This document shows, one piece after another, positions 1 through 64,000 of a stretch of 64,000 nucleotides of DNA (position 1 is the first letter of the stretch; each line of letters begins with the position of its first letter). Under the pieces are notes generated by a model that searched no databases, was not told the origin of the DNA, and worked only from the letters and a program-made list of their open reading frames with translations. Position numbers and translations under genes: made by a program. The stretch spans positions 186,001 to 250,000 of the forward strand of contig NZ_FXTD01000003.1 of assembly GCF_900182635.1 (NCBI RefSeq), written 5' to 3'. Origin of the DNA: Halorubrum cibi. GTDB lineage: Archaea > Halobacteriota > Halobacteria > Halobacteriales > Haloferacaceae.

Positions 1-330
1 CATAACTATCAGGGATATTCATTGGATCTTGTTGGATCGCTAACCCACAAATTTATATATGGTTCTTTTTTATACGGGGCAACTTGCGGATTTTAACGGG
101 AAGATTATTATGGTAGTACATTATGTTCACGAATGGCGTGGTAGCTTTCGTGAAGATATGCCGTGGCGGCGACGACGGCGACCCCGCGTCCCCGATGTTC
201 GGGCCGGCGTGAGGCCCGAATCGACGTTTCGGGGCGGGGTGTGTGACGGGTTCGGTCCCGGATTCGGCCGGGACACGGACGGTGGCGTCGTCGTTTCGGC
301 CGGGCCAGCGCCGCAGGAGGGATCCAGAAC
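1..330. promoter_or_regulatory. AT-rich upstream region of glpK
   Basis: This 330-nt stretch before glpK holds no convincing gene. The first 160 nt are far richer in A and T than the rest of the window. They contain TATA-like strings at 52-60 (tttatatat) and 67-74 (ttttatac). An 8-bp inverted repeat lies at 126-154, and GC-rich DNA fills 160-330. If transcription starts near 80-100, glpK would have a long leader of over 200 nt; a start closer to the gene cannot be excluded. In some haloarchaea glycerol-3-phosphate dehydrogenase genes lie next to glpK, so a divergent gene may begin just left of the window. That cannot be seen here. Confidence 0.55.
126..154. promoter_or_regulatory. Inverted repeat, candidate operator upstream of glpK
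   Basis: TTCACGAA at 126-133 and its exact reverse complement TTCGTGAA at 147-154 are separated by 13 nt. The arm centres lie 21 bp apart, about two helical turns, so both arms face the same side of the DNA. It sits just downstream of the AT-rich TATA-like strings and about 177 nt before glpK. A dimeric repressor site for glycerol control is a reasonable guess; the protein is unknown. Confidence 0.5.
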
Positions 331-1872
331 ATGACACAGTACGTCGGTGCGATAGACCAAGGGACGACCGGAACCCGCTTCATGGTGTTCGACCACGGCG
401 GGCAGGTCGTCGCGAACGCTTACGAACAACACGAACAGATCTACCCCAATCCGGGCTGGGTCGAACACGACCCGATAGAGATCTGGGAGAACACTCAACA
501 GGTCGTCCTCGACGGGCTCGCTGACGCCGGATTGGAGGCGAACCAGCTCGACGCGATCGGGATCACGAATCAGCGCGAGACCACGATCGTGTGGGATCGC
601 GAGACCGGCCGGCCGGTCCACAACGCGTTGGTCTGGCAGGACCGCCGGACGACCGACCGGGTCGAGGAGCTTCAGGAGGCGGAGATGGTCGAGGAGATCC
701 GCGAGAAGACCGGCCTCGAGGCCGACGCGTACTTCTCGGCGACCAAGACCGAGTGGATCCTCGACAACGCCGAGCCGCTCAAGATGCAGAGTTCCCGCGG
801 CGGCGACCTCCGAGACCGCGCCCGCGAGGGCGAGCTCGTCATGGGCACGATCGACTCGTGGCTCATCTACAACCTCACGGGTAACCACATCACGGACGTG
901 ACGAACGCGTCCCGGACGATGCTGTACAACATCCGGGAGCTGGAGTGGGACGACGAGCTGCTCGAGGAGTTCGGCGTGCCGAAGGAGATGGTACCGGAGG
1001 TACGACCCTCCTCCGACGAGGAGTACTACGGCCACACGGACGCTGACGGCTTCCTCGGCGAGGAGATCCCGGTCGCGGGCGCGCTCGGCGACCAGCAGGC
1101 CGCGCTGTTCGGACAGACCTGCTTCGACGAGGGCGACGCGAAGAACACCTACGGCACCGGCTCCTTCTACCTGATGAACACGGGCACCGAGGCCGTCGAG
1201 TCCGATCACGGACTCCTGACGACCATCGGCTTCCAGATGTCCGGCGAGCCCGTCCAGTACGCGCTGGAAGGCTCGATCTTCATCACCGGCGCGGCGATCG
1301 AGTGGCTCGAGGACGTCGACCTGATCAACAACGCGGCCCAGACCGCCGAACTCGCGCGGTCGGTCGAATCGACCGACGGCGTCTACATGGTCCCGGCGTT
1401 CACGGGCCTCGGCGCGCCCCACTGGGACGGCCGCGCCCGCGGCACCATCGTCGGGATGACCCGCGGCACGAGCAAGGAGCACATCGTGCGGGCGACGCTC
1501 GAGTCGATCGCCTACCAGACGCGCGACGTGGCGGAGGCGATGGAGGCCGACTCCGGCGTGGAGACGACGAGCCTCCGCGTCGACGGCGGCGCGGTGAAGA
1601 ACAACTTCCTCTGTCAGCTCCAGTCCGACATCATCCAGACGGAGATCGCGCGACCGGAGGTGGACGAGACGACCGCGCTCGGCTCCGCGTACGCCGCCGG
1701 GCTCGCGGTCGGCTACTGGGACACCGTCGACGAGCTGCGCGACAACTGGCAGGTCGACCGCGAGTTCACGCCCGAGAAGGAGCAGGCGGAGGTCGACAAG
1801 CTGTACGACCGCTGGGGCGACGCGGTCGAGAAGTCCCTCGACTGGGCGAGAGACGACGAGGGGGACGAGTAG
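331..1872 (+). CDS. glpK: Glycerol kinase
   Basis: Phosphorylates glycerol to sn-glycerol 3-phosphate with ATP, the entry step for glycerol use in haloarchaea. The 513-aa protein is a full-length FGGY-family kinase. Visible motifs are the N-terminal phosphate-binding DQGTTGTR (residues 9-16), ITNQRET (78-84), VWQDRRT (101-107), and in the second domain GLGAPHWD with a DGGAVKNN segment. Around residues 150-167 it carries a short extra segment (KMQSSRGGDLRDRA), absent from bacterial enzymes as I recall them and typical of haloarchaeal GlpK. The ATG follows a purine-rich GGAGGGA ribosome site. The stop codon directly abuts the ATG of the next gene, so the two are almost certainly co-transcribed. 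Confidence 0.97.
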   Translation: MTQYVGAIDQGTTGTRFMVFDHGGQVVANAYEQHEQIYPNPGWVEHDPIEIWENTQQVVLDGLADAGLEANQLDAIGITNQRETTIVWDRETGRPVHNALVWQDRRTTDRVEELQEAEMVEEIREKTGLEADAYFSATKTEWILDNAEPLKMQSSRGGDLRDRAREGELVMGTIDSWLIYNLTGNHITDVTNASRTMLYNIRELEWDDELLEEFGVPKEMVPEVRPSSDEEYYGHTDADGFLGEEIPVAGALGDQQAALFGQTCFDEGDAKNTYGTGSFYLMNTGTEAVESDHGLLTTIGFQMSGEPVQYALEGSIFITGAAIEWLEDVDLINNAAQTAELARSVESTDGVYMVPAFTGLGAPHWDGRARGTIVGMTRGTSKEHIVRATLESIAYQTRDVAEAMEADSGVETTSLRVDGGAVKNNFLCQLQSDIIQTEIARPEVDETTALGSAYAAGLAVGYWDTVDELRDNWQVDREFTPEKEQAEVDKLYDRWGDAVEKSLDWARDDEGDE

Positions 1873-2958
1873 ATGAACTCCGCAGTCGCGACGGGAGTCC
1901 TCGCGCAGGCCAGCGGCTGGAACGCGGGCTCCGTCGACGCGGTGCTCGAGATCTTACTCGATCCGACCATCTGGCTCGGCGCGGCCGCAGGCGGCGCGTT
2001 CGGCGCCGCGCTCGGCGCGCTCCCCGCCTTCATCTTCACCGGCTTCCTCGTGATCGCCGGCGTCTTCGGCGGCGACGCGGCCTCAGGGGCCGGCGTCGGC
2101 GTCGGCTTCGGTCCCGTCTTCGGCCCGCACATCTCCTTCGCCGGCGGCGCGGCCGCGGCGGCGTACGCCGCCAAGAACGGCGAGATGGAGTCCGGCTTCG
2201 ACTACCACAACGCGAAGGACATCGGCTTCGCGCTCGGCAGCAAGCCGGACATCCTCGCCGTGGGTGCCGTCTTCGGCGTGTTCGGCATCGTGCTCGAACA
2301 GACGTTCCGGAACCTCGCGGTCCCGACGGACCCGATCGCCTTCACCGTCGTCGCCAGCGCCCTGTTACACCGGGCGGTGTTCGGCTATTCCGTGATCGGC
2401 GTCGTCAGCGACAAGGCGAACGGGTTCATGGACATGGGGCCCTTCGAGCGGGGCGAGATGCGCGAACCGGGCGAGATGCCCGGCGACGGCGAGAAGTCCT
2501 CGGAGGACCGCCTCGCCGTCGAGCCGTGGCTGCCGAACATGTACAAGTGGTCGCACGTCGCGGCGATCGGGCTGACCGCGGGACTCGCGGCCGCCTACGC
2601 CGCGATCCAGACCGGCAGCCCGTTCCTCGGGTTCGGGATCAGCGCGGCGACGCTCCTGTTCTTGAACCTCGGGGTGGATCGGATCCCGGTCACACACCAC
2701 ATGACCCTGCCGGGGGCGACGGCGTATCTCGCCACGGCCGGGACGGGCTACAGCCCGATCGTGGCGCTGCTCATCGCCGGGCTCTTCGGGCTGCTCGGCG
2801 CGGTCGTCGGCGAGGCGTTCCAGCGCGTCTTCTACGCGCACGGGGACACGCACGTCGACCCGCCCGCGGCCTCCATCGCGATCACGCACACGCTCATCGC
2901 GATCCTCTCCATCGCGGGGATACTCGGGTCCGCCGTGTGGGTTCCCGGAGCCATCTGA
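1873..2958 (+). CDS. Polytopic membrane protein, putative glycerol facilitator
   Basis: A 361-aa integral membrane protein beginning at the base after the glpK stop codon. It has many Ala/Gly-rich hydrophobic segments, roughly 8-10 predicted helices, and a central hydrophilic loop near residues 180-220 rich in Glu, Gly and Asp. It is not recognisable as an aquaporin: no NPA motifs are present. A homologous gene follows glpK in the glycerol operons of other haloarchaea, where it has been proposed to be a glycerol uptake protein. The zero-base spacing supports a joint role in glycerol entry, but transport activity is inferred from context only. Confidence 0.75.
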   Translation: MNSAVATGVLAQASGWNAGSVDAVLEILLDPTIWLGAAAGGAFGAALGALPAFIFTGFLVIAGVFGGDAASGAGVGVGFGPVFGPHISFAGGAAAAAYAAKNGEMESGFDYHNAKDIGFALGSKPDILAVGAVFGVFGIVLEQTFRNLAVPTDPIAFTVVASALLHRAVFGYSVIGVVSDKANGFMDMGPFERGEMREPGEMPGDGEKSSEDRLAVEPWLPNMYKWSHVAAIGLTAGLAAAYAAIQTGSPFLGFGISAATLLFLNLGVDRIPVTHHMTLPGATAYLATAGTGYSPIVALLIAGLFGLLGAVVGEAFQRVFYAHGDTHVDPPAASIAITHTLIAILSIAGILGSAVWVPGAI

Positions 2959-2978
2959 GCCGCCACCGGAACCGATTT

Positions 2979-3380
2979 TTACGCCGTCGGAAGCGCCGAG
3001 GCACACAGCAGATACGCACCACTCCCGCAGATGACCCCGACACCAACCGCGGTGACGACGCCGTGACCGAACTCGAACACGCCCACCGCGACGACCGAGG
3101 TCGCGATCAGCGCCAGCCCGGCCGCACCGTGGTGGTAGTTCCCGGCGGTCGGGTGCTCGCTAAGCGGCCGCCGCTCCGGCTCCGGGACACGGACGCTGGC
3201 GTGGTACGGAACGTACAGCCGCGCGCCGATCCCGGCCGTCGCCGCGACGATCGAGGAGAACTGTACGTCGCCGACCAGCTCTCGAACGGCCAGGAAGACG
3301 CCGATCGCGACGACCAGCGCGAGCACCTTGCTCCACCTGTCGGCGGCGACCACCGACTCGTGGAACGACCCTTCGGACAT
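2979..3380 (-). CDS. Small membrane protein of unknown function
   Basis: A 133-aa protein with about three or four hydrophobic segments (near residues 18-36, 42-58, 88-106 and 109-128) joined by short polar loops, one of them PEPERRPLSEHPTAG. It lies convergent to the glycerol operon, 20 nt from its end. I recognise no family. Codon use and composition match the neighbours, and the ATG at 3380 opens the only long minus-strand frame here. Probably a real haloarchaeal membrane protein; function unknown. Confidence 0.65.
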   Translation of the reverse strand: MSEGSFHESVVAADRWSKVLALVVAIGVFLAVRELVGDVQFSSIVAATAGIGARLYVPYHASVRVPEPERRPLSEHPTAGNYHHGAAGLALIATSVVAVGVFEFGHGVVTAVGVGVICGSGAYLLCASALPTA

Positions 3381-3488
3381 GCTCGCGGGGAAGCGGCCGT
3401 TCGGGTTAAGTGTGTGGTCGAACGTGCGGGCGGATCTCTCCTCGTCGCCGCCGAGATCGAGCGCCGCGGAGTCGATCCCGGCGGGGTG

Positions 3489-3496
3489 GATTTAAC
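3489..3496 (+). promoter_or_regulatory. TATA-like element for the 3520 gene
   Basis: GATTTAAC is centred about 28 nt before the ATG at 3520, the spacing expected for a leaderless haloarchaeal transcript. Confidence 0.5.
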
Positions 3497-3519
3497 CGCG
3501 AGCGGGGAGAGCGAGCGGC

Positions 3520-3720
3520 ATGAACACGCTGGGTCTCGAGAGGCGCGACTGGCGGAACATGGTCGTCGTCGCCGCCGTGGTGACGCTCGTCATCGCCGGA
3601 TCGGCCGAGGGGCCGCTCGGCGTCCGCGTCGTGGCCGGCGCGATAGCCGGCGCGATAAGCGCCGGCGTCTTCATGGTCTCGACGCTTCTCATCAACCGGT
3701 ACAAACCGGACCACTGGTAG
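3520..3720 (+). CDS. Small two-helix membrane protein
   Basis: A 66-aa protein. After a short polar N-terminus (MNTLGLERRDWRN) it has a hydrophobic segment at about residues 14-27 and a second, longer one at 37-57 (VVAGAIAGAISAGVFMVSTLL), then ends NRYKPDHW. A TATA-like element at 3489-3496 is ideally placed for a leaderless mRNA, which supports both the gene and its start. No family recognised and no operon partner; the next gene begins 115 nt later with its own promoter. Confidence 0.65.
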   Translation: MNTLGLERRDWRNMVVVAAVVTLVIAGSAEGPLGVRVVAGAIAGAISAGVFMVSTLLINRYKPDHW

Positions 3721-3806
3721 GGACGGGTCGACGAGTCGACCGCGGTTCGCGTCGATCCGGTCGAGCGCACCGGGATTCGCGCCGCTCCCGTCGCGGTTCG
3801 TATCGG

Positions 3807-3813
3807 TTTTATT
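3807..3813 (+). promoter_or_regulatory. TATA-like element for the Orc1/Cdc6-like gene
   Basis: TTTTATT is centred about 26 nt before the GTG start at 3836, consistent with a leaderless transcript. A GGAGGTGGGAG purine run also lies just before the start codon. Confidence 0.5.
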
Positions 3814-3835
3814 CCCGTACCGGGGAGGTGGGAGC

Positions 3836-5005
3836 GTGAACATCGACGACCGGATCGAGCGACGACTCGGATACGACACCGGGGCGGGCGTCTTCGTCGA
3901 CTTCGACGCCGTCTCTCCGGTGTTCCACCTCGAGTCGCCGATCGGTCGAGGCCCGGCGCTCGAACGCCTGCTCGACGCGTTCAGCCCGGCCTTCTCCGGC
4001 GCGCTGCCCCCGAGCACCTACGTCCACGGTCCGAAGGGGAGCGGCAAGTCCGCAGTCGTCTCCGCGCTGTTCGCCCGACTCGCGACCCACAGCGGGCCGC
4101 CGCAGGCGATCCAGACGTCGACGCGAGCCGTCGAGCCGACCCTCCCGGGGTTCGTCTACGTGGACGCCAGACGGGCCTCGACGCGGTTCCGGCTCTATCA
4201 CGACGCGCTCGCCGCCGTCAGCGACGAGACCGTCCCCGACCACGGTATCGGGACCGACGACCTCGCCGAGTCGCTCCGTGACGCGGTCCGGACGGGCCCG
4301 GACGTCGTGGTCGCGGTCGATCACACCAACGAGCCGGAGACGCCGAGCGCGTCGACCGTCGTCGAGTGGCTCACCGACGTGAGCGGTCACGTCGTGCCGG
4401 TGTGTCTCGGCCGGGAGCCGCCGGAGGAGATCGAGTGGGACCCCGACGAGGCGGTGGCGCTCTCGCGGTACCGTCGACACGTCCTCGTCGAGCTCCTGAC
4501 CAGCCGGTGTTCGACGGGGCTCGGCCGAGACGCGCTCAGCCACGATCAGGTCCGCGAGATCGGCGAGTGGGCCTCCGGCGACGCCCACGACGCGCTCGCC
4601 GCGATCGCGGGCGCGGCCATCCGCGCCGAGCGCGCGGGCGTCTCGACGATCCGACCCGAGGACGTCGACGCGGGGATCGAGGAGGTCCCGAAGCCCTGCG
4701 TCACGCTGGGACGCGTCCTCTCGCTCTCGGAGAGCCGCCGTCGACTGCTCTACGAGCTCGTGACGCTGCCCGAATCGGACCGGTCCTCAGTGAGCGTCGC
4801 GACGGAGACGATCGCCTCTCGGCGGCGCGTCGACCTGTCGGCGTCCACCGTGCGTCGCGTGCTCTACGAACTCGCGGACGCGGGCCTGCTCGATCGGGTG
4901 ACCGTACAGCGGGACGGCGGCAAGGGGCGACCGCCGAGCCGACTCGTCCCGCGGTTCCCGACGCTCGTCTACCGCGAGCTGTTCGACCGGTCGGCCCGCG
5001 CCTGA
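3836..5005 (+). CDS. Orc1/Cdc6-like AAA+ ATPase with atypical ATPase motifs
   Basis: A 389-aa protein with the layout of archaeal Orc1/Cdc6: an AAA+ domain and a C-terminal winged helix. Walker A is GPKGSGKS (residues 65-72). The Walker B position reads VVVAVDHTN (157-165), without the usual acidic second residue. The sensor-2 region reads SGDAHDAL (247-254), where replication initiators usually have an arginine (GDAR). The winged helix spans about 296-377. The GTG start fits a TATA-like element at 3807-3813. True initiators sit beside origin repeats; no such repeats are seen here. It is therefore more likely a divergent paralogue, perhaps acting in DNA binding or regulation, than the main initiator. 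Confidence 0.75.
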   Translation: MNIDDRIERRLGYDTGAGVFVDFDAVSPVFHLESPIGRGPALERLLDAFSPAFSGALPPSTYVHGPKGSGKSAVVSALFARLATHSGPPQAIQTSTRAVEPTLPGFVYVDARRASTRFRLYHDALAAVSDETVPDHGIGTDDLAESLRDAVRTGPDVVVAVDHTNEPETPSASTVVEWLTDVSGHVVPVCLGREPPEEIEWDPDEAVALSRYRRHVLVELLTSRCSTGLGRDALSHDQVREIGEWASGDAHDALAAIAGAAIRAERAGVSTIRPEDVDAGIEEVPKPCVTLGRVLSLSESRRRLLYELVTLPESDRSSVSVATETIASRRRVDLSASTVRRVLYELADAGLLDRVTVQRDGGKGRPPSRLVPRFPTLVYRELFDRSARA

Positions 5006-5086
5006 GTCGACGCGCTCGTCGTGCCGATCGACGGGTCTCCCCCGTCGAACGGAAGACAGTTGCCGTCGGCGACCCGGCGTGTCCAC

Positions 5087-5770
5087 ATGGTTCCACCCCT
5101 CGCGTTGGACATCGACGGGACGTTGACGACCCCGGACGGCCGGCTCGACCCTCGCGTCTTCGAGCTGTTGCCCGACTGGGAGGCCCCCGTGGCGCTCGCG
5201 ACCGGCAAGGCGTTCCCGTACCCCGTGGCGCTCGCGGGGTTCCTCGGCCGCGACGCCACCGTGATCGCGGAGAACGGCGGGGTCGTCCACGTCGACGACG
5301 AGACGACGATCCTCGGGGACCCCGCGGCCGCGCGCGCCGTGGTCGAGACGTTCCTCGAGCGCGGCGGCGACCTCGGTTGGGGGGGAGACGAGACGGTGAA
5401 CCGGTGGCGCGAGACGGAAGTGGCCGTCTCCGTCGACGCGGACGAGGCGCTGTTGCGCGAGGTCGCCGCGACCGCCGAGGGCGTGGAGGTCGTCGACACC
5501 GGCTACGCGTTCCACGTCAAGTCGCCGGACGTGAACAAGGGGGACGGGCTCGCGCGAGTCGCCGACGCGCTTGGCGTCGACGCGGCCGAATTCGTCGCGG
5601 TCGGCGACAGCGAGAACGACGTCTCGACGTTCGAGGCCGCCGGGGACTCCTACGCCGTCGCCAACGCGGACGGGGCGGCGACGGCGGCGGCCGACGTCGT
5701 CCTCGAGGCGGCGTACATGGACGGTACCGCGGCGGTGCTGGAGGCGTTGCGGGCCGGTCGGGAGCCGTGA
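5087..5770 (+). CDS. Archaeal-type phosphoglycolate phosphatase (HAD family)
   Basis: HAD-superfamily hydrolase predicted to dephosphorylate 2-phosphoglycolate. The ATG at 5087 gives 227 aa, the usual size, and puts the catalytic DIDGTL motif at residues 7-12; an upstream in-frame GTG at 5021 would add an unlikely low-complexity leader. Other HAD motifs are visible: ATGK (motif II), the lysine in VKSPDVNKGDG (motif III) and GDSENDVSTF (motif IV). The cap arrangement resembles the IIB subclass used by archaeal phosphoglycolate and sucrose-phosphate phosphatases, so the substrate is inferred from family. It follows the Orc1-like gene by 81 nt. Confidence 0.85.
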   Translation: MVPPLALDIDGTLTTPDGRLDPRVFELLPDWEAPVALATGKAFPYPVALAGFLGRDATVIAENGGVVHVDDETTILGDPAAARAVVETFLERGGDLGWGGDETVNRWRETEVAVSVDADEALLREVAATAEGVEVVDTGYAFHVKSPDVNKGDGLARVADALGVDAAEFVAVGDSENDVSTFEAAGDSYAVANADGAATAAADVVLEAAYMDGTAAVLEALRAGREP

Positions 5771-5777
5771 CTTCCGG

Positions 5778-6056
5778 TCAGCGGTAGGGGTATCGCCCGG
5801 TCCCGCCGCACTCTCGACACCGGACGACCACCCGACCGGGACCGAGCCGGACCCGGCTGGTCTTGCCCGGTCGGAGGTACACGTCGCAGTCGTCGCAGGT
5901 CTTCCGCTCGAACTCGCGGGGGACGCCACAGCGGTTCCGCTCGGCGATCCGCCTCGCGAGGCGGACGTACTCCCGCGCCCGGTCGTACTCGTCGTCGACG
6001 ACCGCCTCGCGGGCGAGCCCGAACAACCGCTCGATCCGCTCCTCGGGAATCCCCAT
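5778..6056 (-). CDS. rnp4: Ribonuclease P protein component 4 (Rpp21/Rpr2)
   Basis: Protein subunit of RNase P, which trims the 5' leader of precursor tRNAs. The 92-aa protein has an N-terminal helical part and two zinc-binding knuckles, CDDC (residues 54-57) and CREC (80-83), matching the Rpp21 zinc ribbon; another cysteine is at 43. I chose the ATG at 6056 (MGIPEERIERL) rather than the upstream one at 6173, because the extra 39 residues would be low-complexity and would run back towards the divergent gene. It is convergent with the phosphatase, which ends 7 nt away. Confidence 0.9.
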   Translation of the reverse strand: MGIPEERIERLFGLAREAVVDDEYDRAREYVRLARRIAERNRCGVPREFERKTCDDCDVYLRPGKTSRVRLGPGRVVVRCRECGGTGRYPYR

Positions 6057-6182
6057 GCGCTCTCGGTGACTCCCCGTCCCAAAGGCGTTGTCGTCCTCGG
6101 TCGGGTCGTCCTCCCGAGCCGCCCCACCGAGCCGCCCCACCGACCCGCATCCTTTTTGAACGGTCCACGCCAACCCGCCTCC

Positions 6183-6383
6183 ATGAAGGAATCCCTGATG
6201 GACGTGATCTGCTGTCCGCTCGACAAGGCCGACCTCGAACTCGACGTCGACGAGCGGGACGACGGAGAGATCCTGGAGGGGACGCTCACGTGTACGGAGT
6301 GCGGGGAGGTCTACCCGATCGAGGACGGGATCCCGAACCTCCTCCCGCCGGACATGCGCGAGGAGGAGGAGACGGCCGCCTGA
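6183..6383 (+). CDS. Trm112-family zinc-binding protein
   Basis: A 66-aa protein starting MKESLMDVICCPLDKADLEL, the hallmark of Trm112/YcaR-type proteins. These are small activators that stabilise SAM methyltransferases acting on tRNA, rRNA and release factors. Cysteines at 10-11 and in CTECG (37-40), followed by YPIEDGIPNLLP, complete the zinc ribbon. An internal ATG at 6198 is possible but would remove part of the conserved start. Several SAM methyltransferases lie in the window (7813, 54148, 58054), but which one it activates cannot be told. Confidence 0.85.
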   Translation: MKESLMDVICCPLDKADLELDVDERDDGEILEGTLTCTECGEVYPIEDGIPNLLPPDMREEEETAA

Positions 6384-6516
6384 AAGCGGAACTACGTGAC
6401 CGTCTGGAAGCGAAATACGCCGCTGCGTCGGCGAAATCGAGGAAACATCCCTTGCGGTTGAAACGACTCCCTCTCTCGGTTGTTTCGTCCGTGCTGTCCG
6501 GAGTGCCCTCGGACGA

Positions 6517-7290
6517 TCACACCACCCGCGGCTCCGGCATCAGGGCCTCGAACTCGCGGGCGTCGAGCCACTCCAGCAACCGGACGAGCTGGTCGGCGGC
6601 GGCCTCGAACAGCCGTTCGGCCTTCTCCGGCGTGACGTCGGTCGGGTCGCCGAAGGCACCGTTCGCGGAGTTGTCGACCGCGTCGTAGAAGGTTCGCGCG
6701 CCGTGGACCATCGTCTCCGCGTCCCCCATGTCCGGGAGCCCGCCGTCGCGGGCGGCCTCGAACTCCTCGGGGTGGACGAGATCGGGCGCGAGATGGGTGA
6801 TCATGGCGGTCTCCTTCGGGCCGGCGTGGGGACCGTTCCGTTCGAACAGGTCATCGACGAGCTCCGGGATCGACTCGTCCCACATCCACTCGATCGCGTA
6901 CATCGTCCCGTCCTCATGGAGCCGGCGGCCGACCTCCCGGAGGTGGTCGACGTTGCCGCCGTGAGCGTTGACGTAGACGACGCGGTCGATCCCGTGGTAC
7001 GCGAGGTTGCGAGTGAAACTCTCGACGTAGTCGCGGAACTCCGGCGGGTCGACCCACAGCGTGCCGGGGAACTGGCGGTGGTGCGGGCTGACGCCGATGT
7101 CGACGGTGGGCGTGCGAGGGAAGCCGGTCTCCTCGGCGGCCGCGGTCGCGAGCCCCTCCGCGATGAGGTGGTCGGTCGCGAGCGGGAGGTGCGGCCCGTG
7201 CTGTTCGGTCGAGCCGAGCGGCACGATCGCGGTGGAGGAGCCCTCGAGTCGATCGCCGAGTTCCGGCCAGGTGTGGTCCGCGAGGTACAT
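6517..7290 (-). CDS. Creatininase-family amidohydrolase (possible ArfB deformylase)
   Basis: A 257-aa member of the creatininase/MftE/ArfB family. Metal-binding and catalytic motifs are clear: STEQHGPHLPLATD (E29, H31, D40), HHRQFPGTLW, NAHGGNVDHL and the GPKETAM segment. In archaea this family includes ArfB, which removes the formyl group from a pyrimidine intermediate in the riboflavin and coenzyme F420 pathways; that is the most plausible role, but the family also contains mycofactocin and creatinine enzymes. The start at 7290 (MYLADHTWPELG) was preferred because the upstream extension is basic, low-complexity and lies over the NAC promoter region. It is divergent from the NAC gene. Confidence 0.8.
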   Translation of the reverse strand: MYLADHTWPELGDRLEGSSTAIVPLGSTEQHGPHLPLATDHLIAEGLATAAAEETGFPRTPTVDIGVSPHHRQFPGTLWVDPPEFRDYVESFTRNLAYHGIDRVVYVNAHGGNVDHLREVGRRLHEDGTMYAIEWMWDESIPELVDDLFERNGPHAGPKETAMITHLAPDLVHPEEFEAARDGGLPDMGDAETMVHGARTFYDAVDNSANGAFGDPTDVTPEKAERLFEAAADQLVRLLEWLDAREFEALMPEPRVV

Positions 7291-7420
7291 ACCGTTCCCT
7301 GGATCTCGGTCCGTATCAAACCCCGTGAGGAGGCAGACGACCGGGGGAAACTGACGGTGGCGGTGGCTCCGTCGAAACCCTTCGTCACCCTTTTTGTGCC
7401 GCCCGGCCGAACTCCGCGAC

Positions 7421-7816
7421 ATGTTCGGAGGAGGCGGCATGAACCCGCGGAAGATGAAACAGATGATGAAACAGATGGGGATCGACGTCGAGGAGCTCGA
7501 CGCCGAGCGGGTCGTCGTGGAGACGGCCGACGGCGACCTCGTCTTCGAGGACCCGCAGGTCACGCGCATGGACGCGCAGGGCCAACAGACCTACCAGATC
7601 GTCGGCGATCCCGACGAGGTCGCCGACGCAGGCGCGGGGAGCGCGGGAGCGGTCGAGGCCGCCGATACCGACGAGGACGCCGGAGACGCGGGCGGAATCC
7701 CCGACGACGACGTTGCCCTCGTCGCGGAGCGCGCTGGCGTCCCCGAGTCGCTCGCCCGCGAGACGCTGGAGGCACACGACGGCGACCTCGCGGCCGCGAT
7801 CGCCGAGCTCGAGTGA
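7421..7816 (+). CDS. nac: Nascent polypeptide-associated complex protein
   Basis: Ribosome-associated chaperone of emerging polypeptides. The 131-aa protein begins MFGGGGMNPRKMKQMMKQMG, characteristic of archaeal NAC. It has a NAC beta-barrel at about 16-70, an acidic low-complexity linker, and a C-terminal UBA domain (about 92-131, ending LEAHDGDLAAAIAELE). A weak T-rich element lies about 28 nt upstream of the ATG. The stop codon overlaps the GTG of the next gene (GTGA), so the two are translationally coupled; this pairing recurs in haloarchaea. Confidence 0.93.
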   Translation: MFGGGGMNPRKMKQMMKQMGIDVEELDAERVVVETADGDLVFEDPQVTRMDAQGQQTYQIVGDPDEVADAGAGSAGAVEAADTDEDAGDAGGIPDDDVALVAERAGVPESLARETLEAHDGDLAAAIAELE

Positions 7817-8589
7817 CCGACGCCGCGTACCTCTTGGTTCACGAGGACCGCGAGTACCTGCTCGAACCCGGCGAGGAGTTCGGGACCGACCTCGGCGTGC
7901 TCGAGGTCCCCGAGAACGTCGCCGCCGGCGACACGGTCGAGAGCCACCTCGGTACCGCCTTCGAGGTCCGCGAGCTTCGCGGCCCGGACCTGTTCGACCA
8001 CCTCGAGCGCACCGGCGCGCCGATGATGCCCCGGGACGTGGGGCTCGTCATGGGGCTGACCGGCGTCGCCGCGGGCGACCGCGTCCTCGACGCCGGCACG
8101 GGAACCGGCATCCTCGCGGCGCACCTCGGCCGGGTCGGCGCGGACGTGACCACCTACGAGGTCGACCCGGAGTTCGCCGACGTGGCGCGCGAGAACATGC
8201 GCGTCGCGGGCGTCGAGGAGCGCGTCGAGGTCCGGACCGGCGACCTCGTCGAGGAAGTCGACGCGCTCCTCGACGGGGGCGACGAGAGCGACGAGGCGAC
8301 CGGAACCACGCACCGCCCCTTCGACGTGCTCACGCTCGACACCGGCGATGCCCCGGCGATCGTCTCCCACGCGCCCGACCTGCTCGTCTCCGGCGGCTTC
8401 CTCGCGGTCTACTCCCCGTTCGTCGAGGGGACCCGCGAGGCGGTGACGGCCGCGCGGGAGGCCGGACTCGCGGAGATCGAGACGCTGGAGACGATCCAGC
8501 GCGAGATGGACTTCTCCGACCGCGGCTCCCGCCCCTCCACCCGCGGCGTCGGCCACACCGGCTACCTGGTGATCGCCAGGGCACCCTGA
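7813..8589 (+). CDS. trmI: TrmI-type tRNA (adenine-N1) methyltransferase
   Basis: SAM-dependent methyltransferase of the TrmI/Trm61 family, which makes 1-methyladenosine in tRNA (positions 57/58 in archaea). The 258-aa protein has a small N-terminal beta domain, then a Rossmann fold with motif I LDAGTGTGILAAHLG at about residues 97-111, the acidic end of strand 2 (YEVDPEFADVA), and a TLDTGDAP segment. The C-terminus SRPSTRGVGHTGYLVIAR is typical. The GTG start at 7813 overlaps the NAC stop. A variable acidic insert (DGGDESDEATGTTH) precedes motif IV. Substrate position is from family knowledge. Confidence 0.88.
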   Translation: MTDAAYLLVHEDREYLLEPGEEFGTDLGVLEVPENVAAGDTVESHLGTAFEVRELRGPDLFDHLERTGAPMMPRDVGLVMGLTGVAAGDRVLDAGTGTGILAAHLGRVGADVTTYEVDPEFADVARENMRVAGVEERVEVRTGDLVEEVDALLDGGDESDEATGTTHRPFDVLTLDTGDAPAIVSHAPDLLVSGGFLAVYSPFVEGTREAVTAAREAGLAEIETLETIQREMDFSDRGSRPSTRGVGHTGYLVIARAP

Positions 8590-8721
8590 GCGAACGGACA
8601 CCCGAGCGGACGTCCGAACCGAACGGACACGTGAACCAACGGGTACCCGCCGCCAGCGGTTCAGCCGTGTCGCCCTCGAGATCGGGGGAAGCTTCATTCC
8701 ACCGCGAACGCCAGAACGGGT

Positions 8722-9594
8722 ATGTCCCTCGTCGACGACGTGGAGACCGCGCTCGCCGGGCGGGACGACGTGGTCGCCGTCGGCGTCGGGGTCGAACTCC
8801 TCGCCGCGATCCTCTCGGCGCGTCGCGCACACGAGGGGGGTCGCTGGCGAGTGGCGTGTCCGCCGGAGGTCGTCGACGATCTCGGTCGAACGTTCGTACT
8901 CGGAAGCGCCGCGGCCGAGGCCTGCGCGCGTGAAACGCTCGCGTTGCGCACCGGCACCGGTCCGCGACCGGACCGACCGCTGTTCGCGAGTCCCGATCGG
9001 ATCGACGCCGTCGTGGGGCCCGCGGACGACCGAACGATCCTGACCGACGCCGATCCGGACCGCGTCCCCGCTGCCGCGGAAGCCGTCCGGGCGCGGTTCG
9101 AGGCGGCCGATCCGATCTCGGTCCGAATGCCCTCGCGGACGCGGTTGCTGTCCGCGGCCCGCGAGACGCTCGACGACCGGTTCGCGGACGACCTGGCGGT
9201 CGTCCTCTCCACGCTCGACGCGGATCCGACGACGCTCGACCGGTCCGGACCGCTCGACGACCGGGCGCTGCTCGTCGCGCTGGCGGCCCGGCACGACCAC
9301 CTCTTCGCCGACGTGCGCGAGTGGGCCGACGACGTCGAGATCGCGCCGAAACAGACGTTCTCGGCCGCGCGACGCGCGCTCGAAAAGCGCGGGCTGATCG
9401 AGTCGATCAAGGTCCCGATGGGGATCGGTAGACCGAACTACCGGCTCCGCGCCGTCGACGAGACGATCTACCGCGTCGACGCCGAGCGGTTCCTGCCCGC
9501 GATCCGCGAGCTGTTCGAGGCGGCGGGAGCCGGCGCGGCCGGCGCCGGGGGCGCACGGATCGACGACCGGCCGGTGTGGGACAGGCGCCGGTAG
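8722..9594 (+). CDS. DUF5821/TbsP-like transcriptional regulator
   Basis: A 290-aa soluble protein. The N-terminal two thirds form an alpha/beta domain without recognisable catalytic residues. The C-terminal part looks like a winged helix: APKQTFSAARRALEKRGLIE, then KVPMGIGRPNYRLR, where basic and glycine-rich residues suit a DNA-contacting wing (about residues 208-250). This layout resembles the haloarchaeal DUF5821 proteins, one of which (TbsP) takes part in control of central metabolism; I match it by pattern only. The tail is Gly/Ala-rich. It stands alone, 132 nt after the trmI gene. Confidence 0.6.
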   Translation: MSLVDDVETALAGRDDVVAVGVGVELLAAILSARRAHEGGRWRVACPPEVVDDLGRTFVLGSAAAEACARETLALRTGTGPRPDRPLFASPDRIDAVVGPADDRTILTDADPDRVPAAAEAVRARFEAADPISVRMPSRTRLLSAARETLDDRFADDLAVVLSTLDADPTTLDRSGPLDDRALLVALAARHDHLFADVREWADDVEIAPKQTFSAARRALEKRGLIESIKVPMGIGRPNYRLRAVDETIYRVDAERFLPAIRELFEAAGAGAAGAGGARIDDRPVWDRRR

Positions 9595-9647
9595 CCGGCG
9601 AGTCCCCTGAACTCCCGAGCACCCCGAGACCCTCACCGGCTCGGGAC

Positions 9648-11093
9648 CTAGAGCCGTCCCTCGTCGACGGCGTCGACGAGGGCGGATCCGGCGGCGCGCC
9701 AGTCGTCCTCGGACTCGCCGAAGATCCGCTCGGCACGCTCGACCGCCTCCGTGATGACCGCGTCGACGTCGACGCCGACGATCCCGCCCGCAGAGACGAG
9801 CTGGACCCCGTCGACGAACACGTCGCGAACGACGTCGCTGCCGCCGCCGTACACGAGGTTCGGGATCGCGGTGTGGAACGGTTCCGTGACGGTCGGCGCG
9901 ATCTCGGGGCGTTCCAGGTCGCAGACGACCACGTCCGCGCGTTTGCCGGGCGAGAGCGACCCGACGCTGTCGGCGATCCCGAGCGCGCGAGCGCCGCCGA
10001 CCGTCAGCAGTTCGAGGACGCCGCTCGCGTCGAGCGCGGTCGGGTCGGTCCGATCGGCCTTCGCAAGCATCGCCGCCGTGCGGGCCTCCCGAAGCGCGTC
10101 GTGTCCGCCGGGACCGGGCGCCTGGTCGGTGCCGATCCCCACGCAACCCCCGTGTTCGAGGTACTCGACGACCGGCGGGACGATCCCGTCGATCGCGGTG
10201 ATGGAGGAGGGACAGCCAACCATCCGGACGCCGGCGTCTGCGAGCCGGCCGCGTTCCGCCGGGGTCGCACCGTGGAGGTGCGCCGCGAGCAGGTGGTCGC
10301 CGAGCAGCCCCTCGCGGTCGAGAACCCCGACGGTGGTCTCGCCCTCGCCGTACCGGGCGGCGATCTGTCTCCGCTCCCGGTCCCCCTGCGCGACGTGCAT
10401 GTGGACGGTTCGGTCCGCCGCGCGGGCCCGCTCGGTGATCGTCTCGAGGAGGTCGAGGGAGACCATGTCGAGCGCCTGCGGGCCGTACGCCGGCTCGACG
10501 AGCGGGTCGTCGTCGAACTCCGCGACGAGGTCGTTCGCGCGCGCGAGTCCGGCCTCGCCGCCGTCGCGGTCGAACGGGTAGGGCTCGTCCGGCCCGACGT
10601 CGGAGCGGTCCTCGGGGACTTCGTTTATCATCTCGGTGGCGACGACCCGAAGTCCCAGCGGCCGGTACACCTCGCTCACGAGGTCGCCGACGCCGCGGGC
10701 GTACTCGCCGACGGTCGTCGTGCCGGACGCGAGCGCCTCGATCGCGGTGAGTTTCGCGCCGACGATCCCATCCTCGGGCGTCGCGTGCGCGGAGATCGGT
10801 CCCAGCGAGCGGGTCATCCACTCGATCTCCGGGACGTCCTGGGCGGCTCCCCGCAACACGGTGTGGTGGCCGTGGACGTGGGCGTTCACGAGCCCCGGAA
10901 GCGTGAGGCAGCCGCCCCCGTCGACGGTGCGTTCCGCGTCCTCGGTCTCGACGCCGTCGGCGGGGCCGACGTAGGTCAGCTCCCCGTCGGTCCAGCCGAC
11001 CGCGCCGTCGTCGACGATCCCGAGGTCGCCCGTCGCCCCCGGTACGTCCGGGTCCATGGTGACGAGCAGCGTGTCCGTGACGAGCGTGTCCAT
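9648..11093 (-). CDS. Amidohydrolase (MtaD/SsnA/Atz-like deaminase family)
   Basis: A 481-aa metal-dependent amidohydrolase of the cytosine-deaminase-like branch that contains S-adenosylhomocysteine/methylthioadenosine deaminase (MtaD), SsnA and Trz/Atz enzymes. Motifs: NAHVHGHH on strand 1, HMHVAQGDRE and HLHGATPAE for further metal and substrate ligands, and GTDQAPGPGGHD with the catalytic aspartate. The C-terminal TVGGARALGIADSVGSLSPGKRADVVV segment closes the composite beta domain. Substrate is not readable from sequence. The methionine adenosyltransferase gene nearby makes an SAM-salvage role worth testing. It is convergent with the regulator gene to its left. Confidence 0.8.
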   Translation of the reverse strand: MDTLVTDTLLVTMDPDVPGATGDLGIVDDGAVGWTDGELTYVGPADGVETEDAERTVDGGGCLTLPGLVNAHVHGHHTVLRGAAQDVPEIEWMTRSLGPISAHATPEDGIVGAKLTAIEALASGTTTVGEYARGVGDLVSEVYRPLGLRVVATEMINEVPEDRSDVGPDEPYPFDRDGGEAGLARANDLVAEFDDDPLVEPAYGPQALDMVSLDLLETITERARAADRTVHMHVAQGDRERRQIAARYGEGETTVGVLDREGLLGDHLLAAHLHGATPAERGRLADAGVRMVGCPSSITAIDGIVPPVVEYLEHGGCVGIGTDQAPGPGGHDALREARTAAMLAKADRTDPTALDASGVLELLTVGGARALGIADSVGSLSPGKRADVVVCDLERPEIAPTVTEPFHTAIPNLVYGGGSDVVRDVFVDGVQLVSAGGIVGVDVDAVITEAVERAERIFGESEDDWRAAGSALVDAVDEGRL

Positions 11094-11204
11094 GGGAGTC
11101 GATCACGACCGGACGGCAAGGAACTGTCGGTGGTCCGGGACGCTCCGCCGGCGGCCGCGAGCGACGTGGCAAGAACTAACTCCGGGCGGATCCCTCGGTA
11201 CGCC

Positions 11205-12326
11205 ATGCCGACATTCTCCGACAGGATCGAGCGGGTCGCGGTGAGCGGGATCCGCGAGGTGTTCGAGGCGGCCGGCGACGACGCGATCAACCTCGGGATC
11301 GGCCAGCCGGACTTCCCGACGCCGGAACACGCCCGGCGGGCGGCCGTCGACGCCATCGAGGCGGGGAAGGCCGACGCCTACACCGGGAACAAGGGGATCG
11401 CCCCGCTCCGGGAGGCGATAGCCGAGAAGCACCGCGCGGACCAGGGCATCGATCTCGATCCGGCGAACGTGATCGCCACCGCGGGCGGCAGCGAGGCGCT
11501 CCATCTCGTGATGGAGGCGCACGTGAGCGCCGGCGACGAGGTGATAATCCCGGATCCGGGCTTCGTCTCGTACGACGCCTTGACGAAACTGGCGGGCGGA
11601 GATCCGGTCCCGGTGTCGCTCCGGGAGGACCTCACGCTCGATCCCGCCGCGGTCGAGGACGCGATCACCGACGACACCGTCGCGTTCGTCGTCAACTCGC
11701 CCGGCAACCCGACCGGAGCGGTTTCCCCCGAGGCCGATATTCGGGAGTTCGCGCGGATCGCCGACGAGCACGACGTGCTCTGCGTCTCCGACGAGGTGTA
11801 CGAGTACACCGTCTTCGACGGCGAACATCGCTCGCCGATGGAGTTCGCCGAGACCGACAGCGTCGTCGTCGTGAACTCCGCTTCGAAGCTGTTCTCGATG
11901 ACCGGCTGGCGGCTGGGCTGGGTGTACGGCTCCGAGGCGCGGATCGACCGCATGGTCCGCGTCCACCAGTACGCGCAGGCGTGCGCCTCGGCGCCCGCCC
12001 AGTACGCGGCCGAGGCCGCGCTTCGGGGCGACCGCGACGTCGTCGAGGAGATGACCGATTCCTTCGAGCGCCGCCGCGATATCCTCCTCGAGGGGTTCAC
12101 GGACGCCGGCATCGAGTGTCCGGTCCCGCAGGGTGCCTTCTACGCGATGCCGCGGGTTCCCGAGGGATTCGTCGAGGAGTGTCTCGAGCGCGGCGTGATC
12201 GTCGTCCCCGGCGAGGCGTTCGGCGAGGGCGGACGAGGCCACGCGCGCATCTCGTACGCGACCGACGAGGAGGACCTCCGGGAGGCGATCTCGGTCATGG
12301 CGGAGGCGTACGAGGCGGTCTCGTAG
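11205..12326 (+). CDS. Class I/II PLP-dependent aminotransferase
   Basis: A 373-aa fold-type I aminotransferase. The PLP lysine lies in NSASKLFSMTGWRLGW. NSPGNPTG gives the substrate-binding asparagine region, SDEVYEYTVFDG holds the PLP-ring aspartate and tyrosine, and ARISYAT the carboxylate-binding arginine. The N-terminus NLGIGQPDFPTPEH is typical of aspartate, aromatic or alanine aminotransferases of archaea; the amino donor cannot be fixed from sequence. The ATG at 11205 gives a full-length protein. Divergent from the amidohydrolase and upstream of mat in the same direction, but mat has its own promoter. Confidence 0.88.
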   Translation: MPTFSDRIERVAVSGIREVFEAAGDDAINLGIGQPDFPTPEHARRAAVDAIEAGKADAYTGNKGIAPLREAIAEKHRADQGIDLDPANVIATAGGSEALHLVMEAHVSAGDEVIIPDPGFVSYDALTKLAGGDPVPVSLREDLTLDPAAVEDAITDDTVAFVVNSPGNPTGAVSPEADIREFARIADEHDVLCVSDEVYEYTVFDGEHRSPMEFAETDSVVVVNSASKLFSMTGWRLGWVYGSEARIDRMVRVHQYAQACASAPAQYAAEAALRGDRDVVEEMTDSFERRRDILLEGFTDAGIECPVPQGAFYAMPRVPEGFVEECLERGVIVVPGEAFGEGGRGHARISYATDEEDLREAISVMAEAYEAVS

Positions 12327-12363
12327 GGATTACCTGGAGACATTATTCGGCCTCGAGTGGTTT

Positions 12364-12381
12364 CCGCAAGTTATACTGCGG
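12364..12381 (+). promoter_or_regulatory. mat promoter: TATA element framed by an inverted repeat
   Basis: TTATAC at 12371-12376 is centred about 29 nt before the ATG of mat, giving a leaderless transcript. It is framed by CCGCA (12364-12368) and TGCGG (12377-12381), an exact 5-bp inverted repeat whose binding would cover the TATA element. Confidence 0.5.
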
Positions 12382-12402
12382 CCGGGATACGACGGTGTCG
12401 AC

Positions 12403-13605
12403 ATGAGCCGGAACATCCAAGTCAGCCGCCTCGACCGACGGGCCGTCGAGGACCAGGAGGTCGAGATCGTCGAGCGGAAGGGTATCGGACACCCGGACTC
12501 GATCTGTGACGGCCTCGCGGAGTCGGTCTCTCGCGCGCTCTCGCAGCTCTACCTCGACCGCGTCGGAAAGGTCCTCCACTACAACACGGACGAGACCCAA
12601 CTGGTCGCCGGTCGCGCCGCCCCCGCGTTCGGCGGCGGAGAGGTGATCGAGCCGATCTACGTCCTGATCGTCGGCCGCGCCACGAAGGAGTACGAGGGGC
12701 GACAGCTCCCGGTCGACTCCACCGCGCTCGCGGCCGCCCGCGAGTACCTCGCGGAGGCGCTCCCGGAGCTCGAGTACGGCACGGACGTCATCGTCGACGT
12801 CAGACTCGGCGAGGGGTCCGGCGACCTCCAGGACGTCTTCGGCGAGGAGACCCAGGAGGTCCCGATGGCCAACGACACCTCCTTCGGCGTGGGTCACGCC
12901 CCGCTGACCGAGACCGAGACGATCGTCCACGAGACCGAACGCGAGCTCAACACGACCTACTTCGCCGATCACCCGGAACTCGGCCCCGACGTGAAGGTGA
13001 TGGGAAAACGCGAGGGCGACCGCATCGACATCACGGTCGCGGCCGCGATGGTCGACGCCCACGTCGCGGACCTCGAGGAGTACGACGCCGCCGTGAGCGG
13101 CGTTCGAGAGTTCGTGACCGACCTCGCCGAGGACTACACGGACCGGGAGGTCAACGTCGACGTCAACACGGCCGACGACTACGAGGAGGGTTCCATCTAC
13201 CTCACCGTCACCGGCACCTCCGCCGAACAGGGTGACGACGGCTCCGTCGGCCGCGGAAACCGCGCGAACGGGCTCATCACTCCCAACCGTCCCATGTCGA
13301 TGGAAGCCACCTCCGGGAAGAACCCGGTCAACCACATCGGAAAGATCTACAACCTGCTGTCGACGCACATCGCGGAGAAGGTCACCGACGAGGTGGACGG
13401 GATCCGAGACCTCCAGGTCCGGTTGCTCTCGCAGATCGGTCGCCCGATCGACGAGCCGCACGTCGCCGACGCGCAGATCGTCACCGAGGAGGGTGTCGAG
13501 CTGTCGGCGATAGAGGAGGACGTCGTCGCGATCGTCGACGACGAGCTGGCGGACGTGACCGGCGTCACCCGCCGGGTCATCGACGGCGACGTCTCGACCT
13601 TCTGA
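12403..13605 (+). CDS. mat: Archaeal methionine adenosyltransferase
   Basis: Makes S-adenosylmethionine from methionine and ATP. The 400-aa protein is the archaeal-type enzyme, only distantly related to bacterial MetK, and is full length. Conserved segments are [20 protein letters not shown] near residues 27-46, a [11 protein letters not shown] loop, and the Gly/Asn-rich block [20 protein letters not shown] followed by [18 protein letters not shown] element about 29 nt upstream, framed by an inverted repeat, suggests a leaderless and possibly regulated transcript. It ends about 100 nt before the convergent histidine kinase. Confidence 0.96.
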
Positions 13606-13708
13606 GTTCGCGGTTCGCGCTTCCGTCGCTGCTTTGCGAGATTCGGCCGCCGCCCGCCCTCTCCTTCCGCCGTACGCCTTCCTCTCCGCCCTTCCGCTCC
13701 TCCACCGT

Positions 13709-14791
13709 CTATCCCTTCCTCGGGAACGTCATCCGGACGATCGTTCCGGTGGGCCGGTTCTCAACCAGCTCGAGCGTCCCGTCGGACGTTTTCAGGGTCC
13801 AGTAGAGTATCCAGAGGCCGAGTCCTCGGGTGTGGACGAGCGGCGTCTCGCCCGGGCTCCCGATCGCGTCGAGGTCGTATCTCGGGATGCCCTCGCCCGT
13901 GTCGGCGACCTCCAGGACTGCCGCCCCGTTCGAGTCCGTACGGACGGTGACGGAGATCGACGCCTCAGGGGGCGTGTGCTCGATCGCGTTCCGCAGCGCC
14001 TCCTCGACCGCCCTTCCGAGCGCGGGATGCGAGCGAACGCGGGGGTCGGCCTCGAAGCGCGTCGCGATCTCGACGTCCGGGTGCGTCTCCCGAACCCGAG
14101 CGATCCGTTCCTCGACCAGCGACGTGAGGCGGTGTTCCACCGTCCGATGGGCGTTCCATATCGACACGATCTCCCGGGTTCGATCGGTCGTCTCGAGCAG
14201 CCGCTCCAGGTGATCCCGAATGACGCGGACGTCCTCGCTCGTGTCGGCCGAGTGGTCGGCGGACTCGACGTTGTCCAGGTGTCCGAGCGCGATCGAGAGC
14301 TCGTTTCGGAGGTTGTGCCGGAGGACGCGCTGATTGATGGTCAGGAGCTTCGTCAGGTCCTCGGCCTCCTCGAGCCGCTCTTCGGACTCGACCGCGTGGA
14401 TCCCGCCCCGGATCCCGACCATCGTCCCGAGGGCGGTCGCGAACGAGAGGAGAAACGAGAACTGGTTCGGGTGGCCCTCCAGCAACCAGATCGTCCAGAC
14501 GGCGAGCGCCAACAGTGCGAACGACACCGTCACGCCGGCCGCCAACCGAACCGCACGCCACCGGCCGGACTCGGAGATCTCCCGATCCGGAAACTCGTAC
14601 CCCGTCAAGAGAACGAGCGACGAGAGGCTACAGATCACGAACGCCTCGAGGACGGTCCCGAGTCCCTCGCCCTCCGTGAGGAGGTGGAGGATCCCGAGCC
14701 CGAGGGCGAGGATTCCCAACAGGTAGACGGCGTGCTGTGGACGGAGCTGCTCGCGTGGGGACGACACGGGTAACCATCCGAAGAGGGGCAT
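13709..14791 (-). CDS. Membrane-bound sensor histidine kinase
   Basis: A 360-aa kinase. The N-terminal 130 residues contain about four membrane helices (near 21-38, 48-64, 82-104, 110-130) with almost no extracytoplasmic domain, so it may sense a membrane or internal signal. The H-box is VLRHNLRNEL with phospho-acceptor H159. The N-box (EALRNAIEHT), G1 (DTGEGIP) and G2 (GLGLWI) complete the ATP-binding domain. HNLRN is the common haloarchaeal variant. No response regulator lies beside it, so it is an orphan kinase. The 3' side carries a long purine-rich tract on its own strand (13640-13700). Confidence 0.92.
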   Translation of the reverse strand: MPLFGWLPVSSPREQLRPQHAVYLLGILALGLGILHLLTEGEGLGTVLEAFVICSLSSLVLLTGYEFPDREISESGRWRAVRLAAGVTVSFALLALAVWTIWLLEGHPNQFSFLLSFATALGTMVGIRGGIHAVESEERLEEAEDLTKLLTINQRVLRHNLRNELSIALGHLDNVESADHSADTSEDVRVIRDHLERLLETTDRTREIVSIWNAHRTVEHRLTSLVEERIARVRETHPDVEIATRFEADPRVRSHPALGRAVEEALRNAIEHTPPEASISVTVRTDSNGAAVLEVADTGEGIPRYDLDAIGSPGETPLVHTRGLGLWILYWTLKTSDGTLELVENRPTGTIVRMTFPRKG

Positions 14792-14849
14792 AAATCAGTT
14801 GGGTGCGTCGACCGGAACCGATTTGGCGGGTCCCCGCGACTCACCGACC

Positions 14850-15302
14850 GTGACGCGGGTGTGTCTCCTCGGCGAGTCCGACGCGAACCTGAGCTACGAG
14901 CTGCTGTCCCGCGAGACCGCGCGGGAGGCGCTCGCGACCTACGAGATCGCCGAGCCGTTCGCGAACAGCGTCGCCGTCGACACCGTGAGCCTCGGGACGG
15001 CGGTGTCGCTTCTCAACGACCTCGAGTGGTACCTCGTCCGCTTCGTCGCCGAGGCGATCGTCCTGGAACCGTCCGTCTCCCGAACCGAGTGGCTCTCCCG
15101 TGACCTCGCACGCGAGGTCCGCGACGGCGAGGTCCCACCCGAGGAGACCGACCAGCGGCTCAAGGTGTTCGGACTCGTCGACGGCGAGCCGGTCGAGCCG
15201 CTCTTCGTCCGGCGGACGCAGGGAGAGGTCCCCGAGTACGACCTCCGCGACGTCGAGGAGACGCTCGTGGTCCGGGTGAGCGAGGCGGAATTCTCGGGAT
15301 GA
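14850..15302 (+). CDS. Conserved haloarchaeal protein (DUF5804-like)
   Basis: A 150-aa soluble acidic protein. I start it at the GTG at 14850 (TRVCLLGESDANLSYELLSRE), because the 17 residues encoded upstream look non-native and a Rossmann-like strand begins there. The sequence alternates strands and helices, with a LLNDLEWYLVRFVAEA helix in the centre. It resembles the haloarchaeal family DUF5804 as I remember it; no catalytic motif is evident and the function is unknown. Its TGA overlaps the ATG of the next small membrane protein (ATGA), indicating coupled translation. Confidence 0.7.
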   Translation: MTRVCLLGESDANLSYELLSRETAREALATYEIAEPFANSVAVDTVSLGTAVSLLNDLEWYLVRFVAEAIVLEPSVSRTEWLSRDLAREVRDGEVPPEETDQRLKVFGLVDGEPVEPLFVRRTQGEVPEYDLRDVEETLVVRVSEAEFSG

Positions 15303-15499
15303 CCCCCTCGATCGATCTCGACCGCTCGAACCCGCTGAGGTACCTCTTCGCGACCGTCGCCGTCTGGATCGTCGTCACCGGCGTCGTCGAGTTCACGGTC
15401 GCCGGCGGGCGCCCGGTCGACGCGGTCGTCACGGGGACGTTCGGCGGCCTCGCTTTCGGCGTCGCGACGCTTCTCTTGGGACGGAGCGACCGAGACTGA
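15299..15499 (+). CDS. Small two-helix membrane protein
   Basis: A 66-aa protein with two hydrophobic helices (about residues 14-33 and 42-60) and a basic-acidic tail RSDRD. Its ATG overlaps the stop codon of the DUF5804-like gene by ATGA, so the two form an operon. It resembles the stand-alone small membrane protein at 3520 in size and layout, but I see no clear sequence match between them. Function unknown. Confidence 0.72.
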   Translation: MTPSIDLDRSNPLRYLFATVAVWIVVTGVVEFTVAGGRPVDAVVTGTFGGLAFGVATLLLGRSDRD

Positions 15500-15520
15500 A
15501 TCGACGAGGTCCCGCGCTCG

Positions 15521-16762
15521 TCACAGCGGGAGAACGCCGTCATCAGTTGTGCCGTCGGTCGTGTCGTCGGTGCCGCCATCGGTCGTGTCGTCAGTTCCAC
15601 CGTCGGTCGTGTCGTCAGTTCCACCGTCGGTCGTGTCGTCGGTGCCGCCATCGGTCGTGTCGTCAGTTCCACCGTCGGTCGTGTCGTCGGTGCCGCCGTC
15701 GGTGTCACCGTCGGAAGACCCGTCGGTGGAGTCGGAGTCGTCGCGGTCGGCTTCGGTCCCTCCGTCGCTCCCGGAGGAGTCGCGGACGTCCTCGCCCTCG
15801 CCGAAGATATCGGTCTCTATCGTCTCCTCGTAGGTGAGTTGGTCTAAGGGGACGGTGACCTCCTCGCCGGAGGGGAACTCGATCACGGCGTAGAACTCGA
15901 TCCGGAGGTCGCTCACCTGATGGCCGTTGACCTCCTCGTCGAGGTGGGTGACCCACCACTCGTCGAGCCGCCGGTTATCGAGCGCCGTGGTGAATTCGAC
16001 GGTCTCGGAGGCCCGCGAGGGGATCACGTACCCCTCGTCGGTCCGACCGGACGCCATCTCGACGCCGTTCATCGTGACGTCGTACCCGATCTCGGTGACC
16101 GCGTACGGCTCGAGGTTCGGGTTGTAGACAACGAACGCCATGTCGATCGGCGTTTCGGTCTCCGAGACCGATCCCCACTGCCCGCGGGTCTCGTTGACGT
16201 ACAACACCGGGTCGTCGACGAGGGCGCTGTCGGCGTTGACCGGCCGCGTCTCCCCCGAGTTGAACGCGCCGAGGAGGTCCGTCTCTATCTCGCGCGTCCG
16301 GCTGAACTCCACGCCCCGCCCGAGGCGGTCGGAGGTGACGGTCGCGTCGATGACGACGTCCGTTTGCTCGTCGTTTCGAACGTGACTGGTCCACCACGGC
16401 GGGATCGCGTCGTTTCGCATCCGGGTTTCGAACCCGAGCGTGGAGTTCCCGGTCCCGATCCGGATCCCTTCACGACCGCCCCGTGCCATCTCGACGTCAT
16501 TCATCGAGACGGTGTAGTTCACGGCCACGCCGTCGAGCCCGACCCCGATCGGGTTCGGGTTGGCGACGACGATGTCCGTCTCGACCGTCGTCGTCTCGTT
16601 CGTTACCTCGCCGAAGGTGTTGTCGACGGCCGCGACGCTCGGCGTTCCGAGTACCCCGAGCGCGAACGCCCCGCCGACGCTCCCGACGACGACCAGCAGC
16701 CCGAGGAGCGCGATCCTGACCTTCGATCCGACGAGCACGGAGCGGACGGCGCCCGTATCCAT
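15521..16762 (-). CDS. Membrane-anchored LEA14-like protein with two WHy domains and a repeat tail
   Basis: A 413-aa protein starting at the ATG at 16762. An N-terminal hydrophobic anchor (about residues 14-40) is followed by two similar immunoglobulin-like modules of the LEA14/WHy kind. Each has a NPNP or NPNLEP motif, a YxVxMNxVEMA(R/S)G strand and a WWxxHxxxE/D segment, so they arose by duplication. The C-terminal 70 residues are unstructured, with Asp, Gly, Ser and Thr and six copies of an 8-residue unit GGTDDTTD. LEA14/WHy proteins are linked to desiccation or osmotic stress; here the module is probably outside the cell. The reading frame extends upstream over the pirin gene, but that part is not coding. 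Confidence 0.75.
   Translation of the reverse strand: MDTGAVRSVLVGSKVRIALLGLLVVVGSVGGAFALGVLGTPSVAAVDNTFGEVTNETTTVETDIVVANPNPIGVGLDGVAVNYTVSMNDVEMARGGREGIRIGTGNSTLGFETRMRNDAIPPWWTSHVRNDEQTDVVIDATVTSDRLGRGVEFSRTREIETDLLGAFNSGETRPVNADSALVDDPVLYVNETRGQWGSVSETETPIDMAFVVYNPNLEPYAVTEIGYDVTMNGVEMASGRTDEGYVIPSRASETVEFTTALDNRRLDEWWVTHLDEEVNGHQVSDLRIEFYAVIEFPSGEEVTVPLDQLTYEETIETDIFGEGEDVRDSSGSDGGTEADRDDSDSTDGSSDGDTDGGTDDTTDGGTDDTTDGGTDDTTDGGTDDTTDGGTDDTTDGGTDDTTDGTTDDGVLPL
15554..15697 (-). repeat. Six tandem 24-bp units in the LEA14-like gene
   Basis: Six in-frame 24-bp units encode GGTDDTTD, with flanking partial units (DGDTD before, DGTTDDG after). Copies differ mainly at third codon positions (ggt/agt, gcc/acc, gtc/atc), so the peptide has been kept while the DNA drifted. 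Copy number could change by slippage without breaking the frame. Confidence 0.9.
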
Positions 16763-16829
16763 GGTCGGTCGAACCGGCGGATCGACAAAACCGTACCGCT
16801 CCCCGATCCGTCGATCGTCCCGTGCCAGT

Positions 16830-17585
16830 TCAGCGGCCGATCGTCCCCTGGCGGGTGACCGGTGCGTCGGGGTCGATGCGGAACGCGACCAGGGTCGCGT
16901 CGGTGTCGGCGACCAGCGTGAGATCGGCCCCTTCGCCGACGAGCAGGCCGCTCTCGGTCGGTTCGAACGTCTCCCCGCCGCCGGAGACGGTCCCGTCGAA
17001 CGCGTAGAAGTACGTGTCGAGACCGTCCCCGGCCGGAACGTCGACCCGTTGGCCCGCCTCGAGGCGGACGTCGTGGAGGTGGACACGGTTTCGGACCGAG
17101 AGGGGCGCGTCGGAACTTTCGGGACCGAACAGGTGTCGCCACTCGCCCGCGACCGGTTCGGGGAGCGGTTCGTGTTGGATCCCGGAGGGGAGGTCGAGTT
17201 CGCGCGGGCGGACGAAGATCTGGAGCATGCGGAGGGGCGGGTCGTCGGCGAGGGTGCGTTCCGCGTGCCAGAACCCCTCGCCGGCGTTCATGACCATGAG
17301 GTGGTCGGCGTCGGTGACGAGCTCGTTGCCCTCGCGGTCGTCGTGGCGCATCACGCCCGCGGGCACCCACGAGACGATCTCCTCGTTTCGATGCTGGTGC
17401 ATCGGGATCAGGGTGCCGGGGTCCATGAACGACTCGACGACGGTCGAGAGGGGACCGTACCCGTGGTCGTCGTGGTCGGGACGGAGCCGGCCGGGGAAGT
17501 TGAACCGCGTTCGGAACGACCCCTGATCCTGTTCGACCGTCGATCGCGGGGCCGTGTGAAGCGCCGCCGTCGATCCGGTGCTCAT
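16830..17585 (-). CDS. Pirin family protein
   Basis: A 251-aa bicupin of the pirin family. The metal-binding motif lies in the N-terminal cupin: IPMHQHRNEEIVSWV and later NAGEGFWHAERT. The C-terminal cupin (LHDVRLEAGQRVDVP onward) lacks clear ligands, as is usual. Pirins act as iron-binding redox-responsive co-regulators or as quercetin dioxygenases, so the role here is open. The ATG at 17585 is the first codon of a coherent domain. No operon partner; the LEA14-like gene downstream is separated by 67 nt and could be co-transcribed. Confidence 0.9.
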   Translation of the reverse strand: MSTGSTAALHTAPRSTVEQDQGSFRTRFNFPGRLRPDHDDHGYGPLSTVVESFMDPGTLIPMHQHRNEEIVSWVPAGVMRHDDREGNELVTDADHLMVMNAGEGFWHAERTLADDPPLRMLQIFVRPRELDLPSGIQHEPLPEPVAGEWRHLFGPESSDAPLSVRNRVHLHDVRLEAGQRVDVPAGDGLDTYFYAFDGTVSGGGETFEPTESGLLVGEGADLTLVADTDATLVAFRIDPDAPVTRQGTIGR

Positions 17586-17683
17586 GGGAACGGTACGGGC
17601 GCGGGAAACAAATAGACGACGTCTCCGGCCCCTCGACGTGTCTCCCGTCGGTCGAGGTGTCCGAACGCGGGCACCGCGGCGTC

Positions 17684-17815
17684 TCAGATCCGGAACGCGG
17701 TAAAGAGGAGGAGCAGAACCGAGACGATACAGACGAACGCGATCCAGCCGACCATGATGATCCCCGCGCGTCGCATGGTGAGTTCTTCCCCGCTGAGGAT
17801 CTTGCCGATGCTCAT
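17684..17815 (-). CDS. Small single-helix membrane protein
   Basis: A 43-aa protein: a polar N-terminus MSIGKILSGEELTMRR and a single strongly hydrophobic helix ending LLLLFTAFRI. It was recognised because a perfect TATA-like element (ATATAAAA on the plus strand, 17839-17846) lies about 28 nt upstream of the ATG, which fits a leaderless transcript. No function is known. The small size makes the call less certain than for its neighbours. Confidence 0.6.
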   Translation of the reverse strand: MSIGKILSGEELTMRRAGIIMVGWIAFVCIVSVLLLLFTAFRI

Positions 17816-17838
17816 GCGAGAGCCATCGCTCAGCCGGG

Positions 17839-17846
17839 ATATAAAA
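17839..17846 (-). promoter_or_regulatory. TATA element for the 43-aa membrane protein
   Basis: On the minus strand this reads TTTTATAT, one of the best TATA matches in the window, centred about 28 nt upstream of the start at 17815. Confidence 0.6.
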
Positions 17847-17925
17847 CGTCGGCTTTCGAGTCGGGATCGGAACGGCGACCGTCCGGAGCGGGCGCCGACC
17901 CTCCGAAGCGGGCGTCGACCGCCAG

Positions 17926-18894
17926 TCACTCCCCGCGCAAGACCAGCGGTTCGATGGCGAGCGTCCGCTTCGCGACCGTCAGGATCCGGAGGACGTACGA
18001 GACGAACAGCATGAACGGCAGGACCGTCACCGCGAACGCGCCGCCGACGACGAGCACGACGTTGGCGACCCCGAGCGTCGCGCCGGGAACCGCCGCGGCG
18101 TCGACGACCGCGAGCGTGACGCCCGCGACGACCAGCGCGGGCACCGCCGCGTAGAGGATCAGCTGGGAGAGCTCGATGAGCGCCCACTGGAAGTAGAGCG
18201 TCTTCACGTGTTCGCGGGCCGGGCCGAAGAGCGACAGCGACCCCTTCAGCTCCCCGAGGAGTTCCCGGTCGCGATCGGAGAGCGACGCCGCGTGTACCGA
18301 CGACACCCGTTCGACTCGCCCGATCAGTCGCCCGTACTCGAACCCGAGCGCGGCGGAGACGACGGAAAAGGACCCGAACCGCGCCCCGTCGAGCCGCTCG
18401 CTCACGGGTTCGGCGTTCCGACGGACGTCCCCGGTGAGCTCCTCCACGTCGGACTCGAGCGACGCGTCCGCGCTTCCGGAGACGGATTCGCGAAGGGCCT
18501 CGGCTCGGTCCGCCGCGGTCCGGACGAGGTCGTCGAGGAAGGCGGCCGGGTCGGTCGCGGCCGGCGAGCCGGTCAGGTCCGCGGTGAACTCCCTAACGTC
18601 CATCGAGTTGCTCATTCGGTCGCGCTGGTCGCCAAGCGGGCCGTTCTCCTGGGTGAGCACGAGCTGACCGATCGTGACGACGAGCGTCGTGCCGGTCACG
18701 ACGACCGTGATCATCGCCCCGAACATCGTCTCGATCGGGTCGCCCGACTCGAGCTGCGTGACGAACGACGGCGAGACGGCGGAGGCGACCGCGACGAACG
18801 CCACGAACACGGCGAGCGTCGAGACGCCGGCGACGAGCAGCCGGTTCGCGTCCAGCAGGAACCAGCGCGCCGGACGGGACGACCTGCCGGTCAT
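17926..18894 (-). CDS. Haloarchaeal four-helix membrane protein with long soluble loop
   Basis: A 322-aa protein. I start it at the ATG at 18894, whose ATGA overlaps the stop codon of the upstream 18891 gene, rather than at an upstream start inside another frame. There are two N-terminal helices (about 18-44 and 56-78), a soluble helical region of roughly 150 residues containing RTAADRAEALRES and VSERLDGARFGSF, and two C-terminal helices (near 233-258 and 268-298). No catalytic motif or known domain recognised. The coupling with the DUF4177-like gene suggests a joint function. Confidence 0.72.
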   Translation of the reverse strand: MTGRSSRPARWFLLDANRLLVAGVSTLAVFVAFVAVASAVSPSFVTQLESGDPIETMFGAMITVVVTGTTLVVTIGQLVLTQENGPLGDQRDRMSNSMDVREFTADLTGSPAATDPAAFLDDLVRTAADRAEALRESVSGSADASLESDVEELTGDVRRNAEPVSERLDGARFGSFSVVSAALGFEYGRLIGRVERVSSVHAASLSDRDRELLGELKGSLSLFGPAREHVKTLYFQWALIELSQLILYAAVPALVVAGVTLAVVDAAAVPGATLGVANVVLVVGGAFAVTVLPFMLFVSYVLRILTVAKRTLAIEPLVLRGE

Positions 18895-19097
18895 GCCCGT
18901 CCGTTCGGCACGACCGGTCGTTTGAACACGAGGTACTTGCTCCCGCCGCCCTCGTAGTCGATCGTCGTCACGAGTTCCCACCCCTCGGCTCCCAGCTCGT
19001 TCAGCTCCGCCTCCGGGTCCGTCGCCTCCTTTCGCGTCTCGTCGCGGGGCGGCCGGAGCGTCTCGTACTCCCACCGAACGTCGTCGGGTTCCGACAT
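18891..19097 (-). CDS. DUF4177-like small protein
   Basis: A 68-aa protein with the DUF4177 pattern: WEYETLRPP at the start, then a LNELGAEGWELVTTIDYEGG core and YLVFKRPV at the end. DUF4177 proteins are small beta-rich proteins of unknown function. Its stop codon overlaps the ATG of the following membrane-protein gene (ATGA), so this is the first gene of a two-gene operon. Confidence 0.78.
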   Translation of the reverse strand: MSEPDDVRWEYETLRPPRDETRKEATDPEAELNELGAEGWELVTTIDYEGGGSKYLVFKRPVVPNGRA

Positions 19098-19259
19098 GCG
19101 GACGGCTACACGCCGGAGGTGCGTATATCCTCGTGTCACCGGGACTCGGTTCCACGTCGAAGCGACGAGGGAGACGAGCGTGTCGAAGCGACGGAGGAGG
19201 CGAGCGTGTCGAGGAAACGAGTGTGGATGACTTTTGGTCGTCCCCGCGGACGGGAGGGT

Positions 19260-19544
19260 ATGCCCGCCGACCTCGCGGAGAAGACGGACCGCTACGAGCG
19301 GATGCTCGCCGACGCGCTGGACGCCGCGGAGCCCCGCCCGCCGGCAGAGACGCCGCTCGGCGTCGCGGCCGCGGAGATCGTCGAGATGGCGAAGTCGTAC
19401 CTGGAGGACGGCCGTCACTTTCGCGCGGACGACGACCCGGTCAACGCGCTCGCGTCCTACTCGTACGGCTACGGCTGGCTCGACGCCGGCGTCAGGATGG
19501 GGCTGTTCGCGGTCCCTGAGGACACCGAGCTGTTCACGACGTGA
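19260..19544 (+). CDS. DUF357 family protein
   Basis: A 94-aa helical protein with the DUF357 signature: AAAEIVEMAKSYLEDGRHFRADDDPVNALASYSYGYGWLDAGVRMGL. This archaeal family has a tetratricopeptide-like helical hairpin and no assigned function. I start at the ATG at 19260 (MPADLAEKTDRYERML); the longer frame upstream is low-complexity. It lies 93 nt before the M20 peptidase in the same direction, with a TATA-like string (TTTATG) before that next gene. Confidence 0.85.
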   Translation: MPADLAEKTDRYERMLADALDAAEPRPPAETPLGVAAAEIVEMAKSYLEDGRHFRADDDPVNALASYSYGYGWLDAGVRMGLFAVPEDTELFTT

Positions 19545-19637
19545 GCGCCGCGACCCCCGCCGACCGGCTCACGACGTGACGCTCGCCGACCGCCCCGTCC
19601 CGCGCGCATTTATGTATCCGTCCGCCGATTCGCGTGT

Positions 19638-20786
19638 ATGAGCGAACTCGCGGACCTGACCGAACGGCTGGTCTCGATCCCCTCCCACGAGGACGAGACC
19701 GCCGCCGGCGACGCCATCGAGGAGTGGCTCCGGATGGAGACCGACGCCGACGTCGAGCGCGACGCCGCCGGCAACGCCATCGCGTACAAGCGAGCCGACG
19801 GGAGCGACGTCCCCGCCGACCACGGGGCCGGAACAGACCCCGACGCGGAGACGCTCGCGCTCGTCGGCCACCACGACGTGGTCCCGCCCGCCGAACGACA
19901 GACGAACGGTGAGGGGGCGGACGGCGAGTACGTCGTCGAGCGCCGCGACGGCCGGATCTACGGCCGCGGATCCGCGGACATGAAGGGCGCGGTCGCCGCC
20001 TGCCTGCTCGCGTTCCGGGACGCGACGCCGCCCGCCGGCCGCGAGCTCGCCGTCGCCTCCCTCGTCGGCGAGGAGACGGGCGGCGAGGGCGCTCGACACG
20101 CGATAGACGATGGGTTCGTTCCCGACCACGCGCTCGTCGCCGAGGGGTCGACGAACTACTCGAAGCCGGGCGTGACCGACGTCGCCGTCGCCCACAAGGG
20201 CCGGCGGGCGTCGACGCTCGTCGCCTCGGGCGACGCGGCACACGCCTCCGAGCCCGAGGCGGGCGAGAACGCGGTCTACCGCGCCTGCGACGCGGTCGAC
20301 GTCGTCCGCGACCTCGACGCGCCCGAGACGACGGTGTTCGGCGAGGACGTGACGGGCTCCGTCGTCGTCACGGGCTTCCACGGCGGCGACACCTGGAACG
20401 TGATCCCCGACCGCTGTGAGGTGACGATCGACGAGCGCACCGTCCCGGGCGAGCGGGCGGACCTCGCGCGCACGGAGGAGGTACCCGGCGTCGAGTGGAC
20501 GGTCGGACAGGACCTCCCGCCGATGGGCTGTGGCGACGACGCGTTCGCGGACGCGGCGCTGTCGGTCGCACGCGGAGTCCACGAGGAGCGCGGGCTCGAG
20601 CACCCGGAACACGTCATCAAACCGCACGCCACGGACGCGGGGTGGCTCTCGGAGGCCGGCACGGAGTGTCTCGTCTGTGGACCCTCCGAACCCGGCGAGG
20701 CGCACACGGAGACGGAGAGCGTCTCGATCGACGTGCTGGAGCGCTGTCGGGAGCTGTACGCGTCGCTCGCGGAACGCGAGTGGTGA
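19638..20786 (+). CDS. M20 family metallopeptidase (DapE/ArgE-like)
   Basis: A 382-aa zinc-dependent amidohydrolase of the M20 family, which includes succinyl-diaminopimelate desuccinylase and acetylornithine deacetylase. Metal and catalytic motifs: [10 protein letters not shown] (H and D), [12 protein letters not shown] (bridging D) and [14 protein letters not shown] (catalytic E pair). The dimerisation lid lies between them and the C-terminal metal histidine ([12 protein letters not shown] region). A short variable insert (residues 55-67) is rich in Asp, Ala and Gly. Which N-acyl amino acid it cleaves cannot be read from sequence, and no lysine or arginine biosynthesis gene is adjacent. Confidence 0.85.
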
Positions 20787-20888
20787 TCGAACGGCGGCGC
20801 GGCTGCGACGAGCGACCGGACCGTCGCCGTGGCGTTTCGGTCGAACGGCCGCCGCGACGCGCCGCTCGTCGGGGTCGTATGGAAGGGG

Positions 20889-20894
20889 TTTTAT
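20889..20894 (+). promoter_or_regulatory. TATA element for the L39e translation operon
   Basis: TTTTAT is centred about 29 nt before the ATG of the L39e gene, the leaderless spacing. It is the likely promoter for the L39e-L31e-aIF6 genes. Confidence 0.6.
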
Positions 20895-20920
20895 GCGGCC
20901 CTGCGGAAGTGAGGCCCACT

Positions 20921-21073
20921 ATGGGAGACAAATCGAAGGCCAAAAAGAAGCGTCTGGCGAAGGCGGAGCGCCAGAACACCCGCGTCCCCGCGTGGGTCAT
21001 GATGAAGACCGACATGAACGTCACGCGAAACCCCAAGCGGCGCAACTGGCGCCGGAACGACCTCGACGAGTAA
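20921..21073 (+). CDS. rpl39e: Large ribosomal subunit protein eL39
   Basis: A 50-aa basic protein, full length for archaeal/eukaryotic eL39, which lines the peptide exit tunnel of the large subunit. The pattern [27 protein letters not shown] and [14 protein letters not shown] is diagnostic. It is one of the few strongly basic proteins in the window. Its TAA is followed directly by the ATG of eL31 with no spacer, so the two are translated together. Confidence 0.97.
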
Positions 21074-21352
21074 ATGAGCACGAGTGATTTCGAGGAGCGC
21101 GTCGTCACCGTCCCGCTCCGCGACGCCAAGGAGAAGCCGGTCCAGCAGCGCGCCGACTACGCCGTGAAGATCGTCCGCGAGCACCTCGCGAAACACTTCT
21201 CGGTCGACGGCGAGGACGTGATCCTCGACGCCTCCGTCAACGAGGCCGTCTGGGCGAACGGTCGGCAGAACCCGCCGAGCAAGCTCCGCGTCCGCGCGGC
21301 CCGGTTCGTCGAGGACGGCGAGCCGGTCGTCGAAGCCGAGCACGCCGAGTAA
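21074..21352 (+). CDS. rpl31e: Large ribosomal subunit protein eL31
   Basis: A 92-aa ribosomal protein near the tunnel exit, where NAC and the signal recognition particle dock. Conserved segments: [33 protein letters not shown] and [20 protein letters not shown]. It is placed between eL39 and aIF6 with spacings of 0 and 1 nt, the classic archaeal order. Confidence 0.97.
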
Positions 21353-21353
21353 C

Positions 21354-22019
21354 GTGTTACGGGCGACCTTCACCGGCTCGTCGTACGTGGGGGTCTTCGC
21401 CCGCGTCGTCGACGACCTCCTCCTGGTCAGGCCGGACGTCGACGACGACCTCGCCGAGGACCTCGGCGCGGAGCTCGGCGCGGACGTGCTCGCGACCACC
21501 GTCGGCGGCTCCAACACCGTCGGGTCGCTCGCGGCCGGCAACGAGAACGGCGTGCTCGTCTCCGAGCGCGCGACCGATCGGGAGAGGGAGCGGATCGCCG
21601 AGGCCGCCGACCGCGAGGTGAACGAGCTGCCCGGCCGGATCAACGCCGCCGGCAACGTCGTGTTAGCCAACGACTACGGCGCGTACGTCCACCCGGACCT
21701 GCCGCGCGAGGCGATCACGACGATCAAGGAGACGCTCTCGGTCCCGGTCGAGCGCGGCGACCTCGCGGACGTGCGGACCGTCGGCACGGCGGCGGTCGCG
21801 AACGACACCGGCGTGCTCTGTCACCCGAAGTCCCGCGAGTCGGAGCTCCAGGCCGTCGAGGAGGCCCTCGACGTCCGGGCGGACCTCGGGACGGTCAACT
21901 ACGGTGCGCCGCTCGTCGGATCCGGCCTCGTCGCGAGCGACGACGGCTACGTCGTCGGCGAGGACACGACCGGCCCCGAGTTGGGGCGCATCGAGGAGAC
22001 GCTCGGGTTCATCGACTGA
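21354..22019 (+). CDS. tif6: Translation initiation factor aIF6
   Basis: Binds the large subunit and prevents premature joining with the small subunit. The 221-aa protein has the five-fold pseudo-symmetric pentein repeat pattern: [58 protein letters not shown] and [15 protein letters not shown]. It starts at GTG, 1 nt after the eL31 stop (GTGTTACGG, read Met-Leu-Arg). Part of the eL39-eL31-aIF6 block conserved across archaea. Confidence 0.96.
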
Positions 22020-22125
22020 TCGCGGACGGACCCGCTCTCTCCCTTCGTTTTCGACGCTTCTTCCGGTTCCGTTCCGTCGTCCGTTTTTAGGAAGATACTT
22101 CCCTGTCCCTATCGCATGACGGGAC

Positions 22126-22302
22126 ATGAGTACTTACACCGTGAGCGGACGGTTCCAGAGCAGAGACGGCTTCCAGCCGTTCACCAAGGACGTCGACGCG
22201 GAGAACGAGGACCTCGCGCGCGAGCGCATCTACACGCAGGTGGGCAGCCAGCACAACCGGAAGCGCACCCAGATCGAGATCGAGGAGGTGTCCGCGGCAT
22301 GA
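22126..22302 (+). CDS. rpl18a: Large ribosomal subunit protein eL20/L18Ae (LX)
   Basis: A 58-aa protein with the LX pattern: TVSGRFQSRDGFQPFTKDVDA and LARERIYTQVGSQHNRKRTQIEIEEV. It completes the ribosomal set in this block. The gene was too short for a simple length filter but is unmistakable. Its TGA overlaps the ATG of prefoldin alpha (ATGA), showing coupling. Upstream at 22090-22102 lies GGAAG-ATA-CTTCC, a small inverted repeat next to a TTTTTA string that may be its promoter. Confidence 0.95.
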   Translation: MSTYTVSGRFQSRDGFQPFTKDVDAENEDLARERIYTQVGSQHNRKRTQIEIEEVSAA

Positions 22303-22754
22303 TGGGCGGCGGACAACAGCAGCTCCAGCAGCTCTCCCAGGAGCTTCAGGCGCTCGACGAGGAGATCGAGGTACTCGAGACGGAAGTCGAGGAGTACCGT
22401 CAGGAGAAGAGCGACATCGACGACGCCGTCGAGGCGATCGAGACGCTCGAGACCGGCGCGACGGTCCAGGTGCCGCTCGGCGGCGGCGCGTACGTCCGCG
22501 CGGAGGTCCAGGACATCGACGAGATCGTCGTCTCGCTCGGCGGCAACTACTCGGCCGAGCAGGAGCAGGACGACGCCATCGACGTGCTCCGACGCAAACA
22601 GGACGCGCTCGACGACCGCATCGAGGAGACCGAAGCGGAGATCGACGAGCTGGAAGACGAGAGCCAGGAGCTCGAACAGCAGGCCCAGCAGATGCAACAG
22701 CAGATGCAACAACAGCAGATGCAGCAGATGCAAGGGCAGGCCGACGACGAGTGA
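22299..22754 (+). CDS. pfdA: Prefoldin subunit alpha
   Basis: Subunit of the hexameric chaperone that passes unfolded proteins to the thermosome. The 151-aa protein has two long coiled-coil helices (about residues 4-45 and 90-140) separated by a beta-hairpin segment (TVQVPLGGGAYVRAEVQDIDEIVVSLGGNYSAE), exactly the alpha-prefoldin layout. The tail is very Gln- and Met-rich (QQMQQQQMQQMQG). Two tandem ATG codons (22299 and 22302) offer starts; the first overlaps the L18Ae stop. Confidence 0.95.
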   Translation: MMGGGQQQLQQLSQELQALDEEIEVLETEVEEYRQEKSDIDDAVEAIETLETGATVQVPLGGGAYVRAEVQDIDEIVVSLGGNYSAEQEQDDAIDVLRRKQDALDDRIEETEAEIDELEDESQELEQQAQQMQQQMQQQQMQQMQGQADDE

Positions 22755-22765
22755 GGTAACGGACC

Positions 22766-23875
22766 GTGTTCGACGGACTGAAGGACAAGCTGAGCAGCTT
22801 CCGTGAGGACGTAGAGGAGTCCACGGACGCCGAGGAACCTGCCGAGAGCGAGGCCGGAACCGAAGCCGACGCGGCCGCGGAGCCGGAGTCCGCGACCGCC
22901 GACGAGGCGACCGGTTCCGTCGACTCGACGCCCGCGACGGACTCGACCGACGACGAGGAGACGGCGGACGCGGACGATTCGGCGGAACCGAGCACCTTCC
23001 AGCGAGCGAAGGCCTTCGCGACCGGTCGCATAATCATCGAGGAGGAGGACCTCGAGGAGCCGCTCTGGGACCTCGAGATGGCGTTGCTCGAGAGCGACGT
23101 CGAGATGAGCGTCGCGGAGCGGATCCTCGAGACGGTGCGCGAGACGATGCTCGGCGAGTCGCGAAAGCAGGTCGAGACGACCGGCGAGCTGGTCGAACGG
23201 GCGCTTCACGACGCCCTCCTCGACGTGATCGCGGTCGGGCAGTTCGACTTCGAGGAACGCGTCGCGGAGGCCGAGAAGCCGCTGACGATCGTCTTCACCG
23301 GCGTCAACGGCGTCGGCAAGACGACGACGATCGCCAAGCTCTCGGAGTGGCTCGAGGATCGCGGCTACTCCTCGGTGCTGGCGAACGGCGACACCTACCG
23401 CGCGGGCGCGAACGAGCAGATCGCGGAACACGCCGATCGGCTCGACCGCGAGCTGATCTCCCACGACCAGGGCGGCGACCCGGCGGCCGTGATCTACGAC
23501 GGCGTCGAGTACGCGCGGGCGAACGACGTCGACGTCGTCCTCGGCGACACCGCGGGCCGGCTCCACACGAGCGACGACCTGATGGCGCAACTGGAGAAGA
23601 TCGACCGCGTCGTCGACCCGGACATGACGCTGTTCGTCGACGAGGCGGTCGCGGGACAGGACGCCGTCAACCGCGCCAAGGAGTTCAACGAGGCCGCCGA
23701 GATCGACGGCGCGGTGTTGACGAAGGCGGACGCCGACTCCTCCGGCGGCGCGGCGATCTCGGTCGCGTACGTCACCGGCAAGCCGATCCTCTTTTTAGGG
23801 ACCGGCCAGGGCTACGACGACTTGGCGCGATTCGATCCCGAGGCGCTCGTCGACAGCCTGCTCGGCGAGGAGTAG
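22766..23875 (+). CDS. ftsY: Signal recognition particle receptor FtsY
   Basis: GTPase receptor that docks SRP-ribosome complexes at the membrane. The 369-aa protein has a short amphipathic start (VFDGLKDKLSSFRED), a very acidic low-complexity linker (about 18-75), then the N and G domains. GTPase motifs: G1 GVNGVGKTT (179-187), DTAGR (261-265) and TKAD (319-322), with the FtsY-type GDTYRAGA loop. It starts at GTG 11 nt after prefoldin alpha, so it belongs to the same operon. The SRP54 gene is not in the window. Confidence 0.96.
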   Translation: MFDGLKDKLSSFREDVEESTDAEEPAESEAGTEADAAAEPESATADEATGSVDSTPATDSTDDEETADADDSAEPSTFQRAKAFATGRIIIEEEDLEEPLWDLEMALLESDVEMSVAERILETVRETMLGESRKQVETTGELVERALHDALLDVIAVGQFDFEERVAEAEKPLTIVFTGVNGVGKTTTIAKLSEWLEDRGYSSVLANGDTYRAGANEQIAEHADRLDRELISHDQGGDPAAVIYDGVEYARANDVDVVLGDTAGRLHTSDDLMAQLEKIDRVVDPDMTLFVDEAVAGQDAVNRAKEFNEAAEIDGAVLTKADADSSGGAAISVAYVTGKPILFLGTGQGYDDLARFDPEALVDSLLGEE

Positions 23876-23899
23876 GGTCGCCGGTCCCCTCGCGGGACT

Positions 23900-23937
23900 G
23901 TGCGTTCGCTTATAAAGTGTGCGGGAGCGAACCGCAC
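23900..23937. promoter_or_regulatory. Inverted repeat enclosing a TATA element, ftsY/tRNA spacer
   Basis: GTGCGTTCGCT at 23900-23910 pairs with AGCGAACCGCAC at 23926-23937, with one unpaired base. The 15-nt loop starts with TATAAAG (23911-23917). It could fold as a hairpin ending the ftsY transcript, or act as an operator over the promoter of the initiator tRNA precursor, whose mature end lies about 50 nt further on. Confidence 0.5.
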
Positions 23938-23988
23938 ACCGGCGACGGGATCAGAACCCTTAACAGTTCACCGCGGTTTGATCACGAT

Positions 23989-24063
23989 AGCGGGATGGGA
24001 TAGCCAGGAGATTCCGCCGGGCTCATAACCCGGAGATCGGTAGTTCAAATCTACCTCCCGCTA
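23989..24063 (+). tRNA. Initiator tRNA-Met (CAU)
   Basis: A complete cloverleaf. The acceptor stem AGCGGGA (23989-23995) pairs with TCCCGCT (24056-24062), discriminator A at 24063. The anticodon stem CCGGG/CCCGG (24017-24021, 24029-24033) encloses loop CTCATAA with anticodon CAT at 24024-24026, and the T stem GGTAG/CTACC closes TTCAAAT. The A1-U72 pair and three stacked G-C pairs under the anticodon loop identify an initiator rather than an elongator tRNA. No intron, and CCA is not encoded. The next gene is aIF2-beta, a subunit of the factor that carries this tRNA. Confidence 0.95.
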
Positions 24064-24154
24064 CTTCTCTTCGACGTTCCGACCGGAGACGGTCGATGGT
24101 CTCGTTTCGATTCAACCCGGAAGCGATTTCCGTCGTCCAGTCCATCGTCCGGGT

Positions 24155-24766
24155 ATGGAATACGAATCGAGCCTCGACCGCGCGATGGACGCGGTCCCGG
24201 ACTTCGACGGGTCCGACGAGCGGCTGTCGGTCCCCGACCCCGAAGCACAGAAGGACGGCGCGTTCACCCGACTGACGAACCTCTCGGCCATCGCCGACGC
24301 GTTGAGCCGCGACCCCGAGCACGTCCACTCGAAGATCCAACAGGAACTCGGGACGGCCGGCCAGTACGAGGACGGCCGCGCGCGATACAGCGGGAACTTC
24401 CGCGAGCGCGACTTCCAGGCGGCGATCGACTCGTACATCGAGTCGTTCGTCACCTGCTCGGAGTGCGGCCTGCCCGACACCCGACTGGAGACGGAGAATC
24501 GGACGCCCATGCTCCGCTGTGAGGCCTGCGGGGCGTTCCGACCGGTCGCGAAGCAGACGACGTCGAACACCCAGCGCCAGGAGGAGGCCATCGAGGAGGG
24601 CAACACCTACGAGCTGGAGATCGTCGGTACGGGCCGCAAGGGCGACGGCGTCGCCGAGCGCGGTGAGTACACCGTCTTCGTTCCCGGCGCGCAGGAGGGA
24701 GAGACCGTCCGAGCGTACATCAAGAACGTCTCGGGCAACCTCGCGTTCGCTCGCCGAGAGAACTGA
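24155..24766 (+). CDS. Translation initiation factor aIF2 subunit beta with TRAM domain
   Basis: Part of the GTP-binding heterotrimer that delivers initiator Met-tRNA to the small ribosomal subunit. The 203-aa protein has the aIF2-beta/aIF5 core with LSAIADALSRDPEHVHSKIQQELGT (about 43-67), then a C4 zinc ribbon with cysteines 101, 104, 122 and 125. Residues about 146-203 form a TRAM RNA-binding domain (TYELEIVGTGRKGDGVAERG), an addition common in haloarchaea and absent from the shorter archaeal versions. It starts 91 nt after the initiator tRNA, in the same direction. Confidence 0.94.
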   Translation: MEYESSLDRAMDAVPDFDGSDERLSVPDPEAQKDGAFTRLTNLSAIADALSRDPEHVHSKIQQELGTAGQYEDGRARYSGNFRERDFQAAIDSYIESFVTCSECGLPDTRLETENRTPMLRCEACGAFRPVAKQTTSNTQRQEEAIEEGNTYELEIVGTGRKGDGVAERGEYTVFVPGAQEGETVRAYIKNVSGNLAFARREN

Positions 24767-24806
24767 CCGTGCTCGCGCCCGCCGAACTCGATCTCGTCCG
24801 TCGGTT

Positions 24807-24959
24807 TCAATCGACGCGCTCCGCGAGCGCCGTGTGTGCGGTCTCCTCGACGTGACGAGTGACGAACGCGTCGGCCGCGTCGGCGGACTCGAAGACCTGT
24901 TCGGACGGGCACTCACGGCAGACGGCGTGATACAGTCGCGAACGATTCTGTGAAGCCAT
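24807..24959 (-). CDS. Small conserved haloarchaeal protein (50 aa)
   Basis: A 50-aa protein, MASQNRSRLYHAVCRECPSE at the N-terminus, with a single CxxC pair (C14, C17), then a helix FESADAADAFVTRHVEETAHT with two histidines that may complete a zinc site. Small proteins of this shape are frequent in haloarchaea and some act in stress or surface phenotypes; this one is unassigned. The ATG at 24959 and TGA at 24807 are clear. It is convergent with the aIF2-beta gene (40 nt apart) and divergent from no adjacent gene, since the helicase downstream runs the same way from further right. Confidence 0.7.
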   Translation of the reverse strand: MASQNRSRLYHAVCRECPSEQVFESADAADAFVTRHVEETAHTALAERVD

Positions 24960-25020
24960 ACGCTCCTCTCGGCTCCGAAGCGGTTAGTTAAGCGGCCGTT
25001 ATCGGTTCGGTAGACCGACC

Positions 25021-27408
25021 CTATCTCCCCGTCTCGAACCGGTCGATTGCGAGCGAAAGCATGTCCGTGCTGACCGGCTGGAACTCCTCGCGCTCGTGGT
25101 CAGGGAGGTACTTTCGAACGCCGTTCCAGGACTCCCGGGCGTAGCGCGCATCGAGCAGGACTCGAAGGCCGCGCTCGTCGGATCCGCGAACGACCCTTCC
25201 GACGGCCTGTCGGGCCTTCCTGACGGCGGGGACGGTGAGTGCGGTCTCGAACCCCGACTCGAAGCGCCTATCGTAGGCCGCGATCACCGCCCGCGTTCGG
25301 GGTCTGGCGGTGTTGATGATGGGGACGCCGCAGACGACGGCCGCGGCGAGCCGGTCCCCGCGGTAGTCGACCCCTTCCGTGAGCGTTCCTCTGAGGCTGG
25401 TGACGAGGACCTTCCCTTCGCCCTCGAAGAAGGCGTGCTTGAGCGACTCGGTCTCGCGGTCGCCCGAGGACTCGTCGAGCAGCACCGATTTCTCGAGACG
25501 GACGTCCAGCTCGTCGGCGAACCACGCCGCCTCGGCGTAGTTCGGCGCGCCGACCAGCACGTTCCCCTCGCGACTCGCGACCGTCTCGACCGCATCGAGG
25601 TGGGCGAGCCGGGTCTCGGTCCGCTCGCCCGGCGCGCCGCGGTTGGCGTGCGTGAACTTCGGCGCGTCGACCGCGAAGCTCGCGCGGTTCTCGGGGGGAA
25701 ACGAGAGCCCGTACGTCCGTTCGACGACCGGCCGGCCCCGCTCGGCGAGGTGATCGAGTCCCGTTACCTCTCGAAACACGTCCATCGGTTCGAGCGTCGC
25801 GCTCATCACCACGCCACCGCCGAACTCCCCAAGTCGCTCGCCGATCGGCCCGCTCGGGAGGCAGTTGTACAGCGCGAGGCTCGCGTTGTACGCGCGCCGC
25901 CAGGAGTCCGGCGGCTCCGTCTCGTCGCGGGTGCGCTCGAGGTCGATGGCCCGGAAGAAGTCGGTGTGGCCCTCGCGGTACCACGCGTTGAGGGTGCGGC
26001 CGACGCCGGGTGCGGCGCGCCGTTTGTCCTCGTCTTCGAGCGTGTCGAGCACGCGCTTGACCGTCGCGCCGACGGCGGGCGCGCGCGACCAGACGCGGTC
26101 GCGGTATCCGGCCTCCTCCGCCCACGTCGTGATCTCGTCCTCGGCGGGCTCCTCGGGGTCCCGTAGCGGGATCTCGTCGTCCTCGAGGTCGCGCATCGAC
26201 GCCCGCCAGTCCGGACGCTCGCGGTCGAGATGGGCGGTGACCCGGCGATCCAGCTCCTCCCGGAGGTCACCGTAGAACTCCCGAACCGCCTCCAGTTCCT
26301 CGATCGTCACGTCGCTCTCCTCGAGTTCCCCGCGGACGAGGTCCGCGTCCTCGGATTCGGCGCCCTCCCGCTCGAAGGAGAGCGGCTGGACGATGCGGGT
26401 GATCTCCGAAACCGCGTCACGGAGGCTCGCGTCGGCGACCGCGTCGCTGACGAGGTCCCGCACGCGCGGCTCCAGCATGTGCGCTTCGTCACAGACGAGG
26501 AACGTCTCGTCGTCCATCAGCGCGCCCGTGAACGTCGCGGCCGTGGTCGGGTCGAACGCGTGGTAGTAGTTGCCGATCACGACCTCGACCTCGGGTACGA
26601 GCGCGCCCATCACCGAGTGTGGACACGAGCCGTGGCCCGCCGAGAGGCGGACGAGTTCCTCGGCGTCGACGTGGCCGAGCTCGGTGGCGTCGAACGGGAC
26701 CGCCTCCGCCGGGTCGCCGCCGTCGTCGGGGACGTCGTCGAGAAACCCCGCGTAGAAGGGACAGAACTCGGTCTCGCCGAACGTCTCGGTGTCCGGGGGG
26801 TACGGCGTCGGCTCGCCGTCGACGGTCAGGTAGTCGGCGGCGGGGCCGTCGGTCGATCCGCCTCCGGCCGCGCCGCTCCCGTTCCTCGAGTCCAGCAGGC
26901 CGACCTGTTGGCTCCGCGCCTCGCTCGCGAGAGCGCCGGCGGTCGTCTCGCCGCCCTCGCCGACGAGGTTCCGAGTGCGCTCGCGGAGCCCCTCACAGCG
27001 CTCGTAGACGTTCTCGCGGTCGATCCCGCCGCGGTTCTCGCGGGCGTACGGACAGACGTCCGCCTTGCCGACGAGAGTCAACCCGGAGACGGAGTCGTAG
27101 CCGTCCGGGAGGTTCGCGTTGATCGTCTCGAGATCCGTCTCGAACTGGCGGAGCTGCTGTTTGACGCTCGTGAGCACGAACACGCGCTCAAACTCGGAAT
27201 TCGGATCGCGGACGCGGTCGATCCCGGCGGTCAGCGCCAGCATCGTCTTGCCGGTCCCGCACGCGCCCTCGAGCGCGAGGAAGCCGCCGTCCTCGGCGGC
27301 GTCGATCGCTGCGTCGATGCCGTCCGCCTGTTCGGGGTACGGCTCCTCGTGGCCAAAGACGTCGGCCCACCGCGGATCGTCGGTCACTACGCCGGGGTTA
27401 CGCCCCAT
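25021..27408 (-). CDS. XPD/Rad3-family Fe-S DNA helicase
   Basis: A 795-aa superfamily 2 helicase unwinding DNA 5'-3', related to XPD, Rad3 and DinG; role in repair or recombination. Walker A is GACGTGKT (residues 48-55) and Walker B is CDEAH. Four cysteines between them (in KADVCPYA, YERCEGL, TEFCPFYA and HGSCPHSV) are placed like the [4Fe-4S] ligands of XPD. The C-terminal helicase domain shows VLVTSLRGTLTEGVDY and the arginine finger region AVGRVVRGSDERG. The insertion between the second and third cysteine contains a low-complexity stretch. It stands alone on the minus strand. Confidence 0.9.
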   Translation of the reverse strand: MGRNPGVVTDDPRWADVFGHEEPYPEQADGIDAAIDAAEDGGFLALEGACGTGKTMLALTAGIDRVRDPNSEFERVFVLTSVKQQLRQFETDLETINANLPDGYDSVSGLTLVGKADVCPYARENRGGIDRENVYERCEGLRERTRNLVGEGGETTAGALASEARSQQVGLLDSRNGSGAAGGGSTDGPAADYLTVDGEPTPYPPDTETFGETEFCPFYAGFLDDVPDDGGDPAEAVPFDATELGHVDAEELVRLSAGHGSCPHSVMGALVPEVEVVIGNYYHAFDPTTAATFTGALMDDETFLVCDEAHMLEPRVRDLVSDAVADASLRDAVSEITRIVQPLSFEREGAESEDADLVRGELEESDVTIEELEAVREFYGDLREELDRRVTAHLDRERPDWRASMRDLEDDEIPLRDPEEPAEDEITTWAEEAGYRDRVWSRAPAVGATVKRVLDTLEDEDKRRAAPGVGRTLNAWYREGHTDFFRAIDLERTRDETEPPDSWRRAYNASLALYNCLPSGPIGERLGEFGGGVVMSATLEPMDVFREVTGLDHLAERGRPVVERTYGLSFPPENRASFAVDAPKFTHANRGAPGERTETRLAHLDAVETVASREGNVLVGAPNYAEAAWFADELDVRLEKSVLLDESSGDRETESLKHAFFEGEGKVLVTSLRGTLTEGVDYRGDRLAAAVVCGVPIINTARPRTRAVIAAYDRRFESGFETALTVPAVRKARQAVGRVVRGSDERGLRVLLDARYARESWNGVRKYLPDHEREEFQPVSTDMLSLAIDRFETGR

Positions 27409-27507
27409 CCCGGTTAAACCTTCAGAGGCGTGTCGGTCGGACCGGAACCGCTCGCCCGCGCACCAACACGGTCACTCACTCGCTCACGCACCGGCACGTC
27501 CCCACGG

Positions 27508-28683
27508 TCACTCGGTCGCGGTCCCGCGCCCTCCGGGAAGCCCCCTGCCGACGTGGAGCGCGCCGAGGACGGCGGCGACCGCGAGGACCCCGACCCCGCC
27601 GGCGACGAACGCGGCGTCGAACCCGATCCGCTCGGCCGCGACACCGAGGGTGCCGCTGCCCGTCGATTCGAAGAGCAGTGCGATCCCGCTGAAGACGGCG
27701 TACGCGCTCGCGCGGTTGTCGGCGGGAAGCGAGTCGAGCAGGAACGTGTCGGCAGCGGGAAACATCGCGTGGGCGACGAAGCCGATCGCGACGGTGGCGA
27801 CCACCAGCATGACGGCGGATTCGACGACGACGAGCGCGAGGATCGAACCGCCGAAGGAGACGAGAATACCGAGGAGATACGGGATCTGCGGGAGCCTGTC
27901 GGCGAGCTGGCCGCCGAACCAGAACGCCGGCAGTCCGGCCGCGAAGACGACCGTGAGGAGCGTGTTCGCGAGTCCCGTCGAGAGCCCCTTGGTCCCGGTC
28001 AGGTACGTGACGTAGAAGTTGAACACGCCCTGCCAGACGAATCCGGGGGCGGCCACGACGACGACCACGAGGAGGATGACCCGCCAGTGGCGCAACGCGG
28101 ACCGGAAGTCCCGGTCCGCGCCCGCGCTCTCGGGGAGCGGCTCCCGTCGGAGCACGACGAACAGGACGGCGGTGACGGCGATCGCCGCCGTCGCGAGTAT
28201 TCGAAACACGTCGTTCCACCCCGCGACGACGAGGATACCGACCACGACGCCGGGAGCGATAACGGCCGCGAGCTGGCTCGCGGCCCCGTGGATACCGATG
28301 GCACGACCGCGACCGCTCGGGAACAGCTCGGCGACGAGCGGCACCGCGGCGACGAAGTACGCCCCGGAGGCGAGTCCGATGGAGAGCGCCCCCGCTTGGA
28401 GCGCCCGGATGGATCCGGCGCTCCCGGTGAACGTCGCCGCCGCGGAGAGCGCGATCCCGGAGCCCAACACCACGTAGTGTCTGGGGACCCGCGTGAGGAG
28501 GTAACCGACCGGGATCCGCGGGAGCGCCGAGCCCACCCACACCAGCGTCGTGACGGAGCCGACGACCGCGGGGCTCGCCCCGAACTCGGAACCGATCGTG
28601 GGGACGAGCGGCGCGAACGCGACGCGTCCGAGGTTGATGAGAAAGACGAGCCCGCAGAGCGTGCCGAAGGCCCGCCGGGTCAT
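27508..28683 (-). CDS. Major facilitator superfamily transporter
   Basis: A 391-aa protein with about 12 transmembrane helices. The first loop shows the MFS motif pattern (LVWVGSALPRIPVGYLLTRVPRH) between helices 2 and 3, and the sixth to seventh helix loop contains REPLPESAGADRDFRSALRHW. The substrate is unknown. It shares about 12 helices and overall layout with four other MFS genes in the window (48763, 50122, 55937, 62387). The ATG at 28683 is the natural start. Confidence 0.88.
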   Translation of the reverse strand: MTRRAFGTLCGLVFLINLGRVAFAPLVPTIGSEFGASPAVVGSVTTLVWVGSALPRIPVGYLLTRVPRHYVVLGSGIALSAAATFTGSAGSIRALQAGALSIGLASGAYFVAAVPLVAELFPSGRGRAIGIHGAASQLAAVIAPGVVVGILVVAGWNDVFRILATAAIAVTAVLFVVLRREPLPESAGADRDFRSALRHWRVILLVVVVVAAPGFVWQGVFNFYVTYLTGTKGLSTGLANTLLTVVFAAGLPAFWFGGQLADRLPQIPYLLGILVSFGGSILALVVVESAVMLVVATVAIGFVAHAMFPAADTFLLDSLPADNRASAYAVFSGIALLFESTGSGTLGVAAERIGFDAAFVAGGVGVLAVAAVLGALHVGRGLPGGRGTATE

Positions 28684-28752
28684 ACCGGTCGGTGTCGGGC
28701 GGTCCCGCAGTCGGACGGGCCGGTCAGCGCCGGCGGAACGACCTCTCGGCCG

Positions 28753-29412
28753 TCACACGCCACAGACGTCGAAGAGGTCGTCCAGCGTCTCGATCTCCCA
28801 GGTCGGCCAGACGTTGAGTTCCCAGTCGCGGCGGTGCGGACGGCGGATGAACGCGGAGTCGACTCCCGCGTTCTGTGCGGCTTTCACGTCGGACTCGTTG
28901 TCGCCGACGAAGAGCGCCGAGTCGGCGTCCAGATCGCCGAGCGCCTGCTCGAGGTAGTGCGGGTTGGGTTTCCGGAGTTGGAGGCTGTGGATCGTGGGCT
29001 CACGCCCGTAGGCCGCGCCGAACTCCTCGAAGCCGTCGAAGTGATCGACGAGGAAGTCGACGGTCGCCTGCTGGTTCGAGGAGACGATCCCCATCTTCAC
29101 GTCGAGGTCGCCGAGGGTGTCGAGGTCGTTGTACGGGGTCTTGCGGCCCGCGCGCGCCTCCTGCTGTTGTGCTCTCGAGACCACGTCGTCGCGCGTCCGC
29201 CAGAACGATCCGGGATCGAGGTCGTACGTTTGACAGACGGTCCCCACGCTGCCGGGGGTAGCGCCGATCGTCATCCGCTCTACGTCGTCGGGGTCGGGGT
29301 CGTCGACGCCGCACTCCTCGAACGCGTCCCGGGTAGCCTCCCGGAGCACGTCGAAGCGCGTGCGGCCGACGAGAACACCGTCGTTGTCGAAGACGACGGT
29401 ATCGTATCTCAT
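28753..29412 (-). CDS. HAD family hydrolase
   Basis: A 219-aa HAD phosphatase of the phosphoglycolate-phosphatase-like group. Catalytic motif I is FDNDGVL (nucleophile D8, acid/base D10), motif II is IVSSNQ, motif III is the lysine in LRKPNPHYL, and motif IV is FVGDNESDVKAAQNAG. A helical cap lies between residues 15 and 85. The substrate is unknown. A TATA-like element (minus strand TTTTTA, 29436-29441) about 26 nt upstream supports the start at 29412. It shares its direction with the MFS gene 69 nt downstream. Confidence 0.88.
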   Translation of the reverse strand: MRYDTVVFDNDGVLVGRTRFDVLREATRDAFEECGVDDPDPDDVERMTIGATPGSVGTVCQTYDLDPGSFWRTRDDVVSRAQQQEARAGRKTPYNDLDTLGDLDVKMGIVSSNQQATVDFLVDHFDGFEEFGAAYGREPTIHSLQLRKPNPHYLEQALGDLDADSALFVGDNESDVKAAQNAGVDSAFIRRPHRRDWELNVWPTWEIETLDDLFDVCGV

Positions 29413-29435
29413 ACGATTCGTCCTCGCCCGACGCG

Positions 29436-29441
29436 TAAAAA
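29436..29441 (-). promoter_or_regulatory. TATA-like element for the HAD hydrolase
   Basis: Reads TTTTTA on the minus strand, about 26 nt upstream of the ATG at 29412. Confidence 0.45.
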
Positions 29442-29624
29442 CGTTTCACCTCGGAGATGCGTGCCGTTCAAGGCCGCGTCGACCGGGAAACGGGCCGATA
29501 TCGGGACGTTCGTCGCCACCGCTGACGGCGACGGCACCCCTTCGACCCTGACGATCCGCGACCGACGGCGACGACACGGTTACAATCGCCGGCGATGACG
29601 GCACACACGACGCGAACACTACCC

Positions 29625-30041
29625 ATGATAGCAATCGACATCGACGGAACCACGTTCACGGCCGAACTCCACGAGGACCGAGCGCCCGAGTCGGTCGCGG
29701 CGGTTCGCGAGTTCCTGCCGCTGGAGTCGGAGCTCATGCACGTTCGTTGGAGCGGGATCGCCACCTGGATCGACATCGACGAGATCGACCTCCCGGAGAT
29801 CCCCCGGGAGAACCACACGGTCTATCCGTCGCGCGGCGACCTCCTGTTGTACCCGGGGTATCGGAACGAACAGGAGATCCTCCTCCCCTGCGGACCGACC
29901 TGCTTCAAGAGTCCCGCGGGCGAGCTCGCCGGCAACCACTTCGCGACGGTCGACGCGACCGCGGAGGAGCTCCGCGAGATCGAACGGGCGACGCTCCGCG
30001 ACGGCGTCCACGACGTCGAGATCAGGGAAGTCGACTCGTAG
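29625..30041 (+). CDS. DUF3830 family protein (cyclophilin-like fold)
   Basis: A 138-aa protein, start chosen at the second in-frame ATG (MIAIDIDGTTFTAELHEDRA); the first at 29595 adds ten unlikely residues. The sequence has the DUF3830 pattern: a cyclophilin-like beta-barrel with ELMHVRWSGIATWID, then YPSRGDLLLYPGY and a CGPTCFKSPAGELAGNHFAT segment. It lacks obvious catalytic residues for prolyl isomerisation. The role is unknown. The spacer to its left (29413-29624) holds nothing recognisable except the HAD promoter. Confidence 0.72.
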   Translation: MIAIDIDGTTFTAELHEDRAPESVAAVREFLPLESELMHVRWSGIATWIDIDEIDLPEIPRENHTVYPSRGDLLLYPGYRNEQEILLPCGPTCFKSPAGELAGNHFATVDATAEELREIERATLRDGVHDVEIREVDS

Positions 30042-30160
30042 TCGCGGCGCGCGTCCGGTCGAGAATTCGACGTGGATCGGGGCGGCTCGACGCGACCGAC
30101 ACCGATCGAACCGCTTCGGTGAAACCGCCGGTTTTTGTGCTACCGCGGAGGAGGTCCGGC

Positions 30161-30661
30161 ATGCGCGTGAGCGTCATCGGCGGGGGTTCGATCCCGCCGG
30201 ACACGGCGGCGGTCGCGGAGGAGCTCGGAGCCGAACTCGCGGAGCGCGGCCACGCCGTCGTCTGCGGCGGCCTCGGCGGCGTGATGGAGGCGGTCTGTCG
30301 GGGCGCTCACGAGGCGAGAGACGGGGACGAAACGAGAAGGAGGGATGAAACGGGGGACGGGGCCGAGACGATCGGGATCCTCCCGACCGATCGGCGCGCC
30401 GATGCGAATCCGTACGTCACGACCCCCATCGCGACCGGGCTCGGCCACGCCCGCAACGCGCTCGTGGTGATGAACGGCGACGCCGCGATCGCGGTGAACG
30501 GCGGCCCGGGGACGCTCTCGGAGATCGGACTCGCGCTCGCGCACGGCCGGGCGGTCGCGGGGCTCGACACCCACGACGTGGCCGGCGTCGAGGCGGTCGC
30601 GTCGCCGGCCGCCGCGGTCGACCACGTCGAGGCTGCGGTGGGGACGGTCTCGAGTCCCTGA
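30161..30661 (+). CDS. TIGR00725/LOG-like Rossmann-fold protein
   Basis: A 166-aa protein of the lysine-decarboxylase-like Rossmann family that includes LOG (cytokinin riboside monophosphate phosphoribohydrolase) and TIGR00725. The nucleotide-binding glycine loop appears as VIGGGSIPPDT and VVCGGLGGVMEAVCRGA; the catalytic-like loop is VNGGPGTLSEIGLAL, equivalent to PGGxGTxxE. A small basic-acidic insert (DGDETRRRDETGDG) sits near residues 55-70. Both a TTTTT element 28 nt upstream and a GGAGGAGG ribosome site precede the ATG. Nucleotide hydrolysis is plausible but unproven. Confidence 0.82.
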   Translation: MRVSVIGGGSIPPDTAAVAEELGAELAERGHAVVCGGLGGVMEAVCRGAHEARDGDETRRRDETGDGAETIGILPTDRRADANPYVTTPIATGLGHARNALVVMNGDAAIAVNGGPGTLSEIGLALAHGRAVAGLDTHDVAGVEAVASPAAAVDHVEAAVGTVSSP

Positions 30662-30708
30662 CCGACATCGGCGAAAACGGTAACCGGATCGGCCGAGAAG
30701 TCGGTCCG

Positions 30709-30866
30709 ATGTCGCTCGCGATCGTCCTCCTCTACGGCCTCGTCGGGTTCGGTCTGGTCTCGTTCGCCGCGTTCGTCGGGTCGATACGGGCGCTCCAGGT
30801 GTACTTCGACCCGACGCGGACAGCTACTTCCTCGACGACGACCACGACCCGCCGGAGTTCGAGTGA
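30709..30866 (+). pseudogene. Small membrane protein gene with a probable one-base frameshift
   Basis: The ATG at 30709 opens a frame encoding one long hydrophobic helix (LAIVLLYGLVGFGLVSFAAF), then SIRALQVYFD. After GAC at 30808-30810 this frame runs into low-complexity Thr/Ser and over the end of dph2. A different frame beginning two bases later reads DADSYFLDDDHDPPEFE and stops at 30864-30866. That tail is acidic and plausible for a haloarchaeal protein. One extra C in the C run at 30810-30812 would join them into a protein of about 52 aa. Either the gene is broken, or the sequence has a one-base error. Confidence 0.6.
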
Positions 30867-30887
30867 CGGGGCGGTCGGGTCGGCCGC

Positions 30888-31928
30888 CTACCAGGTGTCG
30901 TGGAACGTGTCGAACTCGATCTGGTCGAGCGGGCGCTCGCCGATCGCGGCCTCGTACTCGCCGGGGGTCAACATGGGCTTGTGGAACCGCGGGCCGTCGT
31001 CTGTCGTGATCCGAGGACAGCCGGTGTTGACGAACGCGTCCATGTCGAAGTTGCGGAGGCGGTCGGGGGTCACCTCGTCCATCGTGATCAGGTAGGCGTT
31101 CTCGTTGTTCTCGACGATCTCCTGTGCCGTCTCCCAGCGTCCCTGGCCGATCTTCGTACAGAAGATGACGCCCCACTTCTCCGCGTCCATCGCCTTGTGG
31201 ACCGAGGCGTACCGCTGTTTGAGGAACTGGTCGTGTTCGGCGATCGACACCGCGTTATTGACGGGATCGGCGATGACGACGGTCTTCTCCGGGTGTTCCA
31301 TCGCGAGACCGACCGGGTGGAACTTCCCGCCGCCGACGTACAGCACCTGGTCGGCGGGGATGTCCGCGGAGGCGTAGTTACAGCCCAGCACCTGCCCCTC
31401 CTTCGTGAGCCGGTCGTCGCCGCGGCGGGTGTGGACCTCGTAGCCGCGCTCCTCAAGCCAGTCGGTCATCTCCTCGAAGCGGTTCATGTGCTGGGCGGTC
31501 GTGACGAGCCCCACGTCGGGGTCCTCCTCGGGGTCGGGCAGCTCCTCGAGCGACTCCTCCATGATCGGGAAGGGGTCGACGTTGGAGAACAGGGGCACGT
31601 AGACGATGCTGTCTGACTCCTTCATCGGCGTGTGGCCGAAGTGGACGAAGACGTCCGTCCGGCGCATCAGGTAGGTGTCGAGGTCGCAGGCGCCGTAACA
31701 CGGCTGCCCCGACAGCATGAACGTCACGTCGTCGGGGGCGACCTCGCGGAGGTCGTCGGCGACCTGCGGGCCGCGGCGTTTGAGCCCCTCCGGGAACTGG
31801 AGGCCGACCTTGCTCGCGTCCCGCTCCTCGATGGCCTCGACGATCCGGTCGAGTTCGTAGTCCCACTCTCGGTCGTGTTTCAGCGACATCCCCGTCTTGG
31901 TGAGGTCGCCCTCCGTGGACCCGCTCAT
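30888..31928 (-). CDS. dph2: Diphthamide biosynthesis enzyme Dph2
   Basis: Radical enzyme using a [4Fe-4S] cluster to cut SAM and transfer its 3-amino-3-carboxypropyl group to a histidine of elongation factor 2, the first step to diphthamide. The 346-aa protein carries cysteine motifs in each domain: GQPCYGACD (C77, C81), VLGCNYAS and VNTGCPRITTDD. IVYVPLF and VVIADPVNN segments match the three-fold repeat of Dph2. A TATA element (minus GGTTTAACC at 31953-31961) is about 29 nt upstream. Confidence 0.94.
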   Translation of the reverse strand: MSGSTEGDLTKTGMSLKHDREWDYELDRIVEAIEERDASKVGLQFPEGLKRRGPQVADDLREVAPDDVTFMLSGQPCYGACDLDTYLMRRTDVFVHFGHTPMKESDSIVYVPLFSNVDPFPIMEESLEELPDPEEDPDVGLVTTAQHMNRFEEMTDWLEERGYEVHTRRGDDRLTKEGQVLGCNYASADIPADQVLYVGGGKFHPVGLAMEHPEKTVVIADPVNNAVSIAEHDQFLKQRYASVHKAMDAEKWGVIFCTKIGQGRWETAQEIVENNENAYLITMDEVTPDRLRNFDMDAFVNTGCPRITTDDGPRFHKPMLTPGEYEAAIGERPLDQIEFDTFHDTW

Positions 31929-31952
31929 GTCGATCGGATCGTGGGTCTGGAC

Positions 31953-31961
31953 GGTTAAACC
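31953..31961 (-). promoter_or_regulatory. TATA element for dph2
   Basis: GGTTTAACC on the minus strand, centred about 29 nt upstream of the ATG at 31928, typical leaderless spacing. Confidence 0.55.
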
Positions 31962-32061
31962 GCGCGTTCGACGGTCGAGGCGTCGGGGACGGCCGACTCG
32001 GCGGGGACGGTCGGGGCGTCGGAGAGGGTCGAGCCCGGCCCGTCGGTTCCGAGCGGGGCCG

Positions 32062-32211
32062 CTACTCCACGTCGCCGCCGTGGAACAGCGTCAGCTCCTC
32101 GGCCTCGTAGACGTCGATGAGTTCGGTCACGATCTCGTCATACTCCTCGTCGTCCCGCCGGAGCGCGTCGAGCCGTTCGACGGTCGACTCGTCGAGGTGT
32201 ATCTGGGGCAC
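32062..32211 (-). CDS. DUF7557-type small protein, antitoxin-like
   Basis: A 49-aa acidic protein starting at a GTG at 32211 (PQIHLDESTVERLDALRRDD) and ending YEAEELTLFHGGDVE. The first half resembles a ribbon-helix-helix or CopG-like strand and helix (IHLDESTVERLDALR, IVTELIDVYEA), the layout of small haloarchaeal DUF7557 proteins annotated as antitoxin-like. No toxin gene lies beside it: the flanking genes are Dph2 and the CHAT-like protein. Function unassigned. Confidence 0.65.
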   Translation of the reverse strand: MPQIHLDESTVERLDALRRDDEEYDEIVTELIDVYEAEELTLFHGGDVE

Positions 32212-32305
32212 GTCGGGGGAGTTCGTCGCTCGGGTTCAAAAGCGCACGGTCGTGTTCGCGGAGGCGGAAGCGCGACCGTCGAACGGTTCGCCTCCGCGCT
32301 CGGCG

Positions 32306-34444
32306 TCACTTCCCGCCGAACCGGACGGACGTCCCTTCGTCACGCGACGTCGACCGCTCCGCGATCGACCGGCGGGCAGACCGTCGCACGTCGGCCTCGC
32401 CGATCCCGTCGCGCTCGAAGACGATCGCGCCGTTGAGGTCGACGACGCTGTCGGGCTCGGGGATCAGATCGAGGATCTCGGCGGTCGACAGCGGTCGCGG
32501 CCCCTCGCGGTCCGCGCCGATGAGCTCCGGGACGGTGTCCGCCCACTCGAAGAGTGGATGGTACTCCGTTCCGACCCGAGCGTCGACCGACGGGAGCGAC
32601 CGCCACGAAACGGCGTGTTCCGTCTCGGAGACGGACCGTACCCGGACCAGCCCCTGTGCGCCCGCCCGTTCCGGCGTGACCGCGATGGCCGACGGATCCC
32701 CGGCGAGACGGACGCCCGCGATCTCGCGGACCCGCGCGAGCGCGACGCTCGCCGCGAGCGGCGTCGCGGTCGCGAGCAGCCCGACGAGCGTCCGGATCCG
32801 GGTCGCTCCGAGCGCGCCGTCGACGGCGATCGACCCGAGCGACCCGACCTCCACCGACGCGGCGGCCGGCGCGACGCGACCGGCGTGCTCGAACGCCGTC
32901 GTCGTCGGCACGGTCTCGAGATCCGCGACGTCGACGACGCCGTCGGCGCAGGCGACGCGGCTCCCGTCGGTCGGGAGCGAACACAGACACAGGCCGACGC
33001 CCGGGTCGGCGAGCAGACCGCGGAACTCCTCGCGAGTCGGGCGGACGGCCGCCTCCCACGCGTCGACGCCGTCGGGCGGCTCCGGCTCCGTCATGGCCCG
33101 CTCGATGACTCGGGCTCGCTCGTCCGAGTCCGCCACGAACGCCACCCGGAGGTCGCCCTTCGTCGGTCGGGATCGGGAGAGGCCGTTCTCGTACGCGGCG
33201 ACGCTCAGGGCGGCGGTACCGGAGGGGAGCGGGGCGTCGTCCGGGCTCGGCGTTCCCTCCGCGATCGCGAGCGACGGCGAGGTCGCCACCGCGACCGGTG
33301 AATCGGAGACCGCCGTACGTCCCCGGTCGCCGGATCCCGACCTCGGTTCCGTCGTCGCCGGCGATCCGCGAACCCGGATCGGCGCGAGCAGATGCGCGAG
33401 GTGGCCGAGCAGTTCCATCCCGGACGGTCCCGGTCGGAGGACCGCCGTCGTCGGCCAGTCCGGGAGATACGGATCGACGGTCTCCGGGTCGACCTCGAGG
33501 TACTCCATCAGTCGGTCGCTCATCGAGCGGTCGGCCAGGCCCGGCGGGTAGAACGGTAGCTCCCCGCCGACCGCCTCGTACTCGTACCGCTCGGAGGGGA
33601 CGTACCCCTCCGTCCGCGCCAGCGAGTCCAGAAACAGCGTCGTCCCGAGGATCTCCGAGACCCGGCGTTCGAGCGCGACCCCCTCGGTCGGCAGCGGTTC
33701 GACGTACCCGGTCTCGAGCCGAAGCGCCGGATCCGCGCCGGCGACGACGGTCGCGCCGAGGTAGTACGCCAGCGGCGCGACCCGGTAGACGTCCGCGTAC
33801 GTCGCCGGAACCGCGATCTCGACCCCAGTGTCGGGCGTCTCGAGGGGCGCGGGGATCTCGAGTTCGTCTCCGCGCGCGATTCGGGGCGGGTACCCGCGGA
33901 GCGTCGGCCAGGACCGCTCCGGCGACGGCTCGGCGATCGACGAGCCGAGCGCCGACACCGCCGTCATCAGCGCGTGCGGGTCGTCGGGGACCGTCATCGT
34001 CGCCTCCGGGCGGGTGTGAAGCGACCGCCCGCCGACGGTCACGGTCGTCGGTCCGTCGAACTCGATCTCGACGGCCCCGCCGTCGGCCATCCCGGTCGCC
34101 GAGACCTCGACGTCGACCGCGCGGACGAACGCCTTCGTCACCCCGACGACGTCGAAGCAGTAGGACCCGCGCGGAAGCGTGAGGTCGTCGGAGAGTTCGG
34201 CGACGAACTCCCCACCCGACTCGCGGACGCTCACCGTCGCGTACTTCGGGATCGACACCGACTCGGCCTCGAGGCTCACCGCCCGGTCGACGGGGAGCGC
34301 GAACAGGTCGACGAGCGCGGGCCGCGGGTCCGGCTCCCGGTCGAACCGGAGCGCGAGCCGTTCGTCCTCGAGCGCGTCGCGGACGTACAGCGTCTCGCCC
34401 GCCATCTCGAAGGTCACCCGCCGACCGTCGTCCGAGCCAGTCAT
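32306..34444 (-). CDS. Large haloarchaeal protein with degenerate CHAT-like C-terminal module
   Basis: A 712-aa protein with start at 34444 (MTGSDDGRRVTFEMAGETLY). The N-terminus is beta-rich (about 1-160). A middle alpha/beta region (200-360) contains VAPLAYYLGATVVAGADP and LFLDSLARTEGY, patterns I associate with haloarchaeal CHAT-type proteins. After a disordered linker (360-425), residues 430-690 look like a CHAT peptidase fold: LRVAFVADSDERA, then a GLCLCSLPTDGSRVACADGVVDVADLE segment and LGATRIRTLVGLLATATPL. CHAT proteases need a His (usually GH after a strand) and a Cys; here those places read CSL and EHAGR, so catalysis is probably lost. Function unknown. Confidence 0.55.
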   Translation of the reverse strand: MTGSDDGRRVTFEMAGETLYVRDALEDERLALRFDREPDPRPALVDLFALPVDRAVSLEAESVSIPKYATVSVRESGGEFVAELSDDLTLPRGSYCFDVVGVTKAFVRAVDVEVSATGMADGGAVEIEFDGPTTVTVGGRSLHTRPEATMTVPDDPHALMTAVSALGSSIAEPSPERSWPTLRGYPPRIARGDELEIPAPLETPDTGVEIAVPATYADVYRVAPLAYYLGATVVAGADPALRLETGYVEPLPTEGVALERRVSEILGTTLFLDSLARTEGYVPSERYEYEAVGGELPFYPPGLADRSMSDRLMEYLEVDPETVDPYLPDWPTTAVLRPGPSGMELLGHLAHLLAPIRVRGSPATTEPRSGSGDRGRTAVSDSPVAVATSPSLAIAEGTPSPDDAPLPSGTAALSVAAYENGLSRSRPTKGDLRVAFVADSDERARVIERAMTEPEPPDGVDAWEAAVRPTREEFRGLLADPGVGLCLCSLPTDGSRVACADGVVDVADLETVPTTTAFEHAGRVAPAAASVEVGSLGSIAVDGALGATRIRTLVGLLATATPLAASVALARVREIAGVRLAGDPSAIAVTPERAGAQGLVRVRSVSETEHAVSWRSLPSVDARVGTEYHPLFEWADTVPELIGADREGPRPLSTAEILDLIPEPDSVVDLNGAIVFERDGIGEADVRRSARRSIAERSTSRDEGTSVRFGGK

Positions 34445-34570
34445 CGAACGCGAGACTCGCGCGACGCGTATGACGCTGTCGGTCGATCCGGGGTCGCGAG
34501 TTCGCGACGATCGGACTCGCCTCCCGGACCCGGGCGGAACGCTTTTTCTCGGTGCCCGACCAGCGATGGC

Positions 34571-35617
34571 ATGGACGCGTCCGTCGAGACGGCCCTCGCC
34601 GCCGCCTTCCCGGACCGATCGGTCGAAGAACTCGTCGACGTCGGCCCCTCCTGGAACGGCGGCAACGAGACCGTCGGCGTCGATTTCACCGACGGCGGCC
34701 GCGCGTACCTCAAGGTCGCGCTCGACGGCGACGGGAGCCGGATCGCCCGCGAACGCGCCGTTCTGGAGTACGTCTCCACGCGACGACCGATCCCGGTTCC
34801 AGCGGTCGTCGCCGCCGATCCGAACGCGCAGGTACCGTACCTCGCGACCGCGCCGGCCCCGGGACGTGACCTCCACGAGGTCCTCGAGGAAGCGGACGAC
34901 GACCGACGCGAGGCGCTGTCGTATCGCGTCGGCGAGACGCTCGCGATCCTCCACGCGGAGCGGTTCGAGAACCACGGCGAGATCCGTGGAGGAGGTGGGG
35001 ACGCGGGGGGTTCCGGGGATCCTCCCGAACTCGACGTGGCGACGGCCTCGTGGACCGACACGCTGCTCTCGACGATCGAGTACACCCGCGAGATCGGCAC
35101 GACCGATCGGCTCGCCCGCCACTTCGACGCCGTCATCGACTGTGTCGAGTCGAACCGGGCGCTCCTCGACGTCGCCCCCGCGGCGCTGCTCCACGGCGAT
35201 ATCGCGCCGCCGAACGCGTTCCTCGCGGAGGACGACGGCGGCGCGGCGAGTGCGGCGGCTGCGGCCGGCGCGGCCGGCGCGGCCGGCGATCCCGGTGTGG
35301 GCCTTCTCGACTGGGAGCTCGCGCACGTCGGGGACCCCGCCCGCGACCTGGTCCGCGCGCGCGACCAGCTCTGTAACGGCTTCGACTACGAGGGCCCGGA
35401 ACGGTTCGGCGAGGCGGTGTACCGAGGGTACCGCGACCGCGCCGGCGACCTCCCCGAGGGGTTCACGGAGCGACGCCCCGTCTACCGGGTGGTCCGCGTC
35501 CTCGGACGCTCGGGCTTTCTCGACCAGTGGGTCACGTACCTCGACGAGCCGATGGGCGACCTCGTCGAGCGGATCGACGCGGAGCTGGACGCGCGGCTCG
35601 CGGCGGCAGGTGAGTAG
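34571..35617 (+). CDS. Aminoglycoside phosphotransferase-family kinase
   Basis: A 348-aa protein of the APH/choline-kinase fold. The catalytic loop is LLHGDIAPPNAFL (HGDxxxxN) and the metal-binding aspartate is in LLDWELAHVGDPARDL. The N-lobe shows RAYLKVALDG with the ATP-binding lysine and an ERAVLEYV helix. Two low-complexity insertions are odd: a Gly-rich one (GGGGDAGGSGDPP) and an Ala/Gly stretch just before the DWE motif (35240-35290). The substrate is unknown; sugars, amines and antibiotics are all used by this family. It is divergent from the CHAT-like gene, 126 nt apart. Confidence 0.82.
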   Translation: MDASVETALAAAFPDRSVEELVDVGPSWNGGNETVGVDFTDGGRAYLKVALDGDGSRIARERAVLEYVSTRRPIPVPAVVAADPNAQVPYLATAPAPGRDLHEVLEEADDDRREALSYRVGETLAILHAERFENHGEIRGGGGDAGGSGDPPELDVATASWTDTLLSTIEYTREIGTTDRLARHFDAVIDCVESNRALLDVAPAALLHGDIAPPNAFLAEDDGGAASAAAAAGAAGAAGDPGVGLLDWELAHVGDPARDLVRARDQLCNGFDYEGPERFGEAVYRGYRDRAGDLPEGFTERRPVYRVVRVLGRSGFLDQWVTYLDEPMGDLVERIDAELDARLAAAGE

Positions 35618-35823
35618 TATACCACGTCTCGGTGACCCCCTCTCCGGTATGTCGAACGAAATCCACAGGATTCACGCGGCGATCACGACCGTGACCGCTC
35701 ATGTCGTCCCGCGGTTCGTTCGCCGTGGACGACTCGCATCGCAGTTTCGATCCGCAATCGTCACACCCGCCGCGTCCGAATCGGGGGTATGAGCAGTCAG
35801 ATCTCGCAGCGGGGGGCCGTCAC

Positions 35824-36411
35824 GTGAATCGACGTCGCGCGGACACGGTCGTCGGCGTGTTCCTCGGGTTCGTCCTCTCGGCCGGCGGGGCGCTCGGTTG
35901 GCGGGCCTATCGACGACGTCGCGCCTTCGAGCAGTCGATGGGTTCGATGATGGATTCGTCCATGGGGACGATGCACGGACCGGACCCACTCTGGTACGCG
36001 GTTGGAACCCTGCTGGTTGCGGGCGGTATCGGCGGCGTCTATCTCGCGGTTCGAGGAGAGCTCACCGACTCGGAAGCGACCGACTCGGCGGAGCGTATCG
36101 GTCCCGATCCGACGTCGACGGAGACGACTGCGTCGATGGATGGCGAGGACTCACGAGCGAAGTCGCTCGATCCCGAATCGGACCCGCGGGCGCGCGTTCT
36201 CGATCTCTTGCCGGATGACGAACGACGCGTCCTCGAGCCCGTCCTGGACTCCCCCGGTATCACACAGATCGAACTCCGGGACCGGTCCGATTTCTCGAAG
36301 AGTAAGGTGAGTCAGACCGTGAGTTCACTCGAAAAGCGTGGGCTGCTGTACCGAGAACGACAGGGCCGGACCTACCGCGTGTATCCGAGTGAGGACCTTC
36401 AACAGCAGTAG
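35824..36411 (+). CDS. Membrane-anchored winged-helix protein with Met-rich loop
   Basis: A 195-aa protein, start at GTG 35824 (VNRRRADTVVGVFLGF). Two membrane helices (about 9-26 and 57-76) enclose a loop with RAYRRRRAFEQ then SMGSMMDSSMGTMHG, holding five methionines and one histidine in 13 residues. After an acidic linker, residues 123-190 form a winged helix (LDSPGITQIELRDRSDFSKSK, then SQTVSSLEKRGLLYRERQG and YRVYP) like MarR/DUF7343. If the tail is cytoplasmic, the Met-rich loop faces outside and could bind copper or another soft metal, but the loop's arginines favour the inside, so topology is uncertain. An in-frame ATG at 35701 would add 41 residues. Confidence 0.72.
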   Translation: MNRRRADTVVGVFLGFVLSAGGALGWRAYRRRRAFEQSMGSMMDSSMGTMHGPDPLWYAVGTLLVAGGIGGVYLAVRGELTDSEATDSAERIGPDPTSTETTASMDGEDSRAKSLDPESDPRARVLDLLPDDERRVLEPVLDSPGITQIELRDRSDFSKSKVSQTVSSLEKRGLLYRERQGRTYRVYPSEDLQQQ

Positions 36412-36445
36412 CCGAGACGACGGCCGCCAGCTGTTGGACACCCGT

Positions 36446-36463
36446 CCTCTCGAATTCGAGAGG
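36446..36463. promoter_or_regulatory. 18-bp perfect palindrome, candidate operator
   Basis: CCTCTCGAATTCGAGAGG reads the same on both strands. It lies 35 nt after the stop of the winged-helix gene and 129 nt before the secreted Met/His-rich protein. Length and perfect symmetry point to a dimeric protein-binding site or a strong cruciform. Confidence 0.55.
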
Positions 36464-36486
36464 TATGAACGATCTCCGTGGAACGA

Positions 36487-36531
36487 AACGGTTAGAAGAG
36501 GCCATAGACGTTCTAGAACGGTCTAATCGTT
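36487..36531. promoter_or_regulatory. Nested inverted repeats upstream of the secreted protein
   Basis: AACGGTTAGA (36487-36496) and TCTAATCGTT (36522-36531) are reverse complements with one mismatch. Between them CGTTCTAGAACG (36509-36520) is a perfect 12-bp palindrome. The block is AT-rich relative to its surroundings, and ends 61 nt before the ATG at 36592, a fitting place for an operator. Confidence 0.5.
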
Positions 36532-36591
36532 GAGTTTTCACCCTCGGAGATAACCCCGAACCCACCGTATGACTACCTGAGGCGAAAGACG

Positions 36592-36909
36592 ATGACCAAC
36601 CGAAACCTCGGACGATGGCTGCTGGTGGCGCTCGCGATCGTCGGCCTCGCGTTCGCCGCCCCGGTAGTTAGCGCACACGGTGACGACCCGGCCCAGGGGA
36701 ACGAGACGGCAGCTGAAGGGATGCCAGTCGATGGTGATACGACGGACTGGGCGGCCTGGATGGACGGTCACATGACCGACCACATGGGACCGGATGCCGT
36801 TGACGAGATGGAATCGCACATGGGTGTGACTGTCGATGAAACGGCCCAGGACATGACGGAGGACGATCACACCACGGTCGGGATGTACGGACGGAGGCAC
36901 GGTTGCTAA
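36592..36909 (+). CDS. Secreted Met/His-rich small protein
   Basis: A 105-aa protein with a Sec-type signal (MTNRNLGRWLLVALAIVGLA, cleavage likely after VSA at residue 28). The mature part is acidic and unusually rich in Met and His in a spaced pattern (M57, H60, M61, H64, M65, M73, H76, M77, M88, H93, M98, H103, and C105 at the very end). This looks like a soft-metal-binding peptide, perhaps for copper, and similar short proteins occur beside SHOCT proteins in other haloarchaea. It is flanked by the Met-rich winged-helix gene upstream and the SHOCT gene 64 nt downstream. Confidence 0.72.
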   Translation: MTNRNLGRWLLVALAIVGLAFAAPVVSAHGDDPAQGNETAAEGMPVDGDTTDWAAWMDGHMTDHMGPDAVDEMESHMGVTVDETAQDMTEDDHTTVGMYGRRHGC

Positions 36910-36973
36910 CGATCCCCGTCCGGGACACTCGTTCGGCACGACAGACTCACGAACCATCCAACAAACGATCACA

Positions 36974-37327
36974 ATGACACACGACACCAACGCTCTCGAA
37001 CGGACGACTCGTCGAATCGTGATGCTCGGCGTTCCGCTGCTGGTTACAGCAACGGGTACCGCTGCCGCTCACGGCGGCGGTGGCTACGGCGGCGGTATGA
37101 TGGGCGGCGGTTGGGGGCTCTTCGGCGGTGGAATGGGCCTCTGGGGACTCCTCTGGATGGGACTCCTGATCGCCGTCCCGCTCTTCCTCGCCCGCTCGCT
37201 CCTTGATCGAGCGTCTAGAGAGGAGGAGACACGAGCGCCATCGGTGCTTCGTGAGCGCTACGCCCGCGGTGAGCTCACCGACGAGGAGTTCGAACACCGA
37301 CGGGAACGGCTCGAACGGTCCGAATGA
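36974..37327 (+). CDS. SHOCT-domain membrane protein
   Basis: A 117-aa protein. A first hydrophobic segment (about 16-32) is followed by a Gly/Met/Trp-rich stretch (GGGGYGGGMMGGGWGLFGGG) and a second helix (about 56-75). Residues 89-115 form a SHOCT domain (SVLRERYARGELTDEEFEHR), a short C-terminal helical pair found on many membrane proteins. The glycine-rich segment with methionines may cross or lie at the membrane. It follows the secreted Met/His-rich gene by 64 nt and is probably in the same transcript. Confidence 0.82.
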   Translation: MTHDTNALERTTRRIVMLGVPLLVTATGTAAAHGGGGYGGGMMGGGWGLFGGGMGLWGLLWMGLLIAVPLFLARSLLDRASREEETRAPSVLRERYARGELTDEEFEHRRERLERSE

Positions 37328-37391
37328 ACGATCCGGAGGGGTGACCCGAGGAGCCGATCCGGCTACTGGAAAGGGGTGGCCCCTCTCCTCG

Positions 37392-38192
37392 TTACTCCCG
37401 GTTCCACGCCGCGTCGTCGGGGTCGATCGTCCGCCCACCGCCGGCCAGCCCGTCGATCTCGGCGAGGTCGTCCGCAGAGAGGTCGACCTCCGGCGCCGCG
37501 AGGTTCTCCGTCACGTGGTCCCCGGTCGACTTCGGGATCGGGACCACGTCGCGGGCGAGCGCCCACGAGAGCGCGACGACCGCCGTCGAGGTCCCGTTCC
37601 GCTCCGCCACCGCCGCGAGCGTCGGGTCATCGAGCAGCTCACCCCTCGCGAGCGGCGAGTACCCCACGAGGTGGTGATCGAACTCGGCGGCCAGCTCCCG
37701 GAGTTCGGGCTGCTGGAACCGCGGGTGACACTCGACCTGGTGGGCCGCGATCGGCGACTCGAGGATCTCGCGAGCCTCCCGGAGCAGGTCGGGGGTGAAG
37801 TTGGAGACGGCGACGTGGTCGGTGACGCCCTCCTCACGGAGCTCGTCGAAGACCGGAAGGGTCGCCTCGGGGTCGTACGCCTTCGTGGGCCAGTGGACGT
37901 ACAGGAGATCGACGCGGTCGAGTCCCAGCCGGTCGAGGCTCTCGCGGGCCGTCTCGCGGGCGTCCGCGGGCGCGAGATTCGTCGGGTGGATCTTGGTGGC
38001 GACGACGACCTCGTCGCGGTCGACGTCGGCCCTCGCGATCCCCTCGCCGACCGCGGTCTCGTTGTCGTACATCTGTGCGGTGTCGACGTGGCGGTAGCCG
38101 GCCTCCAGCGCGGTCACGACGCTCTCCGTACACTCCGCGGGGTCGTCGAGACCGGACGTGCCGAGTCCGAGTCCGAGGTCGATCGGTGGCAT
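37392..38192 (-). CDS. Aldo/keto reductase
   Basis: A 266-aa NADPH-dependent oxidoreductase. The catalytic tetrad is visible: Asp and Tyr in DTAQMYDNE, Lys in ATKIHP and His in YVHWP. VSNFTPDLL and VECHPRFQQPEL are family landmarks, and IPKSTGDHVTEN contains the cofactor-binding lysine and serine. The ATG at 38192 (MPPIDLGLG) was chosen over an earlier GTG. The carbonyl substrate is unknown. It is divergent from the Cys-rich regulator, with an inverted repeat between them at 38233-38250. Confidence 0.9.
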   Translation of the reverse strand: MPPIDLGLGLGTSGLDDPAECTESVVTALEAGYRHVDTAQMYDNETAVGEGIARADVDRDEVVVATKIHPTNLAPADARETARESLDRLGLDRVDLLYVHWPTKAYDPEATLPVFDELREEGVTDHVAVSNFTPDLLREAREILESPIAAHQVECHPRFQQPELRELAAEFDHHLVGYSPLARGELLDDPTLAAVAERNGTSTAVVALSWALARDVVPIPKSTGDHVTENLAAPEVDLSADDLAEIDGLAGGGRTIDPDDAAWNRE

Positions 38193-38232
38193 ACCCACAC
38201 GTCTCTCCGCCGAGTGAAAAGCCCACCTCAGC

Positions 38233-38250
38233 CGGAAACGAGCGTTTCCG
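38233..38250. promoter_or_regulatory. Inverted repeat between reductase and nos regulator
   Basis: CGGAAACG (38233-38240) and CGTTTCCG (38243-38250) are exact reverse complements separated by two bases. It lies in the 146-nt spacer between two divergent genes, 41 nt upstream of the reductase start and about 89 nt upstream of the regulator start. Confidence 0.5.
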
Positions 38251-38338
38251 ATCCGTGAGGAGGCGGTTCGGTCGTGTTTTCACGTCGTAGGAACCCTCTC
38301 CGCGTTACTTGAATGAAGGAGGCGTATCTCCGCCCGTT

Positions 38339-39130
38339 ATGACCGACGGGATCCACGTTCAACTGGCGGTCTCCGCCTGCGAGGGCTGTCCCGTGGCGGC
38401 GCTCTCCGGGTCGACCGAGGTGGAGGACCTCCGCGTCGACCCCGTCGACGACACGGTCGAGTTCGTCGCCTCAGAACCGCCCGACGACCCGCCGTCGGTC
38501 CTGGAGTTCGTCGAGTTCGGCGGCCGCGCGCACGGTCGATACGAGATCACCCACGACGCGAACGAACACGCGCGTCCGGCGACCGACGGGGGGCTCGCGG
38601 TCGGGGCGGCGACCGACGGAGTGACCGCGCCGACCGACGCGGAGGCGGTCGCGAGCGTCGGCAACGCGACGGGCGGGGACGATGCCGCCGGCGACGGCGT
38701 CTGTGCCGGCTGCTCGTGCGGGGGACTCACGGCCGCGTTCGCGGACTTTCCCGTGTCGCCGCGCGAGACGCGAATGGACGACGGCGAGCTCCTCGTCTCG
38801 TTCGTCCTGGGCGGACACGAGGAGCTCGAGTCGGTCGTCGACGGCTTCGAGGACGCGGGCCTCGACGTCGAACTTCGCAGACTCCTCGTCGACCGGTGTC
38901 CCGAGGACGAGCGGTGTGACGTCGTCCCCGTCGACCTCACCGGCGTGACCGACCGGCAGGCCGAGGTGGCCGCCGCCGCCGCCGAGCACGGCTACTTCGA
39001 GCCCGACGGCGCGTCCGCGGCCGACCTCGCCGACGAGCTCGGTATCGCGAAGTCGACCGTCTCAGAACACCTCCGGATCGTGACGGCGTCGCTCTTCTCG
39101 CAGATCTTCGCGGACGGGCAGGATACTTAA
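38339..39130 (+). CDS. Cys-rich bacterio-opsin-activator-type regulator (DmsR/NarO-like)
   Basis: A 263-aa regulator starting at the ATG at 38339. The N-terminal half has cysteine groups CEGCP (residues 14-17) and CAGCSCGG (about 122-127) plus RCPEDERC further on, which could bind a redox-sensitive Fe-S cluster or zinc. The C-terminus is an HTH_10 (bacterio-opsin activator) domain: LTGVTDRQAEVAAAAAEHGYFEP, then SAADLADELGIAKSTVSEHLR. Haloarchaeal regulators of this Cys-rich type (DmsR, NarO) switch on anaerobic respiration genes. Its position immediately upstream of the nos genes supports control of N2O reduction. Confidence 0.85.
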   Translation: MTDGIHVQLAVSACEGCPVAALSGSTEVEDLRVDPVDDTVEFVASEPPDDPPSVLEFVEFGGRAHGRYEITHDANEHARPATDGGLAVGAATDGVTAPTDAEAVASVGNATGGDDAAGDGVCAGCSCGGLTAAFADFPVSPRETRMDDGELLVSFVLGGHEELESVVDGFEDAGLDVELRRLLVDRCPEDERCDVVPVDLTGVTDRQAEVAAAAAEHGYFEPDGASAADLADELGIAKSTVSEHLRIVTASLFSQIFADGQDT

Positions 39131-39150
39131 ACCGCCGAACAGTTCGGCGG
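39125..39150 (+). promoter_or_regulatory. Putative nos promoter: TATA-like element and 19-bp inverted repeat
   Basis: ACTTAAA (39125-39131) overlaps the regulator's stop codon and could act as the TATA element. Immediately after it, CCGCCGAAC (39132-39140), one base, then GTTCGGCGG (39142-39150) make an exact 9-bp inverted repeat. It would lie between TATA and the transcription start, where a bound protein would block or position the polymerase; it could alternatively form a terminator hairpin. Confidence 0.55.
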
Positions 39151-39192
39151 CAGGCATGCGGGCGGGTAGACCGTAGTGATCACCAGCGGGGT

Positions 39193-39208
39193 CGAACGGG
39201 CTCGTTCG
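39193..39208. promoter_or_regulatory. Inverted repeat just before the BlaI-like gene
   Basis: CGAACG (39193-39198) and CGTTCG (39203-39208) are exact reverse complements with a 4-nt spacer. It ends 13 nt before the ATG at 39222. Its CGAAC/GTTCG core also occurs in the 19-bp repeat at 39132, so the two may be bound by one regulator. Confidence 0.45.
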
Positions 39209-39221
39209 GCTCCGGGAACCC

Positions 39222-39623
39222 ATGACCCAGTGGACACAGCTCGGACCGCGGGAACGCGAGATCCTCGCCGTCCTGCGGCGCGCCGACGCCCCCCTCACGG
39301 CACGCGACCTGCTCGACGCGGTACGTCGCCGCGGCGACGAGGTCGCGTACACGACCGTCAAGCGGACGGTCGACCGGCTGGTCGAGAAGGGGCTCGTCGA
39401 GCGCGACGTCGAGACGCACCGCGGGACGACCCGCCACCGGTACCGCTTCGACGTCGAGGTCGCCCGAGATCGCCTCCTACCGGCGTTCGCCGCCGAGGTA
39501 CGGGAGGTGCTCGGCGAGCCGGCGGCGGAGCGGCTCGCCCGCGCGGTCCGAACGGAACGCGACGGCGACGACGGCGGAGACGCCGACGTCGCCGGAGCCC
39601 GACCACGACACGATGACTACTGA
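39222..39623 (+). CDS. BlaI/MecI-like winged-helix regulator
   Basis: A 133-aa DNA-binding protein. Residues 1-80 match the BlaI/MecI/CopY winged helix: LGPREREILAVLRRADAPLTARDLLDAV, the recognition helix in TTVKRTVDRLVEKGLVERD, and the wing RGTTRHRYRF. The copper-binding Cys motif of CopY is absent, so metal sensing is not supported by sequence. The C-terminus is acidic and disordered. Its reading frame overlaps the nosZ start by 11 nt, indicating coupled expression; it may be an autoregulator of the nos operon. Confidence 0.82.
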   Translation: MTQWTQLGPREREILAVLRRADAPLTARDLLDAVRRRGDEVAYTTVKRTVDRLVEKGLVERDVETHRGTTRHRYRFDVEVARDRLLPAFAAEVREVLGEPAAERLARAVRTERDGDDGGDADVAGARPRHDDY

Positions 39624-41712
39624 CCCGAATCCCACCGACGATCGGGAGGCACGGAGCGACGAACAGCGCGACGACGCCGCGGGGACCGCCTCCGCGACCG
39701 AGGACGGGGCGGCCGAGGAGAGACGGACCGACGAGGGATCGACCGACGACGGTCCCGAGATCGTCGACGGGCGCACCGTCGAACACCTGATCACCGACCA
39801 CGAGCGCGACATCGCCGCGACCGCGGAGGGGACCGACGCCACGGCCGCCCGGCGGCCCAACCTCGACCTCCCGCGGCTGGAGCTCGGCCGACGCGACTTC
39901 ATGAAGGCCGGGGCCGCGGTGGGCGCGATGACGGGACTCGCGGGCTGTACGAGCGTCCTCTCGGACGAGGGGAACGGCGGAGGCGGCTCCTCGGGCGCGA
40001 GCGGCGAGCACTCGGTCGCCCCGGGCGAACACGACGAGTACTACGGCTTCCTCAGCGGGGGTCACACCGGCGAGATCCGGGTCGTCGGGATCCCCTCGAT
40101 GCGCGAGCTCATGCGGATCCCGGTGTTCCAGGCCGAGAGCGCCCGCGGGTTCGGTCACGACGCGAAGTCGAGCGAGATCCTGGAGGAGGGCGGCGGCTAC
40201 ACGTGGGGTGACACCCACCACCCGCGCGTCTCACAGACCGACAACGACTACGACGGCCGCTGGCTGTTCGTCAACGACAAGGCGAACGGGCGGATGGCCC
40301 GAGTCGACCTCGAGTACTTCGAGACGGACGCGATCACGAACGTCCCCAACAGCCAGGCCGTCCACGGCGCGTGTATGCAGCTTCCCGACACGCAGCTCGT
40401 CTTTGGCGTCGGGGAGTTCCGCGTGCCGATGCCCAACGACGGTCGCGACGTGGACGACCCCGACGCGTACGGCTCCGTCCTCACCGCCATCGACCCCGAG
40501 ACGATGGACGTTGAGTGGCAGGTCGAGGTCGACGGCAACATGGACAACGGCGACGGCGGCAAGGAGGGACGCTGGTTCTTCGCGACCGGCTACAACAGCG
40601 AGGAGGGCGTCACCCAGGGGGAGATGACCCGATCGGACCGCGACTACGTGAAGGCGTTTGACATCCCCGCGATCTGGGACGCCGTCGAGGCCGGGAACTA
40701 CGAGGAGATAAGCGGCGTGCCGGTCGTCGACGGCACCATGGACAGTTCGCTCAACGAGGGCGACCGTCCGGTCGTCCGGTACGTCCCGACGCCGAAGAGC
40801 CCCCACGGGGTCAGCGTCACGCCCGACGGGAACTACGCGATCGCCTCCGGCAAGCTCGACCCGACCTGTACGGTCATCGGCGTCGACGAGATCGCCGAGG
40901 TCGACGACCCGGCGGACGCGATCCTCGGGCAGCCGCGGGTCGGGATGGGGCCGCTCCACACCGCCTACGACGACCGCGGCCACGCGTACACGACGCTGTT
41001 CATCGACTCGCAGGTCGTCAAGTGGGACTACGAGGCGGCGGTGGAGGCCGAGGCCGGCTCCGAGGAGCCGATCGTGGAAAAACACGACGTCCACTACAAC
41101 CCCGGCCACCTCATCGCGAGCGAGTCGTACACGGCGTCGCCGCAGGGCGACTACTTGGTGTCTCTGAACAAGCTCTCGAAGGACCGGTTCCTCCCGGTCG
41201 GCCCGATCCATCCCGAGAACGACCAGATGTTCTACATCGGCGACGACGACGCCGGGATGGAGCTGGTCAAGGACAAGCCGTCGTACCCCGAGCCGCACGA
41301 CGCGAGCATCGTCCACCGGGACAAGATCGAGCCGGCGAAGACGTGGGATCCCGACGACTACGACCTCGATTTCGTCCCCGAGGGCGAGGAGTCCTTCGAG
41401 CGGGTCGACGACAGCACCGTCGAGATCGAGATGTGGGCGCGCCGCAACGAGTACGCCTTCCCCGAGGTCACGGTCCGGGAGGGCGACGAGGTCACGATCC
41501 GGATATCCAACGTCGAGACCACGAGCGACGTGATCCACTCGATCGCGATCCCGGAGTACGACATCAACCTCGCGTTGGCGCCCCAGGACACCCGTGAGGT
41601 GACGTTCACCGCGGACGAGCCCGGCGTGTACTGGGCGTACTGCGCGTACTTCTGTAGCGCGCTCCACCTCGAGATGCGCTCGCGGATCCTCGTGGAGCCG
41701 CGCGACGGCTGA
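39613..41712 (+). CDS. nosZ: Nitrous-oxide reductase
   Basis: Reduces N2O to N2 on the outer face of the membrane, the last step of denitrification. The 699-aa protein has all seven CuZ histidine motifs: DTHHP, AVHGAC, SPHGVS, GPLHT, NPGHL and EPHDA. The CuA domain near the C-terminus has DVIHSI and CAYFCSALHLEM (Cys, Cys, His, Met). Where well-studied bacterial enzymes have Trp between the cysteines, this one has Tyr. A Tat signal (GRRDFMKAG, RR at 93-94) with lipobox GLAGC (C112) is unusually preceded by about 90 acidic residues. So it is probably a membrane-anchored lipoprotein. Confidence 0.96.
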   Translation: MTTDPNPTDDREARSDEQRDDAAGTASATEDGAAEERRTDEGSTDDGPEIVDGRTVEHLITDHERDIAATAEGTDATAARRPNLDLPRLELGRRDFMKAGAAVGAMTGLAGCTSVLSDEGNGGGGSSGASGEHSVAPGEHDEYYGFLSGGHTGEIRVVGIPSMRELMRIPVFQAESARGFGHDAKSSEILEEGGGYTWGDTHHPRVSQTDNDYDGRWLFVNDKANGRMARVDLEYFETDAITNVPNSQAVHGACMQLPDTQLVFGVGEFRVPMPNDGRDVDDPDAYGSVLTAIDPETMDVEWQVEVDGNMDNGDGGKEGRWFFATGYNSEEGVTQGEMTRSDRDYVKAFDIPAIWDAVEAGNYEEISGVPVVDGTMDSSLNEGDRPVVRYVPTPKSPHGVSVTPDGNYAIASGKLDPTCTVIGVDEIAEVDDPADAILGQPRVGMGPLHTAYDDRGHAYTTLFIDSQVVKWDYEAAVEAEAGSEEPIVEKHDVHYNPGHLIASESYTASPQGDYLVSLNKLSKDRFLPVGPIHPENDQMFYIGDDDAGMELVKDKPSYPEPHDASIVHRDKIEPAKTWDPDDYDLDFVPEGEESFERVDDSTVEIEMWARRNEYAFPEVTVREGDEVTIRISNVETTSDVIHSIAIPEYDINLALAPQDTREVTFTADEPGVYWAYCAYFCSALHLEMRSRILVEPRDG

Positions 41713-41755
41713 GGCGCCGACCGACGAACCGCCGGGCCGCCGGACGCGGCCGTCA

Positions 41756-41773
41756 CCCGCCCCCACCCAACCC
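41756..41773 (-). other. Potential G-quadruplex in the nosZ downstream spacer
   Basis: The plus strand has C runs at 41756-41758, 41760-41764, 41766-41768 and 41771-41773, with a further one at 41781-41783. The minus strand therefore carries four G runs of three or more with loops of only 1-2 nt, a classic G-quadruplex pattern. It sits 16 nt upstream of the next ATG. Confidence 0.5.
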
Positions 41774-41788
41774 AACCTCACCCACGCC

Positions 41789-42604
41789 ATGACAGCCCCA
41801 CTCGACCGACTCACGGAACTCAGACGGGCGCTGCCCGTGACGGCGGCGGCGATGTTCGTCGTCGCGCTGACGGTGCCCGTCTGGCGGATCGCCTTCGAAG
41901 CGCCCCAGTACCCCGACGGGTTGCTCGTCACGCTGTACGCGTACCCGCGGCTCGGCGGCGACTTCGCGGAGGTACAGGCGCTCAACCACTACGTCGGGTT
42001 CTACTACCCGGACCCGGTGTTCGTCGACCCGAACTACGCGGTCCACCCGGACGCGATCGCCGCCCCGGAGTGGATCCTGGGGCCGATCGTGTTCCTCGCG
42101 GTGGCGGCCGCGGGCGTGTTCGTCGCGGTCGCGCCCACGGAGCGGAAGCTCCGGCTCGGGCTGTTCGGCCAACTGATCGGGGCCACGGTCGCGTTCGTCG
42201 GCACGTTCGCGATCGTCCAGTACCGGCTCCACCAGGCCGGCCACGCGCTCGGTGAGAGCGCACCGGTCGTCGGCGTCGCGGAGTTCACCCCGCCGCTTCT
42301 GGGCGGCTACCGGATCGCCAACATCAGCGGCGTGGCGTGGTTCGGCCCCGGCGGCTACCTCGCCGGAGCGGGGTTCCTGCTGCTCGTGGTCGCGTTCCTG
42401 TTGCGGGACTCGCGGATCACGGTCGGCGAGGCCCTCGGCGCGCTCCGGGAGCGGCTCGGGGGTCGCGACGCCGACGAGTCGGATCGGGACCCGGCCGCGG
42501 CGGGGTCGGATCGGGATCCGGCCGCGGCCGATTCGGAGGGGGACCCGACCGTGGCGGAGTCGGATCGACGGCCGACCGCCGAGGACCCGCGGACGGAGGT
42601 GTGA
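41789..42604 (+). CDS. Nos-cluster membrane protein of unknown function
   Basis: A 271-aa protein with about four or five membrane helices (near 18-34, 92-112, 122-143, 183-206). It begins RALPVTAAAMFVVALTVPVWRIAFEAPQYPDGLLVTLYAYPRLGGD, with a tyrosine/proline-rich external loop (ALNHYVGFYYPDPVFVD) and histidines that could bind copper or heme. The C-terminal tail is a hydrophilic repeat (SDRDPAAAGSDRDPAAADSE), unlikely to fold. Proteins like this lie between nosZ and nosD in some archaeal and clade II bacterial clusters; they are thought to help electron delivery or assembly. That role is inference. Confidence 0.72.
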   Translation: MTAPLDRLTELRRALPVTAAAMFVVALTVPVWRIAFEAPQYPDGLLVTLYAYPRLGGDFAEVQALNHYVGFYYPDPVFVDPNYAVHPDAIAAPEWILGPIVFLAVAAAGVFVAVAPTERKLRLGLFGQLIGATVAFVGTFAIVQYRLHQAGHALGESAPVVGVAEFTPPLLGGYRIANISGVAWFGPGGYLAGAGFLLLVVAFLLRDSRITVGEALGALRERLGGRDADESDRDPAAAGSDRDPAAADSEGDPTVAESDRRPTAEDPRTEV

Positions 42605-42608
42605 CCCG

Positions 42609-44180
42609 ATGAGCCGTCTCCCGTCTCCCGGCGCGCTCGTTCCGGCACGTGCGGTGTTCCTCGCGGCCGCGATCGTCCTCGCGGCCGTCCTCGGCGGGGC
42701 CGTCGCCGCCGTCGAGGGCGGGACGGAGGCGGGAGCTGGAACCGACAGCGGCGTCGACGGGAGCGGCTCGATCGACGCGGTGAACGCCACCGGCGACGCC
42801 GTCGTCGACGTCTCCGACTACGACCCCGACCGACCGACTGAACCCGGCGTCGCCAGGGTCGTGAGCGACGGGGACGCCACGGCCGGGAACGCGTCATCGG
42901 ATGATGGCGCTGCCGGGGGCGACGCCGAGACGTACGACGACCTCGCCGACGCCGTCGACGCCGCGGAGGCGGGCGACGTCGTCGAGGTGTCGGGCGTCCT
43001 CGAGCCCGCCGATCCCGTCGTCGTCGACGCGCGGAACGTGACGATCCGCGGCGGGGGGGCCGAGGCCGCGATGATCGACGGCGGCGGCGACGACACCGTC
43101 GTCTCGGTCCGCGCCCCGAACGTCACGGTCGAGGGGCTCCGGATCCACGATTCCGGCGAGGACCTCGAGTCGGAGGACGCGGGCGTCTTCCTCGCCGAGA
43201 ACGCGGACGGGGCGGTCCTCGCCGACCTGTACCTCTCCGACGTCGCCTTCGGCGTCTGGGTGAACGGCGCGGACGCCGTCACCGTGCGGGACTCCCGGAT
43301 CGAGGGGACGGAGGACCCGAGCTTCGTCGACCGCGGCAACGGGATCAACCTCTGGGAGACGACCGGATCCGAGATCCGGAACAACGAGATCACCGGGGTC
43401 CGCGACGGGATCTACTTCTCGTGGGCGTCGAACGTCGAGACCACGGGGAACACGCTGTGGGACCTTCGGTACGGCGTCCACTACATGTACTCGGACGACA
43501 ACCGCCTCGCGGACAACGTCGCCGTCGGCAACGACGTGGGGTACGCGCTGATGGTGAGCGAGGGCGTCGAGGCCGTGAACAACACCGCGGTCGCGAACCG
43601 CGGGAAGAGCGGCCACGGGATCCTGCTCAAGGAGATCGAGGACAGCGTCGTCAGCGACAACGACCTCGTCGCCAACGACCGGGGGCTCTTCCTCTACAAC
43701 GCCCAGCACAACGAGGTCCGCGGGAACCTCGTCTACGCGAACGGGGTCGGCGTCCACCACAGCGCCGACACCCAGGGGACGGCGGTCGTCGGCAACGACT
43801 TCGTCGACAACGGGGAGCAGGTGCTGACGACGACTCGCGAGCTGCTGGCGTGGAACGGGACGACCCGCGGCAACCACTGGTCCGACGCCCGCGTGGCCGA
43901 CAGCGACGGCGACGGCGTCGGCGAGGCCAGACACCGGCCGGCCGGCGCGGCCGAGCGGCTGGTCCAGGAGCACCCGACCGCCGCCGTCTTCGCGACCGGC
44001 CCGGCCTTCGACGCGATCCGGCTGGTCGAGAGCCGGTTCCCCGTCGTCGAGACCGCGGGCGTGGTCGACCACCGCCCGCTGGCCACGCCGAGCCACGACC
44101 TCGAGTCGTATCGCCCGTACGCCGCGGCCGTCGACCCGGCCGTGGAGTACGACGACGACCCCGGAGACGAACACCACTGA
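42609..44180 (+). CDS. nosD: NosD, copper-site maturation protein
   Basis: Periplasmic-side beta-helix protein needed, with NosF and NosY, for building the CuZ centre of NosZ. The 523-aa protein has an N-terminal signal (VFLAAAIVLAAVLGGAVAAV) and a low-complexity Gly/Asp linker. A right-handed beta-helix follows with many CASH-type repeats: NVTIRGGG, NVTVEGLRIHDSG, DAVTVRDSRIEG, GSEIRNNEITG, NVETTGNTL, NRLADNVAVGND, EAVNNTAVANR and others up to about residue 420. It begins 4 nt after the upstream gene and ends 2 nt before nosF. Confidence 0.92.
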   Translation: MSRLPSPGALVPARAVFLAAAIVLAAVLGGAVAAVEGGTEAGAGTDSGVDGSGSIDAVNATGDAVVDVSDYDPDRPTEPGVARVVSDGDATAGNASSDDGAAGGDAETYDDLADAVDAAEAGDVVEVSGVLEPADPVVVDARNVTIRGGGAEAAMIDGGGDDTVVSVRAPNVTVEGLRIHDSGEDLESEDAGVFLAENADGAVLADLYLSDVAFGVWVNGADAVTVRDSRIEGTEDPSFVDRGNGINLWETTGSEIRNNEITGVRDGIYFSWASNVETTGNTLWDLRYGVHYMYSDDNRLADNVAVGNDVGYALMVSEGVEAVNNTAVANRGKSGHGILLKEIEDSVVSDNDLVANDRGLFLYNAQHNEVRGNLVYANGVGVHHSADTQGTAVVGNDFVDNGEQVLTTTRELLAWNGTTRGNHWSDARVADSDGDGVGEARHRPAGAAERLVQEHPTAAVFATGPAFDAIRLVESRFPVVETAGVVDHRPLATPSHDLESYRPYAAAVDPAVEYDDDPGDEHH

Positions 44181-44182
44181 CC

Positions 44183-44920
44183 ATGCGAATCGACATCACC
44201 GACGTCCACAGACGGTACGGCGACCTCGAGGCCCTCGCCGGGGTCGACTTCACGGTCGAGCCCGGCGACGCGTACGGCCTCGTCGGCACCAACGGCGCGG
44301 GCAAGTCCACCCTGTTCCGGCTGATCGCCGGCCACGAGCGACCCGACGCGGGTCGCGTCGAGGTCGGCGGCCGCGATGCCGCGGCGGCCGGCTGGCGGGT
44401 CCGCGAGGAGATCGGTTTCCTCCCGGAGGACCCCGGCTTCCCGCCCGGCGAGACGGGCCGCGAGACGCTGGCGTTCCACGCCGACGTCCGCGGGATCGGG
44501 TCCGGTCCCGACGACGCGGCGGCCCGGATCGAGGGCGCGGCCGCGACGGTCGGGCTCGCGGATGCGATCGACCGACCCATCGGGGGATACTCGAAGGGAA
44601 TGCGCCGGCGGCTCGGGCTGGCGGCCGCCCTGTTGGCGAACCCCTCGGTGCTGCTCCTCGACGAGCCGACCGCGGGACTCGACCCGAACGGCGTGGCGGC
44701 GCTCAGGGAGGTCCTGACCCGCGTCCGCGACGAGACGAACGCGACACTCCTGCTCGCGTCGCACGCGCTCCGGGAGGTCGAGCGCGTCTGTGATCGCGTC
44801 GGCGTCGTCGACGGCGGCCGGCTCCTCGCGGAGGGGAGGCCCGACGAACTCGCCGACGGCCACGAGGACGGGCTCGAGGGCGCGTTCGTCTCCCTCACCG
44901 GGGGTGGTCGCGATGCCTGA
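44183..44920 (+). CDS. nosF: NosF, ABC transporter ATPase
   Basis: ATP-binding subunit of the NosFY transporter. The 245-aa protein has Walker A GTNGAGKST (about residues 34-42), Q-loop LPEDPG, signature GGYSKGMRRRLGLA, Walker B VLLLDEPTAGLDPNG and switch SHALREVERVC. It is a short DrrA/CcmA-type subunit. It overlaps the nosY start by 8 nt. NosF with NosY and NosD supplies a sulphur- or copper-related component for the CuZ centre of NosZ. Confidence 0.93.
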   Translation: MRIDITDVHRRYGDLEALAGVDFTVEPGDAYGLVGTNGAGKSTLFRLIAGHERPDAGRVEVGGRDAAAAGWRVREEIGFLPEDPGFPPGETGRETLAFHADVRGIGSGPDDAAARIEGAAATVGLADAIDRPIGGYSKGMRRRLGLAAALLANPSVLLLDEPTAGLDPNGVAALREVLTRVRDETNATLLLASHALREVERVCDRVGVVDGGRLLAEGRPDELADGHEDGLEGAFVSLTGGGRDA

Positions 44921-45920
44921 GCCCGGCGAGGACGGAGAGCGCGACGGCGAGGAGCCGGACCAGAGGAGCACGGACGACGAGCCGGACGAGGGCGTCCCCG
45001 ACGGCGGCGTCGCCGTCGACGACGTGTCGACGGCCGAGGCGCCGCGTGCGGCCGAGCCGACCGCGACCGCGGAGGGCCGGAACGCGTCCTCCCTCGGCCG
45101 CCTCGTCGGCGGACTCCCGCGCCCGGGGACCGTCGTCCGTCTCGCGCGGCGGGAGGCCCGGCTCACGGTCCGCCGCGGCTGGGCGCTCGGGCTGACGGTC
45201 CTGCTCGCCGTCTTCGCCGTCCTGCTGGCGACGTTCAGCGGGTCGAGCGTCGCGCCGAGCGGGTACGACCCCGTGGTCGCGAGCTACGTCGAGCTGGCGA
45301 CGTACCTCGTGCCGCTCGCCGCGCTGGCGTTCGGCCACGGCGCGGTCGTGGGCGCGGCCGAGCGCGGGCGGCTCGGCGTCCTCCTGACGCTGCCGGTCTC
45401 GCGCGCGGAGACCGCCCTCGGGATCCTCGCCGGGCGGGCGGCCGTCCTCTCGAGCGCCGTCGTCCTCGGCTTCGGCGGCCCGGGGCTGCTCCTGTTGCGC
45501 GAGTTCGGGCTGGCGGGGTGGCCGACGTTCGCGGGGTTCCTGCTCGCGACCGTCGCGGTCGCGGTCGCGCTCCTCGGGGTCGGCGTGGCGATCTCCGCGC
45601 TCGCGCCCACCTCGACGTTCGCGCTGGCGGGTTCGCTCCTCGTCTGGGTGTGGACCGCGCTCGTCCACGACCTGCTCGCGCTCGGCGTGCTCTCGGCGTT
45701 CGGGGGGGCCGGCGAGTTCGTCGCCGCCATGATCGTCTCGAACCCGGTCGCGACGTACCGCCTGCTCGCGCTCGCGCCCACGGACGCCGCGAGCGCCGGC
45801 CTCGCGGCCGCGCTCAACGGCAGCGGCCTCTCGATCGGACTCCTCCTCGCGTCGCTCCTCGCGTGGGTCGCGGTCGCCGGCGTCGTCGCCGCGGTCGCGC
45901 TCCGGCGGAAACGGATCTGA
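44913..45920 (+). CDS. nosY: NosY, ABC transporter permease
   Basis: Membrane subunit of the Nos maturation transporter, 335 aa. The first 70 residues are a hydrophilic acidic extension; the rest has about six helices, with WALGLTVLLAVFAVLLATF first and a Gly/Ala-rich last helix ending in a basic RRKRI. AAERGRLGVLLTLPVSRAETALGILAGR is the typical loop of ABC-2 type permeases. It is the last gene of the cluster; neither nosL nor nosR is seen nearby. Confidence 0.9.
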   Translation: MPEPGEDGERDGEEPDQRSTDDEPDEGVPDGGVAVDDVSTAEAPRAAEPTATAEGRNASSLGRLVGGLPRPGTVVRLARREARLTVRRGWALGLTVLLAVFAVLLATFSGSSVAPSGYDPVVASYVELATYLVPLAALAFGHGAVVGAAERGRLGVLLTLPVSRAETALGILAGRAAVLSSAVVLGFGGPGLLLLREFGLAGWPTFAGFLLATVAVAVALLGVGVAISALAPTSTFALAGSLLVWVWTALVHDLLALGVLSAFGGAGEFVAAMIVSNPVATYRLLALAPTDAASAGLAAALNGSGLSIGLLLASLLAWVAVAGVVAAVALRRKRI

Positions 45921-45993
45921 GTCGGCGGTGTCCTCGAAGCCGGACCCGGACTCGGACCTCGAATTCCAGACCTCAGAGCCCGGTTACACCGAG

Positions 45994-46674
45994 TCAGGCG
46001 GCGATTCCGGGAACCGACGTGAGAAGCAGGTAGCCGAAGGCAGCGATGAGGGTCCCGCCGAGCGCGATGCTTCCCGCGGATCGACCGAACATCCGCGCGA
46101 CGGTCTCCAGTTCGCCCCCGTTCGTGATCCGGAACGTCGGGGTCTCCTCGCCGTCGCCGACGTACGCCCGCTCGTCACCGAGGTCGACGTCCGTCTCGAC
46201 CGCGGGGACCTTCTGTCCGATGACGTGGACTCCGTCGCCGGGATCGATGCGGCTCTCGGTCTTCTTCACGTCCCCGACGTGGCTGCTGTACTCGGTGTCC
46301 AACCCGAGCGTCGCGGCGGCCGGATCGACGGGTATCGATCCGGTGTCGTCGGAGACGAGGAACGGAACCGAGTCGCCTCCGGAGTCGACGGTCCGCCACT
46401 CCGTCTCGTACTCACCGTCCTCGTTCCGCTCCCGCTTCTCTCGTTTCTTCGAGTAGCTGTACGCCAGACACTCGGCCTCGTCGTACGGCGACTGGAGTGT
46501 ACCCGACAGCGGTTCCGCCGTTCCTTCGATCTCTATCGTCCCGTCCGCGAGACGGGCCTCCTCGATCGGGATCGGATCGCTCGCCCACACCGCGATCGTC
46601 CGCCTGATCCCGTTGACTCCCCAGACCACGAGGTAGACGCCGACCAGCGCCGCGACGCCGGCGAGCGCCAACAC
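45994..46674 (-). CDS. GIDE-domain-like membrane protein
   Basis: A 226-aa protein with an N-terminal helix (VLALAGVAALVGVYLVVWGV), a central soluble beta-rich domain and a C-terminal helix (about 200-222). The central part reads TIEIEGTAEPLSGTLQSPYDEAECLAYSYS, then VPFLVSDDTGSIPVDP and RIDPGDGVHVIGQK, the pattern of the GIDE family, found in E3-like membrane proteins and in prokaryotic homologues of unknown role. The start is GTG at 46674. It is convergent with nosY. Confidence 0.75.
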   Translation of the reverse strand: MLALAGVAALVGVYLVVWGVNGIRRTIAVWASDPIPIEEARLADGTIEIEGTAEPLSGTLQSPYDEAECLAYSYSKKREKRERNEDGEYETEWRTVDSGGDSVPFLVSDDTGSIPVDPAAATLGLDTEYSSHVGDVKKTESRIDPGDGVHVIGQKVPAVETDVDLGDERAYVGDGEETPTFRITNGGELETVARMFGRSAGSIALGGTLIAAFGYLLLTSVPGIAA

Positions 46675-46793
46675 GAGCGTTTCCTCCGTTACCGGACCGA
46701 TGACAGTGGATACGAGCGAACACCCGCCGTTCCGATGTTCGTGTCAAATAATCAATCTTTCGGGCACGCGTCGACCGCTCTGGGTTTCTCCCG

Positions 46794-47936
46794 TCAGTCC
46801 CGCTCCTCGAGGAACCGCGCGATCCGGTCCGTGGCCTCCTTGAGCTCGCGCATCGAGGTCGCATACGACACCCGGAGGTGGCCCTCGCCGCCCGCGCCGA
46901 AGACGGAACCGGGCACGACCGCGACCCCCTCCGCCTCCAGCAGCGCCTCGGCGAACGCCTCGTCGTCGCCGCCGCACTCCGGGAACGCGTAGAACGCCCC
47001 GCCGGGCTCGAACGTGTCGAGGCCCATCGCGTTGAACCGGGAGACGACGAGCCGACGGCGTCGGTTGTACTCCTCGACCATCTCCGTCACCTCGTCGTCG
47101 CAGCTCCGGAGCGCCTCCAGGGCGGCGATCTGGGCGGTCGTCGGCGCGGAGAGCATGGTGTACTGATGGATCCGGTTCATCGCGTCGATCACGTCTGCCG
47201 GGCCGAGCGCGTACCCCAGCCGGAGCCCCGTCATCGCGTACGCCTTCGAGAAGCCGTTGACGACGACAGTGCGCTCGCGCATTCCCGGTTGGGTGGCGAT
47301 CGAGGCGTGATCCCCGCGGTAGGTGAGCGCCGAGTAGATCTCGTCGGCAACGACCCGGAGGTCGTTCTCGCGGCAGAAGGTCGCCACCTCGGCCAGCTGC
47401 GCGTCGGTCATCGTCGCGCCGGTCGGGTTGTTCGGGTAACAGAGGACGAGCAGGTCGGCCTCACCCGCGCCGGCCGCCTCGAGCCGATCGGGAGTGAGCG
47501 CGAAGTCGTCCACGGCGCGCGTCGGGACCGACAGCGGCTCGCCACCGGCGAGCTCGACGCCCGGCGCGTACGAGATGTAGGAGGGCTCGTGGATCGCCAC
47601 GACGTCGCCGGGGTCGACGAGCGTGCGGAACGCCAGATCGACCGCCTCGCTCGCGCCCGTCGTGACGAGGATCTCCTCGCCCGGATCGTACGACTGGTCG
47701 TACCGCTCGTGGTGGACGGCGATCGCCTCGCGAAGCTCCACGGTCCCGCGGTTGGCGGTGTAGGAGGTTCGTCCGCGTTCGAGCCCGTCGATCGCGGCGT
47801 TGCGCGCGGCCCACGGCGCGGAGAAGTCGGGCTCGCCGACGCCGAGCGAGATGACGTCGTCGCGGGCCTCCGCCAGCTCGAAGAACTTCCGGATCCCGGA
47901 CTCGGGGAGCTCGCGGGCGCGATCGGCCGTCCTCAT
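46794..47936 (-). CDS. Class I/II PLP-dependent aminotransferase
   Basis: A 380-aa fold-type I aminotransferase. Landmarks: SLGVGEPDFSAPWAARNAA, LCYPNNPTGATM, VADEIYSALTY, the PLP lysine in NGFSKAYAMTGLRLGYA and LRVSYATSM. It is in the same fold family as the enzyme at 11205 but a distinct gene. Its ATG overlaps the stop of the Lrp regulator by ATGA, so regulator and enzyme are translated together; the regulator may sense an amino acid used by the enzyme. Confidence 0.88.
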   Translation of the reverse strand: MRTADRARELPESGIRKFFELAEARDDVISLGVGEPDFSAPWAARNAAIDGLERGRTSYTANRGTVELREAIAVHHERYDQSYDPGEEILVTTGASEAVDLAFRTLVDPGDVVAIHEPSYISYAPGVELAGGEPLSVPTRAVDDFALTPDRLEAAGAGEADLLVLCYPNNPTGATMTDAQLAEVATFCRENDLRVVADEIYSALTYRGDHASIATQPGMRERTVVVNGFSKAYAMTGLRLGYALGPADVIDAMNRIHQYTMLSAPTTAQIAALEALRSCDDEVTEMVEEYNRRRRLVVSRFNAMGLDTFEPGGAFYAFPECGGDDEAFAEALLEAEGVAVVPGSVFGAGGEGHLRVSYATSMRELKEATDRIARFLEERD

Positions 47937-48421
47937 GGCGAGACGGAGAGCCGGTCGTCGTCGTCGCCGTCGGCGAAGCGGACCCCGCCGTCCTTGTACG
48001 TCTCCATGATGTAGTGGGTGACCGTCTGGGTGACCTCCGGCATCGGCGCGACCTGCTCGGAGATGAACCGCGAGACGTCGTCCATCGAGCCGCCGAGCAC
48101 CTCGACGGCGAAGTCGTAGTCGCCGGAGACGAGGTGGAGGGCGTCGACCGCGGGGAACTTCGCGATCCGGTCCGCGACCTCCTCGTAGCCCGTCTCGCGG
48201 TCGAGCGCCACGTTGATCTCGACGAGCGCGCGGATCTTCCCGTCTTCCGTGCGGTCCCAGTCCACGACGGCCTGGTAGCCGTGGACCACGCCGTCGGCCT
48301 CCAGCGACGCGATGGCCGCCTCAACCCCCTCCGCGTCGAGGCCCGTCTGGGCCGCGATGTCCTCGATGTCCTCGCGAGCGTTCCGCGCCAACACGTCGAG
48401 TACCTCGCGCTCTGCTTCCAT
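47933..48421 (-). CDS. Lrp/AsnC family transcriptional regulator
   Basis: A 162-aa regulator with an N-terminal HTH (VLDVLARNAREDIEDIAAQTGLDAEGVEAAIASLEADGVVHGYQAVV) and a C-terminal RAM/ACT-like ligand domain (IRALVEINVALDRET onward, LVSGDYDFAVEVLGGSMDDVSRFI). The tail is acidic. A TATA element lies 28 nt upstream of the ATG. It overlaps the aminotransferase gene by 4 nt; the coupling strongly suggests local control of amino-acid metabolism. Confidence 0.93.
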   Translation of the reverse strand: MEAEREVLDVLARNAREDIEDIAAQTGLDAEGVEAAIASLEADGVVHGYQAVVDWDRTEDGKIRALVEINVALDRETGYEEVADRIAKFPAVDALHLVSGDYDFAVEVLGGSMDDVSRFISEQVAPMPEVTQTVTHYIMETYKDGGVRFADGDDDDRLSVSP

Positions 48422-48444
48422 ACCGACACGTGAGGTGGTGAGGG

Positions 48445-48452
48445 TTTGAATA
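48445..48452 (-). promoter_or_regulatory. TATA element for the Lrp-aminotransferase operon
   Basis: Reads TATTCAAA on the minus strand, centred about 28 nt upstream of the start codon at 48421. Confidence 0.55.
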
Positions 48453-48560
48453 TGGCGACGCACGCAAGCGTCCCCGGGAAGGCGCGACTGCGTTCGCCCC
48501 GCTCGTCGTCTCGGTCGCCGCGATTCGCTCCCGGTTCCGCCGGGTCGCGGGTCGGTGAGT

Positions 48561-48674
48561 TCACCGGTCGGTGGGACCGATCGGCGCGCCGCAGTCGGGA
48601 CAGACGTCGTCCTCGCGAGAGACCGCGAGGTCGCACGCCGGACAGAACCGGCGATCGCAGGCTGGGTCGCCCAT
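48561..48674 (-). CDS. Small CPxCG-type zinc finger protein (37 aa)
   Basis: A 37-aa protein starting MGDPACDRRFCPACDLAVSR with two CxxC knuckles, CPAC and CPDCG (residues 11-14 and 25-28), forming a probable zinc ribbon. Haloarchaea encode many such one-domain zinc proteins, some affecting growth or biofilm, but their partners are mostly unknown. It lies between the Lrp operon and the divergent MFS gene. The frame overlaps the possible early start of that MFS gene on the other strand. Confidence 0.68.
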   Translation of the reverse strand: MGDPACDRRFCPACDLAVSREDDVCPDCGAPIGPTDR

Positions 48675-48762
48675 GTCCGACCCGAGGGACTCCGTCGACA
48701 AAAGTCTCGGCACGTCCGGCCCGGATCGCAATCCCTTTCCAACCCGTGAGCGGCGTACCGGT

Positions 48763-50046
48763 GTGAGCAACGCCGACAGCCGGTCGCAGTTCTGGGCCCT
48801 CTACCTCACGCGGTTCGCCGAGGGCTTCGGATTCATCACGCTCTTGACGCTCCTGCCGACGTACATCAACACGCTCGACCCGCAGGCGACGACCGTGCTC
48901 GGGATCGGCGTCTCGGCGGGGTTCATCATCGGGATGTACACCACCGGGTTCACGCTGGCGCAGACGGTCGCGGTGGTGCCGCTCGCGTGGGCAGGCGACC
49001 GGTTCGACAAGCGTCGCGTCCTCCTCGCCGTCTTGGCGGCCGGCGCGGCCGTCTACGCGCTGTTCCCCGTCGTCGACTCCTCCGCGTCGTTCGTCCTGAT
49101 CCGCGGGCTCCAGGGCGTCGCGGTAACCGGTGTGTCGCTGATGACGCTCTCGCTCGTCGGCCAAGTCGCCGAGACGGGCACCCGCGCGGACAAGATCGGC
49201 AAGGCGAACGCGGCCTCCTTTTCGGCTTCGATCGTCGGGTCGCTTTCCGCAGGCGTGATCTACGACGCCGTCGGCTTCGGCCCCATCTTCACCGTCATCA
49301 CCGTCCTGATGGTCCTCGCGTGGGTCGTCGTTTGGGGCGTCCTCGACCCCGATCCCACCCGCACCGAGGGGTTCCCGTTCACCGACCTCGCGGTTAACCG
49401 GAAGATCGTCTCGATCACGGCGTTCCGCGCGCAGTACGCCTTCGCCGTGACGATGGTCCGGACGTGGGTGCCGATCTACGCCGGGACCGCGATGGCCTCG
49501 GGCGGTCTCGCCGTCGGCGCGACCGCGGTCGCGGTCACCGTCACGGTGGAGAAGGCGACGAACATGGTCGGCCAGCTGTTCACCGGCCGCCTCTCCGACG
49601 GCTACGGCCGGTCGCTCTTCGTCTTCGCGGGCGGGGGAGCCTACGGGCTGGTCGCGGTCTGTATCCCCTTCGCGCCCGCGATCGGCACCGCTTTCGGCGC
49701 CGACGTGACGCTCCCGTTCCTCGGCACGCTCCCGCCGGCGTACCTCCCGCTCGTCGCGTTCTCGGGGCTGCTCGGCGTCGCCGACTCCTTCCGCGAGCCC
49801 GCGAGCATGGCGCTGTTCGCGGACGAGGGGACCGACGAGGGCGGCGTCGCCTCCAGCTTCGGCATCCGCGAGCTCGTCTGGCGACCCGGCTCCGTCGCGG
49901 GACCGCTGGTCGCCGGGTGGTTGATGGTCGAGGTGAGCATGGCCTCGGTGTTCCACGTCGGCGGCGCGTTCGCGATCACGGGCGTCCTCGCGTTCCTCGC
50001 GTTCCTGATCCGCGACCACGGCCGAGCCGCGCTGACGACGTGGTGA
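48763..50046 (+). CDS. Major facilitator superfamily transporter
   Basis: A 427-aa protein with about 12 membrane helices, using the GTG at 48763 (SNADSRSQFWALYLTRF). An earlier in-frame ATG at 48673 is possible but would place coding sequence over the zinc-finger gene's start. Helices 2-3 carry AQTVAVVPLAWAGDRFDKRRVLLAV, the GxxxDRxxRR-like MFS motif. Substrate unknown. Its 3' end contains the first of three tandem 22-bp units, so its last residues (AALTTW) were duplicated downstream. Confidence 0.88.
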   Translation: MSNADSRSQFWALYLTRFAEGFGFITLLTLLPTYINTLDPQATTVLGIGVSAGFIIGMYTTGFTLAQTVAVVPLAWAGDRFDKRRVLLAVLAAGAAVYALFPVVDSSASFVLIRGLQGVAVTGVSLMTLSLVGQVAETGTRADKIGKANAASFSASIVGSLSAGVIYDAVGFGPIFTVITVLMVLAWVVVWGVLDPDPTRTEGFPFTDLAVNRKIVSITAFRAQYAFAVTMVRTWVPIYAGTAMASGGLAVGATAVAVTVTVEKATNMVGQLFTGRLSDGYGRSLFVFAGGGAYGLVAVCIPFAPAIGTAFGADVTLPFLGTLPPAYLPLVAFSGLLGVADSFREPASMALFADEGTDEGGVASSFGIRELVWRPGSVAGPLVAGWLMVEVSMASVFHVGGAFAITGVLAFLAFLIRDHGRAALTTW

Positions 50047-50094
50047 GGTCGCGCTGACGACGTGGCGACTCCGCGCTGACGACGTGGCGAGGTC
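50029..50094 (+). repeat. Three tandem 22-bp units at the end of the MFS gene
   Basis: Units at 50029-50050, 50051-50072 and 50073-50094 share GCGCTGACGACGTGG. The first holds the MFS stop codon (TGG TGA); in the second and third the matching codon is CGA. Adjacent copies differ by 3-4 bases, so the triplication is not brand new. It lies just upstream of the second MFS gene. Confidence 0.85.
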
Positions 50095-50121
50095 GGGGCC
50101 GGAAACCGTTCGATACCGGTG

Positions 50122-51408
50122 ATGGACGGTCGGCCACGTTCTCCGGCGAGCCTTTCAGGGAGTGGAAGATTGAAACCCCGAACGGCGGTGTATCGGGTAG
50201 TGTCCTCCCTCGAACGGTACGTTTCCGTGCCCCGGCGGCTGATCGCGGACCTCCGTGGCGGCGGCCGCGGGAAGGCGCTCGCCGCCGTCGCGTTCGGCTG
50301 GTTCCTCTCGATCAGCACTCGGATGATCTATCCGGCGCTGCTCCCCTCGATCCGGTCGACGTACGGACTCACGCTCACGACCGCGGGCCTGCTGTTGACC
50401 GTGCTGTGGATCGCCTACGGGATCGGTCAGCTTCCCGGCGGGATGCTCGCCGATTGGGCGGGTGAGCGGACGCTGCTCGTCGCCAGCTCCTTGCTCGCGG
50501 CCGCGATGCTCGCGCTCGTCGTTGTCGCCGACTCGCCGCCGCTGTTGTTCGCCGGAACCGCGCTCTTCGGGCTCGGAACGGCGACGTACGGCGTCTCGCG
50601 TTTCACCGTCCTCAAGGACATCTACCCCGACCGACTCGGCACGGCGACCGGGGTAACGATGGCCGCGGGCGACGTGGGAAACGCGGTGATGCCGCCGGCG
50701 GCCGGCGTGCTCGCGGGCGCGGTCGCCTGGCAGTACGGGTTCGGCGTCGTGATCCCGCTTTTCGTCGTCGCGGCGGCCGCGCTGTGGCTCACGGTCCCCT
50801 CCAGTCCCTCCGGGACCGCGTCGCTCCGCGAGGCGTTCTCGGTCGGCGACCTCGCGCCGCTGTTCCGACGGCCGGTGGTTCGTCACTCGATGGTCCTGCT
50901 CGTCCTGTGGGCGACCGTCGTCCAGGCGTTCATCGGGTTCTACCCGACGTACCTGATCGACGTGAAGGGACTCTCCCCGACCACCGCGACCGTCCTGTTC
51001 GGTTTCTTCTTCGCGCTTGGAAGCCTGATCAAGCCGGTCGCGGGCCGGGCGTACGACCGCGTCGGCGTCCGGTATCCCCTGGCGATCATGATGGGGATAA
51101 CCGCCCTGACGCTCGCCGCGCTCCCGTTCGCGAGCGGGCTCCCGTCGTTCGTCGGACTCACGGTGCTCGCGAGCGCCATCCTCGGCTACGAGACCGTCGT
51201 CATCTCCAACCTGACCGACAGGCTCCCGGACGGCTCGCGGGGGAGCAAGCTCGGCGCGCTCCGTACGGTGTACATCGTGGTCGGCGCGGTGAGCCCCGTC
51301 GCCTTCGGGGCGGTCGCCGACCGCGGCTACTTCGACGAGGGCTTCCTCGGGATCGCGGCCGTGAGCGCCGTCGTCGTGGCGTTCGCGCTCGCGTACGTCG
51401 ACTACTAA
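50122..51408 (+). CDS. Major facilitator superfamily transporter
   Basis: A protein of 428 aa if the ATG at 50122 is used; a GTG at 50200 (VSSLERYVSVPRRL) may be the true start, as the first 26 residues look like random coil. About 12 helices; VLWIAYGIGQLPGGMLADWAGERTLLVASSL carries the MFS signature loop. Tandem with the 48763 MFS gene in the same direction; the two are of different subfamilies judging by their motifs. Substrate unknown. Confidence 0.85.
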   Translation: MDGRPRSPASLSGSGRLKPRTAVYRVVSSLERYVSVPRRLIADLRGGGRGKALAAVAFGWFLSISTRMIYPALLPSIRSTYGLTLTTAGLLLTVLWIAYGIGQLPGGMLADWAGERTLLVASSLLAAAMLALVVVADSPPLLFAGTALFGLGTATYGVSRFTVLKDIYPDRLGTATGVTMAAGDVGNAVMPPAAGVLAGAVAWQYGFGVVIPLFVVAAAALWLTVPSSPSGTASLREAFSVGDLAPLFRRPVVRHSMVLLVLWATVVQAFIGFYPTYLIDVKGLSPTTATVLFGFFFALGSLIKPVAGRAYDRVGVRYPLAIMMGITALTLAALPFASGLPSFVGLTVLASAILGYETVVISNLTDRLPDGSRGSKLGALRTVYIVVGAVSPVAFGAVADRGYFDEGFLGIAAVSAVVVAFALAYVDY

Positions 51409-51415
51409 AACGCGT

Positions 51416-52324
51416 TCACGCGCCGTCTCGGACCGTGATCACCGGGACGGGTGCGGTTCGGACCGTCCGCTCCGCGACGCTCCCGAGGAGGACTCGATCG
51501 TCGCCGTGATCTCCAGTCGAACCCATCACGATCGCGTGCGCGTCGAGTTCGGAGACGGCGTCGACGATCGTCTCGACCGGGTCCCCGCGCTCGACGTGCC
51601 TGCCGAACTCCGTGACCCCGTGGCGCTCGGCCGCGGCTGCCAGGTCGTCGAGCGCGTCGTTCGCGGCGGCCTTCCCGTCGACGGCGCTAACGGGGCCGTC
51701 CTCGTCGTCCTCGTCGTCCGCGCCGTCGACGAGGACTCCCGAGAGCGGGTCGAACCCCTCGTCGTCGACGACCGCCAGGCCGTGGACGGTCGCGTCGAGC
51801 GCGGTCGCGAGCGCGAGACCGTGTTCGACCCCGGCCGCCGCCCCGTCGCTCCCGTCCGTCGGGATCAGGATCCGATCGTAGGGGAACGCGAGCCGCTCGT
51901 CCGGTCGCATCCGGGCCGTGAGCACCGGGACCGCGGAGTGCCTGATCACCTTCTCCGCCACGCTCCCGAGGAGGTGTCGCGAGAGTCCCTCCCGGCCCCG
52001 CGTCGGCATCACTATCAGGTCGTCCCCGGCGGTCTCGGCACGGTCGACGATCGTCGGCGCCGGATTCCCCTGGCGGACCTCCGTGTCGTGGGCGACGCCG
52101 GCGGCCGCGAGCACCTCGGTCGCCGCCGAGAGGACACGTTCGCCCCGTCGCTCGAGGACGTCGACGGTCTCACCTCCGATCACGGTGACGCTGTCCCGGG
52201 CGGTGTCGGCGACGAACAGGACGTGGACCGTCGCGTCGGCGAAGCCGGCGAGTTCGACGACGTGATCGAGCACGTCGACGGCCCCGTCGCTCCCGTCGAA
52301 GGGAAACAGAATGTCGTCGTACAT
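51416..52324 (-). CDS. Tandem universal stress protein (two UspA domains)
   Basis: A 302-aa protein made of two UspA domains, residues 1-140 and 150-300. Each begins with a YDxILxPxDGSDGA strand and helix (MYDDILFPFDGSDGAVDVLDH and YDRILIPTDGSDGAAAGVEH) and ends with a nucleotide-binding GS-type loop (PTRGREGLSRHLLGSVAEKVIRHS and GSTGDHGDDRVLLGSVAERTVRT). Both halves contain the ATP-binding G-2x-G-9x-G(S/T) pattern. A general stress role is assumed from family. It is convergent with the MFS gene, 7 nt apart. Confidence 0.92.
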   Translation of the reverse strand: MYDDILFPFDGSDGAVDVLDHVVELAGFADATVHVLFVADTARDSVTVIGGETVDVLERRGERVLSAATEVLAAAGVAHDTEVRQGNPAPTIVDRAETAGDDLIVMPTRGREGLSRHLLGSVAEKVIRHSAVPVLTARMRPDERLAFPYDRILIPTDGSDGAAAGVEHGLALATALDATVHGLAVVDDEGFDPLSGVLVDGADDEDDEDGPVSAVDGKAAANDALDDLAAAAERHGVTEFGRHVERGDPVETIVDAVSELDAHAIVMGSTGDHGDDRVLLGSVAERTVRTAPVPVITVRDGA

Positions 52325-52399
52325 GTGTCTCCTCGAAGTAGATCCCCCGGTGGCTAATGGGTTCGCATCCGGATTCGACGCACCTCGGCGAACTGAATC

Positions 52400-52406
52400 T
52401 TTTTTT
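52400..52406 (+). promoter_or_regulatory. T-rich promoter element for the 52430 gene
   Basis: A run of seven T (CTTTTTTTGG context) centred 27 nt before the GTG at 52430, consistent with a leaderless transcript. Confidence 0.4.
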
Positions 52407-52429
52407 GGTCGCGGTGTGAGCTACTACGC

Positions 52430-53011
52430 GTGTCGACTCTCGCCGTCGAACTGAACGGGGACGAAGTGCACTCCATCAGCGCCCCCGACCGGTTCACCAC
52501 GACCGCCCCGTTCTCGATCGAGCTCGCGAACCGCGGCCGCTCGACTCACGTCCACCTCCATCTCGACGACGACCTCGATCGGGTCGCCTCGATCGCCACC
52601 GTGAACCACTACGTCGAGGACGACGCGGTCAAACGCGTCCACGTCTCGGCCGTCGAGGTCGACGAACCCGTCCGCGGGAAGCTGAAGGTCGTGACGGGAT
52701 ACGGCTCGAACACGGCGTACGTCGACGTGCGGATCGAGCCGCCGCCCGAGGTGGCCCCGGACGAGGTCGTCGTCGACGAGCGCTTCGCGAAACCCCCCGA
52801 GCGCACCCCGCCGCCCCCGTGGCCGACCCGGCTCGCCGCGGGACTCGAACGGGCGGTCGAACGCGGCGGCGTGCCGGCGCTTCTCGTCTCGTTTCTGGCA
52901 GTCGCGCTCGCCGTCGTGGCCGCGTTCGCGATCGACAGCGCGTTGGTCTTTCTCGCCGTCGCCGTCGTGCTCGCGGTGACGCTCGCGGCCACGCTGTACC
53001 TGCTGTGGTGA
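52430..53011 (+). CDS. Conserved haloarchaeal membrane-anchored protein (DUF7524-like)
   Basis: A 193-aa protein starting at a GTG. The first 125 residues form a beta-rich soluble domain (STLAVELNGDEVHSISAPDR, HVHLHLDDDLDRVASIATVNHYVEDD, KLKVVTGYGSNTAYVDVRIEPP). A Pro-rich linker (RTPPPPWPTR) leads to two C-terminal membrane helices (about 147-167 and 170-192). The domain may be exposed outside the cell or cytosolic; positive charges on the linker suggest it stays in the cytosol. It matches a conserved haloarchaeal family as I recall it; function unknown. Confidence 0.68.
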   Translation: MSTLAVELNGDEVHSISAPDRFTTTAPFSIELANRGRSTHVHLHLDDDLDRVASIATVNHYVEDDAVKRVHVSAVEVDEPVRGKLKVVTGYGSNTAYVDVRIEPPPEVAPDEVVVDERFAKPPERTPPPPWPTRLAAGLERAVERGGVPALLVSFLAVALAVVAAFAIDSALVFLAVAVVLAVTLAATLYLLW

Positions 53012-53087
53012 GCCGTCCTCGACCATACTGTGGTGAGCTGTCCTCGACTGGGCGACGCTCCGACCCGGTTCGAGGTGGATCCGCGCG

Positions 53088-53095
53088 CTTTTAAG
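53088..53095 (+). promoter_or_regulatory. TATA-like element for the 53118 gene
   Basis: CTTTTAAG lies about 26 nt before the ATG at 53118, with GCG/CGC on both sides making an inverted repeat around it. Confidence 0.5.
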
Positions 53096-53117
53096 CGTCC
53101 CGGCGGAACCGGATGAC

Positions 53118-53306
53118 ATGAGCTTCGAGAAGGAAGACGAGGTCGTCCTCCACGACAAACACAGCGAGTACGACGGCGAGACCGGGCGGATCACGCAGGT
53201 GATGGAGACGATGTTCGGCGACGCGACCTACACCGTGAGCTTCGAGGACGGCCAGGAGACGGGCGTCCCCGAGGAGTCGCTGGAAGCCGTCGAGAGCGAG
53301 GAGTAG
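53118..53306 (+). CDS. Small SH3/KOW-like protein
   Basis: A 62-aa acidic protein: EDEVVLHDKHSEYDGETGRITQVME then TYTVSFEDGQETGVPEESL. The pattern of a small beta-barrel with a Gly-turn (GxxGxI) resembles KOW or DUF1918-like modules, but I cannot assign it. A TATA element 26 nt upstream supports the gene. It is followed by the RNA-binding gene after 14 nt, so both are probably on one transcript. Confidence 0.72.
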   Translation: MSFEKEDEVVLHDKHSEYDGETGRITQVMETMFGDATYTVSFEDGQETGVPEESLEAVESEE

Positions 53307-53320
53307 CTCCTTTTCCGCCC

Positions 53321-53758
53321 GTGCCCGCAGTCCCGTTCCACTACGTCGACCTCCGGGCGTTCTCGTACGCGACCGAGGACGAGAAGCGCGTCGAGGAGGC
53401 GCTCCGATCGCTCTTACCCGAGGACGCCGAACTCGACCGCGTCGAGAACGTGGGCCACCACGGCGACCGGATCGTCGTCCTCTCCGCGCGGATCGAACGC
53501 GCCGACGGGATGCGTCACGTGCTCGACCGGATCGCCGAGCTCGACGACCTCGACGGCGTGCTCGCGGAGCTCGACCAGCGGGTCGACGACAACTGCGCGC
53601 TCTTCATGCGGCTCGACAAGCAGGCCGCGTTCCGCGGCGAGGTCCGGCTCGGTCCCGGGATCACCGTTCGAGCGAAGGTCGAGGCGTACCCGGCGAAGAA
53701 GGAGGCCGCCGTCGAGAACGCCCGCGAGACGCTCTCCCGGCTCGCCGACTCGTCGTAA
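53321..53758 (+). CDS. Archaeal RNA-binding protein (COG1931-like)
   Basis: A 145-aa protein starting at GTG (PAVPFHYVDLRAFSYATEDEKRVEEALRSLLP), the opening of the archaeal COG1931/PF01877 family of predicted RNA-binding proteins. It has alternating strands and helices, with NCALFMRLDKQAAFRGEVRLG as a conserved core and VRAKVEAYPAKKEAAVENARE near the end. Exact RNA target unknown. It ends 27 nt before the convergent DUF5779-like gene. Confidence 0.85.
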   Translation: MPAVPFHYVDLRAFSYATEDEKRVEEALRSLLPEDAELDRVENVGHHGDRIVVLSARIERADGMRHVLDRIAELDDLDGVLAELDQRVDDNCALFMRLDKQAAFRGEVRLGPGITVRAKVEAYPAKKEAAVENARETLSRLADSS

Positions 53759-53785
53759 CGACGATCGGAGGGATCGCGGACCGCA

Positions 53786-54082
53786 CTACCGGTTCAGTCG
53801 GTCGGTGTCGATCCCCGTTCCGGGCGGCGAGACGATCAGGAACCCGCGGAAGTGCATCAGTTCGCCGCCCATGTCCTTGATCTCGCGAGCGAAGCCGGCC
53901 GCCAGTTGGTTGAGGTCGCCCTCGACGGACAACACGAGGGTGTTGCCGTAATCGACGGTGCGGATCCACGTCTCGGGGTCGGTCGACCCATCGAGGACGC
54001 CGAGGACGACGTCGCCGGCGTCGGCGAACGCCTCGTCCATCTGCTCTTCGGCGTCGCGGAGGTCGAGGTCCCAGTCACTCAT
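53786..54082 (-). CDS. DUF5779-like small protein
   Basis: A 98-aa protein starting MSDWDLDLRDAEEQMDEAFA, continuing GDVVLGVLDGSTDPETWIRTVDYGNTLVLSVEGDLNQLAAGFAREI. It alternates strand and helix and resembles the haloarchaeal DUF5779 family, sometimes placed near chromatin or division proteins. The start at 54082 avoids six extra residues. It precedes no operon partner: the methyltransferase gene on the same strand lies upstream by 65 nt. Confidence 0.7.
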   Translation of the reverse strand: MSDWDLDLRDAEEQMDEAFADAGDVVLGVLDGSTDPETWIRTVDYGNTLVLSVEGDLNQLAAGFAREIKDMGGELMHFRGFLIVSPPGTGIDTDRLNR

Positions 54083-54147
54083 ACTCCAGGGTCGACTCAC
54101 GCCGGCAAAAGCGTTCGGGCAAGCGCGGACGCTCCTTTCCGCCTCCG

Positions 54148-55134
54148 CTACCCGTCGTTCGACCCGACGCGCGCGATCACGTCGAGGTTGTGCGCGCCGA
54201 AGGTCAGCCGCTCGTCAGAGACCGCGCGATGTCTCGTGTCGGCCCACGCCGAGACTGCGGCAGGCGAGAGCTGCGAGGCGGCCTCGTCGCCGTCGCCGCC
54301 GATTTCGCCACCGCCCTCCGTGACGGCCTCCCGGACCGCCCCCTCGATCCCGTCGACGAGGTGGTGGAGGAAGTACGCCTCCTCGGCCGGGTACGGCGGC
54401 GTCACGAGCCAGTCCGAGCCGCCGGCGGCGACGACCTCGCCGCCGACGGCCGGCAACTCCGAGAACAGGTCCCTTCCGGTCCGACTCCCGCCAGGACGAC
54501 CCGGCGCGTCCATGGTCGCGTGGTAGACGTCGAGGACGACGCGTTCGGTCGTTCCGCCGACCTCCGCCTCGTCCCCGTGTTCGGGGGCGAGAAACGTCTC
54601 CCCGTCGAAGGTGATCGGGAAGTACGCGAACCCGTCCGGAACCAGCCCGAGGAGGGGGTCGAGCGCCCGGTCGAGGTCGACGATGTCGAGGAACGCGCAG
54701 CCGACGAGCAGGTCGTACTCGGCGTCGGACCGGCGCGCGACCTCGACCGCGTCCGCCGCGGCGAACGTCGCGGTCACGGTCCCGGTGCCGGGCGCGTCGA
54801 GGCGAACCGTCCGCGTCGTCTCGAAGTCGTCGATTCCGACCCCGTACCCCGCGCCGTCGGCCCACCTCTCGAGTTCGTCGACCGCGCGGTCGAGCGCCTC
54901 GTCCCGGAGGTCGTACCCGCGGTAGACTATCTCGTCGGGGAGCACTCCCCACTCGAGGAGTCGCCGGAGCATCGTCCCGGTCCCACAGCCGGCCTCGACG
55001 ACGCGGAGTGGGGCGGCCCGGCCCTCGAGCGCCTCCCGCAGCCGGTCAAGCGTCGGGCGGTGGAGGGCGCGGTCGTCGACGGTGCGTTTGGCCTCCAGGT
55101 ATCGGGAGTGTTCGTACGTCGACGGTCGGATCAC
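54148..55134 (-). CDS. Class I SAM-dependent methyltransferase
   Basis: A 328-aa methyltransferase with SAM-binding motif I RVVEAGCGTGTMLRRLLEWG at about residues 47-66, preceded by a short helical cap. It has an AsxxxD acidic end (YRGYDLRDEALDRAV) and motif IV-like DYLLVGCAFLDIVDLDRALD; residues 150-200 include TFLAPEHGDEAE. The reading frame extends well beyond the start, but I place it at GTG 55134, because a TATA element lies exactly 28 nt upstream, shared with the divergent DsbA-like gene. Target molecule unknown. Confidence 0.78.
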   Translation of the reverse strand: MIRPSTYEHSRYLEAKRTVDDRALHRPTLDRLREALEGRAAPLRVVEAGCGTGTMLRRLLEWGVLPDEIVYRGYDLRDEALDRAVDELERWADGAGYGVGIDDFETTRTVRLDAPGTGTVTATFAAADAVEVARRSDAEYDLLVGCAFLDIVDLDRALDPLLGLVPDGFAYFPITFDGETFLAPEHGDEAEVGGTTERVVLDVYHATMDAPGRPGGSRTGRDLFSELPAVGGEVVAAGGSDWLVTPPYPAEEAYFLHHLVDGIEGAVREAVTEGGGEIGGDGDEAASQLSPAAVSAWADTRHRAVSDERLTFGAHNLDVIARVGSNDG

Positions 55135-55157
55135 GTCCGGTTCGAGGCTCTCGGTGT

Positions 55158-55166
55158 GGTTAAGTG
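55158..55166. promoter_or_regulatory. Shared bidirectional TATA element
   Basis: GGTTAAGTG contains the palindrome TTAA at 55160-55163. Its centre (55161.5) is exactly midway between the GTG of the methyltransferase (first base 55134, minus strand) and the ATG of the DsbA-like gene (first base 55189). Both starts lie about 28 nt away, the leaderless distance. Confidence 0.6.
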
Positions 55167-55188
55167 CGTCCCACCCCGAACCGCCGAC

Positions 55189-55860
55189 ATGGAACACACG
55201 CGGCGGGCGCTGCTCTCCGGCGTCGCGGCCGGCGGCGCGCTCGGACTGGCCGGCTGTGCGGGCGGGAACGGCGGGGGAAGCGACGGCGGGAACACGCTCG
55301 ACACCGGCGAGTACGGCTGTGACCTCTCGGAGCCGAGCGATCCGGACCTCGAGTACCGCCCGACCCTCGGCGATCCCGAGGCCGACGTGGTCGTTCGAGC
55401 CTTCGAGGACTTCACCTGCGGCCACTGTGCGACCTACAAGCTCGAGCACTTCCCGGCCGTCCGCGAGGAGTTCATCGTCACCGACGAGATCCGGTACGAA
55501 CACTGGGACTTCCCGATCCCGGTGAACGAGACGTGGGCGGTCCCCGTCGCCAGCGCGGCCCGCGGCGTCGGCGACCGCGCCGGCGACGAGGCCTTCTTCG
55601 AGTTCGCCACGGCGGCCTACGAGTCGCAGGGCGAGTACGACGGGCCGGCACTCGGCGCCGCCGCGGAGGCGGCGGGTGCCGACCCCTGCGCGGCCATCGC
55701 CGACGCCCAGTTCTCGGCGTACGAGGAGGCGTCGATGGGCGACCGCGACGAGGGCGAGTCGATGGGCGTCTCCGGAACGCCGACGATATTCGTGAACGGC
55801 GAGGCGACCGACGGCTACGACGCGGAGACGGTCATCGCCGCGATCGAATCGGCGCTCTGA
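55189..55860 (+). CDS. Tat lipoprotein of the DsbA/thioredoxin family
   Basis: A 223-aa secreted thiol-disulphide protein. The signal is Tat-type (HTRRALLSG) with a lipobox GLAGC (Cys at residue 23). The thioredoxin-like domain carries CGHC at residues about 75-78 (FEDFTCGHCATYKLEHFP) and the cis-Pro loop VSGTPTIFVNG. It probably forms or exchanges disulphide bonds outside the cell. It is transcribed divergently from the methyltransferase from a single TATA element. Confidence 0.9.
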   Translation: MEHTRRALLSGVAAGGALGLAGCAGGNGGGSDGGNTLDTGEYGCDLSEPSDPDLEYRPTLGDPEADVVVRAFEDFTCGHCATYKLEHFPAVREEFIVTDEIRYEHWDFPIPVNETWAVPVASAARGVGDRAGDEAFFEFATAAYESQGEYDGPALGAAAEAAGADPCAAIADAQFSAYEEASMGDRDEGESMGVSGTPTIFVNGEATDGYDAETVIAAIESAL

Positions 55861-55936
55861 GGTGTCGCCCCCGTGTGACCGACACGGCGACCCCCGAACG
55901 TCGCTCTTTTGAGCGTCCGACTCGTCCTATAAACGG

Positions 55937-57196
55937 ATGACGAGCGACGACCGCAGGGACCGTCGACGGCTCGTCGCCGTCGTGCTCGCGGTGCTGATAT
56001 CGCAGGTCCTCCTCTACCCCGGCGTCCCAGACCTCGTGGTCGAACTCGGCGCACCCGCGGGTATCGACGCGGGGATGTGGTTCCTCGTCGCCGAGTTCGC
56101 GGCGTTCGTGACGTTTGCCGTGGTCTGGGGGGCCGCGAGCGACGCGCTCGGTCGACGCGTGCCGCTGGTCGTGGTCGGCGCGCTCGGCGGGGCCGCCTCC
56201 TACGCCGCGCTCGCCGCGGTGCCGCGGCTCGGCTTCGGCTTCCCGGCGGCCCTCCTCGTCCGCGTCGTCGGCGGGTCCCTCACGATCGGGGCGTTCTCGC
56301 TCGCGATCACGATGCTGATGGATCTCGGCGGCGGCAACGGCCGGAACATGGGTGCCGCCGGGCTCGCGATCGGCCTCGGAGCCGCGATCGGATCCGTCGT
56401 CGGCGGGGCGCTCGCCGATCTCGGCGCGTTCTATCCCGTGTACGCCGGCGCGATCGTCCTCGCGATCGCGGGCGCGCTCGCGGCGACCGTCGACGACCGG
56501 AAGACGGGCGGGGTCGCCGGGTCGGACGGTGACCTCGACGCCCCGGCGGATCCCGCCGACTCCGCCGACCCCGGATTCCGTGAGGTGCTCGCCCGCGCCC
56601 GCGAGACTCCCGGACTCCTCGTTCCCTTCGCGTTCGGATTCGTCGACCGCTTGACGGCCGGCTTCTTCGCGCTGGTCGGGGTGTACTACTTCCAGGACCC
56701 GGCGACCTTCGGGCTCTCGGCGACCGGGGCGGGCGCGACGCTCGCGCTGTTTTTCGTCCCGTTCGCGCTGCTACAGTCGCCGTTCGGAACGCTGTCGGAC
56801 CGCGTCGGCCGGTTCGGGCCGGTCGTCCTCGGGTCGATCGCCTACGGCGTCGTCACGATCGGCGTCGGCGTCGCGCCCGTCTATCCGGTCGCGGCCGGGC
56901 TGATGGTACTCGTCGGGGTCTGCGGCGCGCTCATGGCTCCGGCGACGATGGCGCTCGTCACCGACCTCGTCGACCCGGCCGCCCGCGGCGCGGCGATGGG
57001 GGCGTTCAACGTCTTCGGCTCGCTCGGGTTCCTGACGGGCTTCCTCGTCGGCGGCGGCGCGACCGGCGCGTTCGGCTACCGGACCGCCTTCCTCGCCGTG
57101 GGCGGGCTCGAACTCGCCATCGCGCTGGCACTGCTTCCGGCCGTTCGCGCGGTCGCGCCGCGAGCATCCTCCGCCTCGCCGACCGGCGGCGACTGA
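55937..57196 (+). CDS. Major facilitator superfamily transporter
   Basis: A 419-aa protein with about 12 membrane helices. The first loop motif is WGAASDALGRRVPLVVVGAL, and the middle loop carries a negatively charged linker (KTGGVAGSDGDLDAPADPADSADP). Substrate unknown; it resembles the tetracycline or sugar efflux type. A CCTATAAA string 10 nt before the ATG is too close to serve as the normal TATA; a weaker TCTTTTGAG lies 28 nt upstream. Confidence 0.86.
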   Translation: MTSDDRRDRRRLVAVVLAVLISQVLLYPGVPDLVVELGAPAGIDAGMWFLVAEFAAFVTFAVVWGAASDALGRRVPLVVVGALGGAASYAALAAVPRLGFGFPAALLVRVVGGSLTIGAFSLAITMLMDLGGGNGRNMGAAGLAIGLGAAIGSVVGGALADLGAFYPVYAGAIVLAIAGALAATVDDRKTGGVAGSDGDLDAPADPADSADPGFREVLARARETPGLLVPFAFGFVDRLTAGFFALVGVYYFQDPATFGLSATGAGATLALFFVPFALLQSPFGTLSDRVGRFGPVVLGSIAYGVVTIGVGVAPVYPVAAGLMVLVGVCGALMAPATMALVTDLVDPAARGAAMGAFNVFGSLGFLTGFLVGGGATGAFGYRTAFLAVGGLELAIALALLPAVRAVAPRASSASPTGGD

Positions 57197-57275
57197 TTCG
57201 TGTGGCGAGACCGGTCCGGCCCTCCGGCCGATTCGAGCCTTTTTACCGCTCTCGGGTCCTCGGGTCGGACGACGA

Positions 57276-58049
57276 ATGGACGTGCTCGTCGTCGGCGCGG
57301 GAGAGATCGGCCGCTGGGTGGCGGACACCCTCACAGCCGACGGCTCGCCCGCCGACGCGAGCGTGACCTTCACCGACCGCGACACCGCCGTCGCCGCCGA
57401 CGCCGCCGCGACTCGGGACGCCGAGGCCGTTCCGGTCGACGCCGAGACGACCCACGACGCGGTCTGCCTCTCCGTCCCGATGTCGGCGGTGCCCGACGCG
57501 GTCGCGGCGTACGCGCCGCGGGCCGACCAGACGATCCTCGACGTCTCCGGCGAGATGACGGCGTCGATCGCGGCGATGCGCGAACACGCCCCCGACCTCG
57601 AGCGCGCGAGCTACCACCCGCTTTTCGCGCCGCCGCGAGTTCCCGGCAACGTGGCCGCCGTCGTCGACGATCCCGGGCCCGCGATCGAGGCCGTCTCCGC
57701 GGCGATCGAGGCCGGCGGCAACGAGGTCTTCGAGACCACGGCGGCGGAGCACGACCGCGCGATGGAGACCGTCCAGGCGGGCGCACACGCCGCGGTGCTC
57801 GCGTGGCGGCTCGCCGGCGAGGAGGTCCGCGAGGAGTTCCACACCCCGGTCTCGGCCGCCCTCGACGACGTGGCCGACACGGTCACGGAGGGGTCGCCGG
57901 CGGTGTACGCCGAGATCCAGCGCGCCTTCGACGGCGCCGACGACGTCGCCGAGGCGGCCCGCGAGATCGCAGACGCCGACCCGGAGCGGTTCGCCGACCT
58001 CTACGAGCGCGCCCGCGGCGAGCGCGACCCCCGCGAACGACACGAGTGA
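57276..58049 (+). CDS. tyrA: Prephenate dehydrogenase
   Basis: Converts prephenate to 4-hydroxyphenylpyruvate with NAD(P)+, towards tyrosine. The 257-aa protein has a Rossmann dinucleotide loop VVGAGEIGRWVA (residues 5-16), CLSVPMSAVPDAVA, and a HPLFAPP segment with the substrate-binding residues of the TyrA family; the C-terminal helical dimer domain ends RFADLYERARGE. It is shorter than bacterial fused enzymes and has no chorismate mutase part. The Rsm22-like gene follows after 4 nt, so they probably share a transcript. Confidence 0.9.
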   Translation: MDVLVVGAGEIGRWVADTLTADGSPADASVTFTDRDTAVAADAAATRDAEAVPVDAETTHDAVCLSVPMSAVPDAVAAYAPRADQTILDVSGEMTASIAAMREHAPDLERASYHPLFAPPRVPGNVAAVVDDPGPAIEAVSAAIEAGGNEVFETTAAEHDRAMETVQAGAHAAVLAWRLAGEEVREEFHTPVSAALDDVADTVTEGSPAVYAEIQRAFDGADDVAEAAREIADADPERFADLYERARGERDPRERHE

Positions 58050-58053
58050 ACTC

Positions 58054-59508
58054 ATGATCGACAGAGCGGCGGTCCGGAACACCGCCAATTACCTGCGTCA
58101 GGTCCGCCCCATCGACCCCGAGGAGATAACCGAGTACATCGAAGGGACGCCACACCCAGCGGTCGTCCGCGAGACGCTTCGCGAGGAGGCGTTCGACCTC
58201 CGGCTCCGCGAGCGCGAGGACGGGAGCTTCGTCCCGGTCGACGACGATCCGGTTAGCCCGCCGGGATGGGAACCGGACGCGTTTCCCGAGGCGTACGCGT
58301 TCGCCCTGGAGGACCTCCTCGTCGCGGAGTTCGGTGCGAACTGGCACGTCGGCGACTCCGGCGACGAACTCCGGGAGACGATCCGCCGGCTCAAGGCCGA
58401 CTACCTCTACGGCAACGACGTCGAGTACGATCGAATGGCCGCGCTCGGCTACGCGATATATCACCTTCCCGGCTACTACGCCGCGATCGGCTACGTCCTC
58501 GACGACCTCGCCGAGAATGGCCTGATCGATCGGACGCTCCGGGTCCTCGACGTCGGTGCGGGCGTCGGCGGGCCGGCGCTCGGGCTCCACGACTACCTCC
58601 CCGAGGACGCGGTCGTGGAGTACCACGCCGTCGAACCCAGCGCCGCCGCCGACGTGCTCGACCGGTTGCTCGAGGAGACCGGCCGAAACTTCCGCTCGAC
58701 GGTCCACCGGACGACCGCCGAGTCGCTGTTCGGCCTCGAGGGGCCGTCCGGCCGGTCCGAGCGGTCCGACCCGCTCGACGAACCGTTCGACCTGCTGCTG
58801 TTCGGCAACGTCCTCTCCGAACTCGAGGACCCGGTCGCCGTCCTCGAGACCGCCACCGACGCGCTCGCGGCCGACGGGAGCCTCCTCGCGCTCGCGCCGG
58901 CGGACCGCGAGACGGCGATCGGGCTCCGCGAGGCCGAGCGGGCGGTCGCGACCCCCGAGAGCGGCGTTGAGGTGTACTCGCCGGGGATCCGGCTCTGGCC
59001 CGGCGCGTCCCCGAGCGACCGCGGGTGGTCCTTCGACGTCCGCGACGACCTCGCGGTCCCGCCGTTTCAGCGCCGGCTCGACGAGGCGGCCGCCCGCGAG
59101 GCGACCGACGAGCCGGGCGAGTTCCACAACGTCGACGTCCAGTTCGCCTACTCGATCCTGCGGACCGACGGGGAACGCCGGGTTGACGTCCGCGCGAGCG
59201 ACGACCGCTGCGCGCGGATGGCCGACTCGGAGGAGCACGTCACCGACCGGGTGAACCTGCTGGCGGTGAAGCTCAGCCACGACCTGAGCGACGGGGAGAA
59301 CGCGGTGTACCGCGTTGGCGACGGCTCCCAGTCGGTCGACCACTACCTCGTCTGTACGCGCGAGACGGTCCTCAACGACGGGCTCCGGGGGGCCGACTAC
59401 GGCGCGGTGGTCTTCGTCGAGAACGGGCTCGTGCTCTGGAACGGCGACGAGGGCGCGTACAACGTCGTCGTGGACGACGAGACCGTCGTCGACGTCGTCG
59501 CGCCCTGA
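58054..59508 (+). CDS. Rsm22-like ribosomal small-subunit methyltransferase-family protein
   Basis: A 484-aa protein. The N-terminal third has helices and ends FALEDLLVAEFGANWHVGD. The SAM-binding motif I is LRVLDVGAGVGGPALGLHDYLPED at about 162-185, with VVEYHAVEPSAAA following; LFGNVLSELEDPVAVLE is the motif IV region. This matches the Rsm22 family, methyltransferase-like assembly factors of the small subunit in mitochondria and archaea. The C-terminal third contains beta segments without known function. Confidence 0.82.
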   Translation: MIDRAAVRNTANYLRQVRPIDPEEITEYIEGTPHPAVVRETLREEAFDLRLREREDGSFVPVDDDPVSPPGWEPDAFPEAYAFALEDLLVAEFGANWHVGDSGDELRETIRRLKADYLYGNDVEYDRMAALGYAIYHLPGYYAAIGYVLDDLAENGLIDRTLRVLDVGAGVGGPALGLHDYLPEDAVVEYHAVEPSAAADVLDRLLEETGRNFRSTVHRTTAESLFGLEGPSGRSERSDPLDEPFDLLLFGNVLSELEDPVAVLETATDALAADGSLLALAPADRETAIGLREAERAVATPESGVEVYSPGIRLWPGASPSDRGWSFDVRDDLAVPPFQRRLDEAAAREATDEPGEFHNVDVQFAYSILRTDGERRVDVRASDDRCARMADSEEHVTDRVNLLAVKLSHDLSDGENAVYRVGDGSQSVDHYLVCTRETVLNDGLRGADYGAVVFVENGLVLWNGDEGAYNVVVDDETVVDVVAP

Positions 59509-59599
59509 CCGAGCGATCGGCGACTCGAAACCCGTAACCGAAATCGGTCGAATCCCGACCCATCGACATTCTGATTCGCGTGCCGCCCGTTCCACCCGC

Positions 59600-60454
59600 A
59601 TGGACACATCTCCGGGCGGCGACGACCGGACGCTTCCCGCGGACACGCGGATCGGCCGGGTCGCGCTCCGCGTCGGCGACCTCGATGCGACGACCGCTTT
59701 CTACCAGGACGTGATCGAACTCGCCGTGCTCGACCGGAACGGGACGACCGCGACGCTCGGGGCCGGCGGGACGCCCCTCCTCGAACTGATCGCCGATCCC
59801 GACGCGCCCGACCGCGGCCGAGCGAACGCCGGGCTGTTCCACACCGCATTCCGGGTCCCCTCCCGCGCCGCGCTCGGCGACGTCCTGACGCGGATCCGGG
59901 AGCGGTGGGAGCTCGACGGCGCGTCCGATCACGACGTGAGCGAGGCGCTGTACCTCGCCGATCCGGAGGGCAACGGCGTGGAGGTGTACCGCGACCGCCC
60001 CCGCGAGTCGTGGTCGGCGGTCGGCGAGGACCGAGTTCACATGACCACCGAACCGCTCGACGTCGAGAGCGTCGCCGCGGCCGCGGCCGGCGAGGACCGG
60101 GTACCGGCCGATACCCACGTCGGGCACGTTCACCTCGAAGTCACTTCGCTCGAGGCGTTCGAGCGGTTCTATATAGCGGAATTCGGTTTCGACCTCCGAG
60201 CCACCTACCCGGACGCCCGCTTCGTCGCCGCCGGCGGCTACCACCACCACGTCGGCGCGAACACGTGGAACGGGCGTACGGACCCGGCCGCCGCCCGCGG
60301 ACTCGACCGGTTCGAGGTCGTCGTCCCCGGCGACGAGGCTCGCCGTGAACTCCGGGAGCGGCTGGAGGAGGACGTCACGGAGCCGACGCCCGGAGACGGG
60401 TTCGCGGTCACCGACCCGGACGGGATGGAGATTCGGGTGGTCGACGGGCGGTAG
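59600..60454 (+). CDS. Two-domain VOC (glyoxalase-fold) protein
   Basis: A 284-aa protein of two glyoxalase/bleomycin-resistance modules. The first (IGRVALRVGDLDATTAFYQDVIELAVLDR, ending LYLADPEGNGVEVYRDRP) and the second (VGHVHLEVTSLEAFERFYIAEFGFDLR, ending FAVTDPDGMEIRVVDG) each contain a metal-ligand-like glutamate; a GYHHHVGANTWNG motif supplies extra histidines. This layout is that of extradiol dioxygenase-like or CatE-like proteins. The reaction is unknown. Start: ATG at 59600 (MDTSPGGDDRTLPADTRIGR). Confidence 0.85.
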   Translation: MDTSPGGDDRTLPADTRIGRVALRVGDLDATTAFYQDVIELAVLDRNGTTATLGAGGTPLLELIADPDAPDRGRANAGLFHTAFRVPSRAALGDVLTRIRERWELDGASDHDVSEALYLADPEGNGVEVYRDRPRESWSAVGEDRVHMTTEPLDVESVAAAAAGEDRVPADTHVGHVHLEVTSLEAFERFYIAEFGFDLRATYPDARFVAAGGYHHHVGANTWNGRTDPAAARGLDRFEVVVPGDEARRELRERLEEDVTEPTPGDGFAVTDPDGMEIRVVDGR

Positions 60455-60508
60455 CCGGGTCGCAGTCGACCGTCGCCGGCGGCGAGGCGGCCGTCGGAAT
60501 CACGAACC

Positions 60509-61444
60509 TCACTCCTCGGCGTTCGATCGCGACAGTCGGCGACGGATCGCGAACCCGACGCCCAAAAGCGGTAGACCGGCCGCGAGGAGGTACGGCGCGG
60601 CGTAGGCCGCACCGACGACCGCGGCCCGGAGGACCGTTCCGAGGCCGCGGACCGACTCGAGGAACGCCGTCACCACGCCGGTGTCGTACCACGCCGTCGA
60701 GACGGTGGAGGGATCGGGCGGCTCCTCGCGGAGTTCGACCCGGATCGTCGATAGCGCGACACGCTCCTCGAGGGAGGCCAACTGCGTCTCCATCCGCTCG
60801 ATCTCCGCTTGAACGTCGGAAAGCTCCGACTGGACCGCCAGCACGTCCTCGGTCGTGTTCGCCTCCTCGTAGAGTTCCCTGAGGCGGTCGCGCTCGGCCC
60901 GTCGGTTCTCTAAGCGCGCCTCGAGGTCCGCGATCCGGTCCGTGACGTCCCGACTCTCCGTCGTCGACCGATCGACCGTCCCGAGCGCCTCGAGGTCGGC
61001 CACGGCGGCGTCGAAGTCCTCGCTCGGGACCCGGATCGTGAGCGAGCCGACGGTGTAGTTCTCGTCGCCCCGTTCGCGGATCTCGCGCGTCGAGTCGCTC
61101 ACGAACCCGCCGTACTCCTCGGCTATCGAGCGGGCCTCGGCGTCCGCCTCCTCGAAGGAGTCGACGGTCACCCGGAGGTCTCCGGTCCGGATCAGCCGCC
61201 GTTCAGCCACCGCGGCGACCGTCTCGCCGTCCTCGCTCACGGTGTACGTGGCTTCGGCCGTACCGCCTCCGCCGTCCTCGGCTCCGTTCGACGCACCGCC
61301 TCCGTCCCCCTCGAGCGAACGCGATTCGGGGACGTCGCCGCCGGCGTCCGCGCCCCCTCCGGCTCCGCCGCCGGCACCTGAACAGCCGGCGAGCGCCACG
61401 AGCACCGCGACCGTCACGACGAGAAGCAGTCGTCTCGTGTCCAT
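60509..61444 (-). CDS. DUF4349 lipoprotein
   Basis: A 311-aa lipoprotein starting MDTRRLLLVVTVAVLVALAGC, with a lipobox (LAGC) at residues 17-20. A Gly-rich linker follows, then the DUF4349 domain: LRVTVDSFEEADAEARSIAEEYGGFVSDS and GSLTIRVPSEDFDAAVADLEALGTV. A coiled coil (DLEARLENRRAERDRLRELYEEANTTEDVLAVQSELSDVQAEIERME) leads to a C-terminal membrane helix (about 270-297). It is thought to be an envelope component. A TATA element lies 28 nt upstream. Confidence 0.87.
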   Translation of the reverse strand: MDTRRLLLVVTVAVLVALAGCSGAGGGAGGGADAGGDVPESRSLEGDGGGASNGAEDGGGGTAEATYTVSEDGETVAAVAERRLIRTGDLRVTVDSFEEADAEARSIAEEYGGFVSDSTREIRERGDENYTVGSLTIRVPSEDFDAAVADLEALGTVDRSTTESRDVTDRIADLEARLENRRAERDRLRELYEEANTTEDVLAVQSELSDVQAEIERMETQLASLEERVALSTIRVELREEPPDPSTVSTAWYDTGVVTAFLESVRGLGTVLRAAVVGAAYAAPYLLAAGLPLLGVGFAIRRRLSRSNAEE

Positions 61445-61470
61445 GTTCGGGTGATACGTCGCGCCCGCGG

Positions 61471-61476
61471 TAAAGG
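61471..61476 (-). promoter_or_regulatory. TATA-like element for the DUF4349 gene
   Basis: TAAAGG on the plus strand (CCTTTA on the minus), about 28 nt upstream of the start at 61444. Confidence 0.45.
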
Positions 61477-61580
61477 CTCGCAAGGCACAAACCGTCGTTT
61501 GTCCTTCGGCTCCGACGCATCCGATCTCGAGGGAATTCAGCCGACTGTCGCCCCTCCCGCCGACGATCCCGCCCTCACCC

Positions 61581-62333
61581 TCATTCGACGCCGACCGGCT
61601 CGATCAGCTCCGGACCGTCGGTTCCGGCGGCGTTCACCCGCGTCGAGACCGGGTGCGTCTCCATCTCCGCCGCCGGGTACGGGCCCATGAGCGCGGCCGC
61701 CTCCTCCGGGTCGCCGCGGAGCCACCGCTCCTCCTCGTCGGGCGCGAGGATCACCGCCATCCGGTGGTGAAGGTCGGCTACCGCGTCGTTCGGCTCGGTC
61801 GTCACGATTGCGAACGTCTCTCGGACTCGGTCGCCGCCATCACTTCGCCCGTCGCCGGCGACCGCTCCACCCGCACCCGCGTCCGTCCCGCCGCCGAACG
61901 CGCCGAGCCCGGTCTGCGTCGTCTCCGGCTCCGGCGGCGTCCACCGCTCGTAGATCCCGGCCATCGCGAACGGCCGGTCGTCCTCGAGGGCGACGCGGTA
62001 CGGCCGCGTTCCGGCTCCGTCCCCCTCGTCGACCCACTCGTAGAACCCGTCCGCGAGGACGAGACACCGACGGGACTCGTAGGCGTCCGCGAAGCTCCGT
62101 TTCTCTCTGATCGTTTCCGATCGAGCGTTGATCAGATCGAACGATTCCTCCGCCCACGACGGCGTCAGCCCCCACCTCATCCGGGTGGCCCTATCCGGGT
62201 CCTCGGCCGTCACGACCGGGAGGTCCTCGCCGGGCGCGCAGTTGTAGCTGGGCTCGAAGCCGTCCCCGAACGTCACGCCGAAGCGGGATCCGAGCGTCTC
62301 CGCTGGCGTGAACAGGGTGTAGCGGCCACACAT
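61581..62333 (-). CDS. SOS-response-associated (HMCES/YedK) DNA-protein crosslink protein
   Basis: A 250-aa SRAP-domain protein that covalently binds abasic sites in single-stranded DNA through the N-terminal Cys2 (MCGRYTLF). Landmarks: PSYNCAPGEDLPVV with the conserved Asn, WGLTPSWAEE, NARSETI, GFYEW with the active-site Glu, and HHRMAVILAPDEEERWL with the catalytic His. A low-complexity Gly/Ala insert at residues 148-168 is variable. The Cys must be residue 2, which fixes the start at 62333. Confidence 0.94.
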   Translation of the reverse strand: MCGRYTLFTPAETLGSRFGVTFGDGFEPSYNCAPGEDLPVVTAEDPDRATRMRWGLTPSWAEESFDLINARSETIREKRSFADAYESRRCLVLADGFYEWVDEGDGAGTRPYRVALEDDRPFAMAGIYERWTPPEPETTQTGLGAFGGGTDAGAGGAVAGDGRSDGGDRVRETFAIVTTEPNDAVADLHHRMAVILAPDEEERWLRGDPEEAAALMGPYPAAEMETHPVSTRVNAAGTDGPELIEPVGVE

Positions 62334-62386
62334 CGGTTCCCGTTCGGTTCGCGCGGACTTAAACGGTCGGCGTGCGGCGCGGTCGG

Positions 62387-63751
62387 TCATCGGTACGCCT
62401 CGAACTCCTCGCCGAATACCAGGAAGTAACCGGTGCCGACGACACCGATCGCGGCCGCGATCGTGAACGCGACCTCGGGGCTGGCGAACTGCCAGAGATA
62501 GCCGCCGAGCGCGGCGCTCGGGATCACGACCGTGTTCCGCAACAGGTAGTACGTCCCGGTGACGCGCCCGCCCGCTCCCCGTTCGGCGGGGCCGACGATC
62601 AACGCCTTGTGGGAGGGGAGGCCCGCGAAGCGGAGCCCGGAGAACGCGAAGACGAGGACCATCGCCCAGGAGAGCGGCATCACCGACGTGAGCGCCTCCG
62701 GGACGGCGATGAGCACGACGGGGAAGAGGGCGTACACCGCGAACCCCAGCCCGACGACCGGTTTGAGCCCGACTCGTTCGGCGGCCTTGGCGGCGGGTGC
62801 CATCGAGACCAGCGCGACCAGCATCTCGACGCCGAGCAGGTAGCCGAAGAAGGCCGCCGGCGAGAGGTCGACGCCGTAGGAGGTCCCGGCCAAGGAGACG
62901 GTGGTCTCGAGGCCGACCTCGTAGAACTGCGTGATCACCAACACGAAGAAGACGTACACCATGCCGTTCGCGAATCGCACGAGCGTGTCGCCGATCAGTA
63001 GCGGCCGGAGCGGCTCGGGCATCTCGCGAAGGTCGCGTCTGATCCGTTCGACGCCCTCGAAGGAGCCGCCGACGGAGTCTCCGCTGGCGTCGTAGAGGAC
63101 GTGTTGGGCGACCGTCCCGACCACGCCGAAGACGACTGCCACCGCGAGGACGTACCGGAAACTCACCGTGAACGTGGGGTGAAAGCCTATCAGCACGGCC
63201 GCGAGTACCGGCCCGACGAGGAACGCGGTCCGCCGGAACGTCTCCGTGCTGGCGAATCCGGCCGCGAGCCGCGACGGGTCGGTCGCCTGTTTCACGACCG
63301 CGAACGTGGCACCGAGCCCGAACGACTTCCATCCCTGCGCGAACAGCAGGCCGACGAAGATCCAGATCCACGGCTGGATCGCGACGCCGCCGACGGTGAC
63401 CGTACCCAGAGACGGCGCGACCAACCATACGACGAATCCGAGCGTCGATATCAGGCCGAACACCGTGAGCGCGTACCGCGACCCGATCCGGTCCGAGATC
63501 GCGCCGCCGGGGTACGGGAACACCGCCGAGACGACGTTTCCGACGGTCCCGAAGAGACCGACGACGAACCCGGACGCCCCCAACGCGACCATGTACTCCG
63601 GGAGATATCGGTTGGTCATTTGAAAGGCGAGGCTGAACGCGAACATCGCGAGCGACAACACCAACACGTCCCGCTCGAGCGCGAAGAACTGCCGAAACGC
63701 GTCCAATGGCCCCGAGTCGTCCGTATCGGTCGCGGCTCGTCCCCGGCTCAT
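62387..63751 (-). CDS. Major facilitator superfamily transporter
   Basis: A 454-aa protein with about 12 helices. FGTVGNVVSAVFPYPGGAISDRIGSRYALTVFG is the first MFS loop motif, and GVERIRRDLREMPEPLRPLLIGDTLVRF the central loop. The second half shows AYYLLRNTVVIPSAA near the end. Substrate unknown. The ATG at 63751 is preceded by an AT-poor spacer; no strong TATA found. Confidence 0.87.
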   Translation of the reverse strand: MSRGRAATDTDDSGPLDAFRQFFALERDVLVLSLAMFAFSLAFQMTNRYLPEYMVALGASGFVVGLFGTVGNVVSAVFPYPGGAISDRIGSRYALTVFGLISTLGFVVWLVAPSLGTVTVGGVAIQPWIWIFVGLLFAQGWKSFGLGATFAVVKQATDPSRLAAGFASTETFRRTAFLVGPVLAAVLIGFHPTFTVSFRYVLAVAVVFGVVGTVAQHVLYDASGDSVGGSFEGVERIRRDLREMPEPLRPLLIGDTLVRFANGMVYVFFVLVITQFYEVGLETTVSLAGTSYGVDLSPAAFFGYLLGVEMLVALVSMAPAAKAAERVGLKPVVGLGFAVYALFPVVLIAVPEALTSVMPLSWAMVLVFAFSGLRFAGLPSHKALIVGPAERGAGGRVTGTYYLLRNTVVIPSAALGGYLWQFASPEVAFTIAAAIGVVGTGYFLVFGEEFEAYR

Positions 63752-64000
63752 TATCGTCCTCGTATCGAGCGCATGGGGTGTTATCCGTTCCGCTGGGACG
63801 GCCGCGGAGACCGCCGAAACGGCGTTGGTGGGGTCGCCTCGAGCCGTGCCGACCGCCGGTCGCTCAGGGATAACAATTTGTATTGCGATATACAGTTTAT
63901 GCGATCGCAGTGAGACAGAATTCCGTCGTTTCGAACACGACTAAATCTGGATCACCGCACGAGATCGGTCTCGCTCACCCGAACAATCGGTACACGTTCG
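63752..64000. promoter_or_regulatory. Terminal intergenic region with two inverted repeats
   Basis: No gene is evident. AT-rich DNA at 63870-63900 contains TGTAT-N6-ATACA (63879-63894), followed by the 10-bp perfect palindrome TGCGATCGCA (63900-63909). This looks like the regulatory region of a gene that begins beyond the window or lies on the other strand. Confidence 0.4.

Follow-up and report, generated by a model that had tools for sequence, protein, structure and literature searches.

Small secreted proteins rich in Met and His, namely SilE and PcoE, belong to enterobacterial silver and copper resistance, where their genes are carried in mobile islands together with Cu/Ag ATPase and oxidase genes. 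On the regulatory side, MarR proteins of the classical kind are soluble, with the ligand bound where the two subunits of the dimer meet, TRASH regulators respond to copper in the cytoplasm, and CadC, ToxR and the archaeal ArnR are winged-helix proteins tethered to the membrane and working without a phosphorelay. Little is known, to our knowledge, of the means by which haloarchaea perceive copper or silver on the outer side of the membrane.

The window considered here, i.e., the whole stretch of DNA analysed, covers 64,000 nucleotides of the genome of Halorubrum cibi, in which genes for a membrane-tethered regulator (REG), a secreted Met/His peptide and a SHOCT protein lie in one direction beside a nos cluster. 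An earlier note, made from the letters of this DNA, had singled out these three same-strand genes, and the open reading frames (ORFs) agree with it in their places. We judge it somewhat better than an even bet that these three genes form the core of a Cu/Ag-handling system of haloarchaea, which is carried about in plasmid islands and came to lie beside nos by insertion in one Halorubrum lineage, with REG acting as a repressor that senses metal through its loop.

The regulator, the secreted peptide and the SHOCT protein

The coding features are, on the strand shown:
35824-36411, + strand: REG gene, GTG start, 195 aa
35938..35976, + strand: Met/His loop of REG, MGSMMDSSMGTMH, residues 39-51
36184..36402, + strand: winged-helix domain of REG, with the recognition helix region FSKSKVSQTV
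36592..36909, + strand: gene of the secreted Met/His peptide, 105 aa, signal peptide 1-28
36974..37327, + strand: gene of the SHOCT protein, 117 aa, a Gly/Met-rich membrane protein with C-terminal SHOCT

According to the ORF, domain searches and a structural model, REG is composed of two transmembrane (TM) helices, a Met/His loop, a linker and a MarR-like wHTH. The winged-helix tail recognised at first reading is borne out in Pfam, where DUF7343 (1e-9, 38.2 bits, cut-off 27.6) exceeds its curated cut-off, as do MarR_2 (6e-9, 36.4 bits, cut-off 27) and MarR (25.1 bits, cut-off 24.6). In the AlphaFold2 model (mean pLDDT 69; about 80-90 in the winged helix), a helix (3-41), a loop (42-54) and a second helix (55-87) precede a disordered linker and the winged helix (121-193), for which the best Foldseek matches were HosA, MexR, SlyA and MarR (E down to 1e-4), i.e., a MarR-type fold. 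Among REG relatives, the recognition helix FSKSKVSQTV is almost unchanged in the family alignment, and a domain profile search of REG gave no match to the TRASH domain. Membership in the CopY/BlaI or TRASH metalloregulators is likewise not borne out by the CopY model, whose score was 13.9 bits for a cut-off of 122. A distinct conserved element, about CAAYTGKYACACC, stands upstream of REG genes (e.g., window 35765-35790, L003) and is not the peptide operator described below.

The loop MGSMMDSSMGTMH does hold, as had been noticed, five Met and one His within 13 residues of a two-helix protein, and its relatives share the pattern MGSM(M)..SMG..HG. A 13-mer as rich in Met/His occurred in 0/173,177 among those called proteins of the fetched loci that scored higher, a comparison set with a threshold that REG itself does not reach, and the computed rarity together with conservation across the family rules out enrichment by chance. 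As the winged helix has to make contact with DNA, the two ends of such a two-helix protein would be cytoplasmic, from which we infer that the loop faces outside. An RRRR stretch beside the loop had been held against this orientation; it is genuine but present in few members, most relatives carrying QQQQ or QQRR at the same place, and, being unconserved, it is no proof of a cytoplasmic loop, so that the objection falls.

For the peptide, the -3/-1 rule predicts a mature N-terminus at His29, and neither this residue nor the VSAH motif nor the C-terminal Cys varies across the family alignment. The signal peptide and terminal Cys of the original description stand, while its count of 12 Met/His needs correcting to 14 from His29, namely eight Met and six His besides the terminal Cys (binomial P about 2e-6), and this richness is kept across the family. 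For the window peptide, Pfam gave no match at E 0.1 and NCBIfam none that was meaningful, and other members show only weak, scattered matches in both collections. Membership in a known family was pursued through Pfam, NCBIfam and PDB sequence searches, which gave nothing useful; a hint of DUF2946 stayed below cut-off, and a structure search with the peptide model, itself of low confidence, was uninformative. The peptide thus appears, at the level of sequence, to represent an undescribed family lacking a Pfam or NCBIfam entry. The assignment of the third gene as a Gly/Met-rich SHOCT protein proved correct, PF09851 scoring 35.9 bits (5e-9), above its cut-off of 27.

Peptide promoter and proposed circuit

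Upstream of the peptide gene, conservation spans about 140 bp and has an abrupt upstream edge:
36451..36591, + strand: peptide promoter and leader, with CGAATTCG, TGAACG, AACGGTTAGA, a TATA-like box, operator, leader and SD, conserved
36503..36524, + strand: TATA-like CATAGA, then operator CGTTCTAGAACG (36509-36520) and half-site GAACGGTCT

The core of this promoter is a TATA-like box followed by ACGTTCTCGAACGTTCTC, and the operator, with the consensus ACG.TCT.GAACG.TCTC, lies nearly always exactly 84 bp before the peptide start codon. In 1.05 Mb of fetched loci, the CGTTCNNGAACG palindrome occurs 54 times, of which 51 directly upstream of a peptide gene. Across 242 genomes, the 18-bp operator form was found 76 times (reversed control, 1), namely (i) upstream of a peptide gene in 47/76, at exactly 84 bp in 45/47, (ii) beside divergent REGs in 6/76, and (iii) elsewhere in 23/76. 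Plain CGTTCnnGAACG, with 46 sites in the own genome, was discarded as a specific genome-wide marker; specificity needs the longer TATA+operator form, which is present in this genome, at one mismatch or fewer, solely at the two peptide promoters. The leader is likewise conserved, both in length (84 bp in 45/47) and in the motifs GTTCACACCCA and ATAAC, and for this reason the leader RNA may play a role of its own.

Regulator and peptide also occur together. REG is found in 77/242 haloarchaeal genomes and the peptide in 64/242, with 61 genomes holding both, 3 the peptide only, 16 REG only and 162 neither (p=3e-38). At divergent REG loci in which a Met-rich peptide was not detected, REG mostly has beside it another secreted His/Met peptide ending in Cys, and the genes of peptides that have become rich in His largely keep the promoter architecture. 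That the site and the recognition helix stay the same while the product varies is the trace that would be expected of a dedicated regulator in putative contact with its operator. The membrane-anchored REG therewith probably controls the gene of the secreted, presumptive metal-binding peptide, and the regulator's control over the peptide gene, put forward in the earlier note, appears, from operator and co-occurrence, to be the likeliest circuit. A protein other than REG could sit on the operator. The Met/His contents of loop and peptide correlate weakly (rho 0.36, p 0.05, uncorrected for relatedness), and such Met-versus-His covariation was set aside as weak support.

In the circuit that we propose, REG would be held in the membrane with the Met/His loop outside and the MarR-like winged helix inside. 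As long as extracellular Cu(I)/Ag(I) is not in surplus, it would occupy the CGTTCnnGAACG operator, which lies after the TATA-like box and before the start region, and block transcription. Metal on the loop would shift the helices, by which the DNA-binding dimer would be released or re-shaped; the peptide, with its Met, His and Cys, and the SHOCT protein would then be made, and may either buffer metal outside the cell or hand it to oxidase, cupredoxin and exporter partners.

The sign of this control is suggested by the position of the best palindrome just downstream of the TATA-like box, which is a typical position of archaeal repressors and for which repression is preferred over activation; MarR relatives, moreover, are mostly repressors. 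The opposite polarity, whereby REG would be an activator at upstream GAACG half-sites, recruiting the transcription machinery when metal-bound, is an alternative, unlikely in our opinion though deserving to be kept in view, as a half-site GAACGnTC is present upstream of the TATA-like box too and some membrane-tethered regulators, such as CadC and ToxR, do activate.

Copper/silver islands and the insertion beside nos

Scanning bacterial and archaeal genomes for REG returned 80 haloarchaeal loci, many copies being plasmid-borne and annotated merely as MarR family regulators. The common island order is permease, REG, peptide, SHOCT, DUF302, SHOCT, thioredoxin and cupredoxin. Among the 59 loci with distinct REGs, the peptide is present in 46, SHOCT in 42, a permease of ArsP+YHS type in 34, a P1B-ATPase in 23, a cupredoxin in 14 and a multicopper oxidase (MCO) in 11, with ATPases of CPC/CPH type in 17. 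A Cu/Ag-type gene (P1B-ATPase, HMA, MCO, cupredoxin or TRASH) lies near REG in 38/59 of these loci, and none of these was seen within about 6 kb in 21/59. The most divergent REG relatives adjoin CopA/CopB-type ATPases, a TRASH regulator and DUF411. With their many Cu/Ag exporters and copper proteins, these neighbourhoods lend support to the notion of a metal-responsive unit. Genes were called by a mechanical procedure, in which some of the long ORFs (such as 32306-35326 on the minus strand) are spurious, and the conclusions use homologous families alone.

One version of the island is 98-100% identical in DNA over several kilobases (L005-L032, e.g., L008:1-12579) in Halorubrum, Halobellus, Haloplanus, Natrinema, Halosimplex, Halopenitus and other genera, an identity between genera that suggests very recent spread. 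At the left end of this widespread island (L005, L008 and similar loci), many of the P1B-type ATPases have an unusual CPG instead of the metal motif CPC/CPH, which weighs against the Cu/Ag reading. In the presence of silver, Haloferax alexandrinus induces copA and copZ, and likewise the genes of a COG0701 permease and of a SHOCT membrane protein (PMC10694973); if these belong to the present family, the response would agree with the proposed circuit.

Beside nos, the trio lies within an inserted segment:
35607..37389, + strand: inserted cassette, boundaries within about 20 bp
35674..35700, + strand: decayed 3' tail of an island ArsP-type permease gene, aligning with the HDHDHDH-stop end in relatives

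Six Halorubrum relatives have an empty site in the orthologous nos region, where their DNA runs parallel to that of the window as far as 35606 and again from about 37390-37398, with a short spacer between. Since the cassette opens with the decayed 3' end of the permease gene, it was cut from such an island; the only terminal repeat found is CCCCTCTCC, 9 bp long and directly repeated at 35637 and 37380, which may be due to chance. Besides this genome, the sister genome of Halorubrum aquaticum (L004/L085) has the nos-adjacent cassette, and the trio beside nos is, on these alignments, a recent lineage-specific insertion. The sole other nos-REG proximity in the survey, an independent one, was met in a Haloferax genome (L084:6000-14100), where REG and a gene for a SHOCT protein lie near the nos cluster, a metallo-beta-lactamase-fold gene stands between, and no Met/His peptide was found.

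The own genome contains a second REG, 65% identical, on contig 12, in an island comprising an ArsP-type permease with YHS domain on the 5' side and, on the 3' side, a three-domain multicopper oxidase, peptide, SHOCT, DUF302, SHOCT, a heavy-metal-associated chaperone and P1B-ATPases. With this fuller copy at hand to do the job, the nos-linked one might be a decaying passenger deprived of present function. Its promoters are imperfect, CATAGA standing in place of TATA and the operator palindrome being broken in the sister genome, one conserved Met of the peptide is lost, and the peptide dN/dS exceeds 1, a value derived from only 7 differences; because of the poorer TATA-like box and the lost Met, nos-linked copies may be weaker. 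Yet all three ORFs are intact in both genomes, and dN/dS values of 0.31 for REG and 0.27 for SHOCT, drawn from few differences, suggest constraint, so that loss of function seems to us rather unlikely.

To a copper-supply unit for NosZ we give little credence, although the trio lies 2.3 kb upstream of nosZ and the Haloferax locus (L084) arrived independently at REG and SHOCT near nosZ. The supply of copper for N2O reduction suggested in the earlier note is, as a dedicated role, at odds with a recent insertion that leaves six empty sites, and REG lies within 6 kb of nosZ in just 3/32 genomes holding both (two independent events), nearly all other REG copies being unlinked to nos. As for the co-occurrence with nosZ looked for across haloarchaea, it holds within Halorubrum (counts 19/2/11/17, p=3e-4; nosZ in 19/21 REG genomes vs 11/28 without REG) and not elsewhere (odds ratio 1.37, p=0.40 among the surveyed haloarchaea outside this genus), the weak association over the whole class (OR 1.96, p=0.026) coming from Halorubrum; for nirK, it is weaker (p=0.012). 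Both REG and nosZ are scattered on the rpoB tree, and an independent-pairs test gave the same direction in 3-4/7 pairs, almost never the opposite, a number too small for significance; narG was unusable as a non-copper control, its model missing haloarchaeal NarG. As REG and nosZ are almost always unlinked in Halorubrum, they may be connected indirectly, by way of copper respiration or lifestyle, and a common way of life based on copper or denitrification would account for the co-occurrence no less well than copper supply. A co-evolved nos accessory unit is rejected in view of the empty site and the missing linkage.

Between trio and nosZ there are, besides, regulators already in place, i.e., a NarO/DmsR-like one (38339-39130) and, just after it, a BlaI/Penicillinase_R-like winged-helix gene (39222-39623) overlapping the nosZ start by 11 bp, both candidates for the real nos control. 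The called NosZ itself (39613-41712) carries, ahead of the twin-arginine signal, an acidic extension about 90 residues long; that of the Haloferax NosZ in L084 is shorter.

Equally improbable is that REG senses oxidants (e.g., hypochlorite) by methionine oxidation and that the peptide is sacrificed as a sink for the oxidant, a role that Met-rich peptides have in certain chlorine-stress regulons of bacteria, for however well the Met-rich loop and peptide, the thioredoxin, DoxX and rhodanese/sulfur genes of some islands and the precedent of bacterial methionine-rich peptides under sigma/anti-sigma control may fit, the divergent partner peptides are His-rich with hardly any Met, which suits metal rather than an oxidant sink, a crude scan found a methionine sulfoxide reductase motif in no locus, and the neighbours are copper exporters and copper enzymes.

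Significance and relation to described systems

The proposed Cu/Ag circuit would be compact, i.e., one regulator, one operator of fixed spacing and one peptide, in about a third of the surveyed haloarchaeal genomes; with it come an undescribed peptide family and a metal cassette caught moving beside a copper-enzyme cluster. More tentatively, and short of calling it likely, REG may be the first transmembrane one-component metalloregulator in archaea, whose outer Met/His loop would read Cu(I)/Ag(I) and switch the inner winged helix via two helices without a kinase, driving a dedicated, fast-evolving secreted peptide (Met- or His-rich, nearly always Cys-ending) from a strongly conserved promoter. 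The search of the literature, in open-access papers, found no description of the REG-peptide system, in agreement with the earlier note, which knew of none of the same form; the parts are of known kinds and their combination appears new.

REG resembles MarR/DUF7343 regulators by the sequence and predicted fold of its DNA-binding domain, and departs from the soluble MarR proteins in being tethered by two N-terminal TM helices with a Met/His loop predicted outside. A regulator like that of the CopR/TRASH and copA arrangement (S. solfataricus cop cluster, HVO_1752-like) sits in some REG islands; REG, devoid of a TRASH domain, would sense outside the membrane instead of in the cytoplasm. With CadC, ToxR and ArnR, it has in common a membrane-tethered winged helix free of phosphorelay, while these have another topology and sensor and no Met/His metal loop. 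As for SilE and PcoE, the haloarchaeal peptide is similarly small, secreted, Met/His-rich and placed in a mobile metal island with Cu/Ag ATPase and oxidase genes; it differs in having no sequence family match and a C-terminal Cys, and whereas SilE and PcoE are under two-component systems, it would be under a single membrane-tethered regulator.
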